A stretch of DNA of 64,000 bases, taken from Thermoguttaceae bacterium. Its GTDB lineage: Bacteria > Planctomycetota > Planctomycetia > Pirellulales > Thermoguttaceae. The translations under genes and the position numbers were made by a program. The notes under the pieces were generated by a model. The model did no database searches. It was given only the letters and a program-made list of their open reading frames with translations, and was not told where the DNA came from. The stretch spans positions 1 to 64,000 of the forward strand of contig JARKPK010000003.1 of NCBI GenBank assembly GCA_029975295.1. Reading direction: 5' to 3'. Positions 1 to 64,000 of this stretch are shown piece after piece (position 1 is the stretch's first letter; every line of letters begins with the position of its first letter).

Positions 1-112
1 TAACGGTTGTACCGCCACAAGTCTTGCTCACCCTTCGCGAGCGGGTTCAAGAGCGCCACGCTTTTCGACCGTTACGCAGGCGCCGCCCCGCGCTACGTTT
101 TCTCACCGGCGT

Positions 113-373
113 TTACATGCGGGTGTAGTTCATGCCGTCGCGCTGCAATGTTTCGAGATAACGCCGATAGTCGAAGTCGCGATTGAGCACGGCACCGTAA
201 TGCTCGGCGCTGGTGATCAGGGCGGTGGTTTTTCCGCGCCATTGAAACCAGCGCGGGTTGTCGGGATGCAAACGGATCGGCGGCGACGCGGCCCAGGCCG
301 CTGCCGGCAGGCCGAGCACTGCGACACAAAGCAGGCACGCCGCGGGGCGGTGCAACAGGTTCCATGCGGTCAT
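113..373 (-). pseudogene. Truncated secreted glycoside hydrolase (apiosidase-like / DUF4038 type), N-terminus only
   Basis: An 86-residue product starts at an ATG preceded by AAGGGA and opens with a signal peptide ending near AAAWA. The mature part (IRLHPDNPRWFQWRGK, TSAEHYGAVLNRDFDY, DGMNYTR) matches the first two strands and helices of secreted TIM-barrel hydrolases of the DUF4038/apiosidase-like kind, which normally run to 400-600 residues. The frame stops directly after NYTRM. The 112 bases left to the window edge show no continuation in any frame on this strand, so the gene looks broken by a deletion or rearrangement rather than by one frameshift. It lies just downstream of, and on the same strand as, another member of the same broad family. 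The family assignment is from recalled motifs. Confidence 0.6.
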
Positions 374-449
374 GGGCAGTTCCCTTTTGTGCCGGCTATT
401 CGATTGTAGATCGGTGAACACTATAGCAAACTGAAACGGGACGACGTGA

Positions 450-2939
450 TCACGGTTTCGTGTTATCGCGATTTTCTTGCACCAGCTTTGTGATCGCGTC
501 GAGTTCCCATGCGCCGCGGCCGCTGACGCGGCTGCCGAAAATGTTTAGGCTGCGGATTTCGCCGCGGAACTGGCGGTCGAGTCCCGCACCGTGCATCGTT
601 TGATTGAAGTTGCCGATGGCCAGACCGCGCAGCTCGGCGCCCACCGGCCCGTTGTTGTATGTGGTGCGGCGATCGAGTCGCACGTCGGCCGGCCCCGGGG
701 CGTCGAGCGGCGCGGTGAAGTACCAGGCCACGTTGTCTTGTTGTTTTCCGGCGTCGTAGGCAACAGCGAAGAAGGTCCATTTGCCCGCGACGAGTTTGCC
801 CGGCGAGCTGTCGTTGCGGATGCCGTCGGGCCATTGGTTGACCGCCAGCCGCATTCGACCGTCGGCGTGGCACACCAGGTCGATGCCGTCGCCGTCGCGG
901 TTCAGGCAGAAGGCGATGCGGTTGCCTCCGCTGCCGACTTCAAGGCTGGTCGGTTTCAGCCAGCCGGTGATGGTGACCGATCGCAGCCCGCGGAGATCTT
1001 CGATCGGTTGCTCTCCGACTTGAGCCCATCCCCACGGGGCCTTTTCGGTGAAGACCAATCCGCCCTCGGCCCCGCGTTTGACGCTGCCGTGGAGCTCGAC
1101 CTTGGGCCGCTCGCCGCGGGCGAAGCCGACGCGGACCAACGGCTCGGTCGTTTCCAAGCCGACGACGATTTCTGCTTGCGCCAGCGAAGCGCCGCCGTCG
1201 GCGCCCACGGCCGTCAGCGACACGATATAAATGCCGGGCCGAGTGTAGGTGTGCCGAACCAGGCGGCCCGCGGCTTTTTCGCCGTCGCCGAAATCCCAGT
1301 CGGCCCGCGGGGCCGAAGTGACGGCTTGGAACGACACGGTCAAAGGCGGAGCGCCACCGGTCGGCGCGGCTTCGATTCGGGCCTCGGGCCGAAGCGGTTC
1401 GCCTTGCGCATACGGCACGAATCGAAACACGATGCCGGGCCGCGGCGGCTTCGCGGTGAATTCGCCGGGCTGGGCCGTGCCGGCCGGAACAACGGTCATC
1501 GCCCACGGATCGAGCAGATCGACCTTGTATGGGCGGTCGCCCGCCAACGAGATCGTCGCCGCTTCGCGCCCCACGCAATACAGAAGATAGAACGCGCCCG
1601 GCTTGCCGAGAGCGAGCCACCGAGCGTCGCGGCCGATCGGTTGCAGCTCGTGGAACGGGGGCGATTCCGCCATGAGCTTCTTCAGCCAAGCGATTCGCGC
1701 CGGGCTTTGGCCGTGAAGCACGCCGCCCTTCGACCACCAAAGGATCTCTTCCGGATGCTTGTAGGTTTCGCCATGGCCCACATAGCCCCCGCACATCGTG
1801 CCGATCCAGAATCGGCGGACCATCTCTTCGGGCTTCAGGTTGCCCCAACCTTCGGGGATGTCGCCTTCGTAACCGCACTCATCGACCACGATCGGCTTCT
1901 GGAATTGTTCGCGCCATGCGCGAACGGTGGGCAAGTCGTGGCGTTGAATGCTGGCGTGGGTGACCCAGGGCTTGGTGTGATCGTAGAACCCGCGGCAGTT
2001 GTGAATGCTGCGGAGCCGCTGATGCCCGTCTTCTCGCTGAAGAATCTGGAAGAATCGATCCCAGTCGGCCATCTGCTTGTCGCCGCGGTGGCCTTGCATC
2101 GCCCCGGGCGCCATCAGGTCGTACTCGTTGGCCAGCGACCACCACACGTTGCGGAATGCACCGAGCCGGGCGATGCAGTAGCGAAGGTATCGGTCGTCGT
2201 TCTCGCGGCCCATCTGCGCAAAGCCCCAGCGGTCGTAGGGATGCCAAAGGATCAGATCAGCCTCGATCCCCAGCCGTTGCAGGTCGAAGATCCGCGACTC
2301 GATGTGTCGCCAGAATGCCGGATCGGGCCGAGTGAAATCGAACTTGCCGTCGGGTTTCTTGACGAAAGCGAATCGCTCCGGCTCGTTGCGATTGTAGGCG
2401 TAGGCCTTCGGGAACACGCAGAAACGGATCTTGTTGAACGGCGCGGCCGCCAGCGTTTTCAACGTCTGCCGCTGAAGCGCCTCGGGCTGATGATTCCAGA
2501 CGTAACAGGTTGTGCCGAACTGGTGATAGGGCGTGCCGTCGGCATAGCGGAAGTAGGAGGTTTGAAACACCTCGACCGGGCCGTGGTTGCCCGCTGTGGG
2601 CGGCCCGGCGACGATCACCCCGGTTTTGCCGTCCAATTCGGGGCGGTTGCTTCGTGTTTGGTAGCGCCATTGCCCGAGCGTCGGCGGCGAAAAGCGGATC
2701 TTATACACGTCGCCGCCGTCCCAGAAACCGAGCACGTCGATCGTTCGATCGCCTTGCGAGAATCGGGCGCTGAACTGCACGTCCACATAGGGGTTCCCGT
2801 CGCCGGGGCCGCGGAAGGTCAGCTCGGCATGTCCCCACTGCTCGACCTCGGCCGCGCGGGCCGCCACGGCCGGCAGGACCATCGCTGCCAACAGCAGAGA
2901 GATTGTTCCGAGCGACGAAATCGAGTGACGAACGATCAT
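450..2939 (-). CDS. Secreted multidomain glycoside hydrolase: DUF5060, apiosidase-like barrel, PKD, LamG-like domain
   Basis: The product has 829 residues. I place the start at the ATG at 2939, where a clear signal peptide (residues 1-29, ending AVAARA) follows GAAGAGGAG. A longer in-frame reading upstream lacks this logic. Residues about 31-110 are a DUF5060-like beta domain and about 115-430 a TIM barrel. SLANEY (Glu272) and VVDECGYE (Glu354) fit the acid/base and nucleophile of clan A hydrolases. Residues about 525-600 are a PKD domain (WDFGDGE), and the C-terminal 220 residues resemble a LamG-like jelly roll. It probably acts outside the cytoplasm on a plant or algal polysaccharide; the substrate cannot be read. 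The AraC gene is transcribed divergently 136 bases away and may control it. Confidence 0.8.
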   Translation of the reverse strand: MIVRHSISSLGTISLLLAAMVLPAVAARAAEVEQWGHAELTFRGPGDGNPYVDVQFSARFSQGDRTIDVLGFWDGGDVYKIRFSPPTLGQWRYQTRSNRPELDGKTGVIVAGPPTAGNHGPVEVFQTSYFRYADGTPYHQFGTTCYVWNHQPEALQRQTLKTLAAAPFNKIRFCVFPKAYAYNRNEPERFAFVKKPDGKFDFTRPDPAFWRHIESRIFDLQRLGIEADLILWHPYDRWGFAQMGRENDDRYLRYCIARLGAFRNVWWSLANEYDLMAPGAMQGHRGDKQMADWDRFFQILQREDGHQRLRSIHNCRGFYDHTKPWVTHASIQRHDLPTVRAWREQFQKPIVVDECGYEGDIPEGWGNLKPEEMVRRFWIGTMCGGYVGHGETYKHPEEILWWSKGGVLHGQSPARIAWLKKLMAESPPFHELQPIGRDARWLALGKPGAFYLLYCVGREAATISLAGDRPYKVDLLDPWAMTVVPAGTAQPGEFTAKPPRPGIVFRFVPYAQGEPLRPEARIEAAPTGGAPPLTVSFQAVTSAPRADWDFGDGEKAAGRLVRHTYTRPGIYIVSLTAVGADGGASLAQAEIVVGLETTEPLVRVGFARGERPKVELHGSVKRGAEGGLVFTEKAPWGWAQVGEQPIEDLRGLRSVTITGWLKPTSLEVGSGGNRIAFCLNRDGDGIDLVCHADGRMRLAVNQWPDGIRNDSSPGKLVAGKWTFFAVAYDAGKQQDNVAWYFTAPLDAPGPADVRLDRRTTYNNGPVGAELRGLAIGNFNQTMHGAGLDRQFRGEIRSLNIFGSRVSGRGAWELDAITKLVQENRDNTKP

Positions 2940-3039
2940 TGGGCCGACGCTCCTCTTCGACGTGTGTTTATCGGTGTTCGGGGGCGGGGTTACGGCAAGA
3001 TGCGATGTATTTTCGTATAACGATTGCCGGTTTTCTTCC

Positions 3040-3068
3040 TTGAAATAGGCAAGTTCTTGCGGAATACT
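3040..3068 (+). promoter_or_regulatory. Possible promoter of the AraC-type gene
   Basis: TTGAAA (3040-3045), a 17-base spacer and AATACT (3063-3068) precede the AraC start. Transcription would begin almost at the ATG (3076), implying a leaderless or near-leaderless mRNA, although AAGG sits just before the ATG. The short motif CTTG-N7-CAAG-N2-CTTG overlaps it. This is a weak prediction. Confidence 0.25.
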
Positions 3069-3075
3069 AAGGTCG

Positions 3076-3960
3076 ATGGCCCGTTTCGATCCCACGCGTC
3101 CCGATTTTTCGCCTTACGGCTTCACGTGCGTTCGGTGGACGCCGACGCGGATGGAGCGTTGCGACCGGCACAACGAAATCGAGCTGAATCTTTTGGAGCA
3201 GGGCCGGCTTGTTTATCTTCTCGGTGGCCGAAAGCAGGTCGTACCCGCCGGACGGTTGGCGGTTTTTTGGGCGGGCGTGCCGCACCAGGTGCTCGGTTTC
3301 GAGGGGCTAGCCGACTATTTCGTGATGACGATTCCGCTGGCGTGGTTTCTTCAGTGGCGGTTGCCCGACCATTTGACGCAAGCGGTGTTGCAGGGACGGA
3401 TGATTGTCGAGCCGAACCGGGATCGTTTGGCTTCGGATCGGATGCGGTTCGAGTCGTGGCGCGAGGATTATCAGAGCCATTCGGAGGACCGCCGCCACAT
3501 TTGCCTGCTGGAAGTCGAGGCGCGGCTGCGGCGTTTGGCGTTGATGGTGGTGGATGATCGCCGATCGGCCCGACTTCGATCTGCCGGGGTGTTCGACCAA
3601 CGGCATTCGAGCCGGGCGGAAGAGATGGCGGCCTTCATCGCGCAGAACTACACGCAACCGTTAACCGCGGAGATGATCGGCCGACACGTCGGGCTGCACC
3701 CGAACTACGCAATGTCCGTGTTCCAACGGGCGTTCGGAACCACGCTGCTGAAGTATGTAACGCAGCTTCGGCTTTCGAACGCGCAACGATTGCTCGTTAC
3801 CACCGACGAGTTGGTGTTGACAATCGCGCTGCGTTCGGGCTTTACCTCGCTCAGCCGGTTCAACGAGGCCTTTCGGAAGTCGTTCGGCTGCACGCCGCGG
3901 GAATACCGGCGGCGGCACCGAATCGTAGCCCCGGCGGCCGATCGGTTGGACAATCCGTGA
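3076..3960 (+). CDS. AraC-family transcriptional regulator
   Basis: The 294-residue protein has an N-terminal cupin-like sensor region (about 1-170, with HNEIELNLLEQG and HQVLGFEG) and a C-terminal double helix-turn-helix (about 190-285). The HTH shows LTAEMIGRHVGLHPNYAMSVF and the AraC signature around SLSRFNEAFRKSFGCTPREYRR. Length and layout are typical of AraC regulators of sugar use. It is divergent from the secreted hydrolase at 450-2939, the usual arrangement for a local activator, so its ligand is probably a sugar released by that enzyme (inference). AAGG lies just upstream of the ATG. It converges with the PEP-CTERM gene downstream. Confidence 0.9.
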   Translation: MARFDPTRPDFSPYGFTCVRWTPTRMERCDRHNEIELNLLEQGRLVYLLGGRKQVVPAGRLAVFWAGVPHQVLGFEGLADYFVMTIPLAWFLQWRLPDHLTQAVLQGRMIVEPNRDRLASDRMRFESWREDYQSHSEDRRHICLLEVEARLRRLALMVVDDRRSARLRSAGVFDQRHSSRAEEMAAFIAQNYTQPLTAEMIGRHVGLHPNYAMSVFQRAFGTTLLKYVTQLRLSNAQRLLVTTDELVLTIALRSGFTSLSRFNEAFRKSFGCTPREYRRRHRIVAPAADRLDNP

Positions 3961-4073
3961 GCGAACCGACGCCGATGGCGGAATCAGCAGCCGGCCGCAT
4001 CAACTCCGGCAGCAAAACCGTCCGGCGCCGCGGCCGAGTGAAACGTCGCCGCGCGCTTGATCGCTATGCCGCG

Positions 4074-4670
4074 CTATGCGCAGCGGCATCGCCATGCAAC
4101 AAGTCCGCCCAGAGCCGCTAGAAGCATCAACCCCCACGTCGCCGGCTCGGGCACGACATTCACCGAAAGCGGCTCGGTGTAGTACGCCGAGGTGGGCAAT
4201 CCCACGTTGATATAGTCTGACGTGCCCAAAGTTAGCGTATCTATTTGCGGTGTGATGAGAAGCGATGTGGGAGTTGCAAACGTCTCGGGAACCTTCAGTC
4301 CCATGGTGGCGATTAGCCCTCCTGAGGACGGGGAAAAAGAGAACCCCTGCAATATCACATTGGATACATTGGTTGCGCTCGGGTTGGGGGTAACGGTATT
4401 GAAAGGGCTTGACGCGAAGACCCCACCCCATGTTGTGCTTGTCAATTGAAGCCCGGGCGCACTGAAAATAGAATTGAGAACGATGCTGTCGAACGTTTGC
4501 CCCATGTTGCACGCCACCTCGATATCGACATAGAAAGTGTCGCCTGGCGCGACCGAAATAGTCGATAGTCCGCCGGAATAGGCGGAAAAACGGAAGTCAG
4601 AGACGGCTTGAGCAGACCCACAGACTGCGATCGCCCACAAGAAAGCGAGAATTAAACGTGCCGTTCGCAT
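4074..4670 (-). CDS. PEP-CTERM sorting-domain protein
   Basis: The product has 198 residues. The ATG at 4670 is chosen because a signal peptide (residues 1-22, ending GSAQA) follows directly. The middle is a beta-rich secreted domain with one Cys, resembling cohesin-like or other surface domains with SVAPGDTFYVDI, but I cannot name it. The C-terminus has the PEP-CTERM layout: VPEPATW, a hydrophobic segment (LMLLAALGGLVAW) and a basic end (RCRCA). Such proteins are cut and exported by an exosortase, here not in the window. The function of the mature domain is unknown. The gene stands alone, convergent with the AraC gene and upstream of nothing on its own strand. Confidence 0.85.
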   Translation of the reverse strand: MRTARLILAFLWAIAVCGSAQAVSDFRFSAYSGGLSTISVAPGDTFYVDIEVACNMGQTFDSIVLNSIFSAPGLQLTSTTWGGVFASSPFNTVTPNPSATNVSNVILQGFSFSPSSGGLIATMGLKVPETFATPTSLLITPQIDTLTLGTSDYINVGLPTSAYYTEPLSVNVVPEPATWGLMLLAALGGLVAWRCRCA

Positions 4671-4859
4671 CAGACGTGTCTCCAAGCGAATGAGGTAGGT
4701 TGCGTCGTTCGCCGACCGAGGGCGAGAATGCCCGCGAGGGCGAATCGGGGAATTGCCCCGAGAACACTGGAATGGTTCCCGCGCCTTTCGTGCATTGGGA
4801 ACCAAATTGACGACGCTGCCTCTGCTCGGAGAGAACAAATTGCGAACGAATGTGAAAAT

Positions 4860-7800
4860 CTAAAATCTGCCAACAAGGCGGCGCTTGGCGCCGACGATCG
4901 TTTCCGCTGCGTCCGCAACGGAGGCAAGGTGGAACGAATCGACCCCGTCGCCTACGGCCGCGTATAGGCCGAGCAGCGTTTGCCGCTCGACCGTCGGATC
5001 GCTGATCGGTACGACGTTCTCGTCGCCGGGCGACAAGACGAAAAGCTCGTCGGCCAGCAGCCCCGCAGTGAGCACCGGATCGGCGATGAACCGCGCATCG
5101 CGCCCGTTGAACGCCCAGGCGCGGCTCAAGTCGGTTACATTCACCCGGCCGTCCATGCTAACATCGGCGCGAACCTGAAGCAAATCATTTGTCGAAATCG
5201 GGTCGCCTGTTTTTCCGTTAATGCGGCTCAGGTCGGTTACGTTCACCCGGCCGTCACCCGAAACATCCCCGCGAAGGGCGGTGAAGATACGGTCGTTGTC
5301 GCCGGTGAGCAGGTTGCCTGCCGGGTCGCGGACGCCTTCGAGCCGGACGAGGTAACGGGCGAAGTCGGGCAGCGGCGCGCTGAAATCGACGACGGCCGTG
5401 GTGTTGCCGTCGCGCCAACTGATGTCGAGGGCGATGCTCGACAGATTGAGCGGTTGGCCGGCGGAATCGTTGCCGGCGATGCGCACGCCGGCCGGCGCGA
5501 GACTTGCCGGATCGACCGGTTCGTTGAAGACGATCACCAGCCGGCGGATGCCGCCGTCGCGCGGCTCGGTGAACGTGCCATCGTCGGCAATGGGCAGGGC
5601 GGCCTCGCCCACGCCACGGGCGTGGATGTTGGCGGAGTACCATTGGAGGATCACCGGCGGCGTATCGACCGACACGTCGATGGCTTGGGCCGAAGTGTTG
5701 TGCACCAATTGATACTTCGCCCCGGGCGGCTGGACGCCGAGGGCGAGATTGCCGAACGAACCGGCCAACGCGCCGTAGGAGATCATCGGATAGATCGCCT
5801 GTTGCAGCGGCTCCAGTGCGGCCAGGTTGACCTTTCCGCCGTTAAGTGTGAGTGTGCCCACCACTGCGATTCGGTCGCTGTCGTCGGGCCGGCGGAGGTC
5901 GATATCGAGCTGGGCGGTGGACGAAAGCGTCAGGCCGCCGACGGTAAGCGTGCCGCCGGCGCCTGCGCCGCCGGGGGCTACTCGGCCGTTGTTGCTTACC
6001 GTTACGGTGCCGCCGACCGTGCCGGTGCCGGCCAGCACGGCGCCCGACGACACCGAGACGGCCCCACCGGCCAGCGAGCCGGCCAGGATCAGCGTGCCGG
6101 CCTTGGCGTTGGTTGCGCCGGTGTAGGTGTTCTCGCCCGCTAATGTCCAGACGCCCGTGCCTTCTTTTGTTACGGGCAGGTTGGCCGTCAGGCCGTTTTG
6201 GATGGTGCCGACGATCGCCCCGTTGCCCGCGCCGCGGAGGGTGAGCGTGCGGTCGGCCATGCTGGTGGTGATGTTGCCGATGATGATCAGTTCGCCGGCT
6301 TCGGATTGATACGTGCTTCCGCCGCCGCCGCCGGTCAGAGTAACGTTGCCGATCCAGGTGTGGCTGCCGTTGATGTTCCGCAAGGCGCCGATGCCGCCGA
6401 CCCCGTTGCCGGTGGTATTGAGCGGTTTGCCTTCAACGGTGAAGTCGGGGCCTTCGAACTCGAGCGTGGAGTAGCGGTTGGTCGCCCCGTCGCAACTGAC
6501 CGTAACCGCCGCGCTGCCGACGCCCAGCGCCCGAGCGTGGCGGATGTTGAGGATGCCTTGGTAAACAGTGGTCGTGCCGGTGTAGAAGTTGTCGCCGCTG
6601 AGGATCACCTTGCCGGTGGTGTTCTTGGTGAGGCTGCCGCTGCCGCCAAGGCGTGCAGAGATCGAGCCGTTTTGGACCGTGTACGACGAGCCGACCAGCG
6701 TGCCGTTGGCGATCGTGCCATCGACGAGGGTTACGGTTTTCGCGTCGGTGGCGAAGCCGCCCAGATCGAGCGTTCCGCCGGACTGGACGACGATATCGGT
6801 TCGCTTCGAGATCGCCTGGTCGGAACCGATGGTTTGCGTCGCCCCGCTGACGACCAACCGCGCGGTGCCGAAGCGATACAGCTCGAAGCCGCTGTCGGCC
6901 AACAGGGCGCCGTCGAGCAACAGGCCGGCGGTGGTGCGACGGGCTTCGCGGCCGCCGGCCAGGTCGAGGGTGTCGGTCCCAGTGCCGCCGTTGAGCACCA
7001 GCCCGGCGCCGGGCATCAGCAGATTGCGCGAGCTGTCGATGATGATCGTATCGTTGCCGCCCTGCCCGTTGACAATCAGTTGTTCGAGCGAGGCGATGTC
7101 GCGCCGCATCGGCGGCACAACGCCGGCAGGATCGGTGGAAACAACGGCATAGCCGCCTTCGAAGGTGATGCGGAAAGAGTCGTTTTCATTGGGCTGCCGC
7201 CGATCGCCGTCGATGCGCCAAACCCCATCGAGCGGCGCAGCAAGCGTGGTAACGACCAGCCGCGGGCGCAAGTCGGCCTGGACGTTTTCGCGCGAGGCGT
7301 ATGTCGCCCACAAATCGGCGCCGGCGATCGATGAGGCGATCTTCAATGTCAGCACGCCGTCGCCGACGGCCTGCCCGCGGACCAATTCCGTAACGTCGAT
7401 CCACAACGGCTGGTTCGCCGTAGGCTGGTAGCTTGTCCACAGCGAGCCGCCGGTGGGGCGGTTGTTCCAGGTGATGTCCGTCTCGGTCCACGAATCATCG
7501 AGCATGAAATAGATTTGATGTTCCACCGTCGCGCCCAAGGTGAGCGGGGTAAGGCAGAGCACAGCGGCCGAGACGGGGTCGGAGATGCCGCTCAGGTCGA
7601 ACTTGAGGAAAGCCTCGCGGTTGTAGCCCGTGCCGGTGTCTTTCTTGACCGTCAGACTGCCCGTGGCGAAGTTCTGGTCGGCGTAGCTGCCGTCGCGGAC
7701 GAACGCATCGGCCGAGGCTTCCAGCGTGGTCGTCGAGAACAACCCCTTCGGTGCGAGCTTGACATCGAGCACGGCCCAATCGACGGCCACGTTCGGCCCC

Positions 7801-10800
7801 ACGGCGACGTTGAGCAGCCCGTCTTGGAGCCAGGCGAGATTCTGCGACAGGTTGAGGGTTCGGGCGACGGCGGTGGTTGTTGGGGCGGTCCATCCCAGGT
7901 CGGTCCAGGCGAACCCGCCCGAGGTCGATTCGAAGTAGATGCGGTCGGTCGAGGCGTCGGCCGTAGCGCGGAACGAAAGCGTCAGCCGGGCATCGACGAC
8001 CTGCTGACCGGCGGGCACGTCGAACTGGAACGAGAAGGGCGCCATTCGGCCCGGTTCAAGCGAATCGAACCCGGCAAGCGGCCGACTGAACGCGGCCGCA
8101 ACCTGCGACTGCCACAGGGCATCGACATACACGGCATCGGCCGAGCCGCCCGCCGCGAAACCGTCGATGTCGCCGAGCCAGGCGCGTCGGTCGTCGTCGA
8201 GCCGCCATTGGCCCAGCGGCTGCACCTGCGGCAGAAGCAGCGGAGTGGTTTGCCCGGCCTGGAGCGGCACGAACAAAACGGCCAATTGTCTGTTGGTAAC
8301 CGCCGGCAGGTGAATAGCCAACTTGAGGAAGCCGGCATTGGCGTTTTGCCCCTCGGGATTAGGCGAGGTGGGCAGCGGCGCGGCGGGCATCACGGTGAGA
8401 TAGGCCCCGGGCGTGAGCAGCTTGACCCATAACCGCTCGGCGCCCGAGGTGAGCATGGCCGACGAGCCGTCGGCGCTGATTTCCACTTGGCTCGGGTCGA
8501 GTTTAACGTGGGCGAACCACCAAACATCGGCCGCGGCCGACGCTTCAATCTCGTCCTGGAGCAGCACGCTGCCGTCGAAGCGGTTGAGCTTGATGCCGCG
8601 CCACACTCGGGTGACGCCGGTGTAGGCCGAGGTCAAATCGGCGATGCTCATGGCGGCATCGGCATTGGACTGCTGCCGGATGATCGAGGTGATGGCGCCG
8701 ACCTTCTGATCGGCGGCCGAGCCGGGATTGATCACCAGCGTGTTGTGCCCTTCGGCGCGGAGGCGATAGTAGGTCCAACGGTTCGATCCGAAGTAGCCGG
8801 GCAGGGCATAGTTGTCGGCCCCGAGGTCGTAGAACCAGCGTTTGCCCAAGGCGTCGAGGACGAACGAGCCGGCGTCGAGATGCCCGTGGCTGTCGCCGAC
8901 TTTGCCGGCTTTGAAGCCGACGAAGGTGGCGTTGGCGTCGTTCCAATCGGTGCGCATCGTCACCACGTCTTGCGTGGCGTAGGCCGAGGTGTCGCCGCGA
9001 TACTGCACGTCGCTGCGGAACTCGATGGTGCCGGGGGCCGTGCCGCGCGCGTCGTACCACAGCAGGTCAAGCGGCGATCCGCTGCCGTTGGCGCGTTGGT
9101 GCCAGGCGGAGAGCGGATCGTTGAACCGCCGGGCGAACCAGAAGAGCTGCGGCCCGCGCATGTTGCCGGCACCGCCGTCGGCGAAGTTGTAGCTGAGTTT
9201 CGCCGGCCCGGTGTCGAGCAGGGCGAAGCGGCCCGCCTCGGCCACGCCCGGGATGCGGCTCAGGCCGAAATCGCTCCCCAAGGCGGTCTCGAGGCCTGAG
9301 ATCATGCGCACCAGATAGCTGGTGGTGTAGTCCCAGTAGCCGGGGCCTTCGTACCAGCCGCCGGCATCGGCGCTGAAGTGCCGCAAGATGGCGGCTGCCG
9401 AGGGGACGGCCTTGGCCAAAATCTCCGCGGCCAGGGCGGGATACTCTTCGGCCACGGCCAGCGCGCCGAGGATCATGCCGCCGTTGCACACGATGTTCCA
9501 GTTGTTCGACGAGGCGGCCACCCAACTCGAATTGTTCCGATAAAGCGGCAGCGCCTGATTCAAGCCTTTCTCGACGATCGCTGAGGCGATTACCGCCCTC
9601 CGCTCGGGCGTCCAATATTGGTAAAGCCAGTCGTAGCCGATGGCGAAGGCATGGGTCATCTCGGCGGTGTCGAGAAAGTGCGACGGGTTCCAGTTGGGGA
9701 ACGCGGCCGCGGCATTCAACTCGGCCCACGCCCGTTCGGCATAAACCGGATTGCTGCTAATGCGATAGACCATTGCCAGCCGGTAAACGCGATCGACCAC
9801 TGTGCGGCTGACGTTGAGCAACGTGCTGCGATTATCGAGCACGTACTGCGAGACGGGCTGATTGAGGATCGAGTCGGCGTTCGACTTGATCGAGTCGTAC
9901 CAGGTTTTGATCTGGCCGGGCACGGTTACTTGTTGGGCCAGCCAGGCCCATCGCTCGGGCGTGGCGAGCAATCGCGGCCGGCCGGCGGCCAGCGTGGCCA
10001 GAATGCTTGCCTGCGACGGCAAGGTCAGGTCGGTGCCGTAGGGAATCAGCACATCGCCGGGAATCACCACCCAATCCGTGCCGCCCGGCGTTCGCCAAGC
10101 GACCGAAAAATGATCGTTGCCGCCGTCTTCTTTGTGCAACGTTTCGATGTAGTATTTCTGCCCGGCGACGAGCGTAATCGGCACAGACACCTGGGAGGCG
10201 AAACGCGTGAACTCGCGGAAGCCGGTCGGCGCGTCGGACCAAGCGATCAACGTCTTGTTGGCGGAATCGGCGTCAGTGCTTAGGTAGAGGGCGGTCCGCT
10301 CATCGCCCGAGATGGCGAACTGATACACGCCCGAAACGTCGGGAACCAGATATCCGCGGACGCGCTGGCCGAAGGAGTCGGCCCAGCCGGCGGCCACCGA
10401 TTCGAATTGAATCAGATAGCCCCGCGCGCTCGGTTGATTGGGGTACGCGGCCGCACTGGTCAGCGCGTCGAGGCCGGTGCCGGGAATGCCGAGCCAGATT
10501 TCCTGCTGGATCGAACCGCGGTCGTCGGGCATGCTCACCGAGTCGAGCTGCGACGAAGGGATGATCTGTTTCGGTTGGCTGGGGCTGGCCCAATAGAGCT
10601 GCACGCCCGCGTTGCCGGTGTTTTCGAAGTATTCCAGCTTCAGGTCGTACCATTGACCGGCCGCCAGCGCGATCCGGCCGCTCAGTTCCATCGGCCGCTC
10701 GGGCGTCCAGTTGCTGACGATCAGTTGGCCGTCGATCCACAGGCGAAAGCCGTCGTCGGCATTGACGAAGAAGGTGTACTGCTCGGAGTACAACGGCTGC

Positions 10801-11015
10801 ACCCGCCCGGTCCAGCGGACGGAGAAGGTGTCGGGATCAATCGCAGCGTTGGGACTGCCTGTGCCCCAGTCGAAGTTCACTTCGGCATCGACACGGGTGA
10901 GCTTCAACGTACCGAGCGAGGCCGTATCGAAATACTGAGCCGTCAGGCCGGCAGCCAAAAGCTGCCGCTCTTCGAGCCGTTCGAATTGCAGCCGTCGGAA
11001 TCGAGACTCGACCAT
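4860..11015 (-). CDS. Giant secreted heparinase II/III-type lyase with PA14, autotransporter-like repeats and dockerin
   Basis: About 2051 residues from the ATG at 11015; an in-frame TTG at 11087 is the alternative. The N-terminus carries the planctomycetal export-type motif FERLEERQLLA. Then follow two PA14 domains (about 25-330), a lyase region (about 360-900) with the heparinase II/III signature DSHGHLDAGSFVLDALG and AEGHNTLVINPG, a DNRLRE-like domain (ASADAFVRDGSYADQNF), passenger-type beta-strand repeats (LSGDNFYTGTTTVYQG, LAGENTYTGATNAKAG), an SbsA-like Ig domain and a type I dockerin pair (SGDGRVNVTDLSRI, SMDGRVNVTDLSRA). The last 192 residues before a 75-residue tail are shared with the next protein upstream. 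It probably cleaves an acidic polysaccharide (alginate, heparin or similar) at the cell surface. It likely forms an operon with the metalloprotease gene, whose stop is 87 bases upstream. Confidence 0.85.
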   Translation of the reverse strand: MVESRFRRLQFERLEERQLLAAGLTAQYFDTASLGTLKLTRVDAEVNFDWGTGSPNAAIDPDTFSVRWTGRVQPLYSEQYTFFVNADDGFRLWIDGQLIVSNWTPERPMELSGRIALAAGQWYDLKLEYFENTGNAGVQLYWASPSQPKQIIPSSQLDSVSMPDDRGSIQQEIWLGIPGTGLDALTSAAAYPNQPSARGYLIQFESVAAGWADSFGQRVRGYLVPDVSGVYQFAISGDERTALYLSTDADSANKTLIAWSDAPTGFREFTRFASQVSVPITLVAGQKYYIETLHKEDGGNDHFSVAWRTPGGTDWVVIPGDVLIPYGTDLTLPSQASILATLAAGRPRLLATPERWAWLAQQVTVPGQIKTWYDSIKSNADSILNQPVSQYVLDNRSTLLNVSRTVVDRVYRLAMVYRISSNPVYAERAWAELNAAAAFPNWNPSHFLDTAEMTHAFAIGYDWLYQYWTPERRAVIASAIVEKGLNQALPLYRNNSSWVAASSNNWNIVCNGGMILGALAVAEEYPALAAEILAKAVPSAAAILRHFSADAGGWYEGPGYWDYTTSYLVRMISGLETALGSDFGLSRIPGVAEAGRFALLDTGPAKLSYNFADGGAGNMRGPQLFWFARRFNDPLSAWHQRANGSGSPLDLLWYDARGTAPGTIEFRSDVQYRGDTSAYATQDVVTMRTDWNDANATFVGFKAGKVGDSHGHLDAGSFVLDALGKRWFYDLGADNYALPGYFGSNRWTYYRLRAEGHNTLVINPGSAADQKVGAITSIIRQQSNADAAMSIADLTSAYTGVTRVWRGIKLNRFDGSVLLQDEIEASAAADVWWFAHVKLDPSQVEISADGSSAMLTSGAERLWVKLLTPGAYLTVMPAAPLPTSPNPEGQNANAGFLKLAIHLPAVTNRQLAVLFVPLQAGQTTPLLLPQVQPLGQWRLDDDRRAWLGDIDGFAAGGSADAVYVDALWQSQVAAAFSRPLAGFDSLEPGRMAPFSFQFDVPAGQQVVDARLTLSFRATADASTDRIYFESTSGGFAWTDLGWTAPTTTAVARTLNLSQNLAWLQDGLLNVAVGPNVAVDWAVLDVKLAPKGLFSTTTLEASADAFVRDGSYADQNFATGSLTVKKDTGTGYNREAFLKFDLSGISDPVSAAVLCLTPLTLGATVEHQIYFMLDDSWTETDITWNNRPTGGSLWTSYQPTANQPLWIDVTELVRGQAVGDGVLTLKIASSIAGADLWATYASRENVQADLRPRLVVTTLAAPLDGVWRIDGDRRQPNENDSFRITFEGGYAVVSTDPAGVVPPMRRDIASLEQLIVNGQGGNDTIIIDSSRNLLMPGAGLVLNGGTGTDTLDLAGGREARRTTAGLLLDGALLADSGFELYRFGTARLVVSGATQTIGSDQAISKRTDIVVQSGGTLDLGGFATDAKTVTLVDGTIANGTLVGSSYTVQNGSISARLGGSGSLTKNTTGKVILSGDNFYTGTTTVYQGILNIRHARALGVGSAAVTVSCDGATNRYSTLEFEGPDFTVEGKPLNTTGNGVGGIGALRNINGSHTWIGNVTLTGGGGGSTYQSEAGELIIIGNITTSMADRTLTLRGAGNGAIVGTIQNGLTANLPVTKEGTGVWTLAGENTYTGATNAKAGTLILAGSLAGGAVSVSSGAVLAGTGTVGGTVTVSNNGRVAPGGAGAGGTLTVGGLTLSSTAQLDIDLRRPDDSDRIAVVGTLTLNGGKVNLAALEPLQQAIYPMISYGALAGSFGNLALGVQPPGAKYQLVHNTSAQAIDVSVDTPPVILQWYSANIHARGVGEAALPIADDGTFTEPRDGGIRRLVIVFNEPVDPASLAPAGVRIAGNDSAGQPLNLSSIALDISWRDGNTTAVVDFSAPLPDFARYLVRLEGVRDPAGNLLTGDNDRIFTALRGDVSGDGRVNVTDLSRINGKTGDPISTNDLLQVRADVSMDGRVNVTDLSRAWAFNGRDARFIADPVLTAGLLADELFVLSPGDENVVPISDPTVERQTLLGLYAAVGDGVDSFHLASVADAAETIVGAKRRLVGRF
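5088..5663 (-). repeat. Copy 1 of a 192-residue coding module (Ig-like plus dockerin) shared by two adjacent giant proteins
   Basis: It encodes 192 residues from TPPVILQW to NGRDARF. The module aligns without gaps to the module at 11577-12152; by hand count about 55 of 192 residues differ, about 70% identity. It contains an SbsA-like Ig domain (ARGVGEAAL, DDGTF, EPRDGGI, LPDFARYLVRL) and two dockerin calcium-loop repeats. Confidence 0.85.
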
Positions 11016-11102
11016 AGGGACCACCGTAGATCGTCGTCCGAGTGCCGATTGCCAACCTCGGCAAGGGCGAAGTATGCCTGTTGTCAACTTGTTGCCAACC
11101 GG

Positions 11103-14100
11103 TTACCGATTGTTTCGCTGCACGGCAAACCAAGCGGCCGGGGAGAATCGCTTCACGGCCGGTGTTTCGGCAAGGGTTGTTGCCAGATCATCCACGGGGC
11201 TGAGCAATCGTCGCCCGCCGGATCGTTCGGCCCACTCGGCGAACAGCCAATCGGTCAATCGGGCCGATGCTGCGGTTGCTTTCGCAGCTTGCGTCGCTGT
11301 CGTGGCCGAAGCTGCTGCCGATGCCGACGCTGCTACGACCGGCGCGGCTACAACCGACGCGGCTACCGCCGGCCCTGTGCGGAGGTTCGTGCCGCTCTCC
11401 GCCACAGACAACGAAACCGGGGCCGCATAAGCAATCGGCTCCGACGAGGATATTGTTGCTGCGGCGGTTGGCTCCGGGGGTGCCGGCGGATCGGCGGCCG
11501 ACAGTTCCGCGGCCGTCCCCAACGCGAATTCGACCGTTGCCTCGGACGCCGGCGCCGAGATCGCCGGATCGGCGATAAAACGGGCGTCGTGGCCGTTGTA
11601 TGCCCAGGCGCGGCTCAAATCGGTGACATTCACGCGGCCGTCCATCGACAAATCGGCGCGAACCTGTGTTGCGTTGGCGGTGGAGATCGGGTCGCTTGTT
11701 TGAGAATTGATTCGGCTCAGGTCCGTAACGTTCACGCGAAGGTCGCCCGAGGTATCGCCGCGCAACGCCGTTAGGATGCGGTCGTTGTCGCCTTCGAGCG
11801 GATTGCCGGCCGCGTCGGTTACGCCCACCAGGCGGACCAAATAGCGGGCGAAGTCGGGCAGGGCGGTGCTGAAGCTGATGACGGCCACGGTGCCGCCGGC
11901 CCGAAACGACGTTGAGACGACGATGGATGAAAGCTCGATCGGTTGATTGCTTGCATCGCGTCCGGCGATAAGCACGTTGCTCGGCCCGAGGCTTGCCGGA
12001 TTGATCGCCTCGCTGAATGTTACCAACAGCCGGCTGATGCCGCCGTCGCGCGGCTCGCTAAACGTGCCGTCGTCGGGAATCGTCAGGGCCGCCTCGCCCA
12101 CACCGCGGGCATGATCGTTGGCCGACTGCCACAGCAGGATCTGCGGCGGTGTGGCCAAGGCAACCGTCGCCGTTCCGCTCTTGCCGCTTGCCGTGGCGGT
12201 AATCACGGCTGTGCCGTCTTGCGACGGCGCCGTGTAGAGCCCGGCCGCAGTGATGGTTCCTAAGATCGCCGACCAAGCGAAGCTCGGTTGACTGCTCATG
12301 GCGTTGCCGAATTGATCGCGGGCGGATGCGGCGAACTGCTGTGTTTGGCCGCCGCGCAGCACGGCCGAGCCCGGCGTGACCAAGATCGACGTGAATGTTT
12401 GATTGACGGTAACGTTGACGGACGAAGCAACGCTCAGCCCACCCGAATCGGTGATCGTGGCTGTAAACGTATAGCTGCCGGCCGCGTAGAAGGTGGCCGT
12501 GGTGGTCTTCGCGGCGTTTGAACCGTTGACGCTAAAGGTGGGCGCCGGCGCGCCGGAGGGCAGGGCGGTGGCCGTCCATGTATAGGTTAGGTTCGCCTCG
12601 CCGTGGTCGTCGGCCCCGAGGACGGTGAGCACGGTCGTCGTGCCGGCAACGGTCGAGGGTGTGGCCTGGGCCGCGGTGGCCACCGTGGGCGCCGCGTTGC
12701 TGACGGTTACATTGTCGAACGTCGTTCGGCACAGCAGCGTGTCGTCGTGGCTGGTGACGGCCAGGCCGATATAGACGGTGGAACCCATGGAGATCGTTTG
12801 CGTGCCGATCGTCGTCCACGAAGAACCGTTCGACGAGCCTTCGAAGGTGAACGTGTTGCCGTTGCGCGTCAGCCGGACCCAATACGGGGCGGCGGTTGTG
12901 CCGGTGCCGGCCGAGGTCGAACTGCCGCCGGTGCTGGTGCGGTATTGCAACCGCGCGCCATTGGCGCTGGTGGGCGTTACAAGCGTCATCGCATAGCGGC
13001 TGTTGGCGTTGAGGCTTTCGCGGATCATCACGCCCGCCTTGGCCCAATCGTTGGTCGATTCGATGCTTGCCACCCGTGCGGTAATCGAGCCGTTTCCGAC
13101 CAGCGTTTGATAGACGAAATGGAACTCGTCGGCCGTGCTCCAAATGTCGGCCCCGGAGGCCAGCACGGTGAATGTGCCGCCGCTGAACTGGGCGGCGCCG
13201 CCGCCGCCGACCGCGCCGACATCTTGCGAAAGCCAAATGCCGGGCAAAGTCACAGCGGCTGGCGCGGCTGTAAAGAAGGCCGAATGGTAAAGACTTTGAC
13301 TGGTTGCGCTGCCGAGGTTCTTTTGGCCGATGACGCGATAGTAATACTCGCCCATCTCCGAGACGTTTGTATCGGTGTAGCTCGTTACGTTTGCCGCCAG
13401 GTTAGCCACGGTGGAAAATGTCTTTCCGTCGGTCGAACGTTCGATGCGGTAGCCGGTCTCGGAGGCCAAGTCGGTCCAGGTGAAGCTGAGGCGATTGGAA
13501 AGCCGTTCGGTGAACGTCAGTCCGGCAACGGCCTCCATCCGTGTGGCCGCGGCCGTGGAACTGGTCACAGCCGCATCGCCTTCGGCATCGAGCGTAACCA
13601 CCCGATAGAAATACTGCGTGGCGGACGAAAGCCCCGTGTCGGTGAACGACACCCCGTTGGCGGCCACGGTGCCGCGGGTGGTCCAGGTGCTGCCGTCGGT
13701 CGAACGCTCGATGCGATAACCGGTTTCTCCGCTGGCTTCGGTCCAGTTGAGCATCAACGAATTGGTGGCCAGCGACGAGATGGCGAAGTTGGTAACCGCC
13801 CCGGCCCGAGTTGTGCCCGAGGCGACTGCTGAAGGCAGCGACACGCCGGCGGCATTCCGCGCGCGAATGCGGAAGAAGTACTGTTGGGCGGGCGACAGGC
13901 CGGTTGCGTTGTACGTGGTAACATTGGCCGAGGTCGTTCCCACCTCGACGAAGTTCACCCCATCGCTCGACCGTTCGATCGAATAGCCGGTTTCGCTGGC
14001 CACGTCGGTCCAGCTCAGGGCAATCGACGACGACGTCCGCGTGCCGATGGCCAACCCCGTTGGGGCGTCGAGCGAATTCAGCGCCGGGCCCGGATTGAGC

Positions 14101-16031
14101 GTTCCGGTGAGGCTTACGTTGCTGAATTGCGCCGTGTTCAAACGGTTGTTGTTCTTCGAATCGACGACCAGGCCGACGTAGATCGTTGAGGCCATGCTGA
14201 TCGTTTGCGTCGAGCCGAACTGCGTCCAATTGACTCCGTTGCTCGAAGTGTAGGCCTTGAACGTGTTGCCAACACGTTCGAGTTTGAGCCAGATGGGGGC
14301 GAACGCCCCGCCGCTGTTGGTGCCCGAGGTGCTGCCGCCGGATGACGTTCGATAGAGCCATTGAGTGCCGTTGCCGGGCGTGGCGACGATGGCCGCGTGC
14401 TTGCTGTTGGCGGCCAACGACTCGCGGAACATCAGGCCCACTTTGGCCCAGGCTTCGTTGATCGAGATGCCATCGACGCGGACGACGATCGAGCCGTCGC
14501 CCTGGAGTTGCTGGTAGGCGAACGAGAAGGCGTCGCTGGCGCCCCAGATGTCGCTGCCCGATCCGCCGATGGTGAACGTGCCGGTGGCGGCATCGTAGGA
14601 GGCGAAGCCGGGCCAGCCGACCAACCCCACGTCTTCGTGGCTCCAGCCCGGGGCCATCGGATCGACGCGAAGGATGTACTGGCCCTGGTCGCCGTAGTTG
14701 CCGTGGCTTTCGACGACGATGTAATACGTGCCGGGCGCCAAGTCGAGGCTGATGTGTTGATCGTTGACCATCGTCGTCGGCGTGGCCCGCGGATCGCCGT
14801 CTTCGCGTGCGATGAGCGTGCCGCTGCCGTCGTACAGCGAGAGCTTCGCATCGACGCCCGAGGGATTCTCGCGGCCGAGGCTGATGTTGTAGCGCCCGGC
14901 GGCGGTGACGACGAAGGAGAAGGCGTCGGCATCGTTGAGCCGTTCGATGATGCCCACGATGCTTTGCGTGTTGCCGGTTAATTGCAGCGGCGTGGCGGCG
15001 GCGATGGTGTTGCCGAAGTCGTCGGGGCGGTAGCCGTCGCCGGTGTAGCCCGAGCCGGCGGCGCTTTTGATCCGATTGGCGATGGTGGCCATATCGTCTT
15101 GGATGCCGCTGGCCGAGGTGGAAACGCGGCTCATCGTCCATTTGTGGATGATGCCGGCGTAGTCCACGCCCATCAACGGGCCGTGCAACGAATCGAACTG
15201 TCCGGCGTATTCGGCCGTTTTGTTGCCCAGCAGGTCGTAAGTCGAAGTATGCCAGTTGCCGAAATTGTGGCCCAATTCGTGAGCGATGCCCGAGGTGCGC
15301 GACACGGCGTCGCCGCTGGTGTTGAACGACATCGCCACGTTGTTCGGGTACACGCCCACGTAGCTGTAACCGCCGCTGATCGAATTGGTGAGCACCTCCC
15401 AGGCGGTCGGCGTGGTGCTCACGTTGGGCTGGATGGTGGTGACGGTGACGTCGAACATGGCGAAATAGACGTCGATTTGCCGAACGCACTCGATGATGTT
15501 CGCCTGCTCTTGGGCGTTGAACGTGGTGGAATCGGCGTCGATGCTGTAGGGCGCCATGCCGCGGTAGCTGTCGCCATCGAAGTCGAGGAAGATCGTGCCC
15601 GCCGCCCCGGGCCGAGTGTTCATCAGGGGCAGACCGTCGGCGCGGAGCGTCCAAGTCAGATTGGCCGCGATGGCGATCGTTCCCCAGTCGCCGCCGGCTT
15701 GCGGGCTTTCGTAGATGAGCCAGTCGGGCGTGGCCAGTTCGTCGTGCCCGCCTAAATCGGATTCGGCTCCCAAGCCCAGCGAGTTGACGTCCAAAGTCGC
15801 TACGTCGGAGGGCAAGCTCGGCGGTTCGATTGTTGAGTCGGGCGCGTCGATTGCCGGCCAGAGTTCGTCGAAGGGCGAGTGCGCGCTGAGGCACAACCGC
15901 GCTTCAAGCGGCTCGAAGTTCAACCGGCGCCTGCGGTGCTTGCCGCGTTTGCCTTCGGACTTGCCGCGCGAAACGGAAGAAGAAGTCGGGCCGAGAACCA
16001 AGAGCCGCGCGAGCAACCAGCGAGAACGCAT
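11103..16031 (-). CDS. Giant secreted zinc metalloprotease with PPC, FN3, laminin-G-like and dockerin domains
   Basis: About 1642 residues from the ATG at 16031. The basic N-terminus with FEPLEARLCLSA is a planctomycetal surface-protein signal. HELGHNFGNWH (251-261) is the reprolysin/M12-type HExxHxxGxxH zinc site. After it come a PPC-like domain, a DUF1349-like concanavalin fold (GWSHEDVGLVG and following), three fibronectin type III domains (each with ETGYxIERS), a second DUF1349-like domain, PKD/Ig-like domains and the same 192-residue Ig-dockerin module as its neighbour. An Ala-rich linker and an RLTDWLFAEWAER tail end the protein. It probably degrades extracellular protein while attached to the cell surface. 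A consensus sigma-70-type promoter lies 160 bases upstream, and the lyase gene follows after 87 bases, consistent with co-transcription. Confidence 0.85.
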   Translation of the reverse strand: MRSRWLLARLLVLGPTSSSVSRGKSEGKRGKHRRRRLNFEPLEARLCLSAHSPFDELWPAIDAPDSTIEPPSLPSDVATLDVNSLGLGAESDLGGHDELATPDWLIYESPQAGGDWGTIAIAANLTWTLRADGLPLMNTRPGAAGTIFLDFDGDSYRGMAPYSIDADSTTFNAQEQANIIECVRQIDVYFAMFDVTVTTIQPNVSTTPTAWEVLTNSISGGYSYVGVYPNNVAMSFNTSGDAVSRTSGIAHELGHNFGNWHTSTYDLLGNKTAEYAGQFDSLHGPLMGVDYAGIIHKWTMSRVSTSASGIQDDMATIANRIKSAAGSGYTGDGYRPDDFGNTIAAATPLQLTGNTQSIVGIIERLNDADAFSFVVTAAGRYNISLGRENPSGVDAKLSLYDGSGTLIAREDGDPRATPTTMVNDQHISLDLAPGTYYIVVESHGNYGDQGQYILRVDPMAPGWSHEDVGLVGWPGFASYDAATGTFTIGGSGSDIWGASDAFSFAYQQLQGDGSIVVRVDGISINEAWAKVGLMFRESLAANSKHAAIVATPGNGTQWLYRTSSGGSTSGTNSGGAFAPIWLKLERVGNTFKAYTSSNGVNWTQFGSTQTISMASTIYVGLVVDSKNNNRLNTAQFSNVSLTGTLNPGPALNSLDAPTGLAIGTRTSSSIALSWTDVASETGYSIERSSDGVNFVEVGTTSANVTTYNATGLSPAQQYFFRIRARNAAGVSLPSAVASGTTRAGAVTNFAISSLATNSLMLNWTEASGETGYRIERSTDGSTWTTRGTVAANGVSFTDTGLSSATQYFYRVVTLDAEGDAAVTSSTAAATRMEAVAGLTFTERLSNRLSFTWTDLASETGYRIERSTDGKTFSTVANLAANVTSYTDTNVSEMGEYYYRVIGQKNLGSATSQSLYHSAFFTAAPAAVTLPGIWLSQDVGAVGGGGAAQFSGGTFTVLASGADIWSTADEFHFVYQTLVGNGSITARVASIESTNDWAKAGVMIRESLNANSRYAMTLVTPTSANGARLQYRTSTGGSSTSAGTGTTAAPYWVRLTRNGNTFTFEGSSNGSSWTTIGTQTISMGSTVYIGLAVTSHDDTLLCRTTFDNVTVSNAAPTVATAAQATPSTVAGTTTVLTVLGADDHGEANLTYTWTATALPSGAPAPTFSVNGSNAAKTTTATFYAAGSYTFTATITDSGGLSVASSVNVTVNQTFTSILVTPGSAVLRGGQTQQFAASARDQFGNAMSSQPSFAWSAILGTITAAGLYTAPSQDGTAVITATASGKSGTATVALATPPQILLWQSANDHARGVGEAALTIPDDGTFSEPRDGGISRLLVTFSEAINPASLGPSNVLIAGRDASNQPIELSSIVVSTSFRAGGTVAVISFSTALPDFARYLVRLVGVTDAAGNPLEGDNDRILTALRGDTSGDLRVNVTDLSRINSQTSDPISTANATQVRADLSMDGRVNVTDLSRAWAYNGHDARFIADPAISAPASEATVEFALGTAAELSAADPPAPPEPTAAATISSSEPIAYAAPVSLSVAESGTNLRTGPAVAASVVAAPVVAASASAAASATTATQAAKATAASARLTDWLFAEWAERSGGRRLLSPVDDLATTLAETPAVKRFSPAAWFAVQRNNR
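11577..12152 (-). repeat. Copy 2 of the 192-residue Ig-like plus dockerin module
   Basis: It encodes 192 residues from TPPQILLW to NGHDARF, exactly the length of copy 1, with no gap needed. Dockerin loops are SGDLRVNVTDLSRI and SMDGRVNVTDLSRA. In loop 1 the usual Gly after Asp is Leu, which could weaken calcium binding. Confidence 0.85.
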
Positions 16032-16409
16032 AATGGGCTTTCGAAGTAGTTCGGCCTGGAAATCGGCAGAACAGCCCGTCCCGCAGAACGCTGAGATGCG
16101 GCCTGCGTCTCCCGCTGCTGTTCCGGGCCATTTTCTGCGGCTTTTTGATGGGAACCGCAATTCCCACGTGCCCCAAGACGAATAGCGCGACTGATTATGG
16201 CCCGGCCAAGAAAAAGTGTCAATGAAAATCGCGGGCTTAATTAGTGGTCGCGTTCGAAGCCCTCGAGCGCAATTTCTTGAAGCTCGGATCGCGGTGAGAA
16301 CACAACGGTTGATCGGCCGCACGCCGTAACGCAACCGGCCCCGAGATCGGCCTCACCCGTTGCGGGCCGTTGCTTGTGGATTTCAGGCGGCGGGCGGCAG
16401 CGGCCGAAC
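16032..16409. other. Noncoding gap upstream of the metalloprotease gene
   Basis: It holds the promoter at 16194-16222 and an untranslated leader of about 155 bases. I see no gene in the rest. Confidence 0.6.
16194..16222 (-). promoter_or_regulatory. Consensus sigma-70-type promoter for the metalloprotease gene
   Basis: On the minus strand a perfect TTGACA (16222-16217), an exact 17-base spacer and CATAAT (16199-16194, 5 of 6) form the best housekeeping-type promoter on this strand. Transcription would start near 16187 and give a leader of about 155 bases before the ATG at 16031. Confidence 0.7.
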
Positions 16410-16934
16410 TCAGCGGTTCTGGATCGGCAGGCTCAAGTCATCAATTGGGGCCTCGCGGCTGACGGCAAGCACGGTCCAGCCGGCGGCGGGCACGTGGGCG
16501 AAGTGGAACTCGGCCCAGGCGGCCCTACGCGACGGGTCGTCGGTTTCGCTGGCGGGCGATGTGTCGAAAACCTCGGGCGATTCGCTTTCCTTGGGCGAAC
16601 GCCAGAAGGCTGTGGCGTGGTTGGCGCCCAGCCCGCAGGTACCGTAGTAACGCTTCGCTAAGTCGAACAGTTCACGGCGGATGCTTAGCGCCGCGAGTCG
16701 GAAAAAGGCGCGGGCGTCGGCCAACGCGTGGTACAGCCGGAGCAGGGCGTTCTGCAATCCGTCGTCGGTTTGCTCCCACCGATGCACGCGCGGCCAACCG
16801 CCGAGCATTTTTCGCGTCATCGCTTCTAGCTGACGGGGGAGAACGCAGCGCAGGCCGCTTCCGGGCTGATGGGCGGCGAACTCAGCCCGGAGGCGGCACG
16901 GAGGCCGCCCGGAGGTGGCGCTGAATCGCTCCAC
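16410..16934 (-). pseudogene. Truncated planctomycete-type ECF RNA polymerase sigma factor, region 4 missing
   Basis: The middle of this 174-residue reading frame is ECF sigma region 2 as in planctomycetes: MTRKMLGGWPRVHRWEQTDD, LQNALLRLYHAL, FFRLAALSIRRELFDLAKRYYG, GLGANHAT. The linker ends with DDPSRRAAWAEFH, where family members continue into region 4 (an HTH that binds the -35 element). Here the frame goes instead to unrelated residues and stops, and I find no region 4 in other frames. A few residues also seem missing between LADA and RAFF, where relatives usually have about six more. It probably cannot act as a complete sigma factor. The N-terminal 38 residues show no similarity I recognise. 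Confidence 0.6.
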
Positions 16935-17027
16935 ACGACGGGCGAAGACAAAGAGACCGCAATCGCAGCAGGGAGACGGAACGCGTGCCTCACGGAATGA
17001 CTCCGCGTCCCGTTCTTCTCGGCTTCT

Positions 17028-17570
17028 TCAGGAAGCTGTTGCGTCTTCCCCTTGCCGCTCGGTGTGGTTTGGTCGGCGAACGGTCTCTTTCCGAAAGATC
17101 GTGAAGCCGGCCTTGAGGTAGTTGGGCAACGCAGCCGGGTGATCGTCGGTGCAGGTGTGCAGCCAGACCCTTCGCGGGCAAGAACTCCAGGCCTTGGCCA
17201 CCGCCCACTGAAGAAACCACTTTCCCAGACCCTTTCCGATGAAGCTTCGAATCAAGCCGAAGAAGGCGAGTTCCACATCGTCCGGCCGACGGCGGTCGAT
17301 CTCGGCAAAGCCGGCTGCAACTCCGTCGGCTTGAAGAACGTGCAACTCGTTGCTCGGATCGTCGATGATGGCGGCCAACGCCTGATCCGACATTTCCTTG
17401 CGGCTGTACCAATGGAACTCCGCACCGACGGCGTCAAACAACGCCCGATAGTAGGGCACGGTCGGGTTCTCAACATGGACCACGGCCAAGCCGCCGCGCG
17501 GCGTAGGGGGCGTTCCGGTCGGCGGCGCAAGCATCTCCAGATAGAAAACGTTCACCAAGTCGTTCGCCAT
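17028..17570 (-). CDS. GNAT-family N-acetyltransferase
   Basis: 180 residues from the ATG at 17570; in-frame ATGs at 17612 and 17624 are possible alternative starts. The GNAT core is clear: GFAEIDRRRPDDVELAFFGL (strands 3-4), the acetyl-CoA loop FIGKGLGKWFL (motif A), and VWLHTCTDDHPAALPNYLKAGFTIFRKE (motif B). The N-terminal FVNVFYLE-like segment and PTVPYYRALFDAVG resemble a group of bacterial GNATs of unknown substrate. It acetylates a small molecule or protein in the cytoplasm; the acceptor cannot be told. The gene follows the fucosidase gene on the same strand within 80 bases and may be co-transcribed. Confidence 0.85.
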   Translation of the reverse strand: MANDLVNVFYLEMLAPPTGTPPTPRGGLAVVHVENPTVPYYRALFDAVGAEFHWYSRKEMSDQALAAIIDDPSNELHVLQADGVAAGFAEIDRRRPDDVELAFFGLIRSFIGKGLGKWFLQWAVAKAWSSCPRRVWLHTCTDDHPAALPNYLKAGFTIFRKETVRRPNHTERQGEDATAS

Positions 17571-17650
17571 GAGCGGCTCTTCAGGAATAGGAAATCGTCG
17601 CGGCCAATCCATGGGGCGGTCCATCTGCCGAACGGCCGCCCTCGCAACGA

Positions 17651-20065
17651 TCAATCGCGGGCGTTTTCGGCAGCCGCGTTGAGCGTTCCGTCGAGAACGA
17701 TGGTGCGGCCGGCTTGCATTTCGAGACGTTTCACCATGCCGCCGTGGGCGACCTCGCAAGGGCCGTCGCGGGTTGGGCGAATCACGGCGCGCTGAAGAGC
17801 GCCGTTTTGCCAAGCGATGTCGATTTCAAAACCGCCGCGAGCGCGGAGCCCGGCAATTCGGCCCGTCGGCCATGCTTTGGGCAAAGCCGGCAGAATCTCA
17901 ATTCGGCCCGGCCGGCTTTGCAACAGCATCTCCACGATGCCCGACGCCCCGCCGAAATTGCCGTCGATCTGAAACGGGGGATGGGTGTCGAACATGTTCG
18001 GCAGGGTGGATTTGGCGATCAGGTCGCTGAGCATTGCGTGGGCCCGCTCACCTTCGCGGAGGTGGGCCCAAAGGTTGACCTTCCAAGCTTTGCTCCATCC
18101 CGTTCCACCGTCCCCGCGGAAGACGAGCGATTGCCGAGCCGCCCGAAACAGCTCGGGCCGGTCGGGCGTGATTTCCTGACCGGGAAACAGTCCCCAGAGA
18201 TGCGAAACGTGGCGGTGTTGATTCCGGGGGTCGTCCTTGTCTTCGAGCCATTCTTGCAGTTGGCCGTGTCGCCCGATCCGATTCGGAGCGATTCGGTCTT
18301 TCATGGCGTTCAGTTTTGCGGCGAACTCGGCGTCGATGTCGAGGATTTCCGCCGCTGCGGCAGTGGCCCCGAACAGCGATCGGATGATTTGATGATCCAT
18401 CGTCGGGCCTGCGACGAGCCCTCCGTTTTCCGGCGAGTTCGACGGCGTGCTGATCAGCCGATTGGTCGCGGGATCCAACACCAAGAAGTCGGTGAAAAAC
18501 AGCGACGCTTCTTTCAAGACCGGATAGGCCCGCCGCGCTAGGAATTCGCGGTTGCCGCCGAATTGGTAGTGGTCCCACATGTGCAGGGCCAACCAGGCGC
18601 CGCCGGTCACCCAAATGCCGTGGTTGCTGTTGTTGATCGGGGCAGTGCCGCGCCAGAGGTCGGTGTTGTGGTGCAGCACCCAACCGCGCGCGCCGTAATG
18701 GGCCGCCGCCGTCTCGCGTCCGGTTGCGACGCAATCGTCAATCAGGTCGAACAACGGCTCATGGCACTCGGCCAGGTTCGCGGTTTCCGCCGGCCAATAG
18801 TTCATTTGGGTGTTGATGTTCACCGTCCACTTGCTGTCCCAGGCCGGTTTGAGCGATTCGTTCCAGATGCCCTGCAAGTTGGCCGGCTGGCTGCCGGGCC
18901 GGCTGCTGGCGATCAGCAAGTAGCGAGCGAATTGCAAGTAAAGAGCGGCCAGCGCCGGGTCGTCGGCCTCCGCCTGCGCCTTGATGCGCCGGTTGGTCGG
19001 CAGCGCGGCGGCGGCGGTCGAAACCAAGTCGATGGCGACGCGGCGAAACAGCCGACGGTGATCGCGCTGATGCGCGGAGCGAATCGTCTCGAAGTCGGCC
19101 CCGGTTGTTGCCTGAAGCGTGGCCCGGCATCGTTCGCCGGGATCAGCGGAGATGTCTTGATAATTCTTGAAACTCGTGTGAGCTGCGAGGATCAGCACGG
19201 CTTCCGTGGCCCCGACGATCTTCGCCTCGGCCCCGTCGAAGTCGATGCGGCCGTCTTGAAGGCGAATTTGCAGTCGGGCCTCGAATCGCAGCCCATCGTC
19301 TTCCACTTGTCCAGCGATGGCCAGTTGGTTCGGTTCGACAACGCGCGCTGTTGCCGAACTGTGCGGGCTGGTCAGGCGCGCTCGAAACGAAAGGCATCCG
19401 CGGCGGTCAGCGCTGAGTCTCAAGACAATCGCTTGTGCGGGATAGCTTGCCAGGAGTTGCCGCGCGTAGGTCACGTCGTCGTGTTTGTATTCGACGCGGG
19501 CCTCGCCGGCGTCCAAGTCGAGGCAGCGACGGTAGGACTGGGGGCGATCATGGCCGACGAAATCAATCCACAAATCGCCGAACGGTTGATAGGCCTTCTG
19601 CCGCAACGGGTCGCTCATGAAACGGTCCATGGCCAACCGCTCGGCAGCCGACTGTTTGCCTTCGGCCAACAGCCGGCGCAACTCGGGGAGAACTTCCACG
19701 GCGCCGGGGCGGTGATAACGGTGAGGCCGGCCGGTCCAAAGGGTGTCTTCGTTGAATTGGATTCTCTCAGTCGGAACACCGCCGAAAACCATGGCTCCCA
19801 GTCGGCCGTTGCCCACCGGCAGGGCCTCGACCCACTTTTCCGCCGGCTGCTCGTACCAAAGCAGGTTTGCGCCTGGGGGGGCCTCTGAAGCCGGAGCGGT
19901 TGCCGCCAAAAGAACGCAAACCGGCCAGAACAAGACCAAAGGGAATCGGACGATGGGCGACCAGCCCGCCCAAACGGCGAAACGGCCGACTGCGAACGGG
20001 GAACGGCGGGGCCGAGTTGCATTGTTCGCGGTTTGATTCCGAAGAAGGGCAGAGGCAGTGCTCAT
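17651..20065 (-). CDS. Secreted GH95-family alpha-L-fucosidase / alpha-L-galactosidase
   Basis: 804 residues from the ATG at 20065 (GAGG 13 bases upstream). The signal or anchor segment sits unusually far in, at about residues 35-60, so the exact N-terminus is uncertain. The mature protein starts LWYEQPAEKWVEALPVGNG, LGAMVFGG and FNEDTLWTG, the classic GH95 opening. The (alpha/alpha)6 barrel shows INTQMNYWPAE (the two Asn of the catalytic centre), LQEWLED (general acid Glu) and FQIDGNFGG (Asp), so the catalytic set looks intact. It removes terminal alpha-1,2-fucose or L-galactose from glycans outside the cytoplasm, likely feeding the carbohydrate-use theme of this part of the window. Confidence 0.92.
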   Translation of the reverse strand: MSTASALLRNQTANNATRPRRSPFAVGRFAVWAGWSPIVRFPLVLFWPVCVLLAATAPASEAPPGANLLWYEQPAEKWVEALPVGNGRLGAMVFGGVPTERIQFNEDTLWTGRPHRYHRPGAVEVLPELRRLLAEGKQSAAERLAMDRFMSDPLRQKAYQPFGDLWIDFVGHDRPQSYRRCLDLDAGEARVEYKHDDVTYARQLLASYPAQAIVLRLSADRRGCLSFRARLTSPHSSATARVVEPNQLAIAGQVEDDGLRFEARLQIRLQDGRIDFDGAEAKIVGATEAVLILAAHTSFKNYQDISADPGERCRATLQATTGADFETIRSAHQRDHRRLFRRVAIDLVSTAAAALPTNRRIKAQAEADDPALAALYLQFARYLLIASSRPGSQPANLQGIWNESLKPAWDSKWTVNINTQMNYWPAETANLAECHEPLFDLIDDCVATGRETAAAHYGARGWVLHHNTDLWRGTAPINNSNHGIWVTGGAWLALHMWDHYQFGGNREFLARRAYPVLKEASLFFTDFLVLDPATNRLISTPSNSPENGGLVAGPTMDHQIIRSLFGATAAAAEILDIDAEFAAKLNAMKDRIAPNRIGRHGQLQEWLEDKDDPRNQHRHVSHLWGLFPGQEITPDRPELFRAARQSLVFRGDGGTGWSKAWKVNLWAHLREGERAHAMLSDLIAKSTLPNMFDTHPPFQIDGNFGGASGIVEMLLQSRPGRIEILPALPKAWPTGRIAGLRARGGFEIDIAWQNGALQRAVIRPTRDGPCEVAHGGMVKRLEMQAGRTIVLDGTLNAAAENARD

Positions 20066-20494
20066 GGACGAAAACCTCGTGAACGCCGGTTCCTGTCGGG
20101 CCGATTCGGCCGCCCGCGCGCCGTTGATTCCAAAAAAAGAAATCGGTTGCGGCAACCGTTTCGCCTTTGTTTCCCGTATGGAAGACTTCGTCGAACGACT
20201 CGGTGAGAAGGCTCGGTTCGAAAACCTCGTTGATCGACCGTGCGGAATAGCGATTCGTGTTGGGGCGACAATCGCGGCCCAAGACGAGTATAGAGACGCT
20301 CCGGGTCCGCGTGCAACACGCTCGGAAGAAGGGGGCGACCCGGGGCGTGGTTTGCCGCTGCCAGGGCGGCCGGCGCTTCCGGGGAGATCGCCCGCTTCCG
20401 TTGCCTGCGTGTTTCGTTCCCTTGGCTGCCGCTTTCGCTTCGGCGCGGTTTTATTTAGACTAATGGGTTTGCAACGGGCCCAGGGGCGCGTGTT
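20066..20494. other. Divergent intergenic region between the GH95 gene and uvrA
   Basis: It holds a possible minus-strand promoter at 20287-20316. A run TTTATTTAGACTAAT near 20450-20465 could hold the uvrA -10 element, but no good -35 accompanies it. No gene is seen. Confidence 0.5.
20287..20316 (-). promoter_or_regulatory. Possible promoter of the GH95 gene
   Basis: On the minus strand TTGCAC (20316-20311), an 18-base spacer and TATACT (20292-20287). The leader would be about 215 bases. The -35 match is weak. Confidence 0.3.
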
Positions 20495-23362
20495 GTGTCG
20501 ACGAGCCATTCAGCGATTCCCGCGGAACCTATTGGCGAGGCGATCCGAATTCGCGGCGCGCGCGTGCATAATCTTCGCGATGTCAGCCTCGACCTTCCAC
20601 GCGACCGACTGATTGTGATCACCGGGCCGAGCGGCTCGGGTAAGAGTTCATTGGCCTTCGACACCCTTTTTGCCGAGGGGCAGCGCCAGTACATCGAAAG
20701 CCTGTCGGTGTACGCGCGGCAGTTTCTCAATCAACTCGAGCGGCCCGACGTTGACCTGATCGAAGGTTTGCCGCCGACGATTTGCATCGACCAGCGGTCG
20801 GGCAGCCAGAACCCGCGGAGCACCGTTGCCACGGTGACCGAGGTGTACGACTACCTCCGCTTGCTTTACGCTCGTTTGGGGCAGGCGACCTGTTGGAAGT
20901 GCGGCGAGCCGATTCGCCCTCAAACGCCCGAACAGATTCTCGATCGTCTCTTGGAGCATTCCGAGGGCACGCGGCTGATGATTTTGGCGCCCTTGATTCG
21001 GGGGCGAAAGGGCGAGCACCAGGAAACGCTGGCCGGGGTGCGCAAGGCGGGATTCGTCCGAGTGCGGATCGACGGCGTGGTGTACGACGTCGAACAGCCG
21101 CCGGCCTTGGCGCGGCAAAAAGCCCATCAGATCGAGGCGGTGGTCGATCGGCTTGTGTTGCGCGAGGGCATTCGGTCGCGGCTGGCCGAGTCGATCCAGT
21201 TGGGGTTGCGGCATGGCGAGGGATTGGTAACGGCCTGCGTCGAGCATCGCCGCAATGGCGAAGCGACTTGGACCGACACGCTCTTCAGCACGCATCATTC
21301 TTGCCCGAATTGTCGGATCGATTTCGAGGAGTTGGAGCCGCGGAGTTTCAGTTTCAATAGTCCGTACGGGGCCTGTCCGGAGTGCGAAGGGCTCGGCGCG
21401 CGTGTCGGCTTCGATCCGGAACTGATTTTGCCCGACGACTCGCTTTCGCTGGCTCAGGGGGCGATTGCCCCTTGGCGCGGCCTCTCCGCGGCGCGGCAGC
21501 AGAAGCTGCGCGCCGCCTTGCAGGGGTTTCTCAAGTCGGCGGGAGTGCGTTGGAACACGCCGCTGGCCAAATTTCCCGCCAAGGCCCGCCGCCAGTTGAT
21601 CGAGGGCGACGGCAAGCAGTTCGTCGGCGTGTTGAACTTGCTGGAAAAACAATACGCCACGACGTTGAACGACGCGCGGCGGCAAGCGCTGGAGTTGTTC
21701 CGCGGCGAGATGCCCTGCGCGGCCTGCGGCGGGAGCCGGCTGCGGCCCGAAGCGCGGAGCGTTCGTATCGGTGAGATGTCGATTGATCGGGCGACGGCGC
21801 TGACCGCGGCCGAGGCGGCGCGGTTCTTCGGTGCGATCAAGTTTCCCCGCGAGCAGCGGCCGGTGGCCGCACCGCTGTTGAGCGAGATTTGCACTCGTTT
21901 GGAGTTTCTCGTGAAGGTGGGGCTGGGCTATCTGAATCTGAATCGGGCCGCGGCGACCCTCAGCGGAGGAGAACTGCAACGGGTTCGCTTGGCGGCGGGT
22001 TTGGGTTCGGGCTTGGTCGGAGCGTGCTATGTGCTCGACGAGCCCTCGGTCGGGCTGCATCCGCGCGACAACCAGCGACTGATCGATGCGCTGCGCGACA
22101 TGCAGCGCCGCCAGAACACGGTGATAGTCGTCGAGCACGACGAGGCGATCATGCGCCAAGCCGATTGGATCGTCGATCTCGGCCCCGGCGCCGGAAAACG
22201 CGGTGGCGAAGTGGTCGCCCAGGGCGCGCCCGGGCAGGTGGCCGCCTCGGCCCATTCGCTGACCGGGCGCTACCTTTCCGGCATCGAGGCGATTCCGATC
22301 GCTCCGCGGCGTCGGATTGCGCGAAGCCGGGCGATTGTGATTGAAGGGGCCGCGGCCAACAACCTGCAAGACGTTACGGCGCGTTTTCCGTTGGGAGTGT
22401 TTCTTTGCGTTACCGGCGTGAGCGGTTCGGGAAAGAGCTCGTTGGTCGATGAAACGCTGGCGCGAGCGCTGCGCGTCCGGCTGACGGGGTGCGGCCAGCG
22501 TCCCGGCCCGTTCAAACATATTCGCGGCGCGAACCTGATCGACAAGGTGGTGCAAATCGATCAAACTCCGATCGGCCGAACGCCGAGAAGCAACCCGGCC
22601 ACCTACACCGGCGTGTTCGATGAGATTCGCAAGGTGTTCGCCAACACGCGCGAGTCGAAACAGCGGGGGTATCGCGCCGGGCGATTCAGTTTCAATGTCA
22701 AGGGCGGACGCTGCGAGGAGTGCCAGGGCCAAGGCCAGAAGCGAATCGAGATGAACTTCCTGCCCGATCTGTTCGTCGCCTGTCCGGTGTGCGAAGGGCG
22801 GCGGTTCAATCGGCAAACCCTAGAGGTGCGCTACCGCGATCGCACCATTGCCGAGGTGCTCGACATGTCGGTTGACGAGGCGGTCGAGTTCTTCGACGCC
22901 TTCTCGACGCTTAAACGGCTGTTGTCGAGTCTGCAAGAAGTTGGGTTGGGGTATGTCGCCCTCGGGCAACCCTCAACGACCCTTTCGGGCGGCGAGACCC
23001 AACGAATCAAGTTGGCCGCCGAATTGAGCCGCGTCGACACCGGCAACACGCTCTACATCTTGGACGAGCCGACCACGGGCTTGCATTTCGACGACGTGCG
23101 GAAACTGCTGTCGGTGCTTCACCGGCTGGTCGATCGCGGCAACTCGGTGATCGTGATCGAGCATCACCTCGACGTGATAAAAACAGCCGATTGGATCATC
23201 GATCTCGGCCCGGAAGGCGGCAGCGGCGGCGGACGCATTACGGCCGAGGGCACGCCCGAGCAAATTGCCGCCATGCCGGACAATCACACGGGCCGTTGCT
23301 TGCGAAGCGTGCTGACGGCAAGCAGTGCGTCGAAGGCAGACGCCGATCGTCGCGAGGCGTAG
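20495..23362 (+). CDS. uvrA: Excinuclease ABC subunit A
   Basis: 955 residues from a GTG preceded by AGGGGCG; the length is normal for UvrA. It has two ABC ATPase halves: Walker A GPSGSGKSS and GVSGSGKSS, signatures LSGGELQR and LSGGETQR, and Walker B ending CYVLDEPSVGLHP and LYILDEPTTGLHF. Zinc modules are visible as CPNC...CPEC in the first half and CEEC...CPVC in the second, plus an extra CWKC...C pair near residue 140. It is the damage sensor of nucleotide excision repair, loading UvrB onto distorted DNA. The FVRVRIDG and insertion-domain segments are present, so it looks like a true UvrA rather than a shortened UvrA2. uvrB and uvrC are not in the window. Confidence 0.95.
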   Translation: MSTSHSAIPAEPIGEAIRIRGARVHNLRDVSLDLPRDRLIVITGPSGSGKSSLAFDTLFAEGQRQYIESLSVYARQFLNQLERPDVDLIEGLPPTICIDQRSGSQNPRSTVATVTEVYDYLRLLYARLGQATCWKCGEPIRPQTPEQILDRLLEHSEGTRLMILAPLIRGRKGEHQETLAGVRKAGFVRVRIDGVVYDVEQPPALARQKAHQIEAVVDRLVLREGIRSRLAESIQLGLRHGEGLVTACVEHRRNGEATWTDTLFSTHHSCPNCRIDFEELEPRSFSFNSPYGACPECEGLGARVGFDPELILPDDSLSLAQGAIAPWRGLSAARQQKLRAALQGFLKSAGVRWNTPLAKFPAKARRQLIEGDGKQFVGVLNLLEKQYATTLNDARRQALELFRGEMPCAACGGSRLRPEARSVRIGEMSIDRATALTAAEAARFFGAIKFPREQRPVAAPLLSEICTRLEFLVKVGLGYLNLNRAAATLSGGELQRVRLAAGLGSGLVGACYVLDEPSVGLHPRDNQRLIDALRDMQRRQNTVIVVEHDEAIMRQADWIVDLGPGAGKRGGEVVAQGAPGQVAASAHSLTGRYLSGIEAIPIAPRRRIARSRAIVIEGAAANNLQDVTARFPLGVFLCVTGVSGSGKSSLVDETLARALRVRLTGCGQRPGPFKHIRGANLIDKVVQIDQTPIGRTPRSNPATYTGVFDEIRKVFANTRESKQRGYRAGRFSFNVKGGRCEECQGQGQKRIEMNFLPDLFVACPVCEGRRFNRQTLEVRYRDRTIAEVLDMSVDEAVEFFDAFSTLKRLLSSLQEVGLGYVALGQPSTTLSGGETQRIKLAAELSRVDTGNTLYILDEPTTGLHFDDVRKLLSVLHRLVDRGNSVIVIEHHLDVIKTADWIIDLGPEGGSGGGRITAEGTPEQIAAMPDNHTGRCLRSVLTASSASKADADRREA

Positions 23363-23512
23363 GCGCGGCCCGCTGCCGTGCATTCGCGCCGGCGCGCAGC
23401 TCGGTTGCGGGGGGAGCGGATCTCGCGATGCGCCGCGCTCCGTTCAGCCTCATTGCCTTGCGCGGACAACGAGCAATAATGAACCGCCGCGGCGGCGAAC
23501 GGATGAAAGGCG

Positions 23513-24469
23513 ATGATGTTCTACTTTGAAGACGGTTTGATGCTGACACGCGCGCAACTGGCCGTCGATATGCGGCGTCGGCAGCCGCGCGGATTCATCT
23601 CGCATGCCCACAGCGACCATATCGCCCGGCATGAATACACGCTATGCACTCCCGAAACAGCGGCCTTGGTGGCTCATCGTTTGGGCCGGCGGCGATTCTT
23701 GGAAATGCCCTATCGCGAAACGGTGGAATGGGGCGGCCTGAGGCTGACCACCTATCCCGCCGGGCACTGTCTCGGGTCGGCCATGCTGTTGGCCGAGGAC
23801 GAACAACTCGGGCGATTGCTGTACACGGGCGATTTTAAGCTCGGGCCGTCGGCCACTGCCGAGCAGGCCGAACTTCCCCGCGCAGACATCTTGGTGATTG
23901 AAAGCACGTATGGCGATCCGCATTATCGACTGCCGCCCCGCGAAGAAGCCGTTGCGCAGTTGATTGCCGCGGCCGCCGAAGCGATCGAAGCGAAAACGAC
24001 GCCCGTGGTGCTCGCCTATACGTTGGGGAAAGCTCAGGAAGTGACCAAGTTGCTCACCACGGCGGGCTTCCCGGTTGTGCAGCACCGCGACGTGTACGCC
24101 GTCAGCATGGTGTATCGGCAATGCGGAGTCGATTTGGGGCCGATCGAACGGTTCGAAGGAACGGCGCCGCGCGGGGCTGTTCTCGTTGTCCCGCCGCGCG
24201 TTGGCGCTCCGCCCGGCATCGGACGCTGCACAACGATTATGGCCACCGGATGGGCGCTGGCTCCGTGGATGGCGCGTCAGCGGGGAGTCGATCGGGCGGT
24301 GCCTCTTTCCGATCATGCCGACTACGACGAATTGATCGACGCTGTCCGGCGTGTGGAACCGCGGCAGGTTCATTGCACCCACGGGCCGCCCGAGTTCGTG
24401 GAGCGGTTGCGCGACGAGGGGTTCGACGCCTATCCGTTGGGCCGAGCCCGGCAAACGCGGATGTTCTGA
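23513..24469 (+). CDS. MBL-fold metallohydrolase, SNM1/CPSF-like exonuclease family
   Basis: 318 residues; the start ATG follows GAAAGG. HAHSDH (metal site 1), GHCLGSAMLL, YTGDFK (the metal-bridging Asp) and SDHADYDEL with THGPPEF near the end are the metallo-beta-lactamase motifs seen in the exonuclease-like group with DNA or RNA processing members. VVLAYTLGKAQEVTKLL matches the short beta-CASP-like insertion of archaeal and bacterial relatives, and the ending resembles ligase-associated DNA exonucleases. It likely cuts DNA or RNA ends in the cytoplasm. It lies 150 bases after uvrA on the same strand, which supports a DNA repair role without proving it. Confidence 0.8.
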   Translation: MMFYFEDGLMLTRAQLAVDMRRRQPRGFISHAHSDHIARHEYTLCTPETAALVAHRLGRRRFLEMPYRETVEWGGLRLTTYPAGHCLGSAMLLAEDEQLGRLLYTGDFKLGPSATAEQAELPRADILVIESTYGDPHYRLPPREEAVAQLIAAAAEAIEAKTTPVVLAYTLGKAQEVTKLLTTAGFPVVQHRDVYAVSMVYRQCGVDLGPIERFEGTAPRGAVLVVPPRVGAPPGIGRCTTIMATGWALAPWMARQRGVDRAVPLSDHADYDELIDAVRRVEPRQVHCTHGPPEFVERLRDEGFDAYPLGRARQTRMF

Positions 24470-24918
24470 TCGGACACGAGTCGCGTCGCGCTGCGGAAAT
24501 GGAGCTTGGCCGAGTGGACGCTCCTCGTGCGGCTGCCCGTCTCGGCTTATTGAAGCTCAGAAGGACAACGCACGACGGCCGACCAACGGGAAACCGCCGC
24601 CTGCCGGCAGCCCGGGATGCCAAGGTGGCAGTGCTGTCTCGACAATCGATAATCGCCAAGGCCGCAGTGGACTCGATGGCAGCTCGTGTTGGGGGGCTCG
24701 CGTCGCTTTCGCCCGTCGGCCGAGTAAGAACTGCGAAAATGCTCGGGAAATGGCGTTGCCGCGTTCCTTCGGTTATAATCGCCTAATGTCGCTTCAATGT
24801 GTCCGCGCCGGGCGGCTGAACAGACCGCGCTGTGCGCCGGGCGCGCCGAGTTTGTGCGCGGCAGCGCGAGCAATCTTCTTTCCTGCCTACCGTTTCTCTT
24901 GGTTTCGGAGATTCAACA
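24470..24918. other. Noncoding gap upstream of the ThuA-like gene
   Basis: A perfect TATAAT at 24774-24779, followed by an untranslated stretch of about 135 bases, is the only feature I see. The best -35 (TGGCGT, 17 bases upstream) is poor. Confidence 0.4.
24774..24779 (+). promoter_or_regulatory. Candidate -10 element for the ThuA-like gene
   Basis: TATAAT matches the consensus exactly, but it lacks a convincing -35 partner or a TG extension. Confidence 0.3.
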
Positions 24919-25788
24919 ATGAAACGTCGTGATGTTCTGATCGGCGCAGGCGTCAGCCTGCTGGGCGCCTCGGCCTTTCCTCTGGGCTGGACGGCTGCCG
25001 CGGAAAAGAAAACCCAGAAGGTGCTCTACTTCACCCGCAGCAACGGGTTCGAGCATGAGGCGGTGAAGCGCAAGAACGATCAGCTCGGCTACGGTGAGAA
25101 AGCGTTGATCGAAATGGGCAAGGCGGCCGGATTCGAGGTCGAAGTCACCAAAGACGGCGCCGTGTTCGACGGCGATCTGAGCAAATGGGACTGCATTGCG
25201 TTTTACACCTCGGGCAATCTGACTGGCAAGGGCAAAGACCCCGGCGCCGACATGACGGAAGAGGGAAAGAAGAAATTGCTGGCGGCCATCGCCGACGGCA
25301 AGCCGTTCGTCGGATTCCACTCGGCAACCGATTCGTTCCGCTCGAAAGGCATCGACCCGTACATCGCCATGATCGGCGGCGAATTCATTTCGCACGGGCC
25401 GCAACAGGTGGCTGCGCTGACCAACGTGTCGCCGAAGTTTCCCGGCGTCGAGGGAATCGACAAGCTTTCGTTGAATGAGGAATGGTACGCGATGGGCAAG
25501 TTCGCCAAGGACTTGCACGTGATCCTCGTCCAAGAAACGGCGGGCATGAAGGGCGACTGCTATCAACGGCCCAACTTCCCGGCGACTTGGGCTCGGATGC
25601 ACAACAAGGGCCGCGTCTATTACACCTCGTTCGGCCACCGCGACGACATTTGGACCAATCCCACGGTTCAGAAGATCATTCTCGGCGGCATGGCGTGGGC
25701 CCTGGGCAACGTTCAGGCCGACGTCACCCCGAACATCGAGAAAGTGACGCCGCAGGCCAACCAGTTGCCCGAACCCCAGAAGAAGTAG
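24919..25788 (+). CDS. ThuA-like domain protein with Tat-type signal
   Basis: 289 residues from the ATG at 24919. The N-terminus (KRRDVLIGAG, then a hydrophobic stretch ending TAAA) has a twin-arginine-type signal. The body is a class I glutamine-amidotransferase-like ThuA fold: KVLYFTRSNGFEHEAV, FYTSGNLTG, KPFVGFHSATDSF, GGEFISHGPQ and VYYTSFGHRDDIW are typical. ThuA proteins occur with trehalose and other sugar-use genes, and in planctomycetes many are secreted with unknown activity. HDD-type residues (GHRDD) that are thought important in the family are kept. The gene stands alone. The signal suggests action in the periplasm, possibly on sugars. Confidence 0.88.
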   Translation: MKRRDVLIGAGVSLLGASAFPLGWTAAAEKKTQKVLYFTRSNGFEHEAVKRKNDQLGYGEKALIEMGKAAGFEVEVTKDGAVFDGDLSKWDCIAFYTSGNLTGKGKDPGADMTEEGKKKLLAAIADGKPFVGFHSATDSFRSKGIDPYIAMIGGEFISHGPQQVAALTNVSPKFPGVEGIDKLSLNEEWYAMGKFAKDLHVILVQETAGMKGDCYQRPNFPATWARMHNKGRVYYTSFGHRDDIWTNPTVQKIILGGMAWALGNVQADVTPNIEKVTPQANQLPEPQKK

Positions 25789-25988
25789 TGCCGCACGGCG
25801 CTGCGGCGCGCGGCCTTCGGCGGGCAAGTCGTTTTTCGGCTCGCCCGCTGCCCTGAGAGTTTTCGATCGTGATTTCGCCCTGGCGTCGGCTGCAATCGGC
25901 CCTGCTTTGTCGGTGCCGCGGCCGTCGCCGGGGCGATTGCGCTTGCGAGAGCCTTCCCGCGGACATCGCGATGGCATAAATCACTGCG

Positions 25989-26930
25989 TCAGCTCCCCGC
26001 CGTATGTTTGGACGAGAAGTATTCGGCGGTTTCTCGTCGCCAAAGGGTTGCCAATCGGCCGGCCAAATAAGCGCCCAGCGCGTTGGTGAGCATGACGCAC
26101 GCGCACCAGCCTCGCGCGAAGTGGCGCACGTCGGTCATTTCCAGGGCGACGGCGCGGTCGGGCGGTGTCGCCACCGCCAACGCCGTGGCTGCTCCGTAAC
26201 AGGCGGCGGCGACGGCGAAGACGATCATCAACACCCACGCGCTCGCCCAGTCGGGCACCAAAAGGCTCCAAGCCAGGTACGCCGCCTGGACGACTGCGAT
26301 GACAATCGCCCATTGGGCGTAAAGTGGCGCAGTTGTCGGATTGACTTGTCCGGAAACGATGAGCGGCAACAGGCTGAAGAAGATCAGGCCGCCCAACATC
26401 GCGGCCAAGTGATTCAGTTGCCCGCGGCGCTTGTCGGAAATCCGCTGCAACGAAGCGGGCGGCTTGCGGCGGCTGAACAGCAACGGCATATGGTTCTCCG
26501 ATGTAAGGCCGACTTCGGGCCCTGGCCAACGCTTTGGCGGCATCGCTTCTGCGGCCCCGGCGGCGACGGTTCGATTGAGTGTCTCGCCCGGGCCAGCGTG
26601 CAGCGAAAGAGTCTGCCGACGATCGACCTCGACGGGACGCACCGCGTTGGGGCGGTCGGCCCAGCCGTCGAGTTCCGAGCGACGCTCTTCGGCCGAATGA
26701 CTCTCGAGGACTCGTTGATGGCTTGTCGCTTGGCCGGCCCAAACGCCTTTGTGCCGTTTCGCGGGGCGATGCCTCCGCCCCCCTGTGCGCTGCGCGTGGG
26801 CATAGCGAACCTGGGCCGGTTGCGGGACGATCACCGACAAACGGCAACGAGCGCAGCGGACGACTCGCCCGCTGGTCGCGGCGTCGGCCGTAAGAGGATG
26901 CCCGCTCGGACAGAAGAACCGGAGCTTCAT
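25989..26930 (-). CDS. Zinc-ribbon and four-helix membrane protein of unknown function
   Basis: 313 residues from the ATG at 26930. The N-terminus (KLRFFCPSGHPL...VRCARCRL) resembles the short zinc-ribbon heads common on planctomycete membrane proteins, here with one Cys of the first pair replaced (CPSGH). A hydrophilic Arg-rich linker of about 110 residues follows. The last 150 residues hold four likely membrane helices (LGGLIFFSLLPLIV, WAIVIAVVQAAYLAW, VLMIVFAVAAACYGAA, CVMLTNALGAYLAG). I do not recognise the family. It could be a regulator that senses through the ribbon, but nothing shows this. It converges with the ThuA-like gene and follows hcp on the same strand after 385 bases. Confidence 0.65.
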   Translation of the reverse strand: MKLRFFCPSGHPLTADAATSGRVVRCARCRLSVIVPQPAQVRYAHAQRTGGRRHRPAKRHKGVWAGQATSHQRVLESHSAEERRSELDGWADRPNAVRPVEVDRRQTLSLHAGPGETLNRTVAAGAAEAMPPKRWPGPEVGLTSENHMPLLFSRRKPPASLQRISDKRRGQLNHLAAMLGGLIFFSLLPLIVSGQVNPTTAPLYAQWAIVIAVVQAAYLAWSLLVPDWASAWVLMIVFAVAAACYGAATALAVATPPDRAVALEMTDVRHFARGWCACVMLTNALGAYLAGRLATLWRRETAEYFSSKHTAGS

Positions 26931-27315
26931 ACCGGCAGTGTTGCCTGCGGGCAAGTCGGCGTCAAGCGGCGGGAGTTTAGGGGCGCAAGTGCGGGAATGG
27001 ACCCTTAAGCGGTTTCATTGAAGCGGCAGCGTGAAGGGAAGGAGGACAACGAGAGAATGTCGCGGCAGACTGCTGTGGCAGCGCCAGCAGCGGCAGCGAC
27101 TTGAGGAGAGCCGCGCGGAAGAGACGGCGGTTAGGTTGCCGATCGCTCCCGCGGCAGAATCGCTCCGCTTACGGATGGTTACGCTGCCTCACGCGGCGAG
27201 TTCGTAGGCGTTGTCGGTTCCGCCGGTTTGGCCGAAGGGGCGGATTCCGCCGCAGCAGCGCGGCGCCGGACCAACCGGCGCCGCGCCGTCGGCGATCGAC
27301 TCGTCCCGGACAAGG
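26931..27315. other. Gap between hcp and the zinc-ribbon membrane gene
   Basis: It contains the strong hairpin at 27258-27286. I see no gene in the rest. Confidence 0.5.
27258..27286. terminator. Perfect 12-bp GC hairpin 30 bases after hcp, possible terminator
   Basis: Arms GCGCGGCGCCGG (27258-27269) and CCGGCGCCGCGC (27275-27286) pair perfectly around a 5-base loop. No T run follows on either strand, so it is not a classic intrinsic terminator, but its position after the hcp stop codon fits an end-of-transcript or RNA-stabilising hairpin. Confidence 0.45.
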
Positions 27316-28977
27316 TCAAGCGGCTTGCCCGAGAATCTGCTTGAGGTCTTGCTCGGGGGTCGTGATCGGCGCGATTTGGAACGTATCGACGAGCACTTTC
27401 AAGACGTTGGGGGTGATGAACGCGGGCAGGCTGGGGCCGAGCCGAATGTTCTTCACGCCCAGGTAAAGCAGGGTGAGAAGGATGGCCACGGCCTTCTGCT
27501 CGTACCAGCTTAGGACCATCGAAAGCGGAAGATCGTTGACCCCGCAATTGAACGCCTTGGCCAGCGCCACGGCGATTTGAATGGCGGAGTAGGCGTCGTT
27601 GCATTGCCCGACATCGAGCAAACGCGGAATGCCGCCGATCGAGCCGAAGTCGAGTTTGTTGAAGCGGTACTTGCCGCAGGCGAGCGTGAGGATCACGCAA
27701 TCTTGCGGCACCTTCTGCACGAAATCGGTGTAGTAGTTGCGGCCCGGCTTGGCGCCGTCGCAACCGCCGACCAGGAAGAAGCGGCGGATCGCGCCGCCCT
27801 TGACCGCTTCGATGACCTTGTCGGCCACGCTCATCACGGCGTTATGACCGAAGCCGACCAAGATGCTCTGCTCGGGCCCGTCTTCGGCGAACCCCGGAGC
27901 GGCCAACGCGGCTTCAATCACCGGCGAAAAGTCTTTGTCGTCGCCGATGTGCTGCACGCCGGGCCAGGCGACCAGGCCAGTGGTGAAGAGTCGGGCGGAG
28001 TAGGTTTCCTTCGGTTTCTGAATGCAGTTGGTCGTCATCAAGATAGCGCCGGGAAACGCATCGAACTCTTTGCGTTGATCTTGCCAAGCGCCCCCGTAGT
28101 TGCCGGCCAGGTGCTTGTGTTTTTTCAGGCCCGGATAGGCGTGGCACGGCAGCATTTCGCCGTGGGTGTAAACATTGATGCCTTTGCCCTCGGTTTGCCG
28201 CAACAGCAAATCGAGATCACGCAGGTCGTGGCCCGAAACGAGAATCGCCTTGCCCTTCCGCGGCGTGACGCGAACGGTTGTCGGTTCCGGATGTCCGTAA
28301 GCGCCGGTGTTGGCGGCGTCGAGCAATTCCATCACCTTGAAATTCAATTCGCCCGCCTTGAGCGCCCAGCCCAACAGACCATCGACCGTAGGGGCCGGAT
28401 CGGTCAGCGCATTCAGGGCGGCGTGGAAGGTCGCGTAGATCGATTGATCCTCGCGGCCGAGCACCCGTGCATGGTCGGCGTAGGCGGCGGCCCCCTTCAA
28501 CCCGTAAAGAACGATCTCTTGCAGGCTGCACAGGTCGGGCCCGAGCGCCTGCTGCCGCGCGGTGATCGAAACCTTCTCTGCCTGCGCCAACAATCCCTCG
28601 ATCGAGTCGGCCGGCTCCCAGGCGGCGGCGCCGCCGAGCGATTCGGGCGAACGGCCCGCGCTGCGGCAGGCGTTTTCGTACAGAGCCCGAGCGGTCCGCT
28701 TCTTCTCGGCGGCGCTGAGCAGGTGCGATTGCAGGCGCGCCGGGTCGAAATCGACGTTCGTTACGGTGGCGAAGAGGGCTTCGAGCACCTCACGATCGAC
28801 CGCGACATCGCGCGCGCCCAGCTCGGCCGCGCGATGGGCGTACATCGCGATTCCCTTGGTCGCTTCGATCAGTAGGTCTTGCAGGGCGGCCGTCTTCGGG
28901 TCTTTCCCGCAGTTGCCGAAGACATTGCAGCCCGTGCCTTGAGACACCTGCTCGCATTGAAAGCAAAACATCGACAT
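27316..28977 (-). CDS. hcp: Hybrid cluster protein (hydroxylamine reductase / NO reductase)
   Basis: 553 residues. The ATG at 28977 has an excellent AGGAGGAGGA site. The N-terminal C-x2-C-x8-C-x5-C pattern (CFQC...C...C within the first 23 residues) is that of class I Hcp proteins of anaerobes. The hybrid-cluster ligands are visible in order: SGHDLRD (His), HGEMLPCHAYPG (Glu and Cys), GGCDGAKPG (Cys), LACGKYRF (Cys), DVGQCNDAY (Cys) and LSWYEQKAVAIL (Glu, Lys). Hcp turns NO to N2O and reduces hydroxylamine in the cytoplasm during nitrosative stress. A divergent Crp/Fnr gene and a perfect FNR-type box in front of the gene point to control by low oxygen or NO. No hcr reductase is adjacent, so the electron donor must be encoded elsewhere. 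Confidence 0.97.
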   Translation of the reverse strand: MSMFCFQCEQVSQGTGCNVFGNCGKDPKTAALQDLLIEATKGIAMYAHRAAELGARDVAVDREVLEALFATVTNVDFDPARLQSHLLSAAEKKRTARALYENACRSAGRSPESLGGAAAWEPADSIEGLLAQAEKVSITARQQALGPDLCSLQEIVLYGLKGAAAYADHARVLGREDQSIYATFHAALNALTDPAPTVDGLLGWALKAGELNFKVMELLDAANTGAYGHPEPTTVRVTPRKGKAILVSGHDLRDLDLLLRQTEGKGINVYTHGEMLPCHAYPGLKKHKHLAGNYGGAWQDQRKEFDAFPGAILMTTNCIQKPKETYSARLFTTGLVAWPGVQHIGDDKDFSPVIEAALAAPGFAEDGPEQSILVGFGHNAVMSVADKVIEAVKGGAIRRFFLVGGCDGAKPGRNYYTDFVQKVPQDCVILTLACGKYRFNKLDFGSIGGIPRLLDVGQCNDAYSAIQIAVALAKAFNCGVNDLPLSMVLSWYEQKAVAILLTLLYLGVKNIRLGPSLPAFITPNVLKVLVDTFQIAPITTPEQDLKQILGQAA

Positions 28978-29501
28978 CAGCTCGTCCTCCTCCTAAGAAA
29001 GGTGATTCTTCAAAACCGAACGTCGGACGCCGTGATCGCGTGAACCGAGTTCTGCAACCGCTTCGCCGCGTTCTACCGCCCCCGTGCGCGCCGCAACCGC
29101 CAACCCCGCCGCTTTCACTTGTGCCAAGGGGCGATAGAGAACGACGGCTCGTGACGGTAGAATAGTTGTTCCCGCGGGCCGGCCCGCGGCAAACGACAGC
29201 GTGTCGCTTGCACGTCTTCGAGAAGTATAGTCGTTTGGCCGAGATAGGCGATTGATCCAGATCAAGCGGTTCGGAAAAAAAAGACTGCCTCACCAAGGCC
29301 CTTTGGCCCGTTCGAGTTGCGGCCTTGGACCGAAGGCTCGGATCATTCTGCGATTCGTCCCGGAGAAAGCATGTTTGGGCCGACCGGGCTTGCGTTTTCC
29401 GGTTCGGATCGTTGCGAGTCTTTTCCGGGGGAAACATGGGCGGCCGGCGGAACGCCAATTCGGGCGGATCGGCAGCGTGAGAAGAACAGGTTGATGGAAC
29501 G
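28978..29501. other. Divergent hcp / Crp-Fnr control region
   Basis: This 523-base stretch holds the FNR-type box and the hcp promoter (29224-29265), a leader of about 240 bases for hcp and about 235 bases upstream of the regulator. No gene is seen. Confidence 0.7.
29224..29265 (-). promoter_or_regulatory. Perfect FNR/Dnr-type box in class II geometry with the hcp -10 element
   Basis: TTGATCCAGATCAA (29252-29265) matches TTGAT-N4-ATCAA at all ten fixed positions. Reading toward hcp, exactly 22 bases separate the box from TATACT (29229-29224), which puts the box centre at about -41.5 from a start near 29217. That is the textbook position for an activating FNR-family dimer. In the other direction no -10 lies at this distance. 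Confidence 0.85.
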
Positions 29502-30215
29502 ATGAACCAAGAGACGCGGACGCTGCCCATGAATGTGGTGGACGTGCTTCAATCGTGCCCGCTTTTTGCCGAGGTTGGGCCGGGCAGCTTCCAGCGTTTG
29601 GCGACGATGGCGCGGCTGCAATCCTTCTCGCGGGGGCAGGTGGTATTTCGCGAGGGCGACGCGGTGCCGGGGGTGTTCATCGTTGGCTCGGGCTCGGTGC
29701 GCGTGTTCAAGACGGGCCCCAGCGGCCGAGAGCATGTGCTGCACATGGTCGGGCCCGGCGGTACGTTTGCCGAGTTGGCCGCCATCGGGAACTTCGCGTT
29801 GCCGGCCTCGGCCGAAGCCGTGACCGATGTGCTGTGCGCGCTGTTGCCGACGGAGGCGTTTCGCCGGGCCTTGGATGAAGATCACGATTTGTGCCGCGAG
29901 ATGTTGACGGGGCTGACGGTTTGGTTTCGCCATTTCGTCGGGCTGATTGAAGACATCGTGCTTCGTGATGCCGTGGGGCGATTGGCGCAGTATCTGTTGA
30001 AGATCGCTCCCGACGAACGCCAAACGACGGTCGAACTGCCGAGCTTGAAACGGCACGTGGCCAGCCATTTGAACCTGACGAGCGAGGCGTTTTCGCGGAC
30101 GTTTCGCCGCTTGACCGAGGCCCGGCTGATCGCGGAAGAGGACGACAACCGAATCCGCCTGCTCGACCGGCCGGGATTGAAATTGGCGGCTGAAGGGATG
30201 TTTCCGAGGGTCTGA
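29502..30215 (+). CDS. Crp/Fnr-family regulator, probable activator of hcp
   Basis: 237 residues. The N-terminal cyclic-nucleotide-type beta roll (about 20-130: GQVVFREGDAVPGVFIVGSGSVRVFK, GPGGTFAELAAIG) precedes a long dimer helix and a C-terminal winged HTH (SLKRHVASHLNLTSEAFSRTFRRL). There is no FNR-type N-terminal cysteine cluster: the Cys residues at 19, 118 and 132 are scattered. So it is not an oxygen-sensing FNR but resembles Dnr/NnrR/HcpR-type NO or redox regulators. The recognition helix SEAFSRTFRRL has the E-x2-SR signature that fits TTGAT half-sites. Divergence from hcp and the box between them make hcp its likely target. apbE follows after 26 bases in the same operon. Confidence 0.9.
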   Translation: MNQETRTLPMNVVDVLQSCPLFAEVGPGSFQRLATMARLQSFSRGQVVFREGDAVPGVFIVGSGSVRVFKTGPSGREHVLHMVGPGGTFAELAAIGNFALPASAEAVTDVLCALLPTEAFRRALDEDHDLCREMLTGLTVWFRHFVGLIEDIVLRDAVGRLAQYLLKIAPDERQTTVELPSLKRHVASHLNLTSEAFSRTFRRLTEARLIAEEDDNRIRLLDRPGLKLAAEGMFPRV

Positions 30216-30241
30216 CCACTGGGCCGATCGACGGTGCGACG

Positions 30242-31312
30242 ATGACGAAGAAGTCAACGCGACGCGACTTCTTGCGCGGAAAAGCGGCTGCCGAAGCGGC
30301 CGGCGCCGCGGTCGACCGGCTGTTGCCGGAACTGGGCGACGAGTCGGTGGACCGGCAAACCTTGGTCATTAGTCGGCCGGCGATGGCCGCCCGCTTCGAG
30401 ATTTGCGTCGATGCGACCGATGCAGCCGCGATCGAGGCCGCCTGGGAGGCGCTGGAACTGGTCGGCGAATACGAGTCGCGCTGGTCGTATTTTCGCCCGG
30501 AGAGCGAACTTTCGGCGATCAATTCCGCCGCCGACAGCGAGCCGGTTGCGATTCGCGGCGATCTGTTCGAACTGCTCCAGCGGTCGCGATTGCTTTATGA
30601 GGAGACAGAGGGCGCATTCGATCTGACGGCGACGCCTTTGTGGGAACTATGGGGGTTCGCCCGCCGCGAAGGCCGCGTGCCCGACGAAGCGGCCCTTGCC
30701 GACGCTTTGCGTTTGGTGGGCATGGATCGCGTGGAACTCGATGCGTCGTCGTCGGCCGTGTTCTTTCGGACGCCCGGCGTGCGATTGAACCTCGGGGCGA
30801 TTGGCAAGGGCTACGTCGTCGATCGGTGCGCCGAGCGGCTTGTCGCCGAAGGGGTGAGCAGCTTTCTTCTCAGCGGCGGCCTAAGCAGCATGGTGGCCAA
30901 GGGGCGGCCGCCGGGCGGGGCCTCCGACGGCTGGACGGTGGGCATCCGAAATCCATTGCGGCCCGATCGCCGCTTGGCGCGGTTGGTGCTGCGGGATCGC
31001 GCGTTGGCCACCAGCGGTTCCTACATTCAGTCGTTTCGGTTCGAGGGGAAGCGATTCGGCCATATCATCGACCCGCGAACGGGCTGGCCTGCGGAGCATA
31101 TGCTTTCGACAACCGTTTTGGCCCCGTCGGCGGAGACGGCCGACGCGCTTTCGACGGCGTTCTACGTAATGGGCGTCGAGCGGGCCGTCGAGTTCTGCCG
31201 CAATCGGCCCGAGTTGGGCGCCGTGTTGATCGTCCCGTCGCGAACCCGCGGCGGTTGGAGCGTCCATCGTGTGGGCATTGCCGACGACCAGTGGTTGCAG
31301 GAACCTGAGTGA
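30242..31312 (+). CDS. apbE: FAD:protein FMN transferase (ApbE family)
   Basis: 356 residues with a Tat-like N-terminus (TRRDFLRGKAAAEAAGAA). ApbE marks are RPAMAARFEI, SRWSYFRPESELSAIN, LYEETEGAFDLTATPLWELWGF, LNLGAIGKGYVVDR, FLLSGGLSSMVAKG (a GG in place of the usual GGD) and GHIIDPRTGWPA followed by TTVLAPSAETADALSTAFYVMG, which keeps the metal-binding Asp and Thr-rich FAD loop. It attaches FMN to Thr or Ser of exported flavoproteins (such as Rnf, Nqr or NosR-type subunits) in the periplasm. Its place in the regulator operon suggests it matures a flavoprotein linked to NO or anaerobic respiration. The next gene follows 17 bases after the stop. Confidence 0.92.
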   Translation: MTKKSTRRDFLRGKAAAEAAGAAVDRLLPELGDESVDRQTLVISRPAMAARFEICVDATDAAAIEAAWEALELVGEYESRWSYFRPESELSAINSAADSEPVAIRGDLFELLQRSRLLYEETEGAFDLTATPLWELWGFARREGRVPDEAALADALRLVGMDRVELDASSSAVFFRTPGVRLNLGAIGKGYVVDRCAERLVAEGVSSFLLSGGLSSMVAKGRPPGGASDGWTVGIRNPLRPDRRLARLVLRDRALATSGSYIQSFRFEGKRFGHIIDPRTGWPAEHMLSTTVLAPSAETADALSTAFYVMGVERAVEFCRNRPELGAVLIVPSRTRGGWSVHRVGIADDQWLQEPE

Positions 31313-31328
31313 GTTTCGGGAGTGCATT

Positions 31329-32693
31329 GTGCGGTCGTTCGTCGAGGGGATCGTTTGGTCGCTGGTGGTCGTCTTGGCCCTGCGCACTTGGTGCGTGCAG
31401 GGCGTGGTCATCCCTTGTCGGGTGACGGGCGACTCGATGTTGCCCGGTTTGCGGGGCGAGCATTACTCTGTCCGCTGCTCGGACTGCGGATTCCGCTACG
31501 ACGTCGACGCCACGCACGGTCGGCCGGCGGCGACAATTTGCCCCAACTGCGAGAACCGGCAAAGCGACGATCCTCTGCCCCATTCCGCTTGGGGCGATGG
31601 CGTGCTCGTGGGTCGCGGGGCGTTCTTCTGGCGAAATCCGCAGCGATGGGAACGGGTGGTTTTCCGGCTGCCGAACGATCCTCAATCTTCGGCCATCAAG
31701 CGAATCGTCGGATTGCCGGGCGAAGAGGTGTTGATTCGCAACGGCGATGTGTTCATCGACGGGCAACCAGCGCGAAAACCGTACCGCGTCCAGCGCTCGC
31801 TCGCCGTGCTGGTGCACGACGCGGATTTTCAGCCGCCCGACGCGCGATTTCCGCCGCGGTGGCAAGGGGCCGAGCGACACAGCCGCTGGGTGGGGGCGTT
31901 CGGCCGGTTTGCGCGGCGGGCGACCTCCCCGGCCGATGCCTTTGATTGGCTCGAGTACCATCATTGGCGGCGCGTGGCCGGCGCTGAAGCAGCCGTCGTG
32001 CGGCAGCCGATTTGCGACGATCTTTACAACCATGCCCGCACCCGGCGCGAAGAAGAGTCGAATCTGGTGTTCGACCTGATGCTCCGTTTTCGAGTGGTCG
32101 AGGTGTTCGGAAGCGGCATGCTGGCTGTTCGTCTGAACTCCGGCGGCGATTTGTTCGAGGTGCAGATCGATCCTCAGCAAGGGCGGTATCGAGCGTCGCA
32201 CAACGGCAAGGCATTGCCCGGCGCCGAGGGAAGACTGCCAGCCGTCTTGAGCGGATCGGAGCTTTGGGTTTCGCAAGTGGATCAACAGTTCATATTGGCC
32301 CAAGACGATTGTCCGCTAGTGCAATGGCCGTTCGCCCCGGCCGACCGCTCGGGCCAACAGGCCGCGGCCCCAGTGGCCATCGGCGCGAAGGGGCTCGGCG
32401 TGGTTCTCGAACACTTGCGACTGTATCGCGACGTTTACTACAGCCGGCCGCTTGGGGCCGATCCGCAACGCGATTTCGAGGAACCGTGGAAACTGGGGCC
32501 GGATGATTACTACGTTCTGGGGGACAATAGCCTGGTTTCCCACGACAGCCGAAACTGGGAAGGCTCGCCTGGGGTGAATCGTAATCTGCTGCTGGGCAAG
32601 CCTTTCGTACTCATGTATCCTATGAAGACCCACCGTTGGCGGGATTGGGTTTTCCAAGTTCCCGAGTTGGGGCGGATTGAGTATATTCCCTGA
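31329..32693 (+). CDS. Signal peptidase I-like protease with zinc-ribbon and beta-sandwich insertion (paralogue 1)
   Basis: 454 residues from a GTG at 31329 (GGGAG 8 bases upstream, 17 bases after apbE); a longer GTG start at 31269 would overlap apbE. A membrane helix (residues 7-22) is followed by the catalytic Ser in GDSMLPG (Ser36) and Lys in SSAIKRIVGLPGE (Lys124). The C-terminal box is LGDNSLVSHDSR. Between Ser and Lys is a CxxC-x17-CxxC zinc ribbon (residues 50-74), and between Lys and the GDNS box an insertion of about 230 residues with LamG-like strands (VVEVFGSGMLAVRLNSGG, LEHLRLYRDVYY). Ordinary bacterial signal peptidase I has about 200-320 residues. It cleaves signal peptides on the outer face of the cytoplasmic membrane. 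The paralogue follows immediately. Confidence 0.88.
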   Translation: MRSFVEGIVWSLVVVLALRTWCVQGVVIPCRVTGDSMLPGLRGEHYSVRCSDCGFRYDVDATHGRPAATICPNCENRQSDDPLPHSAWGDGVLVGRGAFFWRNPQRWERVVFRLPNDPQSSAIKRIVGLPGEEVLIRNGDVFIDGQPARKPYRVQRSLAVLVHDADFQPPDARFPPRWQGAERHSRWVGAFGRFARRATSPADAFDWLEYHHWRRVAGAEAAVVRQPICDDLYNHARTRREEESNLVFDLMLRFRVVEVFGSGMLAVRLNSGGDLFEVQIDPQQGRYRASHNGKALPGAEGRLPAVLSGSELWVSQVDQQFILAQDDCPLVQWPFAPADRSGQQAAAPVAIGAKGLGVVLEHLRLYRDVYYSRPLGADPQRDFEEPWKLGPDDYYVLGDNSLVSHDSRNWEGSPGVNRNLLLGKPFVLMYPMKTHRWRDWVFQVPELGRIEYIP

Positions 32694-32862
32694 GTCCCGG
32701 GCGGAACGCTTCAGTGGGCAAGGGATGTTGGAGGGGGGGCAGGCCGCTAAGCACGATTAGGGCTGCGTCGTGCGCCGCCTGGGCTCACTAAGCCTGCGGG
32801 TGGAGTACTTGTTTCTCGAACGACAATTGCGGTCGATGGGCCGCGAATCCTTGGGATCGTCT

Positions 32863-34590
32863 ATGCTGAGTTTGATGCGTTTGCTTCGCAGTGGCGCCGC
32901 GACACTGAGTTTCGGCAGACACCAAACCCCATTGGGTCGCGGCACAGGCCCGGAGGCTTCGGCAAAAAAGAAGTCGTCGCCGCATACGACCGCGGCCGCC
33001 GTGCGCGAAACGATCGAATCGGTGGTGATCGCCTTTGTGCTGGCCTTCCTCTTCCGCACGTTCGAGGCGGAAGCGTTCGTCATTCCAACCGGGTCGATGG
33101 CGCCGACGTTGATGGGCCGGCACAAAGATCTGGATTGTCCCGCCTGCGGCTACCGTTATCAGGTGAGCGCGAGCGACGAGGTCGATCAGGTCACCGGCCG
33201 GCTGACCGGGCGAGTCGTTGTCGGCGGAACCTGCCCGATGTGCCGGCATCCGGCCGATCTTTCGCCGCAGAATCCGCAGGGCGAAACCTATCCCTCGTAC
33301 AGTGGCGACCGGATCTTGGCCGTGAAGTACGCCTATCAATTGCGATCGCCCGAGCGGTGGGATGTTGCCGTCTTCCGTTATCCCGGCGACGCGCAAACGA
33401 ACTTCATCAAACGCTTGGTCGGGTTGCCGGGCGAAACGCTGCGCATCCAGTTCGGCGATGTCTTTCTCAAGCAATCCGATGGAAGTTGGAGTATTGCCCG
33501 CAAACCGCCCGACAAATTGCTGGCGATGCTGCAACTGGTGTACGACAACGGGCTGACGCCGCGCCTCAAGAGTGAGTTCGGCTGGCCGGTCCGCTGGCTG
33601 CCCGACGCCGTTCAGGGCGATGGCGCGTTCCGGTTGATCAACCAAGATCGCGCGGCCGAAACCGACGGCCGCAACGACCAGATCGCGTGGCTCCGATACC
33701 ATCATCTGATCCCAACTTCCGACCAATGGCACACCTTGCGGACGACGGAAACGCTTGCGCCGGGCGATCGGGTCCGCCCGTCGGCCATCGACGACTTCTG
33801 CGCCTACAACAGCAATCGTTCGATGGGCGGCATGGCGGTGGCCGACGACGCCGAGGAACGCCATTGGGTGGGCGATTTGGCCGTTGAGGCCGATGTCGAG
33901 GTGCGTTCCGAAGGCGGCGAGCTGTTTTTCGAGCTCCGCCGCGGCGGCCGGGCCTTTCTTTGCACGGTCAGCCTCAACGACGGCGTCGCCGCGCTTGCCA
34001 TTAGCGGCGAGGAGTTTCGCCTTTCGGCGCCGACGGCGATGCGGGGGCGGGGCAAGCATCGGGTAATGTTCGCCAATTGCGATCGGCAGTTGCGGCTGTG
34101 GGTCAACGGCCGTTTGGTCCGCTTTGGCGAAGACGACGCAGCCACCTGCTACGCCGATCTTCGCAACCACGACCTGCACCCGACAGACTTGCAGCCCGTT
34201 AGCATTGGCGCGCGCGGCGTATCGCTGGTTGTCGATCGGCTCCGGGTTTGGCGCGACATTTACTATTTAGCCCGGCCGGAGACGGCTAGCCCGTTCGGCG
34301 ATGAGGAATCGGTGAACCCTCAAGTGCTGACCGATCCTCGACGTTGGCCGGCCGGCTTGCTCAATCGCGTGGCTGGGCGGGCGTTTTCGTTGCGGGAAGA
34401 CCAGTTTCTGGCCTTGGGCGACAACAGTGCGAAAAGCCGAGACAGCCGGCTTTGGGGACATGAAGGGTTCGATTATTTCGTCCATCGCGATCTGATGATC
34501 GGAAAAGCACTCTTGATTTACTGGCCCCATTCGTGGAATACTCCCGTGCCGTTTTGGCCCAACGTTGCCCGGATGGGGTTGATTCGATGA
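32863..34590 (+). CDS. Signal peptidase I-like protease with zinc-ribbon and beta-sandwich insertion (paralogue 2)
   Basis: 575 residues from the ATG at 32863 (GGGA upstream); in-frame starts at 32770 and 32836 exist and the true start is uncertain. After a 45-residue hydrophilic head comes one membrane helix (VVIAFVLAFLFRTF), then the catalytic Ser in IPTGSMAPTL (about residue 78) and Lys in NFIKRLVGLPGE (about 183). LALGDNSAKSRDSRLWG is the conserved C-terminal box. A zinc ribbon (CPAC...CPMC) follows the Ser, and the Lys-to-GDNS stretch holds an insertion of about 250 residues with a concanavalin-like look (RLWVNGRLVRFG, VSIGARGVSLVVDRLRVWRDIYY). It is a full paralogue of the preceding gene with the same domain order. 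Tandem position suggests duplication with divided substrate preference. Confidence 0.88.
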   Translation: MLSLMRLLRSGAATLSFGRHQTPLGRGTGPEASAKKKSSPHTTAAAVRETIESVVIAFVLAFLFRTFEAEAFVIPTGSMAPTLMGRHKDLDCPACGYRYQVSASDEVDQVTGRLTGRVVVGGTCPMCRHPADLSPQNPQGETYPSYSGDRILAVKYAYQLRSPERWDVAVFRYPGDAQTNFIKRLVGLPGETLRIQFGDVFLKQSDGSWSIARKPPDKLLAMLQLVYDNGLTPRLKSEFGWPVRWLPDAVQGDGAFRLINQDRAAETDGRNDQIAWLRYHHLIPTSDQWHTLRTTETLAPGDRVRPSAIDDFCAYNSNRSMGGMAVADDAEERHWVGDLAVEADVEVRSEGGELFFELRRGGRAFLCTVSLNDGVAALAISGEEFRLSAPTAMRGRGKHRVMFANCDRQLRLWVNGRLVRFGEDDAATCYADLRNHDLHPTDLQPVSIGARGVSLVVDRLRVWRDIYYLARPETASPFGDEESVNPQVLTDPRRWPAGLLNRVAGRAFSLREDQFLALGDNSAKSRDSRLWGHEGFDYFVHRDLMIGKALLIYWPHSWNTPVPFWPNVARMGLIR

Positions 34591-34745
34591 ACCTCCTCGG
34601 GCAGCAATGCCTTGATGCTCAGGCCGCTTTGACGCGAGGGACGGCGCCGCACCGGCGCAGACGGCTGCCTGATGCGGGCGGCTATCCCGGCGGCGGGCGG
34701 ATGGCGTTGCCGCTTCGAACGTGAATCGTTCGGGGAAACGAACTG

Positions 34746-35510
34746 ATGTTGGAAGTCCAGGGACTGGTGAAAGTGTACGGCCAGCGTCGCGTGGTCGACG
34801 GAGTGGATTTTCGCGTCGACGCCGGCGAGATTGTCGGGCTGCTGGGGCCGAACGGGGCGGGCAAAACAACCAGCTTCCGCATGACGTGCGGTTTGATCGA
34901 ACCGGATGACGGCAAAGTCGTCCTCAACGGCATCGACATCACCAACTGGCCGATGTATCGGCGCGCCCGCGACGGCGGCATGGGATACCTGGCGCAAGAG
35001 GGCAGCGTTTTCCGCAAATTGACGGTGGAACAGAATCTTCTCGGGGTGATGGAGATGATCGGGCTCGACCGCCGCGCACGGCGGCGGAGGTGCGATGAGT
35101 TGCTCGCCCAGTTCGACATCACCCGTTTGCGGAAATCATTGGCGGTTTCGCTTTCAGGCGGCGAAAGGCGGCGGCTCGAGATCGCCCGATGTCTGATCAC
35201 CAATCCGAAGATCATCCTTTTGGATGAGCCGTTCACCGGCATCGATCCGGTGACCATTGCCGGCATTCAGAAGGTGATTCGCGGTCTGCGCGATGAAGGA
35301 ATCGCGGTGCTGATCACCGACCATCAGGTTCGAGAAACCCTGCAAATCACCGATCGCAGTTACGTCATTCGGTCGGGCAAGGTGCTTTGCCACGGCCATC
35401 CGCAAGAGGTGCTGGCGAACCCCGAGGCCCGAAAGTACTACTTCGGCGAAGACATCGAAATACGGCGTGCTTCTTCCGCCGACGAATCGCCCGTGGGGAA
35501 CTCCTGTTGA
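34746..35510 (+). CDS. lptB: LPS export ABC transporter ATPase (LptB-like)
   Basis: 254 residues from the ATG at 34746. Walker A GPNGAGKTT, Q-loop MGYLAQEGSVFRKLTVEQNL, signature LSGGERRRLEIARCL, Walker B IILLDEPFTGIDP and switch His in ITDHQVRETL match LptB closely, including the LptB-typical EGSVFRKLTV and TDRSYVI stretches. It drives LPS transport from the inner membrane with LptF/LptG, supporting a diderm envelope. lptA, lptC, lptF and lptG are not in the window. It ends the same-strand run that starts with the regulator at 29502, although the 155-base gap before it means it may have its own promoter. Confidence 0.92.
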   Translation: MLEVQGLVKVYGQRRVVDGVDFRVDAGEIVGLLGPNGAGKTTSFRMTCGLIEPDDGKVVLNGIDITNWPMYRRARDGGMGYLAQEGSVFRKLTVEQNLLGVMEMIGLDRRARRRRCDELLAQFDITRLRKSLAVSLSGGERRRLEIARCLITNPKIILLDEPFTGIDPVTIAGIQKVIRGLRDEGIAVLITDHQVRETLQITDRSYVIRSGKVLCHGHPQEVLANPEARKYYFGEDIEIRRASSADESPVGNSC

Positions 35511-35619
35511 CCGGACCGCTCGCCGATCAGGCGGAACGAAAACTCGGGAAATGAAGTGCGGGCCAAGCCGGGCGTTGGGCGGCGCCGTTGACGATCGGGC
35601 GTCCGGCGATCGACCGCCC

Positions 35620-36378
35620 TCAAGGGTCGAGGACGGCCGGCGATCGAAAGCGTTGGTCTCGCTCTTGTCGCGTGCCCTGGGTGTCTTCCACGAACTCATT
35701 GAGCAAATGGACCTCGACCCGCGAGTTGAGGGCTTGCTTGTTCGCGTCGTCGGCCAGGGTCCGCGGCTCGTTGGCCGCCGCCTGGCTCAAGCGAATCCGC
35801 TCGGGTTCGATGCCGGCCTTCAGCAAACAATTCATTACGGCCAAGCAGCGCGCGTAGCAGAGCTCCCACGAGTTCTGATAGGGGCTGTCGGCCGGCAGGG
35901 GCCTCCGAGTGGCGTGCCCGCGAATCTCGATCTTGTTGCGTTTTCCAAGCCAAAGCGGAACGTACTTCTTGAGATCGGACAGGGTTTGGTCGTCGCATTC
36001 GGCGGAGTCCTCGGGGAACTCGATCACTGTTCCGATCGTGCGGCGATCGCCGTCGTGCAACACAAACAGGCTGGGATCGCGAATCGCCGAGACCCGTCCC
36101 GGTTTGTTCTTCTTGTCGTCGGGGTAGCCCTTGCCGCGGGCCTGCGGACCGCCGGGCTGCCCGCGCGAGGGCAAATAGTCGCCGCGGCCGGTGCGATAGC
36201 CGGGCGTGATCGCGTCGGGCTTCTTCTGGTTGCCCATCGGATCGTTAAAGTACTGGCTGATGGCTTGCTTCACGTCTTGGCCTTGGCCGACGATCCACAT
36301 CACCATGAAGAAGGCCATCATCGCCGTGACGAAATCGGCGTAGGCCACCTTCCACGCGCCACCACCCTTGCCGGCCAT
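35620..36378 (-). CDS. motB: Flagellar motor stator protein MotB
   Basis: 252 residues. The N-terminus (AWKVAYADFVTAMMAFFMVMW) has the plug and membrane helix with the proton-carrying Asp in YADF. The C-terminal OmpA-like peptidoglycan domain (EIRGHATRRPLPADSP, SWELCYARCLAVMNCLL, RIRLSQAAANEPR) anchors the stator to the wall. It lies 21 bases after motA on the same strand, so the two form a stator operon. No other flagellar gene is in the window. Planctomycetes with motile swarmer cells carry such genes, so a flagellated stage is likely. The linker (GYRTGRGDYLPSRGQPGG) is Gly-rich. Confidence 0.93.
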   Translation of the reverse strand: MAGKGGGAWKVAYADFVTAMMAFFMVMWIVGQGQDVKQAISQYFNDPMGNQKKPDAITPGYRTGRGDYLPSRGQPGGPQARGKGYPDDKKNKPGRVSAIRDPSLFVLHDGDRRTIGTVIEFPEDSAECDDQTLSDLKKYVPLWLGKRNKIEIRGHATRRPLPADSPYQNSWELCYARCLAVMNCLLKAGIEPERIRLSQAAANEPRTLADDANKQALNSRVEVHLLNEFVEDTQGTRQERDQRFRSPAVLDP

Positions 36379-36399
36379 TGGCGTTCCTTTCCGACAGGG

Positions 36400-37260
36400 C
36401 TACGAGGCATCGACTTCGGCCAGCAATTCATCCAGCCGAGTTCGCGAGGGACGCACTTCGGGCGCGGTGCCGCGGCGGGCCAGTTCGAGCGACACCTTCG
36501 GCGGCACGCCCATGGCCAACCCTTCAATCACCGTTGACGCCGTGCGGAAATAAGCGATTTCGGCCGTGCCGAGAAACTCCATCTTCACCGAGAGCGGACC
36601 GAAGAAACCATACGAAAGCAAGATGCCCAGGAAGGTGCCGACCAGCGCGGCGCCCACCTTCTCGCCGATCTCTTCCACCGGCCCGTCGATGGCCCCCATG
36701 GTGACCACAATGCCCAGCACGGCGGCCACGATGCCGAACCCCGGCAAGGCGTCGGCCGTCTTGCTCATCACGCCGGTGGGGGCGTGGTGCTCCTCTTCAA
36801 TCACTTTGATTTCGGCGTCGAGCAGCCCGGGCAACTGCTCGGGCTTCATCGTGCCTTCGACCAGGATCGTGATTGCGCCGCAGATGAACTCCACGACGTG
36901 GTGGTTGTGGAGAATTTTCGGATATTTGCGGAAGATGGCGCTCTCTTCCGGATTCGACACATGGGATTCCAGCGAAAGGATGCCTTCGCGTCGGGCCAGT
37001 CGGAGCAAGTCGTAGAGCAACTTGAACAGTTCTTCGTAGGCTCCCTTGTTGTACGGCGAGCCCTTGAGGCATTGCAGCACCCCGCGGACGAGGTCCATGA
37101 GCACCTTCTTTGGGCACATGGTGATCAAGGCGCCGGTGGCGGCGCCGCCGATGGTGATGATCTCTGAAGGGTGAATCAGCGCCCCGATGTGCCCTCCGGC
37201 CATCGTAAAGCCCGTCAGCACGCAGCCGATGACGATTAGACTTCCGACAATGACAATCAT
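36400..37260 (-). CDS. motA: Flagellar motor stator protein MotA
   Basis: 286 residues from the ATG at 37260. MIVIVGSLIVIGCVLTGFTMAGGHIGAL starts the first of four membrane helices and is typical of MotA. The family stretches MSKTADALPGFGIVAAVLGIVVTM and VGAALVGTFLGILLSYGFFGPLS are the third and fourth helices of the stator ion channel, and the cytoplasmic loop with the charged Arg/Glu residues that touch the rotor (residues about 75-165) is present. motB follows after 21 bases. It is transcribed divergently from ilvH, with 562 bases between. Confidence 0.94.
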   Translation of the reverse strand: MIVIVGSLIVIGCVLTGFTMAGGHIGALIHPSEIITIGGAATGALITMCPKKVLMDLVRGVLQCLKGSPYNKGAYEELFKLLYDLLRLARREGILSLESHVSNPEESAIFRKYPKILHNHHVVEFICGAITILVEGTMKPEQLPGLLDAEIKVIEEEHHAPTGVMSKTADALPGFGIVAAVLGIVVTMGAIDGPVEEIGEKVGAALVGTFLGILLSYGFFGPLSVKMEFLGTAEIAYFRTASTVIEGLAMGVPPKVSLELARRGTAPEVRPSRTRLDELLAEVDAS

Positions 37261-37822
37261 ACAGAGCCTGTCCCGCCGAGTGGCCTGTTTGGCCCCGCGG
37301 CCCCCCAAAAAACGCGATGGAAGAGGCAACGTAATCCGTACAAGGGAACGTAGCATAAAAGAAGGAGGTTGGTCGGGCGAAACCCGATGGGAACGCCCGG
37401 CTTCGGCGGAAAGCGGGAGGCGGGGTGCGACGAGCGGCACCACTGGGCGTCGCGGCCCGAATGCCGGCGGCCAACAGGCGCGGTTGCAACGGTTGTGCGG
37501 GCGGCGCCGGCTCTGACCACGAGAACACACCCCCGGCTTCCGGGCGAAATGGGGCTGTGCGCGGCCGATTCACCCTGGTCCGCGACGCGAAATCGCATCG
37601 CCCCCGGTTGCAACTGAACTCCGGCCGCCCATAAAATAGGCGGTTTTGTCGCACGAACGCGGCGCTGCGCGCCCGGTTGGACCCGGCAGCGGAGAGGCTC
37701 GCGCCGCGGTCGAGTCCGAATTGCGACGGCGGGGGCGGTGTTTTCGCCCTGCGCGGGGATGATCAGTGCATGTCGTTGTTCGCCGTCGACGAACCTGTCC
37801 TACGTGTCCGGAGCAAACCCTT
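37261..37822. other. Divergent motA / ilvH intergenic region
   Basis: It holds the ilvH promoter at 37608-37637. The short hairpin CCGCC-N9-GGCGG followed by TTTT (37625-37647) overlaps that -10 and might be a terminator or an operator. Nothing else is recognised. Confidence 0.5.
37608..37637 (+). promoter_or_regulatory. Candidate promoter of ilvH-ilvC
   Basis: TTGCAA (37608-37613), an 18-base spacer and TAAAAT (37632-37637, 5 of 6). The leader before the ilvH ATG at 37823 would be about 180 bases, long enough to hold an attenuator, although I found no leader peptide rich in Leu, Ile or Val codons. Confidence 0.45.
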
Positions 37823-38311
37823 ATGCGTCACGTCCTTTCTGCGTTGGTGCAGAACGTGCCGGGCGTGCTTTCGCACATCGCCGGCATGCTCGCTTCTCGC
37901 GGCTACAACATCGACAGCTTGGCCGTGGGCGAGACCGAGGATCCGAAGCTCTCGCGGATGACCTTCGTCGTCGTCGGCGACAGCAGCGTTTTGGAGCAGG
38001 TTCGCAAACAGTTGGAAAAGATCGTTACCGTGGTTCGCGTTGACGACATCAGCTCGCAGGATTACGTGGAACGCGATCTGATGTTGATCAAGGTGTCGGC
38101 CGACGCCGCGGTGCGCGGGCAGGTGGCCCAACTGGTCGATGTGTTCCGCGGCCGCATCGTCGACGTTTCGCCCGACGCCTTGATTATTGAAATCTCGGGG
38201 ACCGAGCGCAAGGTGGAAGCGTTTATCGACTTGATGCGCCCCTTCGGAATCATCGAGTTGGCGCGGACCGGGCGGATCGCCATGGTGCGCGGCGACCATT
38301 CTGCGGAGTAA
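37823..38311 (+). CDS. ilvH: Acetolactate synthase small (regulatory) subunit
   Basis: 162 residues from the ATG at 37823 (GGAG 9 bases upstream). The ACT domain opens with HVLSALVQNVPGVLSHIAGMLASRGYNIDSL, and RMTFVVVGD, the second ACT-like half (LIKVSADAAVRGQVAQLVDVFRG) and FGIIELARTGRIAMVRG are typical. It binds valine and tunes the catalytic subunit IlvB in branched-chain amino-acid synthesis. ilvC follows 194 bases downstream on the same strand. ilvB, often the next gene upstream, is absent from the window, so the catalytic subunit lies elsewhere. Confidence 0.95.
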   Translation: MRHVLSALVQNVPGVLSHIAGMLASRGYNIDSLAVGETEDPKLSRMTFVVVGDSSVLEQVRKQLEKIVTVVRVDDISSQDYVERDLMLIKVSADAAVRGQVAQLVDVFRGRIVDVSPDALIIEISGTERKVEAFIDLMRPFGIIELARTGRIAMVRGDHSAE

Positions 38312-38505
38312 GCGTATTGTATCGGGCAGCCGGTTGTTCAGGCCGCCGTTTGGACGCCGCCAACCGCGTTGCCGTTGTTCTATGAATTCGTTCGTTCAGT
38401 CGCGAAAGGGCGCACCGGCGCGGCTGATGCCTCGCCAGCCATCGCAGGCGAGCGAGGCGCGCTTCAATCCGCCTGTGGCGGTGCGCGAGTTAGGGAGTTG
38501 TTGCT

Positions 38506-39510
38506 ATGCCGGCGAAGATTTACTACGACCAAGATGCCGATTTGGGTTTGCTGAAGAATAAGACCGTGGCCATTCTCGGCTACGGCTCGCAAGGGCACGC
38601 GCACGCACAGAACTTGCGCGATAGCGGCATCCGGGTGATTGTCGCCGAACTGCCCGGCACCAAGAACCACGAATTGGCGGTGAAAGACGGTTTTGCACCG
38701 CTGAGCACGGCTGAGGCGGTGCGTCAGGCCGACATCATCACCATCCTGCTGCCCGACGAGCTTCAGGCCCAGGTGTTCAGCGCTGAGATTCGCCCGAACA
38801 TCAAACCGGGCAGCGTCATCGTCTGCTCGCACGGGTTCAATGTGCATTACGGGCAATTCGACATTCCCGCGGGAATTTCCGTGATTCTCGTGGCTCCCAA
38901 GGGGCCGGGCCATCTGCTCCGCGCCGAATTCGTCCGCGGCGCCGGGGTGCCCTGCCTGATCGGCGTGCTCGACGGCTCGGCGCCCGACGCCCAGAAAATC
39001 GGCTTGGCCTATGCGAAGGGGATCGGCGGCACGCGGGCCGGCGTGATCGAAACCAGCTTCGCCGAAGAGACCGAAACCGATTTGTTCGGCGAGCAGGTCG
39101 TGCTTTGCGGCGGGCTGAGCGCGTTGATCAAGGCGGGCTACGAAACGCTCGTCGAGGCCGGCTACCAACCCGAGATGGCCTATTTCGAGTGCGTCCATGA
39201 GGTGAAACTGATCGTCGACCTGATCTATCAGGGCGGGCTCAACTACATGCGCTACAGCATCTCGAACACCGCCGAATACGGCGACTACAGCCGGGGACCG
39301 CGGATCATTACCGAAGAAACCCGCAAGGAAATGAAGCGAATTCTCGCCGAGATTCAAGACGGAAGTTTCGCCCGCGAGTGGATTTTGGAGAACAAGGCCA
39401 ATGCGCCCGCCTTCAAGGCGATGCGCCGCAAAGAGCGATCGCATGCGGTGGAGGTCATCGGTCGGCAGTTGCGCAAACTGATGTCATGGATCAACGCGAA
39501 GGAAGTCTGA
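38506..39510 (+). CDS. ilvC: Ketol-acid reductoisomerase (NADP+), class I
   Basis: 334 residues, normal for the short class I enzyme, with GGGAG before the ATG. The Rossmann motif [17 protein letters not shown] (NADPH), the His and Lys of VAPKGPGH, and the Mg-binding set DLFGEQ and [17 protein letters not shown] are all present, and SRGPRI and the C-terminal helices match. It converts acetolactate to dihydroxyisovalerate in valine, leucine and isoleucine synthesis. It is the partner of ilvH, immediately upstream. NADPH preference is inferred from the family, not from a single residue. Confidence 0.97.
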
Positions 39511-39771
39511 TCGATCGCTGCGCCGGTTCTCTCCGGGGCTTCGAGGCCAGACGGCTGAATCGCGGCAAGACCGACTGTTCGGAGGCCGGCTTCTGCGGAC
39601 GGCATCGCTGTTGCTCAGTTGTCTCGGTTCTTTGATGGTCCGAGGCCTTGGCTGCCCCGTGCTGAACGCGGCCGAGAGCACGAGCGTTGAAGGCAACGAC
39701 GCGACGGGGCGGGCGGCTTGGCTCGCCCCGTTGCGGCTGCGGCGCGGCGACAGATTTTGAAGGTTTCCGGC

Positions 39772-40311
39772 TTATCGTTTCCGCGGCGTCAGCCAGGGCA
39801 GGGCCGTGGGCGAAATCAGCTCCGCCAAGCCCGCTGCGGCCAACTCGGGGCCGAGCACGTATCGCCCCGCATCGATCCATTGGGCGATCAACCGAGGATC
39901 GGCCCCGAGCAGTTCCACCAGCCAGCGGTCCATAGCCTGTTCGAGTTCGCCGAAGTGTTTCGCCCATTGGGCGGCTTCGACCAATCCTACGTTTTCTTCG
40001 CTTTGCCACTTCATGTGGTGGAACAGCAGCGTGCTGTGCGCGGTTACCAAGCGTCGGCGGCAAGCCGCCAACGGCAGCAAGGCGGCCGACGAGCATTCGC
40101 CGACGACGATTCCTACGGCGTCGAGTCCGCGCAACAGCAGCAAGTTGGCCAAGGCCATGGCGGCATAAGGACTTCCGCCGGGCGAATCGAAGTAGAGCAC
40201 GCAGCGCCCGCCCGGGGCGATTTCCAACAACTTGTCGCACCAGTCGGCCTGATGTTCCGAAAGGTCGCCCACCAGGGCGATTTCGACCGGCGATTCGCTT
40301 TGACGGGGCAT
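39772..40311 (-). CDS. ClpP/crotonase-fold serine protease-like protein
   Basis: 179 residues from the ATG at 40311 (GGAGAGAAAG upstream). The fold is ClpP-like: LVGDLSEHQADWCDKLL, LYFDSPGGSPYAAMALANLLLLRG (oxyanion-hole GG and SP), a Ser in GECSSAALLPLA (the catalytic Ser of ClpP sits here as ASMGA) and His in TLLFHHMKW. The protein is shorter and less like true ClpP than normal: conserved MIHQP is HHMKW. It may be a specialised or inactive ClpP paralogue that forms mixed rings, but this is inference. No ClpX is nearby. It follows the acyltransferase gene on the same strand after 124 bases. Confidence 0.75.
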   Translation of the reverse strand: MPRQSESPVEIALVGDLSEHQADWCDKLLEIAPGGRCVLYFDSPGGSPYAAMALANLLLLRGLDAVGIVVGECSSAALLPLAACRRRLVTAHSTLLFHHMKWQSEENVGLVEAAQWAKHFGELEQAMDRWLVELLGADPRLIAQWIDAGRYVLGPELAAAGLAELISPTALPWLTPRKR

Positions 40312-40435
40312 GATCGAGGACTTTCTCTCCGTTTGGGGCAGGCCGACTCGGCCGACGTCCGGGTTATTCCCCGCATCGGCGCCGCGGGCCGCCAAGCGGC
40401 GCTCACGGCCGCTCCTCCATTCCGTTGGAACCGGT

Positions 40436-41350
40436 TCAGGCGGCCTTGCGCAACGCCGGCTTTTCGCGAGTGTCCTTCCAGCGGCGGTGGATCCACCAAT
40501 ACTGCGAGGGATCTTGGCTGATGATTCGCTCGAGCCAATCGTGGAACCATTGGGTTAGTTCGCGCACGCCGCGAACCTCATCGCCGCCGGCGGCCGGGTC
40601 GGCGCAGGCGTATTGGCGCAGCTCGAACGCCATCGGCCGACCCAATCGGCGCACGGCCGACACATAAACCGGCGCCTGATGCTCGAAACTCAGCAGCGCA
40701 ATCGCCTTATGGGCCGAGGCCGGCCGGCCGAAAAACCGAATCCAGCAACCCTTGGGCCCGGCATATTGATCGGCCAGAAATGTCATTGTTCCATGGGCGG
40801 ACATTACGGCCTCAATTTGCTCGTAACCCCCGTTTTTGGGAATGATGTGCTGTCCGGTGCGCCCGCGAAAATCGTTGACGAATCGATCGAGGAAGGGGTT
40901 GTCTAGTGTGCGGGCCACGGTGTGTGTTGGGAAGCCCAGCACGCCGAGAACGTAGCCGCCCACCTCGAAGTTGCCGTAATGCCCGGTGACGATCATCGTC
41001 GGCCGATCGGCCAGCAACTGGCGCATCAGCTCTCGCTCGCCGCCCAAAACGACATAATCGCGCCAGTTGCTGTCGTGGATCTTCCGCGGCGTGTGGGCCA
41101 CCTCGAGCACCAGCAGGAAAAGATGCTCCCACATTGCTCGTTCGAGACGGCGACGATCGGCCTCCGTCATGCCGGGGAAGGCATGGCTGAGATTCTCTTC
41201 CAGCACGCGGCGGCGCAGCCGCAACACGTCGCAAAACAGCCAAGCCAGCCCGCGGGCCAACGCGGCGCCGGTGTTGATTGGCATGGCCTGCACCAAACAG
41301 ATCAACAGGCGGACAACCAAGTAAACCGAGTAATCGATAGCACGGCGCAT
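40436..41350 (-). CDS. Lipid A acyltransferase of the LpxL/HtrB family
   Basis: 304 residues from the ATG at 41350. An N-terminal membrane segment (YSVYLVVRLLICLVQAMP) is followed by the lysophospholipid acyltransferase motif H-x4-D/E in GHYGNFE, and by LDNPFLDRF, GQHIIPKNGG, FLADQYAGPKG and the C-terminal QDPSQYWWIHRRWK, which is characteristic of LpxL/LpxM. It transfers a secondary acyl chain onto lipid A at the inner membrane. With the LptB-like gene at 34746 it supports a lipid A-containing outer membrane. Which of the LpxL or LpxM steps it performs cannot be told. Confidence 0.9.
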   Translation of the reverse strand: MRRAIDYSVYLVVRLLICLVQAMPINTGAALARGLAWLFCDVLRLRRRVLEENLSHAFPGMTEADRRRLERAMWEHLFLLVLEVAHTPRKIHDSNWRDYVVLGGERELMRQLLADRPTMIVTGHYGNFEVGGYVLGVLGFPTHTVARTLDNPFLDRFVNDFRGRTGQHIIPKNGGYEQIEAVMSAHGTMTFLADQYAGPKGCWIRFFGRPASAHKAIALLSFEHQAPVYVSAVRRLGRPMAFELRQYACADPAAGGDEVRGVRELTQWFHDWLERIISQDPSQYWWIHRRWKDTREKPALRKAA

Positions 41351-41773
41351 GTGGAACCATCCCTGGCGTTGGCTACGCGGCACTTTCGAACCGCTGCGAT
41401 CCGTCCGCATGCGGCCCTGGAGAAAGCACTGCAACAAACCCGTTCAGCCGCAGCAAGTCCGGCCGGGCAGATCGGGCGCCCTTCGTCGCGGTTGTCGCCC
41501 GTGGCTCGACTGGGCCGAGCGTCGGCGGACAAGCCAGCTTACCGTCCGGTATTCTGACGAGTCGGCCCTTGCGAGAAAAGACCGTTTTGTCTCCCCGCTT
41601 GGGGGCGGCAATCTCCCCCAATGCAGCGCCGGACACCAAGACGAGTCGGCGCGTAGCAAAAGACGATCGCTCGATCGACCCTGCGGGATGATCGAACACC
41701 GGGGCGAGCCGGGCTGGCGGACGGCTTACCCCGGGCGAGCCTGTCGGCTGGAATTTGCTTTCCCGCCGGGAGT
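41351..41773. other. Gap upstream of the acyltransferase gene
   Basis: I see no gene, RNA or strong promoter in this 423-base stretch between two genes on the minus strand. Confidence 0.4.
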
Positions 41774-42037
41774 TTACTCGACGGCAGGTTCGGCGCGCGG
41801 ATCGCATTCGGCCGATTGCCCGCCGACGATCTTCAGCGCCTCGGCCAAGGCGTCGAACCCGCCGGTCAGCTCCACCAACCGCCTCACGCTGCCCACGGCC
41901 TCAAGCGCGCTGGCAACGCAACCGTGCTGTTCAATGAACTCTTGCAGGCTTTTCACCGTGATGATTGCGTCAACAAGCTGCTTGTTGGGGGCGGAGTCGG
42001 GCTTCTTTGGAGCCGGCGCAATGGACTTTTTAGCCAT
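41774..42037 (-). CDS. Small hypothetical protein, lysine-rich head and helical core
   Basis: 87 residues from the ATG at 42037 (an Ala/Lys/Pro-rich head, residues 1-18: AKKSIAPAPKKPDSAPNK). The rest is predicted helical: LVDAIITVKSLQEFIEQHG, ASALEAVGSVRRLVELTGGFDALAEALKIVGG. I recognise no family. The lysine-rich N-terminus recalls small planctomycete proteins with histone-like or DNA-binding tails. The frame sits 95 bases after the isocitrate dehydrogenase gene on the same strand. Codon use looks like that of its neighbours, so it is probably real. Confidence 0.6.
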   Translation of the reverse strand: MAKKSIAPAPKKPDSAPNKQLVDAIITVKSLQEFIEQHGCVASALEAVGSVRRLVELTGGFDALAEALKIVGGQSAECDPRAEPAVE

Positions 42038-42132
42038 GGTTTTGGTTCCTATTGGGTTGATTGTGCAATTTCGAGATCGCGTGCGCCTGGCCACCTTGGG
42101 CAGAGGCGTTGCATGGCCATCGGGCCCTTCTG

Positions 42133-43236
42133 TCACTTCGATTGCAGCTTTCGGCAGATCGCGTCGGCCATTTCCTGAGTGCCGACAGCGGTCGGATCAT
42201 TTCGATCGGCCTTCATGTCGTAGGTTACATCTTTGCCCTCGGCAATCACGGCCGCCACGGCGCGTTCCAAGCGGTCAGCGGCGTCGCGTTCGCCCAGATG
42301 CCGCAGCATCAGCATCCCGGAAAGGATCAACGCCGTGGGGTTGACCTTGTTCTGCCCTTTGTAGCGGGGGGCGCTGCCGTGGGTGGCCTCGAACACGGCG
42401 CCATCGGTCCCGATATTCGCCCCCGGGGCGACACCGAGGCCGCCGATCAGACCGGCCGCCAGATCGCTGATGATGTCGCCGTACAGGTTCGGCAGCACCA
42501 GAACATCGTAGAGTTCCGGCTTCTGCACCAACTGCATGCACATGTTATCGACAATGCGGTCCTCGAACTCGATGTCGGGGTAATCGTCGGCCACCTTGCG
42601 GGCCGTTTCGAGGAACAAGCCGTCGGTGAACTTCATAATGTTTGCCTTATGCACGGCCGTCACCTTGCGGCGGGCATGAGCGCGCGCATAATCGAACGCG
42701 AATCGCACGATTTGCTCGGTGCCGGGCACGCTGATCGGTTTGATCGACACGCCGGTGGCTTCGGGCGGCGTCTTGATCTTTCGGTCGGGCGAAATGCGGT
42801 TGATCGCTTCGATCACTTCGGCGGCTGCGGGCGACCCCCGCTCGAACTCGATGCCGGCATACAAGTCTTCCGTATTCTCGCGGACGATCACCAAATCGAC
42901 CGGAACTTCGCCGAAGAACGTGCGGACGCCCGGGTAGTGCTTGCACGGCCTCAGGCAGGCGTACAGATGGAACAACTGTCGCAGATGGACGTTAATGCTG
43001 CGGAATCCGGTGCCCACTGGCGTGGTAATCGGAGCTTTTAGCGCGCAGCGCGTGCGGCGAACGCTGGCGATGGTCGCCTCGGGCAGCGGCGTTCCGGCCG
43101 TTTCCATGATATCGACGCCGGCTTCCTGCACATCCCAGGCAATGGCGACCCCGGTGGCGTCGATGCAGCGGCGCGCGGCCTCGGCCAACTCGGGCCCGAC
43201 ACCGTCGCCGCGAATGAGCGTTACTTCGTGTGGCAT
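42133..43236 (-). CDS. NAD-dependent isocitrate dehydrogenase-type enzyme
   Basis: 367 residues. [34 protein letters not shown] (the substrate Ser region), [74 protein letters not shown] and [18 protein letters not shown] are the isocitrate/isopropylmalate dehydrogenase family. [16 protein letters not shown] is the phosphate-binding loop of NAD-type isocitrate dehydrogenases rather than of LeuB. It oxidises isocitrate to 2-oxoglutarate, joining the TCA cycle to nitrogen metabolism. A homoisocitrate or isopropylmalate substrate is less likely but not excluded. Start ATG at 43236. Confidence 0.85.
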
Positions 43237-43880
43237 TATTCTCGATCCTCAAGAAAAAGACCCAATATCGGGTTCACAGTCTTCCCACAAAATCGGCCGC
43301 TCGCAGCTCGCCGCGTTTGATGTTTCCGATTGTGTTCGGCGCGGATCGCCGTCGCTGCGAATCTCGTCCCAGGCCATCTCTGATCGGCTAAGGCTACTTC
43401 AACAGTAGGCCCTCGTCAACCGTTGGGGAAGTTCGCAGGCGGCAGCAACGATTTGTCCGCAATCCCTTGCCGGTTGGTGCATGGTCACGGTGGCCGCCGG
43501 GGCCGGTCGGATTTCGACTGACCCGAGAAGCAAAGGGCGCGAAGGCAAATCTCTTCGCAGACCGTGTCCGACGTCAAGCGCCGATACTGCTGTACTCCCC
43601 CTTTCGCTGCGACCACCGACGGGAAAAAACGGGCTGGCTTGGCGGCGACGGCGCAACGTGTTCGGGAGGAAAACGTTGCGCCGCGTGTTTCCGGCGGAAT
43701 CGCTATTGGCATTGCCCGGGGGCTTAGCTAGAATGCCCGCCTTGATCGTCCCCGATGGGGTGTTGGGGCGCCGCCGTAGTGCGCGCGGAGAAAGACGCGG
43801 ACCGCCGGCGGCCCGAAACCGTAACGCTTGGCCCGTCACCCTTCGGGGCGAGGCCGCCCAGCCGAAACTGGAATGCCGAC
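43237..43880. other. Divergent gap between isocitrate dehydrogenase and the MMPL transporter
   Basis: Apart from the promoter at 43706-43734 I see nothing clear. No RNA gene or coding frame is recognised. Confidence 0.5.
43706..43734 (+). promoter_or_regulatory. Sigma-70-type promoter of the MMPL transporter gene
   Basis: TTGGCA (43706-43711), an exact 17-base spacer and TAGAAT (43729-43734) match a housekeeping promoter at 10 of 12 positions. Transcription would begin near 43741, with a leader of about 140 bases. Confidence 0.6.
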
Positions 43881-46691
43881 ATGCGCGCGGAACGGATGCC
43901 GCACCAAGCGATCTCGTTTGTGTCTCGGGGTTTGCGCCGTTGGGTTGAGCTTTGCACCGCTTTCCCTGCGGCCACGCTGGTTCTGGGGTTGCTGGCAACG
44001 GTTTTCGCCGGCGCCATTGCCGCCACTCAACTGAGCCTGCGCACCAGCCGTGCCGAGTTGCTTTGTCCGCAGAGCGACTACAACCGACGCTGGCTGAGTT
44101 ATACGGCCGAATTCGGTGACAAAGAGGACGTTGTCGTGGTGGTCGAAGGCGCGCAGCGCGAGCTGCTCGTGCCCGTGCTCGATCATCTTGCTGCGGCGGT
44201 TTCGGCCGAGCCGCAACGCTATCAAGACGTGCTGCACCGTTACGATCTGACGAAAGTCGGCAGCAAGGGGCTGCACTATCTCGATTTCAAGCAGCTCGAC
44301 GAGATCGAGGGCTTTCTCCGCAAGGCCGAACCCATTCTGCATGGCGATTGGGCCCAATTGAATTTGGGCAATTTGGCCGGGTGGATGGAGGCCGGCATCG
44401 AACGCGTACCGCCGCAGTACCGGCAGCAGGCGATCGGGGCGATGCAGGCGGAACTGGCGCGGACGGCCGAAGGACTTGCGGCCGCTTTGGGGCCGACGTG
44501 CAGTTACAAATCGCCCTGGCCCGACATCGCGGCGGCCGCTGCCGCTATCGAGTCGCTCGGCTCGAATTACATGATCACCGATGACGGAAGGCTCGGGTTC
44601 GTCATTCTCAAGTTTGCCGAAACCGATACGGAGAACCTGGCGCAAAACAGCGGCGCCGTCGATCGTCTCCGCCAGATCATTGCCGATGCCCAGAAGAAAT
44701 TCCCCGATGTGCATATCGGTTTGACGGGCTTGCCGATCATCGAGAACGACGAGATGCGGGCCAGTCAGTTCTCTTCTACCTACACCACGGTTCTTTCCTT
44801 CCTCGGCGTGTTTGCGATCATCCTGTTGGCCTTCGGCGGGGCGCGCCATGTTGCGCTGATCATGATGGTGTTGGCCGCCGGAGCGGTGTGGGCTTGCGGG
44901 GCCGCGGCGCTGGCCGTGGGGCATCTGAATCTGCTCAGCGCGTCGTTCGGCTCGATCCTGTTCGGGTTGGGCATCGACTACGGCATTGCCTACCTGTCGG
45001 CCTACCTGAACGTGCGTAAAACAGGGCGCGAGGTGCGTCAGGCCTTGCTCGATGCGGCGGAAGATCATGGGCCGGCCATTGCCGCCGCGGCCTTGACTTC
45101 GGCCATGGCGTTCTTCATGGTCGGCCTGACTGAGTTCCGCGGCATCGCTCAATTGGGCGTTATTGCCGGCATGGGATTGTTGCTTTGTTGGATTGCCTCG
45201 ATGAGCCTTTTGCCGGCGCTGGTGCTTGTGGTCGATCGCAGCCGATCGGCCGCGGCCGCGCCCGTCCCACTTCAACTGGGCGGGCTATTGCGGCCTTTGA
45301 CCGATCGGCCCTATGTCAGCGCGGTCGGATTGATGCTGACCACCGCTGGCTTGGCGCTGGGCGCGCGTCACCTTTGGTACGACTACAACCTGCTGAATCT
45401 TCAGCCGGACGGGATGGAAAGCGTGGCTTTGGAACACAAGTTGCTGCAAGAGACGAATCTGAGCGCGTCGTTCGCGCTTTCCGTTGCCGACAATCCGCAA
45501 GAACTTCTAGAGCGAAAACAGCGATTCCTCGAGCTGCCCAGCGTGGAACGGGTGGAGGAGATCAGTTCGTTGTTTCCCGCGTTCGGCGCGGAGAAGCAAG
45601 CGGTCATCGCCCGAATGCATCAGCAACTGGCCGTGCTTCCCCGCGAGGTGCCGCAGATACCGGTGGTGCCGCAGGAGAATTTGGCCCACATTCTGGAACG
45701 GGCGCAGGGGATGTTGGCGATGTCGGCCGACGGCAGCGAGCTGAGCCGGCGATTGCAGTTGCTGCGCGACGCCGTGCGGACCTTGCCGACCGACGAGTAT
45801 CTGCGGCGGATGACGCATTATCAGCAGGCCATGGCCAACGACTTGCTGGGGCGGCTTCACGCGCTGCGCGCGGTGAGCAACCCCGAGCCCCCCTCGCTGT
45901 CCGACCTGCCCGACGGACTGACCACTCGGTTTGTGGGCAAGACGGGCAAGCACGTTCAGAAGATTTACGCCAAGTTCAACATCTGGGACAACGAGGGCAT
46001 GGAGCAATTCGTCCGCGAGGTCCGCAGCGTCGATCCGGAAGTGACGGGCAACCCAATCCAGATTTTCGAGGCCTCGCGGCACATGAAGGCCAGTTACCAA
46101 TGGGCCGCCTGGGCCACTTGCCTTGTCTTGGCGCCGATCCTCTTCCTTCATTTCCGCCGGTTGACGCCTTCGCTGCTGGCGATTGTGCCGCTGGCCTGCG
46201 GGTTGGCCCAAATGCTCGGCCTGATGGGAGCCCTCGACATCGCTTTGAATCCGGCCAACATGATCGTCTTGCCGTTCTTGTTCGGCATAGGGCTCGACAA
46301 CGGTATGCACGTGATGCACGACTTCGAAGCCCGTCGCGGCTGCTATCGGGGAATGTCGCAGGCTACCGGGCTGACGGTGCTGGTCAACTCGCTGACCACC
46401 ATGGTCGGATTCGCCGCGCTGATGCTGGCGACGCACAAAGGGCTTCAAAGCTTGGGGCGGGTATTGGTCATCGGCATGAGCTGCTGCTTGGTCAGCACCC
46501 TGCTATTGCCCAACCTGTTGGTGATTTACGAGCGTTGGAGCCGCCGCCGAGGCGGCCTGTCCGATGCCTTAGAGGACTCCGACGACCAGACCGCCCTGGA
46601 GGCAAGCCCGGAACAGGAGGAAGCGTCCGCCGATTCTTCCGGTGAATCTTGCCGCCATGTTCGGCCGATGACCTCGCGCCGCGCCGCTTGA
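43881..46691 (+). CDS. MMPL/HpnN-type RND exporter
   Basis: 936 residues from the ATG at 43881; the ATG at 43896 is an alternative. It has two repeats of one helix, a large periplasmic domain and five more helices, giving 12 membrane segments (TLVLGLLATVFAGAIAATQL, FLGVFAIILLAFGG, GAVWACGAAALAV, FGSILFGLGIDYGIAYLSAYLN, ALTSAMAFFMVGLTEFRGIAQLGVIAGMG and the second set after about residue 770). The GIDYG and GIGLDNGMHVMHDFE motifs carry the charged residues of RND proton relays. It resembles HpnN hopanoid and MmpL lipid transporters, so it probably moves a lipid or hopanoid to the outer membrane. A galactokinase gene follows at a distance. The energy source would be the proton gradient. Confidence 0.85.
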   Translation: MRAERMPHQAISFVSRGLRRWVELCTAFPAATLVLGLLATVFAGAIAATQLSLRTSRAELLCPQSDYNRRWLSYTAEFGDKEDVVVVVEGAQRELLVPVLDHLAAAVSAEPQRYQDVLHRYDLTKVGSKGLHYLDFKQLDEIEGFLRKAEPILHGDWAQLNLGNLAGWMEAGIERVPPQYRQQAIGAMQAELARTAEGLAAALGPTCSYKSPWPDIAAAAAAIESLGSNYMITDDGRLGFVILKFAETDTENLAQNSGAVDRLRQIIADAQKKFPDVHIGLTGLPIIENDEMRASQFSSTYTTVLSFLGVFAIILLAFGGARHVALIMMVLAAGAVWACGAAALAVGHLNLLSASFGSILFGLGIDYGIAYLSAYLNVRKTGREVRQALLDAAEDHGPAIAAAALTSAMAFFMVGLTEFRGIAQLGVIAGMGLLLCWIASMSLLPALVLVVDRSRSAAAAPVPLQLGGLLRPLTDRPYVSAVGLMLTTAGLALGARHLWYDYNLLNLQPDGMESVALEHKLLQETNLSASFALSVADNPQELLERKQRFLELPSVERVEEISSLFPAFGAEKQAVIARMHQQLAVLPREVPQIPVVPQENLAHILERAQGMLAMSADGSELSRRLQLLRDAVRTLPTDEYLRRMTHYQQAMANDLLGRLHALRAVSNPEPPSLSDLPDGLTTRFVGKTGKHVQKIYAKFNIWDNEGMEQFVREVRSVDPEVTGNPIQIFEASRHMKASYQWAAWATCLVLAPILFLHFRRLTPSLLAIVPLACGLAQMLGLMGALDIALNPANMIVLPFLFGIGLDNGMHVMHDFEARRGCYRGMSQATGLTVLVNSLTTMVGFAALMLATHKGLQSLGRVLVIGMSCCLVSTLLLPNLLVIYERWSRRRGGLSDALEDSDDQTALEASPEQEEASADSSGESCRHVRPMTSRRAA

Positions 46692-47045
46692 TCGCCGCTG
46701 CCGAAGAACGCCAACGCCGAACAATGCCGCTCCTGCCGCGGTAACGGGCCTATTGACAGGTCCGCCATTCTCAAAGCCCGCCTGCCGGCCGGTGCCTGAG
46801 CCCCGGACATCCCAAGAGCCCAACAGCCCTTTCGGCCGTTCGGCTGCGGCGGCAAGCCCCTCTTGACCGTTGAGGCCGGCAGGGCCACGATAAGGCTTTT
46901 CCCGATCGCAGCAAGCGTCGCACAACGCACCGGTGATCAGCTCCAGTTCGGATTGGCTGCGGGCCCTGTTTTGGCGAGGGCCTGCCCGGGGCGGTGAGCG
47001 CGGTTGTTGCCGGGGGGCGATTCAGGCGGCCGCGAGAAAGCAACC
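46692..47045. other. Gap between the MMPL transporter and galK
   Basis: I see no gene or strong regulatory element in this 354-base stretch. Confidence 0.4.
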
Positions 47046-48206
47046 GTGATCGACACAGCACAAGCAACACGGCACTTTGTCGAGCGTTTCGGGGAGCCGC
47101 CGCAGTGGGTGGTGCGCGCGCCGGGGCGAGTCAACCTGATTGGGGAACACACCGATTACAACGACGGCTTTGTCATGCCGTTGGCCATCGACCGCGCCGT
47201 GTGGATCGCGCTGCGCCGGCGGCCCGATCGTCGCGTGGTCGTTCATTCGATCGATTTCCGGGACGAGGGCGAGTTTGCTCTCGACGAGTTGCGCCCGTCC
47301 GAGAAACGCTGGCTTGAGTACATCAAGGGAGTCGCCTGGAGCTTGGCCGACGACGGGCTTCCGTTGAGCGGCTGGGAAGGGATTGTTGCCGGCGACGTGC
47401 CGGCGGGCGCGGGCCTTTCGTCGTCGGCGGCGCTCGAGGTAGCGGCCGCCCGGGCGTTCGCTTCGGTCGCGGCGATCGGCTGGGACGCAAAGGCGATGGC
47501 GGTTCGGTGCCAACGCGCCGAGAATCGCTGGGTGGGCATGAACTGCGGCATTATGGACCAGATGATCTCGGCCTGCGGGCGGGCCGGCCACGCCGTTCTG
47601 ATCGATTGCCGCAGCTTGGAACTCAGCCCTGCGCCGTTGCCGGAAGACGTGCGTGTGGCGGTTCTCGACACCGGCACGCGCCGCGGCCTGGTCGATTCGC
47701 AGTACAATGCCCGGCGGGCGGATTGCGAGGCCGCCTGCGCGACCTTGGGCGTGAAGGCCTTGCGAGACGCAACGCTCGAGTTGCTTGGCGACCATCGGCG
47801 GGAACTGTCCGAAACCGTTTATCGCCGCGCGCGGCATGTGATTTCGGAGAATGAGCGAACGGCGCGCGCCGCCGAGGCCATGCGTCGCGGCGATTTCGGC
47901 GCGTTGGGGCCGATGCTCCGAGAAAGCCATCGTAGCCTGCGCGACGACTACGAAGTCTCCAGCCCGGCGCTGAACGCTATCGTCGATGCGGCGGTCGAGC
48001 ATCCGGCCTGTTTGGGGGCGCGAATGACCGGAGCCGGGTTCGGCGGCTGCGCGGTTGCTTTGGTCCGGTCGGAGGCAATGGACGATTTCGCCCGGCGCAC
48101 CGCGGTGCGCTATCGTGAGCAGACCGGGTTCGACGCGGTGGTGCATGTCTGCCGAGCAACGGACGGAGCTGCGGTGGAACAGGCCTTGAACGACGCGCCG
48201 GCCTGA
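47046..48206 (+). CDS. galK: Galactokinase
   Basis: 386 residues from a GTG at 47046 with a GAGA-rich upstream; an in-frame TTG lies at 47004. The galactokinase signature APGRVNLIGEHTDYNDGFVMP, the GHMP ATP loop GAGLSSSAALEVA, the catalytic Asp in GIMDQMISACG, and the C-terminal GARMTGAGFGGCAVAL are all intact. It phosphorylates alpha-galactose to galactose-1-phosphate, the first Leloir step, in the cytoplasm. The other Leloir genes (galT, galE) are not in the window. Together with the secreted hydrolases it suggests use of galactose from polysaccharides. Confidence 0.95.
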   Translation: MIDTAQATRHFVERFGEPPQWVVRAPGRVNLIGEHTDYNDGFVMPLAIDRAVWIALRRRPDRRVVVHSIDFRDEGEFALDELRPSEKRWLEYIKGVAWSLADDGLPLSGWEGIVAGDVPAGAGLSSSAALEVAAARAFASVAAIGWDAKAMAVRCQRAENRWVGMNCGIMDQMISACGRAGHAVLIDCRSLELSPAPLPEDVRVAVLDTGTRRGLVDSQYNARRADCEAACATLGVKALRDATLELLGDHRRELSETVYRRARHVISENERTARAAEAMRRGDFGALGPMLRESHRSLRDDYEVSSPALNAIVDAAVEHPACLGARMTGAGFGGCAVALVRSEAMDDFARRTAVRYREQTGFDAVVHVCRATDGAAVEQALNDAPA

Positions 48207-48364
48207 TCGCTTTGGTTTGCGCGAGTCACGGGCGCACGGAAGCTCTCGGTCATTACGCGATATTCGGGCTGCCCTTGGCGGGCTCGGTAAGATTGTTGAT
48301 CTGAGGGATGGGAATCGGCCCTCGGTGAACTGCTGTTCAAACAAAGAGAAGGATTGCAGCGTCG

Positions 48365-49786
48365 ATGGAAACGCAAGTCGTAGTGTTGGGCGGCGGTCCG
48401 GGCGGTTATGCCGCGGCGTTTCTGGCGGCCGATCTTGGAATGCGCGTGGTGTTGGTCGATGCCGAACCGCGACTGGGCGGAGTGTGCTTGCTGCGGGGAT
48501 GCATTCCTTCGAAAGCGCTGCTGCACGTGGCCAAGGCCATGGCCGAAGCGAGGCACTTGGCCGATTGGGGCGTTTCGTATGCCGCGCCCTCGATCGCGAT
48601 CGATCGGTTGCGCGGGCAAAAGGACAAGATCATTGCCGCGCTTTCCGGTGGGCTGAAGCAATTGGTCGCCAAACGCAATGTGCAAGTGATTCATGCCAAA
48701 GGTTCATTTGCCGATTCGACGACGCTGCGTCTGACCCCGATGGGGCAGGGCGGCACGATCCCTGAGACGATCCGTTTCGAGCACTGCATTGTCGCAGTCG
48801 GTTCCAGCCCGACCAGGATTCCGGCCTTCGATTTGCCGACCCCGCGCATTATGGATTCGACCGGCGCACTGGAGTTGGCCGATGTGCCCGAGTCGTTGCT
48901 GGTCGTCGGCGGGGGCTATATCGGATTGGAGATGGGCACGGTTTACGCCGCCTTGGGCAGCCGTGTGACCGTGGTGGAGATGACCGAAGGGCTTCTTCCC
49001 GGCGCCGATCGCGATTTGGTGAAGCCGTTGCAGAAGTCGCTGGAGAAGCAGTTCGCGGCGATTCACCTGAGCACCAAGGTGGTGTCGATCGTCGATAAGA
49101 AGAAGGAAATCGAGGTCGTTCTCGAAGGAGCGGAGAAGCAGACTCTGCGTTTCAGCCGGGTTTTGCTTTCGGTGGGGCGCAAACCGAATTCCGCCGGAAT
49201 TGGTTTGGAAAACACCAAGGCGCGGATCGACGCCAAAGGATTCATCCAGGTCGATCGCCGGCAGCGGACCGACGATCCGCACATTTTGGCCATTGGCGAT
49301 GTGGCCGGCGAGCCGATGCTGGCGCACAAGGCCGCCCACGAAGGAAAGATCGCTGTCGAATCGCTCCACGGCGACCCGGTGGAGTTCGCGCCGCGGGCGA
49401 TTCCGGCCGTTGTGTTCACCGATCCCGAGATTGCGTGGGCCGGACTGACGGAGACTCAGGCGAAGCAGCAGGACGTGGCGTACGAGTCGGCCGTTTTTCC
49501 TTGGGCCGCCAGCGGCCGCGCCTTGGCCGTGGGACGCACCGAGGGATTGACCAAGTGGCTGATCGACCCCAAGAGCGGCCGATTGCTTGGTTGTGGAATC
49601 GTCGGCGCTGGCGCGGGCGACTTGATCGGCGAGGCGGTTTTGGCCCTGGAAATGAGTTGCGTTGCCCGCGATCTGACCGACACGATCCATCCGCACCCGA
49701 CGTTGTGCGAAACGCTTGGGGCTGCGGCCGAAGTGTTCTTCGGCACCGCTACCGACATCTATCGCCCCAGACGGGCGGCACGCTAA
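48365..49786 (+). CDS. lpdA: Dihydrolipoyl dehydrogenase (E3)
   Basis: 473 residues. The FAD motif VVVLGGGPGGYAAAFLAADLG, the redox-active disulfide in GGVCLLRGCIPSKALL, the NAD motif VVGGGYIGLEMGTVYAALG, the ATG-like segment AIGDVAGEPMLAHKAAHEG and the C-terminal HIHPHPTLCET-type active-site His/Glu region (TIHPHPTLCETLGAAAEV) are present. It reoxidises lipoamide of 2-oxo-acid dehydrogenase complexes or of the glycine cleavage system. No E1 or E2 genes are adjacent. The active-site loop reads CLLRGC instead of the usual CLNxGC, a modest change. RBS AGAAGG lies before the ATG. Confidence 0.95.
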   Translation: METQVVVLGGGPGGYAAAFLAADLGMRVVLVDAEPRLGGVCLLRGCIPSKALLHVAKAMAEARHLADWGVSYAAPSIAIDRLRGQKDKIIAALSGGLKQLVAKRNVQVIHAKGSFADSTTLRLTPMGQGGTIPETIRFEHCIVAVGSSPTRIPAFDLPTPRIMDSTGALELADVPESLLVVGGGYIGLEMGTVYAALGSRVTVVEMTEGLLPGADRDLVKPLQKSLEKQFAAIHLSTKVVSIVDKKKEIEVVLEGAEKQTLRFSRVLLSVGRKPNSAGIGLENTKARIDAKGFIQVDRRQRTDDPHILAIGDVAGEPMLAHKAAHEGKIAVESLHGDPVEFAPRAIPAVVFTDPEIAWAGLTETQAKQQDVAYESAVFPWAASGRALAVGRTEGLTKWLIDPKSGRLLGCGIVGAGAGDLIGEAVLALEMSCVARDLTDTIHPHPTLCETLGAAAEVFFGTATDIYRPRRAAR

Positions 49787-49875
49787 TTCGATCGAACCGG
49801 CCCGCCCGTACCGCCGCCGGAGCAACCGGTGCGGGATTGCCGATTCGGCTGGCGTTGGCGCCGGGCCGGGGCGTG

Positions 49876-51150
49876 TTAGCCGGCGGCGCGCCGCGCAACG
49901 GATTGGTTCCGTTCGCCGCCGTGCATGGCATGCACCAAGCGCCGCCACGCGACAACTGAACCGGGCTGAATCGATCCGAGGACAACCGGCGCGCCGGCGC
50001 CGGTGCAAGCGGGCAAGCCGGCCGGCAGATCGTCGATCCGGCACAGGGCGAGCAACGCAGCGCAGACGGCGTCGATTACGTCCGTGCGGGCAGTGCTTTG
50101 TGTGATCGGGGTTACGGGAGCCTGTGCGCGCGCGGCGATTTCGCGGAGCAGCAAACCGTTGTTCTGGCCGCCCCCGGCCGCCACGATTTCGATGGGCTGA
50201 TCGTCCATCGGCGCCAGTTGGGCGATTGCTTTGGCAACGGCTGCCGCCACGAAGTGCGTGGCGGTGCAAAGCATGTCGCGAATGCTCCATCCGCGGTGGA
50301 CCGCCCATTGCAGCGGCTCGTTGAGAAATCGTTCGGGCCGAACGCCCCGCGGATGCCAACGCGGCAGCGGGCGATCGAAATAGCCGTCGCGCATCCAGTG
50401 GTCGAGCAGTTCGGGGATATGGCGACCTTGAACCGCCAGCCGCCCGCCAGGATCGAACGCCTGTTGCCCACCGGTCAGGCGAACGGCCAAGGCGTCGAGC
50501 AATGCTGTTCCCGGCCCGGCCTCCGACGCGCGGAGTTGCCCCAGCGGATCGCCTCGGCATTCGGCGGGCAGGTAGGCCAGCCGAGCGGTCAGCCCAAGAT
50601 CAACCAACACCCGGTCGCGCCGGGGATTCCGCAGAAGCAGCCAGTAGGGCAGGGCGTTGATCGGCCCGCCCCGCCCGCCCTTGGCCAGATCGGCGGCCGG
50701 GAAATTGTCGATCACCGGCAAGCCCGTGGCCTCGGCCAAACGCGCGCCGTCGCAAAGCCCGGCAAACAGCCAGCTTCCCTGCGGCATGGGCTTCCAGCAT
50801 CCGGGCTCGACCAAGCCGATCGCCAGCGGTTTGACGCCCAGGTGGGCCGTTTCGGCCAGCAGGCGGGCGACGGCTTCGGCGATTTCGTCGGCCACCGCTG
50901 TCCGAAGCTCGGCCCAAGCATCCCAGGCAAGCGAGTGCAGGGAACTCGCCGTCGCGCTGGGCAGCCGGGCAAGGGCCGAAGCGCCCGGACGGCGGCAGCA
51001 GGCGTGGATCTCGATTCGGCTTTGCAGACCATCGCCATGCACCGCGATGCCGGCGATGCTCAATCGCCGACCGCCTTCGGCCAAATGCACCCCGATCACA
51101 TGCCGCGGCCGTGCGCCGCGGGCGCTGCTAAACGGTAAGACATCTGCCAT
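49876..51150 (-). CDS. Anhydro-N-acetylmuramic acid kinase (AnmK)-like protein, catalytic motifs degraded
   Basis: 424 residues from the ATG at 51150 (CCGAGG upstream). The fold matches AnmK: GLPVIDNFPAADLAKGGRGGPI, GPGTALLDALAVRLTGG, DPGGRLAVQGRHIPELLDHWMRDGYFDRPLP and GRxxFLNEPLQWAVHRG, followed by VAAGGGQNNGLLLREIA and the end GLPACTGAGAPVVLGSIQPG. Key parts differ from active AnmK: the N-terminal SGTSLDG phosphate loop reads LAEGGRR, the HGQT step is missing, and the DTGPG Asp is Glu (SEAGPG). It probably no longer phosphorylates anhydro-muramic acid, or it uses another substrate. It might be a regulator or have a new activity in cell-wall recycling. It follows the amidotransferase-like gene on the same strand. 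Confidence 0.75.
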   Translation of the reverse strand: MADVLPFSSARGARPRHVIGVHLAEGGRRLSIAGIAVHGDGLQSRIEIHACCRRPGASALARLPSATASSLHSLAWDAWAELRTAVADEIAEAVARLLAETAHLGVKPLAIGLVEPGCWKPMPQGSWLFAGLCDGARLAEATGLPVIDNFPAADLAKGGRGGPINALPYWLLLRNPRRDRVLVDLGLTARLAYLPAECRGDPLGQLRASEAGPGTALLDALAVRLTGGQQAFDPGGRLAVQGRHIPELLDHWMRDGYFDRPLPRWHPRGVRPERFLNEPLQWAVHRGWSIRDMLCTATHFVAAAVAKAIAQLAPMDDQPIEIVAAGGGQNNGLLLREIAARAQAPVTPITQSTARTDVIDAVCAALLALCRIDDLPAGLPACTGAGAPVVLGSIQPGSVVAWRRLVHAMHGGERNQSVARRAAG

Positions 51151-51489
51151 GGCGCCGTACCTCGGAAAGCAAGAGTCCTTTCCCACTTCCTCACGCTGCG
51201 GCAATGATGCGGAAACCGCACTGGCAGCGGGGGGCGGCCGGGGCCAAAGCGCTCGGGCTGCCTGATTCGCTGCTTTCGGCCGCAACAATCGCCGCAGCGG
51301 GTTGCAGAACGCGCTTCGTCCGTTCGGCTCGGGCGTCCTTGCCCAGTTGATTGCCGTGCGGGCGTTGTGTTGCTGCGTCCCGCGCACATTGGCACGATAT
51401 TGCGGGAATACCGAAGCCGCTTGGTCGTTTAGCGCGCGTTAAGCCGCGTTGTTCGCGTGCGGCCGCATTCCCGCGTCGCGCAGGTTCAA
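51151..51489. other. Gap between the amidotransferase-like and AnmK-like genes
   Basis: I see no gene or obvious element in these 339 bases. Confidence 0.4.
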
Positions 51490-52233
51490 TCAGGCCGCCA
51501 TCGGCAGGCAGACTTCGACGCCGGTGATCGCGGCAATGAACTCTTCGAAGATCTGCAAGTCGAGGGCGGAGGCGCTTTCGGCCTCGGGATGGAATTGGGT
51601 GCCGATGGCCACCCAGTCGGTCTGGCTCTCAATCGCCTCGACGACGCCATCGGGGCATCGAGCGGTCACCGCGAAGCCGGGGGCGACATCGTCGATGGCC
51701 ATGTGGTGCATGCTGTTGACACGAATTTCGCCTTCACCGAACACGCGTTCCATGATCGAGCCCGGCTCGACGACCAGAGCGTGGCGATGGGCGCGATCCA
51801 TCGGATCGAAGTGAGGCAGCGCTTTGGGAAGGTCTTCGGGAATGTGGTAGAAAAGGGTGCCGCCCTGCGAGATGTTCAAGAGCTGCATGCCCGAACCGAT
51901 GCCGAGAATGGGCATGCGGCGCTCGGCCACCAATTGCATGAGGGTGCGGTCGAATTGCTCGCGTCGTGGGTCGAGCAGACGCATCGAGGGATGGACTTCG
52001 TAACCGTCGCGGCGCGGGTCGAGGTCGGCCCCGCCGATCAAGACGACGCCGTCAAGCAGATCGAGAACACGTTGCAGATCGGCCTCGTCCTCCAGGGGCG
52101 GAATGACAACGGGGATGCCGCCCGCCTGAGCGACCTTGTCGAAGTAGCCGGCGGTGAGGTAGGAAAAGGCCGGCGCATCCTTGCGCGAACTGCGGAAATC
52201 TGTGTTCAGCCCGATCAGCGGCTTGCGAACCAT
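51490..52233 (-). CDS. Class I glutamine amidotransferase-like (peptidase C26 / PuuD family) with lost nucleophile Cys
   Basis: 247 residues; the ATG at 52233 has a strong AAAGGAG. The fold of gamma-glutamyl-GABA hydrolase is clear: LIGLNTDFRS, LLDGVVLIGGADLDPRR, LLDPRREQFDRTL, GGTLFYHIPEDLP and GTQFHPEAES with the catalytic His215 and Glu217. The nucleophile elbow, normally GIC-RG, reads PILGIGSGMQLLN, so Cys is replaced by Gly113. The enzyme probably cannot do the usual amide hydrolysis and may bind a ligand only. The sequence is otherwise well kept, so it is not a decaying gene. It may act in polyamine or cell-wall metabolism. It is 339 bases upstream of the AnmK-like gene, on the same strand. 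Confidence 0.85.
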   Translation of the reverse strand: MVRKPLIGLNTDFRSSRKDAPAFSYLTAGYFDKVAQAGGIPVVIPPLEDEADLQRVLDLLDGVVLIGGADLDPRRDGYEVHPSMRLLDPRREQFDRTLMQLVAERRMPILGIGSGMQLLNISQGGTLFYHIPEDLPKALPHFDPMDRAHRHALVVEPGSIMERVFGEGEIRVNSMHHMAIDDVAPGFAVTARCPDGVVEAIESQTDWVAIGTQFHPEAESASALDLQIFEEFIAAITGVEVCLPMAA

Positions 52234-53035
52234 GAGTCACTCCTTTCAACACGTCCTGTGTCGGTAAAGGAGGAGCGGCGAGAGCGAGCCGAAGGACGTC
52301 GCAGCGCTGGAACCCAATGCAAAGATCGGGGCAAAAACGGAAAACAGCCCTTGCCCGCGCGCCTTGTCGTTGAAAGCGCCGGCTCGGCTGTTGCGGCCCG
52401 GAACGCCAATCCCTGACGTTCGCATCCGCGGACCATTTTCACCCGCTTCGCGCTGCCCTTTGGGCTGCCTTGGCGTCGCTCTCCATTCGGCGGTGAGCCG
52501 GAAGAGGCGGCCTTTGCCCATCGGTGGTGGGAACGTGGCGGCGGGGCGATCTCCCTATCGTCTGGCCTCGTGACTCCTCTGGCTGTGACGTGTCACCGTC
52601 CGTGGGTCTGCAAGTCGAACGGGTTTTTACTCTTTCGATCAAAGCGAAGCAAGAAAATCCTTGATTTTGGCCGATCCGTTTCATGCTAGCACAACGCCTT
52701 GTGCTAGCATGGCGGGCGGCCGGGGCGCCAAATCGCCGAAAAAAACGCCGTTCGCTGCCGCGCAACCCGGCGTTTAGCGGCAGCGACGTCGCGCGGCGAC
52801 GGCCAACCGCACGGGCCGCGCTTGTCGTCATCGGAACGCGTGAGCCGCGGCACGCGGCCCGCCGCGCCCTGCCGCCATGCGACCGCGCCGCCTGCGGCGA
52901 ACGGAGAAAAGCGATAGTGCGAATACACCTACGGCACTTGCGGATCGGTGTGGAAGCGCGCGATGGTCGGCGACGGCAGATCGACGGCGGTTGGCAATCG
53001 CGCCAGCAGCGAACCGTTGCAGCGCGCCGCCGGCT
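52234..53035. other. Long noncoding gap before the amidotransferase-like gene
   Basis: It holds the perfect inverted repeat at 52682-52711. In the rest I see no gene; several short frames here are unsupported. Confidence 0.5.
52682..52711. repeat. Perfect 13-bp inverted repeat with a 4-base loop
   Basis: CATGCTAGCACAA (52682-52694), CGCC and TTGTGCTAGCATG (52699-52711) form a perfect hairpin or operator in an 800-base noncoding gap. No T tract follows. It may be a regulator site or a dispersed element. Confidence 0.7.
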
Positions 53036-55876
53036 TTAGTATTGCAGGAGATAGTATGGGCTGCGATCGCGGCCGCTGTCCACCTCGAACGCGCCGCCCG
53101 CGCACGGAACAACGCGATCGGTGAGCCGTCCCTCCTGATCGAGCGAGATCATCCGCGCCTGGCCGGAACGATTGATTGTGATGCGCGCCCGCACCGGCTC
53201 CATCAACACCGGTCCCTTGCCGGCTTCGAGCAACTGCGCGCCGTCGGGCGAAACCTTCGCGCCCGTGTTTCGGGCTCGAGCTAGCGCGACGACGAGCAGC
53301 TCCTTCGAGTCGGCGATCGATCCCTGGGGATCGCAGGCCGTCACATACACCGCCGCGAAGGGCGTGGCCGGTTCGATCACCGCTTCACCCAGCTCGAAAC
53401 GGTCGCCGCCGATGAATCCAACGGCCGCTTTGGTCGCTTTCGTATTGATAGTGAACGCGCCGCCTCGGGCGTCGGTTGCTTCTCGCCAACGCAACTGGCC
53501 GGTCGCTGCCGCAAGCCAGCCCTCAGCGCGGAATGGGGAAAGGTCGAATCGCGGAGTCGGAACCGGCGTTTCGGTGAACCGGACTTGGCAGCGGGCCACG
53601 GTCAGCGCCTCGGCGGGAACCGCGCTGCTTTCCAACTCCTTGTCGTCGTAGCCTTGGGCCACTTTGTCGTCGAACATCAATTGGCCCTGGAACAGCGAGG
53701 GCGCATGCACGTTCATCGCGGCAGCGACTTCGGAGGGCGCCACGTCGCCGCGCAGCACATGACGCGCCACCGCCGGAAACGCCCCAAGGATGTGCGGAGC
53801 GGCAACGTCCCAGGCCTGACGGCCCAGACGCTCGCTGAACTTGCCTTCGTCGCCGTTTTGGAACATGAACGACACGTCCCATCCTTGGAGTCCCATGCCG
53901 TAGGCGCCGATGATGGCCGGACCCTCGACGCCCATTTCGTTGGGAGACACATGAATCCACTCGGAAAGCATGAAAGGAAGCCCGCCCACCTGCTGCATTC
54001 CCGAGCTGAGCATGCCCGATCCCGGACGGGCGAACATCGACGCGTTGACCCGCTGCGAACCGAAGTAGTTGTGTCGGTCGATCGTGCCGACGAGGCTGTC
54101 GGAATGGAGGTTGGCGAAATGGCTCAGCGCTCGGCCGGCTTGCCAGTTGGAACTGAGGATTTCGCCTTGGTATCCGGCTTGGCGAACCTCGGCCGCGAAA
54201 CGGGCGTAGAACTCGTTTTGCAGCTCGTAAAGGAACTGAAGCGTGTCGAGATGACGCTGCTTGCGGGCGGCTTGGCTGCCGCGGAGTTGGTCGGGATCCC
54301 AGTACCAAGGGTTGCCCAGCGGCAGGATGTTGGACCGATCCAAATGCTCGCCGCCGGCCACAGGAACGTCGTTGGCGAAGCAATCGAGCGATTCCTTTCC
54401 CCAGGCCGCCAACAGCCCTTCGTGCGAGCCGTACTTGGCCTTCAGCCATCGGCAGAAACGGTCGGCCACCTGCTTCCGCAGCGTAGCGCTGGCCTTCAGC
54501 GGGTTCATCGACGTGTAGAAAAGGATGCTCTGCTCGTTGATGATTTCGACGAATGCCACGGCCGGGTCTTCGGCGTACGTAAGACCGGTATAGGGATTGC
54601 GATGCCTCAGCAAGTTGGTGATTTGAAGAATGTGGACCCGTTGGAGGTCCGGTGAATAGTGGATGGCGCTGTGGGGAGTCTCGATTCGGTCGCCTCGGCG
54701 CTTCGGCGGACCGAACTCGTCCATGAAAGGAACGTATTGTTTATCGTCGGGACCGAGCTTGAGTGTGCCGAAATGAGCCGACAGCTTGATGAACACGCCA
54801 GCCTCTTTCAGCTTCGCGACTTGATAGTCCATTCGGTCGAGGGCGGCGGCATCGAATTGCACGCAACTGTCGGCGGCCTGAATCCCCGCCCAGCCCGGGC
54901 CGTCGGCAAACTTGTGCAGCCGCACGGCATTGATGCCGTACTTCGGATAGAGCATGGCCCGTTTGTCGGCCAACGCCTTCTCCGGCGCGCAGGCGCTGTA
55001 GCACAGATTAAGCCCCCACAGTTTGATCGGCTGGTTGTGGTAAAGCAGGGCATCACCGCGACGAACGATTCGGCCATGCTTGCCGGCGGGCCGTTCCATC
55101 CAATCGCGCATGCTCAACCGGCTGTCGTCTTCCTGCCCCGTGGCCGTCCACGGATACCAGCGCTCGATGCCCGGCTCATCGGGAATGTCGGCCAGTCCGG
55201 CGTACCACTGCGTGGGCTGGGGGAGTTCGATAGCGATGCGCAATCGGCTGGGGCGGTCGGCCGCCATGTATCCGCTTGCCAAGGCAACGCGCACATCGCC
55301 GTCAGCCGAGAGGCGGCATGGCGGATCGAACGACACGACCGTTGTTCCCTTCGAACCATCGTGCAACTCGATCTGGGTCGCCGCTTCGCCCAGATCCCTG
55401 CGGCCGAGCGGAACTCGGGCTTTCGTTGCGCCCAAGCCCGAGTGTACGACCATATCGCGGCTGTGGAACGTCTTTCCCAAGGCGATTGTGGCGACGATCA
55501 GCGTCAGATCGGTGTCGCGCTGCGCGGAGAGTTCGTAAGAAAGGACGATCTGTCGCGGCGATGGGTTCTGAGCCCTAAAGTCCAACGTCACAGGAACGCC
55601 CGTGCCGCCCAGTTTCGCCGTGAGCTGGGCGATAGTCTGCCGTTGTTCGCTTCGAGATTCGCCTTGCCAACCGGTCCACGCCCAATTCGGTCCCCAGGCT
55701 GCGAGCGAGAACCGCAGAAAGTCGGCCCCGGCGCGCGAAACCACCACGTCGCCCTTCTTGGCCGAAAACGACAGAAAGGGCGCGGCGGTCGCGTCGGACG
55801 CCAAAGCGTCCCCGATCGCGACGACCAATCCCAGAGAAGCGACGAGTGCGGCAGACAACAGCTTTGAGCGAAGCAT
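53036..55876 (-). CDS. Secreted TIM-barrel glycoside hydrolase, large multidomain
   Basis: 946 residues from the ATG at 55876, with a signal peptide ending DALASDA. Residues about 30-235 are a beta-rich N-terminal domain and about 265-660 a TIM barrel. EIINEQ (Glu448) and MLSEW (Glu639) fit the acid/base and nucleophile of clan A glycosidases. RGDALLYHNQPIKLWGLNL, YGINAVRLHK and FIKLSAHFGTLK are typical of the GH5/GH39/GH86-like group found in planctomycetes, and the C-terminal beta domain runs from about 700 to 946. Substrate and family number cannot be fixed from sequence alone. It adds to the secreted polysaccharide-degrading set of this window and is not in an operon with its neighbours. 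Confidence 0.75.
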   Translation of the reverse strand: MLRSKLLSAALVASLGLVVAIGDALASDATAAPFLSFSAKKGDVVVSRAGADFLRFSLAAWGPNWAWTGWQGESRSEQRQTIAQLTAKLGGTGVPVTLDFRAQNPSPRQIVLSYELSAQRDTDLTLIVATIALGKTFHSRDMVVHSGLGATKARVPLGRRDLGEAATQIELHDGSKGTTVVSFDPPCRLSADGDVRVALASGYMAADRPSRLRIAIELPQPTQWYAGLADIPDEPGIERWYPWTATGQEDDSRLSMRDWMERPAGKHGRIVRRGDALLYHNQPIKLWGLNLCYSACAPEKALADKRAMLYPKYGINAVRLHKFADGPGWAGIQAADSCVQFDAAALDRMDYQVAKLKEAGVFIKLSAHFGTLKLGPDDKQYVPFMDEFGPPKRRGDRIETPHSAIHYSPDLQRVHILQITNLLRHRNPYTGLTYAEDPAVAFVEIINEQSILFYTSMNPLKASATLRKQVADRFCRWLKAKYGSHEGLLAAWGKESLDCFANDVPVAGGEHLDRSNILPLGNPWYWDPDQLRGSQAARKQRHLDTLQFLYELQNEFYARFAAEVRQAGYQGEILSSNWQAGRALSHFANLHSDSLVGTIDRHNYFGSQRVNASMFARPGSGMLSSGMQQVGGLPFMLSEWIHVSPNEMGVEGPAIIGAYGMGLQGWDVSFMFQNGDEGKFSERLGRQAWDVAAPHILGAFPAVARHVLRGDVAPSEVAAAMNVHAPSLFQGQLMFDDKVAQGYDDKELESSAVPAEALTVARCQVRFTETPVPTPRFDLSPFRAEGWLAAATGQLRWREATDARGGAFTINTKATKAAVGFIGGDRFELGEAVIEPATPFAAVYVTACDPQGSIADSKELLVVALARARNTGAKVSPDGAQLLEAGKGPVLMEPVRARITINRSGQARMISLDQEGRLTDRVVPCAGGAFEVDSGRDRSPYYLLQY

Positions 55877-56698
55877 TCTTTTGGTTCCTTAGTCGGGCAT
55901 GCGGTTCGTAGGTCGGCTCTGACAGTTGCTTCGATGTTGAAACGGCGCCCCGAGGCTTGCCTATGGGCCCCGGGCTTGATCGTGGCGACGGCATCTTCGT
56001 GTCGGCCGCAAACGCGGAGTTTGCGCCGCGTTCTTCGCTGACCGTTGGCTCGTCGATTGGGTTGTTGACGGCCCGGCCGAGGTCGAGCGACTCTTCCCTC
56101 TTCCCAAAGCAACGGCTCGCGCAGCGTCGACGTCGGCGGGCCGCCCCGGTTGATGGTCTCATCAAAACCACGGAGTGCAAAAGGCGGTTCCATCGAGCGC
56201 CAAAAACCTTTGCGGCTGCAATTCCGCGATGGCGATTGCTCTTATGGACGCGAGGGCCTGTTTGGTGGAGGGAGCGACCGGTAGGCGCTGTATCAGAATA
56301 GCAACCGACGCCGGCAGGGTCAAAGATGCGAAGATTCTCTCGGCGAATCGGTCAAGAGTGCTCGCCAACGGTTTGCGGGCGCGGAGCCAATCGGGCGAGT
56401 GGTTCCAAACACCGCGACTTGCCAACGCGGCAGAACGGCTGGACCAGTCAGCGGCGCTCGGCCGGCCCGAACTGTGCCAACCCGAGAGAGACGAAGAACA
56501 ACCGAAAGTCGAAAACTTTTCATCGAGACCGAAGCCAAATGATATTTGGGATGGAACGCCGCTGTAGGCGATCGTTAGTGTCCAAGCAAAACAGAGCCAC
56601 GGATTTTGGCGGTAGATTCTGGCCGCAGGGTTGTGTTCTAAGATGGGTATGAATATGACGTTACGTCCAATGTCGCAATCGTTGTCTGAGTTGTCCTG

Positions 56699-56727
56699 TT
56701 GTCAAGACTTGCCGAGCATCTTGACAA
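56699..56727. repeat. Inverted repeat overlapping the -35 of the Fur/PerR gene
   Basis: TTGTCAAGA (56699-56707) and TCTTGACAA (56719-56727) are perfect 9-base arms with an 11-base loop. The right arm contains the -35 hexamer, so a second regulator could act here. Confidence 0.45.
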
Positions 56728-56748
56728 GAATGAGGCGTTGAATAGTAT
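56721..56748 (+). promoter_or_regulatory. Promoter of the Fur/PerR gene
   Basis: Perfect TTGACA (56721-56726), a 16-base spacer and TAGTAT (56743-56748). Transcription would start near 56755, giving a leader of about 22 bases with GAGGGA before the ATG. Confidence 0.6.
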
Positions 56749-56762
56749 TGATTATCATTACT
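56744..56762. promoter_or_regulatory. Fur-type box overlapping the -10 and start site
   Basis: AGTATTGATTATCATTACT is a 19-base near-palindrome (8 of 9 pairs) with the TGAT-N-ATCA core of the 19-bp Fur box. Sitting on the -10 and start site, it would let the Fur/PerR protein repress its own gene. Confidence 0.7.
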
Positions 56763-56776
56763 GTTATGAGGGATTC

Positions 56777-57202
56777 ATGCAGCAACGCAACACCAGGCAG
56801 CGGCAGTTGATCCTCGATGAATTGCGGAAACTGACCAGCCATCCCACGGCAACGATGCTTTACGACATCGTTCGGCGTCGGCTGCCGAGGATCAGCTTGG
56901 GCACGGTCTACCGCAATCTCGAACAGATGGCGGCTGCTGGTATGGTGCGAAAGATCGAGACCGCGGGCGGGCCTGCCCGATACGACGGCTCGATCCACGA
57001 GCACGACCATATTCGCTGCGTTCGCTGCGGTCGGGTGGACGACCTGCCCGCCGTGCCCCTTGATAAGATGATTCCACCGGACCAAGATTGGGTGGGTTAT
57101 CGGGTGCTCGATCGGCGCGTGGAGTTCTTGGGGCTCTGTCCGGCGTGTGCGAACGCTTCTGGCGAAGAAACGCATTCGCCAGTCGCGGACCGGAAACGTT
57201 GA
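56777..57202 (+). CDS. Fur-family transcriptional regulator (PerR/Fur type)
   Basis: 141 residues from the ATG at 56777. The winged-helix half (TRQRQLILDELRKL, HPTATMLYDIVRRRLPRISLGTVYRNLEQMAAAGMVRKI) and the dimer half (HEHDHIRCVRCGRVDDL, the regulatory His/Asp sites; LGLCPACAN, the second CxxC zinc pair) are all present. With two CxxC pairs (CVRC and CPAC) it carries the structural zinc site. Whether it senses iron (Fur) or peroxide (PerR) is uncertain, but the 141-residue size, the His-rich metal site and the adjacent ferritin and peroxiredoxin favour PerR or a dual role. It has a Fur-type box on its own promoter. The ferritin gene starts 130 bases downstream. Confidence 0.92.
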   Translation: MQQRNTRQRQLILDELRKLTSHPTATMLYDIVRRRLPRISLGTVYRNLEQMAAAGMVRKIETAGGPARYDGSIHEHDHIRCVRCGRVDDLPAVPLDKMIPPDQDWVGYRVLDRRVEFLGLCPACANASGEETHSPVADRKR

Positions 57203-57331
57203 GTGTGCTTGCCGCCTGCGCGGTTTTCGTTGCCGGGGCTTGGACACGCAAAGCCGAGTCGTTCCGGGGACTGGATGGACGGAACGGTTTTTCTCAATGA
57301 AAGAAAGTTAACGAACCTAGGAGGTTTTGTC

Positions 57332-57859
57332 ATGTTGAATCCTAAGATGCAGGAGGCATTGAATCAGCAGATCAATGCCGAGTTGTTTTCTTCGTACCTT
57401 TATCTCTCGATGTCGGCCTATTTCGAATCGCAGAGCTTGCCCGGCATGGCCAATTGGATGCGCGTGCAGGCGCAAGAGGAGTTGATGCACGCGATGAAGT
57501 TCTACGGGTTCATCAACGAGCGCGACGGGCGAGTTGCGCTGGCAGCGGTGGAAGGGCCGCGGACGGAGTGGTCGTCGCCGTTGGAGGTGTTCGAGGAAGC
57601 GTACAAGCACGAATTGAAGATTTCCGGTTTGATCAATCGGCTAGTCAAGCTGTCGCACGAGGAGAGCGACTTCGCCACGCACTCCTTCCTCCAGTGGTTC
57701 GTCAACGAGCAGGTCGAGGAAGAGGCGGCTGCGAAGTTGATCATCGATCGGTTGCGGCTGGTGGGCGACAACGGCGTGGCCATGTTCATGCTCGACAACG
57801 AATTGGCGCGGCGCACTCCGATGCCGGCCGGCGGCGCCGCCGCCGAGGCGGCCGGTTGA
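57332..57859 (+). CDS. ftnA: Ferritin (bacterial non-haem, FtnA type)
   Basis: 175 residues; a perfect AGGAGGT stands before the ATG. The four-helix bundle shows LNQQINAELFSSYLYLSMSAYFE (first Glu ligand), GMANWMRVQAQEELMHAMKFYGFINERDGR (E-x2-H ferroxidase site), and the C-terminal FLQWFVNEQVEEEAAAKLIIDRL with the remaining Glu ligands. It stores iron as ferric oxide inside a 24-subunit shell and protects against iron-driven radicals. It lies between the Fur-type regulator and the peroxiredoxin gene, so iron and peroxide control is likely. Confidence 0.95.
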   Translation: MLNPKMQEALNQQINAELFSSYLYLSMSAYFESQSLPGMANWMRVQAQEELMHAMKFYGFINERDGRVALAAVEGPRTEWSSPLEVFEEAYKHELKISGLINRLVKLSHEESDFATHSFLQWFVNEQVEEEAAAKLIIDRLRLVGDNGVAMFMLDNELARRTPMPAGGAAAEAAG

Positions 57860-58152
57860 CGGTGCGCGGCCGGGGTGAGTTGCGCGGTGGATGCCTCGGA
57901 CGAGGCGCGCGTTGTTCCAGCGGCTGCGACCGGCCGATCGAGTGAAACCGGCCGGTTTGACGGGCCGTGTAGAATGCGGCACCGGCTCGGCGCGGGGGCG
58001 GGGCTTGTTGGCGACCGACGCCGCGGCCACCGAGCGAGCCGGAACGCTGGTTGGCAGCCAAGATCGCCTCAAGTCAGCCGGTGTTGCAAAGGTGGGGTGA
58101 GGAAGTCGATCGTCAGGTTGTTCAGTTCGTTTTGGGAAAGGAAGGAACGATT

Positions 58153-58743
58153 ATGTGTTTGTTGGTCACGAAAGAAGCGCCCGATTTCACCGCGAAAGCC
58201 GTCATGCCCGACAACAGTATTGCGGACTTGACGCTGTCGTCGTATCGGGGGAAGAAGTACGTCTTGTTGTTCTTCTATCCGCTGGACTTCACCTTTGTTT
58301 GTCCGACGGAGATCATTGCGTTCGATAAAGCCCTCGACAAGTTCAAGTCGAAGGGCGTGGAGGTGATCGGCTGTTCGATCGATTCTCACTTCACGCACTT
58401 GGCCTGGAAGAACACCCCGCGGAACCAGGGCGGCATTGGCAACGTGCAGTACCCCCTGGTGGCCGACCTCGACAAGAGCATTTCGCGGAACTACCAAGTT
58501 CTGCTCGATGCCGGCATCGCGTTGCGCGGACTGTTTCTGATCGACAAGGAAGGCAAGGTCCGCCATGCGGTAATCAACGACTTGCCGTTGGGGCGCAGCG
58601 TGGACGAGGCCCTGCGCGTGGTTGAGGCGTTGCAGTACGTCGAGCAGCATGGTGAGGTGTGTCCGGCCAATTGGAAGCCCGGCGAGGAGGCGATGAAGCC
58701 GGATCAGCAGGGCGTTTCGAAGTATTTGGCCAAGCACGGCTGA
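58153..58743 (+). CDS. Typical 2-Cys peroxiredoxin (AhpC/Prx1 type)
   Basis: 196 residues from the ATG at 58153. The peroxidatic Cys is in DFTFVCPTE, the resolving Cys in GEVCPANW, with the Prx1 motifs GCSIDSHFTHLAW and DLDKSISRNYQVL between. It reduces hydrogen peroxide and organic peroxides in the cytoplasm, using thioredoxin or AhpF, neither of which is in the window. It follows ferritin on the same strand and is followed by a strong hairpin terminator. Confidence 0.95.
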   Translation: MCLLVTKEAPDFTAKAVMPDNSIADLTLSSYRGKKYVLLFFYPLDFTFVCPTEIIAFDKALDKFKSKGVEVIGCSIDSHFTHLAWKNTPRNQGGIGNVQYPLVADLDKSISRNYQVLLDAGIALRGLFLIDKEGKVRHAVINDLPLGRSVDEALRVVEALQYVEQHGEVCPANWKPGEEAMKPDQQGVSKYLAKHG

Positions 58744-59115
58744 TCGCGGCCTCGTTGCTGGGGAAACGGCGACAATCGAACGCGATTCGATGACGATTCG
58801 TCGCTCGGTTGTCGCCGTTTTACGGGTTCTGTTTTTGTTTTGATCGTCCGATCGACCATGGGCAGCGCGGCCCACCCCGATTTCGCCCGGCCCGGCAAAC
58901 CATTTGGCCGCGCGGCGTTGCCGTTTTGCGGCGGAAAAGCTCAGCCGGCGTTGTTGCCGAAGACGCGGCGCGAAACATCCGGTCGCTTGCGGCGTTCTTG
59001 AATCGATGCGTGAGCGGTCTTGGGCCAGTTCGGCCGGCGACGGACACTCGAACCGCTTGCTCGGCGATTGGCCGCCGTTGCGGGGCAACGCCCCGAAAGT
59101 CTGGGAGTCCATGCG
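58744..59115. other. Gap after the peroxiredoxin gene
   Basis: It holds the terminator at 58764-58821. No gene is seen in the rest, and no promoter for the next gene stands out. Confidence 0.5.
58764..58821 (+). terminator. Intrinsic terminator after the peroxiredoxin gene
   Basis: AAACGGCGACAA (58764-58775) pairs perfectly with TTGTCGCCGTTT (58809-58820), and a T follows to give TTTT, with more T-rich sequence just after. A 33-base loop holds smaller palindromes. It separates the regulator-ferritin-peroxiredoxin group from the genes that follow. Confidence 0.7.
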
Positions 59116-59949
59116 ATGCAGCGAGAAATCATTCGCATCGATGCCGACAAGTGCGACGGTTGCGGTTTGTGCATCGCGGGCTGCCCCGAGGGCGCGCTGC
59201 AACTGATCGACGGCAAAGCCCGACTGGTTCGCGAAGACTTCTGCGACGGTTTGGGGGCCTGTCTGGGAGTCTGTCCGAAAAGCGCGATTAGCTTCGAAAC
59301 CCGCGAGGCGGCCGCCTTCGACGCCGCCGCGGTCGCGCGGCACATGGCGGAGGAGCAAACCGGCAACGACCGCCACGGGATCGGTTCGCCCGGTCCCGCC
59401 TCGAGTCTTCCCCCACTTGAAACGCTTGAATCGCTCGGATCGCCCGCGTCGGGCTGTCCGGGCCTGAAGGTGATGCAATGGCCGGCCGAGATGACCCCGC
59501 CGGCCGAGACGAGCGGGGCCGGGGCGGTTGCGGCCGGCGCCGATGCCGCCGAAGACCGTTCGCCTTCGGAACTGAGGCATTGGCCCGTGCAACTTAGTCT
59601 GGCGCCTCCGACAGCGCCCTTTTTGCGCGGCGCCGACTTGATGCTCACGGCCGACTGCGCTCCGGTGGCGATGGGCGATTTCCACCGCCGTCTGTTGGCC
59701 GGGCGCGCCGTGCTGCTCGGCTGCCCGAAGCTGGACGATCGGCAGCGGCATGTCGAAAAGCTGGCGGCAATCATCGCGCAGTCGGCGCCGCGGCGATTGA
59801 CGGTGGTGCACATGGACGTTCCGTGTTGTCTCGGGCTTGTGCAAATAGTTCAGCAGGCAATGGTCTTGGCCGGGCAACGGGTTCATGTCGATCAAGTGAC
59901 TGTCGGCAGGGATGGTCAGGTGCTCCGTGCCGTGTCGTGGGATGAATAG
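59116..59949 (+). CDS. Dicluster-type iron-sulfur protein with C-terminal domain
   Basis: 277 residues from the ATG at 59116 (GGGAG upstream). Residues 9-55 hold a ferredoxin domain: Cys13, 16, 19 and 23 form a regular CxxCxxCxxxC cluster, and the second motif reads CDGLGACLGVCP (Cys43, 49, 53), so the second Cys of the standard pattern is Leu. Residues about 70-165 are low-complexity Pro/Ala/Glu. Residues about 170-277 (RGADLMLTADCAPVAMGDF, AVLLGCPKLDD, VHMDVPCCLGLVQIVQQAM) form a conserved domain I recognise only as part of this ferredoxin family common in anaerobes, sometimes next to hcp. It probably carries electrons for a redox enzyme. The permease gene follows 57 bases later. Confidence 0.8.
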   Translation: MQREIIRIDADKCDGCGLCIAGCPEGALQLIDGKARLVREDFCDGLGACLGVCPKSAISFETREAAAFDAAAVARHMAEEQTGNDRHGIGSPGPASSLPPLETLESLGSPASGCPGLKVMQWPAEMTPPAETSGAGAVAAGADAAEDRSPSELRHWPVQLSLAPPTAPFLRGADLMLTADCAPVAMGDFHRRLLAGRAVLLGCPKLDDRQRHVEKLAAIIAQSAPRRLTVVHMDVPCCLGLVQIVQQAMVLAGQRVHVDQVTVGRDGQVLRAVSWDE

Positions 59950-60006
59950 TGTGGGGCTGCTTGTCGCCGGTTCGGTTCGTGTTGTTATGGCGATTGTTGA
60001 TGCTCG

Positions 60007-61449
60007 ATGGGCGTAGTTCTCGATTTCGTACTGGCTTGTTGGGCGGTGTTGGGCGCGATGGGCCCCTATTTGTTGCTGGGGTTCTTGGTGGCCGGGCTTC
60101 TTTCAGTGGCGTTTTCGCCGCAATGGATCGAACGACATCTGGGCCGTGAGTCGTTCGGGTCGGTCGTCAAGGCGGCGTTATTGGGTGTGCCGTTGCCGCT
60201 TTGTTCGTGCGGTGTTCTGCCGGTGTCGGCCTCGATGCGACGGCATGGAGCGGGCAAGGCGGCGGCCACATCGTTCTTGATTTCCACGCCCCAAACCGGC
60301 ATCGACAGCATCGCTGCGACCTACGCGGTGTTGGGGCCGTTGATTGCCGTTTATCGTCCAATCGTTGCGTTGCTCAGTGGCGTGATTGGCGGCTTCTTGG
60401 TTTATCGTTTGACCGGCAGCGACGGGGCGGCCGAGCCGACGCAGTCGGTCGGGCAGTCGAACGCAGCGGGCTTCGCGGCAGCCGGAGATTCGGATTCGGC
60501 TAAGTCGGACGCTCCAGCGGGCGACGCCGCTTTGCCGGTTAGCGCCGCGGCACGGGCAGAGACAGATTGCCGCGAGGTCGCCGGCGTAAGCGACTGTTGC
60601 AGCGGTGCGGAAGGCAATTCGCCGTCGTCGCAACTTCGCTGGATGCGCGCATTGAGCTACGGACTGCTGGAACTGCCGCGCGACATCGGGGCCGCCCTTC
60701 TGTTCGGAGTGTTGATCGCCGGGGCGGTGTCGGCCTTCGTTCCACCCAGCGCTTTTACGGCGGTTTTGGGCGGCGGGCCGATCGCCATGCTCTTGATTGT
60801 GCTGGCGGCAGTGCCGTTCTACGTGTGTGCAACGGGTTCGGTGCCGATTGCCTTGGGCTTGATTCACTTAGGCGCTTCGCCCGGGGTGGCATTTGCGTTT
60901 CTGGTGGCTGGTCCGGCCAGCAATGCGGCCAGCCTGACGGTGCTCGGCGCGCTGCTGGGCCGACGGGTGATGTTGATTTACTTGGCGACGGTCGTTGCGT
61001 CGGCCGTAGGCGGCGGATTGTTGCTCGACCAGTTGCTGCGGATCGGGCCGGCGCGGTGGAGCGATACCGCCGTGGCCTGCGCCCAACACGCCGAGGGCGT
61101 TTCGACGGCAACGCACCTTTGGGCGCTGACGCTTCTGGCCGTCCTTGCCGTGGCGTACCTTCTTCCTCGGCGGAAGACGGTGGGCGCTCCGCCGTCGGCC
61201 GTCTCGCTTTGGCAGTGGCACGTTGGCGGGATGCGTTGCAGTCATTGCGCGGCTTCTATCGAGCGGTGCGTGGGCGAGTTGCCGGGGGTAGAAAGCGTCG
61301 ATGTCTGCCTGGAGCGACAAACGTTTTCGGTTCGGGGACGCGGTGTTGCGGCGGACGCCGTTGAGGCGGCCGTCCGGCAACTGGGCTATTCGGTCGATCG
61401 GTTGCCGACCGACCGCTCAACCGTGTCGTCCGAAAGCGGCGGCGGCTGA
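60007..61449 (+). CDS. SO_0444-family metal (Cu/Zn) permease with C-terminal HMA domain
   Basis: 480 residues. Two permease halves with about 8-10 membrane helices carry the family motifs PLPLCSCGVLPVS and VPFYVCATGSVPIALGLIHLG. Between them is a Cys-rich cytoplasmic loop (residues about 190-210: DCREVAGVSDCCSGAEG). The last 80 residues form a heavy-metal-associated domain (WHVGGMRCSHCAASIERCVGELPGV, CxxC = CSHC). SO_0444-type permeases export copper or zinc, and the HMA domain would pick up Cu(I) or another soft metal. The gene sits between an iron-sulfur protein and Fe-S assembly genes, so it may protect Fe-S clusters from copper. Fusion of the permease and HMA domain is unusual to me. Confidence 0.88.
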   Translation: MGVVLDFVLACWAVLGAMGPYLLLGFLVAGLLSVAFSPQWIERHLGRESFGSVVKAALLGVPLPLCSCGVLPVSASMRRHGAGKAAATSFLISTPQTGIDSIAATYAVLGPLIAVYRPIVALLSGVIGGFLVYRLTGSDGAAEPTQSVGQSNAAGFAAAGDSDSAKSDAPAGDAALPVSAAARAETDCREVAGVSDCCSGAEGNSPSSQLRWMRALSYGLLELPRDIGAALLFGVLIAGAVSAFVPPSAFTAVLGGGPIAMLLIVLAAVPFYVCATGSVPIALGLIHLGASPGVAFAFLVAGPASNAASLTVLGALLGRRVMLIYLATVVASAVGGGLLLDQLLRIGPARWSDTAVACAQHAEGVSTATHLWALTLLAVLAVAYLLPRRKTVGAPPSAVSLWQWHVGGMRCSHCAASIERCVGELPGVESVDVCLERQTFSVRGRGVAADAVEAAVRQLGYSVDRLPTDRSTVSSESGGG

Positions 61450-61608
61450 TGCGCGGCGCCTCAGTGGGCGATTCGCCGCCGATCGGCGAGCTGCCGCAAG
61501 CTGCCCAGCGAAGAAGAGTCGAACGATGCCGGGGCTTTGCGCCCGGGCGGCTATGCGAGACAATGCAGGGCCTTGTTGATCCTCTGAAGTTACGGCGCCG
61601 AGCGACCC

Positions 61609-62361
61609 ATGAACACGATTCTTGCTCTGAGAGACATTGTTCTGACTCTTGGGGGCAAACGCATCCTCGACGGTTTGACGATCGACTTCTGGCAGGGGCA
61701 CATTCACGCCCTGATCGGGCCGAACGGGGCGGGCAAATCGACAACGGCCAACCTGATCATGGGGTTGGCCGGTTACCGCAACTTTCAGGGAGACCTGATC
61801 TATCAGGGCGAATCGATTGCCGATTGGAGCATCGATCGCCGCGCCCGGGCGGGGATCACGCTCGCGTGGCAGGAGCCGGCCCGATTCGAAGGGTTGTCGG
61901 TCCGCCGTTTCATCCAAGCCGGGGCGAAAGACCGCGGCGAAGCCCGAACTCGCGAGGTGCTCGAAGACGTGGGGCTCGATCCCGACCGCTACCTAGACCG
62001 CGCGGTGGACCGCACCCTGTCGGGCGGGGAACGCAAGCGGATCGAGCTGGCGGGCATCTTGGCGATGGAGCCGAAACTGGTGCTGATGGACGAGCCGGAC
62101 AGCGGCATCGACGTCGAGGCGCTCGAGTGCATCTTCGGCGCGTTGCGGTTCTTCAAACAGCAGGGCGCTACGGTGATCATGATCACGCACAGCTTGGCCG
62201 TGCTGCGCCGCGCCGAGCACGCCTTCTTGATTTGCAGCGGCAAGGTGGTCAACAAAGGCTCGGTGGAGAAAATCTCCCAGTATTTTGAACAGAAGTGCCA
62301 TTCGTGCGACGACCGTACGCCGACGCTGGCCGAGTTGGAGGACATCCGTGTCGGACCGTAG
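61609..62361 (+). CDS. sufC: Fe-S cluster assembly ATPase SufC
   Basis: 250 residues from the ATG at 61609. The ABC ATPase has GPNGAGKST, Q-loop TLAWQEPARFEGLSV, signature LSGGERKRIELAGIL, Walker B LVLMDEPDSGID (the DSGxD after Walker B is the SufC mark) and switch His in IMITHSL. The C-terminal tail has a Cys pair (CHSC) not common in SufC. It powers Fe-S cluster assembly on SufB/SufD. Its stop overlaps the GTG start of the next gene by 14 bases, so the two are translationally coupled. No sufS, sufE or second SufB/D gene follows in the window. Confidence 0.93.
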   Translation: MNTILALRDIVLTLGGKRILDGLTIDFWQGHIHALIGPNGAGKSTTANLIMGLAGYRNFQGDLIYQGESIADWSIDRRARAGITLAWQEPARFEGLSVRRFIQAGAKDRGEARTREVLEDVGLDPDRYLDRAVDRTLSGGERKRIELAGILAMEPKLVLMDEPDSGIDVEALECIFGALRFFKQQGATVIMITHSLAVLRRAEHAFLICSGKVVNKGSVEKISQYFEQKCHSCDDRTPTLAELEDIRVGP

Positions 62362-63307
62362 TTTGCTCGAACAGCTTTATCAGTCGATCGGCGTGAATCC
62401 GCACGATCTATGGGGGCGGCTCGACGTGGCCCGCATCGAGATTCACGCCAACCGGGTGCTGGGCGTGCATTTGGTGCCCGGTTTGGAGGTCGAGGCGGAG
62501 TCGCGTGCCGAGGGCATCGCAGCGAAGATCGCGGTTCGGCCCGGTGCGCAATTGGCGCATCCGGTGCAGGTGTGCTTCGGCATGATTCCCGACGACGGCG
62601 TGCAACAGATCGAATTGCGCATCGAGATCGGCGCCGACGCCCGCGCCGGCGTGGTGGCTCATTGCACCTTTCCCAACGCGCGGAACATCCGCCACGAAAT
62701 GGACGCCACGTTGGAGATCGGCCCCGGGGCGGAGTACGCCTACTTCGAACGCCACGTGCATGGGGCGGAGGGCGGGGTGTTGGTCGTCCCAAAGTCGAAG
62801 GTGGTGGTGCGCCCGGGCGGACGCTATCAAACGGATTTCGAGCTCATCAAAGGCCGTGTCGGACGCATCGAAATCGATGTCGAGGCGACGGTTGAGGCGC
62901 ACGGCACGGCCGACGTCTCAGCACGCGTGTCGGGGCGGGGCGACGACGCGATTACGATTCGTGAGACGGCTCATCTCGTCGGCGAGCACGCGCGCAGCGC
63001 GCTGTGCACGAGCATCGCCGTGCGCGACCGCGCCTCGGCCGAGGTGTTCAACACTCTGACGGCTACCGCCCCGTTCGCCCGCGGGCATGTGGACTGCAAA
63101 GAGATCGTGCAGGGCGAGGCCGTCGCCCGGGCCGTGCCCATCGTCGATGTCCGGCATCCGAAAGCTCATGTCACTCACGAGGCGGCCATCGGGAGCGTCG
63201 ATGCGAAGCAACTGGAAACGCTGATGAGTCGGGGGTTGAATGAGGATGACGCCGTCGATCTGATCATCGAGGGCTTACTCGGCGGGAAACGGCAGCGGCT
63301 CGATTGA
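62348..63307 (+). CDS. SufB/SufD-type Fe-S assembly scaffold protein (SMS-like, single)
   Basis: 319 residues from a GTG at 62348 (GGAGG upstream), overlapping sufC by 14 bases. The right-handed beta-helix core has CTFPNARNIRHEMDA, YFERHVHGAEGGVLVVPK and RYQTDFEL, and the C-terminus HPKAHVTHEAAIGSVDAKQLETLMSRGLNEDDAVDLIIEG is the SufB/SufD signature used for SufC binding. At 319 residues it is shorter than SufB (about 470) and SufD (about 420), and only one B/D gene accompanies sufC. This matches the two-gene SmsC-SmsB minimal system known from anaerobes. It probably builds or stores Fe-S clusters for the neighbouring ferredoxin-like and flavodiiron proteins. Confidence 0.88.
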   Translation: MSDRSLLEQLYQSIGVNPHDLWGRLDVARIEIHANRVLGVHLVPGLEVEAESRAEGIAAKIAVRPGAQLAHPVQVCFGMIPDDGVQQIELRIEIGADARAGVVAHCTFPNARNIRHEMDATLEIGPGAEYAYFERHVHGAEGGVLVVPKSKVVVRPGGRYQTDFELIKGRVGRIEIDVEATVEAHGTADVSARVSGRGDDAITIRETAHLVGEHARSALCTSIAVRDRASAEVFNTLTATAPFARGHVDCKEIVQGEAVARAVPIVDVRHPKAHVTHEAAIGSVDAKQLETLMSRGLNEDDAVDLIIEGLLGGKRQRLD

Positions 63308-63709
63308 CGTTCCAGCCGGGCGGGCCCCCGAGCATCCCTGCCAGAGCGGCGTCTGTGCTGAAGCGAGGTTCCAAGCCTGAGGGCTCGCGCTCGCGGCGTT
63401 CGCGCGACGGCGGGCCGATCTCGCGGCGGTCGGACCGATGTTCGGCCTGAGGTTTGGCCCCGGGGTCGGATCGGCGGGCAGTGTGGGGGCCGATGCCCCC
63501 GGCGTGTTTGGCGAGCATTCGCGCCCGGCATCGCTTTCGGCGGCTCGAAGCGGGGGAACGCGGTTGTCGTTCGGCCGCCTGCCGTCGGTGCGACCAACGG
63601 CGGTGCGGCGCGGTTGCCCGGCAGCGGCGGGCTTCCGCGGACAGCGGCGCTGATGCGGAGTTGCGTTGATTTTGTGACGATCAAGAATCATCGGAGAACC
63701 GTGACGATC
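63308..63709. other. Gap between the SufB/D gene and the flavodiiron gene
   Basis: It contains only a small hairpin (GGGGGC-CGAT-GCCCCC, 63485-63500) without a T tract. No gene is seen. Confidence 0.4.
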
Positions 63710-64000
63710 ATGCCGACATTTGTCACCCCGAACATCGCGTGGGTTGGTTCTGTGGACTGGCACGTGCGCGATTTCCACAGCTACGACACGTTTCGCGGCG
63801 CAACGTACAATTCGTACCTAATCGTCGACGATCGCCCGGCGTTGATCGACGCCGTCAAGGCGCCGTTCGGCAGAGAGCTTCTCGACCGGGTGGCGGAACA
63901 CATCGACCCCCGCCGATTGGCTTACGTTGTTTGCAATCATGCCGAGCCGGATCACGCCGGCGCGCTGCCGGAGTTGATGGCGGCGGCTGAGCAAGCGACC
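63710..64000 (+). CDS. Flavodiiron protein (FprA type), N-terminal part, cut by the window edge
   Basis: 97 residues are visible from the ATG at 63710; a GTG at 63701 is the alternative. IAWVGSVDWHVRDFHSY, TFRGATYNSYLIVDD, ALIDAVKAPF and LAYVVCNHAEPDHAGALPELM form the metallo-beta-lactamase-like diiron domain; H77-x-E79-x-D81-H82 are diiron ligands. The flavodoxin half must lie beyond the right edge. Such proteins reduce oxygen to water or NO to N2O in anaerobes and microaerobes. It fits the redox theme of this end of the window and the hcp locus at 27 kb. Confidence 0.9.
   Translation, partial: MPTFVTPNIAWVGSVDWHVRDFHSYDTFRGATYNSYLIVDDRPALIDAVKAPFGRELLDRVAEHIDPRRLAYVVCNHAEPDHAGALPELMAAAEQAT

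Follow-up and report, generated by a model that had tools for sequence, protein, structure and literature searches.

The gene divergently transcribed from hcp in the window (i.e., the whole 64,000-nucleotide stretch of Thermoguttaceae DNA analysed here) very probably encodes a DNR/HcpR1-type, NO-responsive activator of hcp, acting at a class II promoter. This reading is based on the DNA and protein sequences and on their comparison with those of related genomes; the features involved are listed in Table 1.

Table 1. Features of the window discussed in the text (positions refer to the 64,000-nucleotide stretch).
Feature	Position	Strand	Basis or remark
hcp, hybrid cluster protein (NO / hydroxylamine reductase), 553 aa	27316..28977	-	PF03063 Prismane and NCBIfam hydroxylamine reductase equivalog
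Predicted hcp leader, 240 nt	28978..29217	-	Implied by the predicted start; long
Predicted hcp transcription start, base A	29217..29217	-	Inferred from the -10 position
-10 element TATACT	29224..29229	-	Exactly 22 bases from the box
Candidate FNR/DNR/HcpR1-type operator TTGATCCAGATCAA	29252..29265	none	Perfect match; motif kept in hcp promoters of the family
Crp/Fnr-family regulator, DNR/HcpR1-like, 237 aa	29502..30215	+	PF00027 and PF13545 (cNMP-binding fold, HTH_Crp_2)
ApbE family (FAD:protein FMN transferase)	30242..31312	+	Gene 26 bp after the regulator
FrdX-like 4Fe-4S protein	59116..59949	+	Homologues preceded by the box in several genomes

Read directly on the + strand, TTGATCCAGATCAA matches TTGAT-N4-ATCAA at all ten fixed positions, in agreement with the perfect FNR-type box claimed in the preliminary description, and it is the sole perfect match within the window. 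On the strand of hcp, the order is TTGATCTGGATCAA, 22 bases (tcgcctatctcggccaaacgac), and TATACT at 29229-29224; taking the latter as -12 to -7, the box covers positions -48 to -35 and is centred at -41.5, so that the spacing and the centre previously given were both found again. This is an almost optimal position in Fnr-dependent promoters (PMC5398030) and, judged by the position of the -10 element, the site would be that of a class II FNR/DNR promoter. The search for a second sigma-70 promoter in the gap between the two genes retrieved none on the hcp strand and a single candidate, on the + strand. As for the product of hcp, the motifs GHDL, HGE, NC, GGC, CGK, GQC, and EQK, which we take to be the hybrid-cluster ligands, align with those of a solved hybrid cluster protein and, together with the Prismane family assignment, identify it as a hybrid cluster protein. 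Among named records, the closest hcp sequences are labelled Planctomycetota, Planctomycetales, and Pirellulaceae, which is the basis for placing the circuit in planctomycetes.

The hcp promoters of the same family (41) and of other phyla (74) were gathered, and the motif was searched for within 400 bp. TTGAY-N4-RTCAA was found in 30 of the 41 family promoters (mean of the shuffled sequences 0.04; reversed motif 0), and 23 of these 30 have a TAnnnT at a spacing of 22, most other spacings accounting for zero or one case, with the exception of 27 (eight cases) and 30 (three cases). Outside the family, the motif is present in 27/74 promoters, with TAnnnT at 22 in 14 of them. Conservation of the spacing towards hcp is the hallmark of class II activator sites, and these data indicate that hcp activation keeps its -41.5 geometry in different phyla.

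Moreover, the presence of the box follows that of the regulator. The latter was scored in 61 genomes of the family, 29 of which resulted positive and 32 negative. Where the hcp promoter was readable, regulator-positive genomes yielded 26 boxed and two unboxed promoters, and regulator-negative ones 0 boxed and 18 unboxed promoters (Fisher 7e-11 over both groups), a co-occurrence that spans few independent events (five changes of regulator state and seven of box state), on which the independent-pairs test has no power. The two promoters unboxed despite the regulator belong to a second hcp copy (G012) and to a promoter with only 224 bp upstream (G044). In six boxed genomes (G018, G034, G036, G046, G056, and G057), separate contigs carry the regulator gene and hcp; the association is therefore not just one of linkage. 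With few exceptions, the genomes of the family have either both the regulator and the box or neither, which helps to predict which planctomycetes may respond to nitrosative stress.

The genome (5.01 Mb) harbors ten perfect boxes, nine of which overlap large ORFs and have no -10 element at the right distance, so that the palindrome at hcp might itself be due to chance. However, it is the only one of the ten outside a large ORF; the rate at which perfect boxes occur in this genome predicts about 0.001 of them for the 524-bp gap between hcp and the regulator gene, the frequency of TANNNT at a given place is about 0.002, and the composite pattern (TTGAY-N4-RTCAA, 22 bases, and TANNAT, one mismatch allowed) gave a single match in the genome, at hcp. 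Given also the deep conservation of the box with its fixed spacing, the probability of a chance origin is negligible, and this possibility was rejected. The box might otherwise be a repressor or autoregulatory operator of the regulator gene, and not an activator site of hcp: in several relatives, it is only about 10-60 bp from the start of the regulator gene, where it could also block the promoter of that gene. On the other hand, the -10 element at the fixed distance of 22 bases sits on the hcp side, the box stays at hcp also where the regulator gene is carried by a different contig, and the distance between box and regulator start in the window amounts to 236 bp, which makes such a role in place of hcp activation extremely unlikely. 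For the relatives with the short distance (L127, L130, L132, L133, L139, and L149), the arrangement suggests a possible autorepression.

The neighbor of hcp was correctly described as a Crp/Fnr protein transcribed away from it, according to its two domains, and the divergent arrangement is shared by many relatives. It is the only protein of the genome above the HTH_Crp_2 cut-off; thus, there is no other Crp/Fnr protein of that type that could compete for the box. Its top PDB sequence match is DNR (3dkw, 2e-23). The AlphaFold model, obtained leaving out the sequences of the planctomycete relatives, has a pLDDT of 91, and its TM-scores are 0.67/0.70 with DNR, about 0.5 with FNR, and 0.56 with the HcpR of P. 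gingivalis; by TM-score, DNR is clearly the best match of the CRP fold predicted for the regulator, while by Foldseek E-value alone four other Crp-family chains come slightly above DNR. The recognition helix LTSEAFSR (ExxSR) has S194-E195 and S198-R199, which fit the rule of Rodionov for TTGA-type sites, S194 and E195 being the Ser/Pro and the Glu of HcpR1 at CRP positions 180/181. The Arg82-Ser83 pair of the CRP cAMP pocket is replaced around L100-P101-A102. In the phylogenetic tree, a single clade (99/100) comprises the planctomycete regulators and is distinct from the delta-proteobacterial hcp-linked group (97/95); the order among these clades, DNR, and FNR (the last two on long branches) is not resolved by the tree, and for this reason we refer to the protein as DNR/HcpR1-like and not as a proven member of either group.

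Concerning the signal, the cluster cysteines of E. coli FNR are C20, C23, C29, and C122 (PMC5398030). In the alignment, only C29 corresponds to a cysteine (Cys19), whereas counterparts of Cys20 and Cys23 are missing and Cys112 falls one position away from Cys122, in line with the absence of an N-terminal cluster noted previously. Since three of the four cysteines are absent, a low-oxygen signal in the sense of FNR is unlikely; thus, of the NO/low-oxygen promoter proposed in the preliminary description, the part that we infer to be better supported is NO or other reactive nitrogen species. That the regulator is an oxygen-sensing FNR switching hcp on as oxygen falls could be argued from the box, which equals the FNR consensus, and from Cys19, invariant in 29/29 clade members; the missing cysteines and the far lower TM-score of the FNR structures in comparison to DNR make it very unlikely. 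The regulator might also sense reactive nitrogen or the redox state through cysteines (as thiol, disulfide, or metal site) and not through heme. Four clade-specific cysteines (19, 55, 112, and 131) are indeed complete in 26/29 clade members and lacking as a set from the hcp-linked regulators of other phyla, and they could reflect a different sensing chemistry or be merely structural. Nevertheless, the regulator of the window keeps three of them, with Val at position 55, two relatives lack Cys131 and one of these also Cys112, the boxes and hcp being kept, and the position of DNR His187, presumably a heme ligand, is matched by His189 in 26/29 members; cysteine-based sensing thus appears rather unlikely. 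We also consider doubtful that the planctomycete regulators represent a new DNR/HcpR sensor subclass with an unusual sensing site, made up either of heme with Cys19 (which occupies the position of both DNR His14 and FNR Cys29) and His189, or of the four cysteines with a metal or Fe-S center; in the latter case, the site could be partly lost in the lineage of the window. The three genomes whose regulators have incomplete sets, i.e., that of the window, G039 (L133, lacking Cys112 and Cys131), and G032 (L138, lacking Cys131), group together in the hcp tree.

The search for the box followed after 22 bases by TANNAT across 101 genomes of the family retrieved 55 matches, against two for the reversed pattern. 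Among the genomes scored for the regulator, 36 composite matches fall in the 29 positive and four in the 32 negative ones; a minority is probably due to chance, e.g., that of G018 (C182), which lies inside a long ORF. Besides hcp, the genes preceded by the element in relatives code for YgbA_NO, FrdX-like 4Fe-4S ferredoxins, NorB-type NO reductases, a NapC/NrfH-type cytochrome, a hemerythrin, and DUF438-hemerythrin-PAS proteins. These targets fit a regulon of nitrosative stress and nitrite reduction, and they overlap the target lists of HcpR and DNR (PMC1274295). The NorB-type loci with the complete box-22-(-10) element are L186 and L197, in G104 and G051, the G051 protein having been identified by sequence likeness. 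In the genome of the window, the regulon appears minimal, hcp being the only promoter-type target: besides hcp, the only further candidate was a site on C141, which falls within an ORF, and a wider regulon was therefore rejected. No box was found at nrfHA (C85) or before the FrdX-like gene, whose neighbors are, judging from the ORF sequences, peroxiredoxin- and ferritin-like genes; no NorB-type reductase was retrieved from this genome in a search run without a positive control. The genome-wide search for the box near nitrosative or anaerobic genes, suggested in the preliminary description, singled out hcp as the apparently unique promoter-type site, with the other nine perfect boxes in ORFs, whereas nitrosative genes proved to be boxed in the relatives.

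We can depict the following scenario for the DNR/HcpR1-type activator. The signal of the regulator would most likely be NO, taken up on a heme that the protein carries; the signal-charged dimer would then bind TTGATCCAGATCAA and touch the RNA polymerase at the class II promoter (centre at -41.5, TATACT, start near 29217), and hcp would be turned on, its hybrid-cluster enzyme reducing NO and hydroxylamine. The class II promoter and the compact sensor-to-detoxifier circuit claimed earlier both find support in the fixed 22-base spacing, the co-occurrence of box and regulator, the NO/nitrite regulon of the relatives, and the likeness to DNR in sequence and structure. Points that weigh against this reading are the length of the predicted hcp leader, the two unboxed promoters of regulator-positive genomes, the small number of independent changes behind the co-occurrence, the unboxed FrdX-like gene and nrfHA in the genome of the window, and the branching order with DNR and HcpR1.

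Comparable systems are known. The HcpR1 regulon was described in delta-proteobacteria and cyanobacteria (Rodionov et al. 2005, PMC1274295); HcpR1 is a Crp/Fnr protein that lacks Fe-S cysteines and is often encoded divergently to hcp, with the site wyTTGACnnnnGTCAArw, with Ser or Pro plus Glu at two specificity positions, and with frdX, nrfHA, and other redox genes among its targets (PMC1274295). The window shares with it an hcp-linked Crp/Fnr regulator and an FNR-like site (TTGAC/T-N4-G/ATCAA) upstream of hcp; it differs in the site itself (TTGAT/ATCAA, and mixed TTGAY/RTCAA in relatives, vs. TTGAC/GTCAA) and in the regulators, which form their own clade with specific cysteines and His185/His189 and are about 25-35% identical to the hcp-linked regulators of other phyla. 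DNR from Pseudomonas aeruginosa (3dkw) has in common the TTGAT-N4-ATCAA site, the recognition helix (ETFSR / EAFSR), and the His187 corresponding to His189, but the identity is about 28%, Cys19 stands in place of its His14, and it controls nir/nor/nos denitrification genes, whereas the target in the window is hcp; as for targets of the DNR type, two relatives have the element before NorB-type reductase genes. The HcpR of P. gingivalis (HcpR2, PDB 9DAY), which regulates hcp in response to NO (PMC12750200), shows the same fold and the same target, with an identity of 18% and the TM-score of 0.56, and the DNA motif of the HcpR2 group, GTAACnnnnGTTAC, is different (PMC1274295). E. coli FNR shares the identical consensus box and the class II geometry, but not the lack of the N-terminal cysteine cluster. 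Since HcpR1 and DNR regulons of such an architecture have already been described in other phyla (PMC1274295), the novelty is mainly taxonomic and concerns the planctomycete clade. A literature search for planctomycete hcp, HcpR, or Crp/Fnr regulons, by titles and abstracts and with incomplete coverage, retrieved no description of this circuit, which agrees with the earlier statement that such circuits are little described in this group; planctomycetes thus gain a concrete and testable NO-stress regulon for which a regulator, an operator, and a promoter are predicted.

The surroundings of the circuit were also considered. The ApbE gene does not adjoin the regulator in 28 relatives; since the linkage is not conserved, it probably lies outside the circuit, and it was rejected as a member. 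The hcp leader ends with a strong ribosome-binding site (AGGAGGAGGA, 28994-28985), and the distance from the end of the box to the hcp start codon is 274 in the window and 73-276 in relatives. An RNA element in the leader was rejected because no Rfam family matched it, its fold stability is not unusual (z = -1.28), and its single perfect GC palindrome (29173-29188) is within chance expectation. Furthermore, a second, diverged hcp lineage (L127, L130, L139, L145, L149, and L150), whose identity is about 50-56% in the C-terminal part, is also divergently arranged with respect to the same regulator and likewise has this box and spacing.
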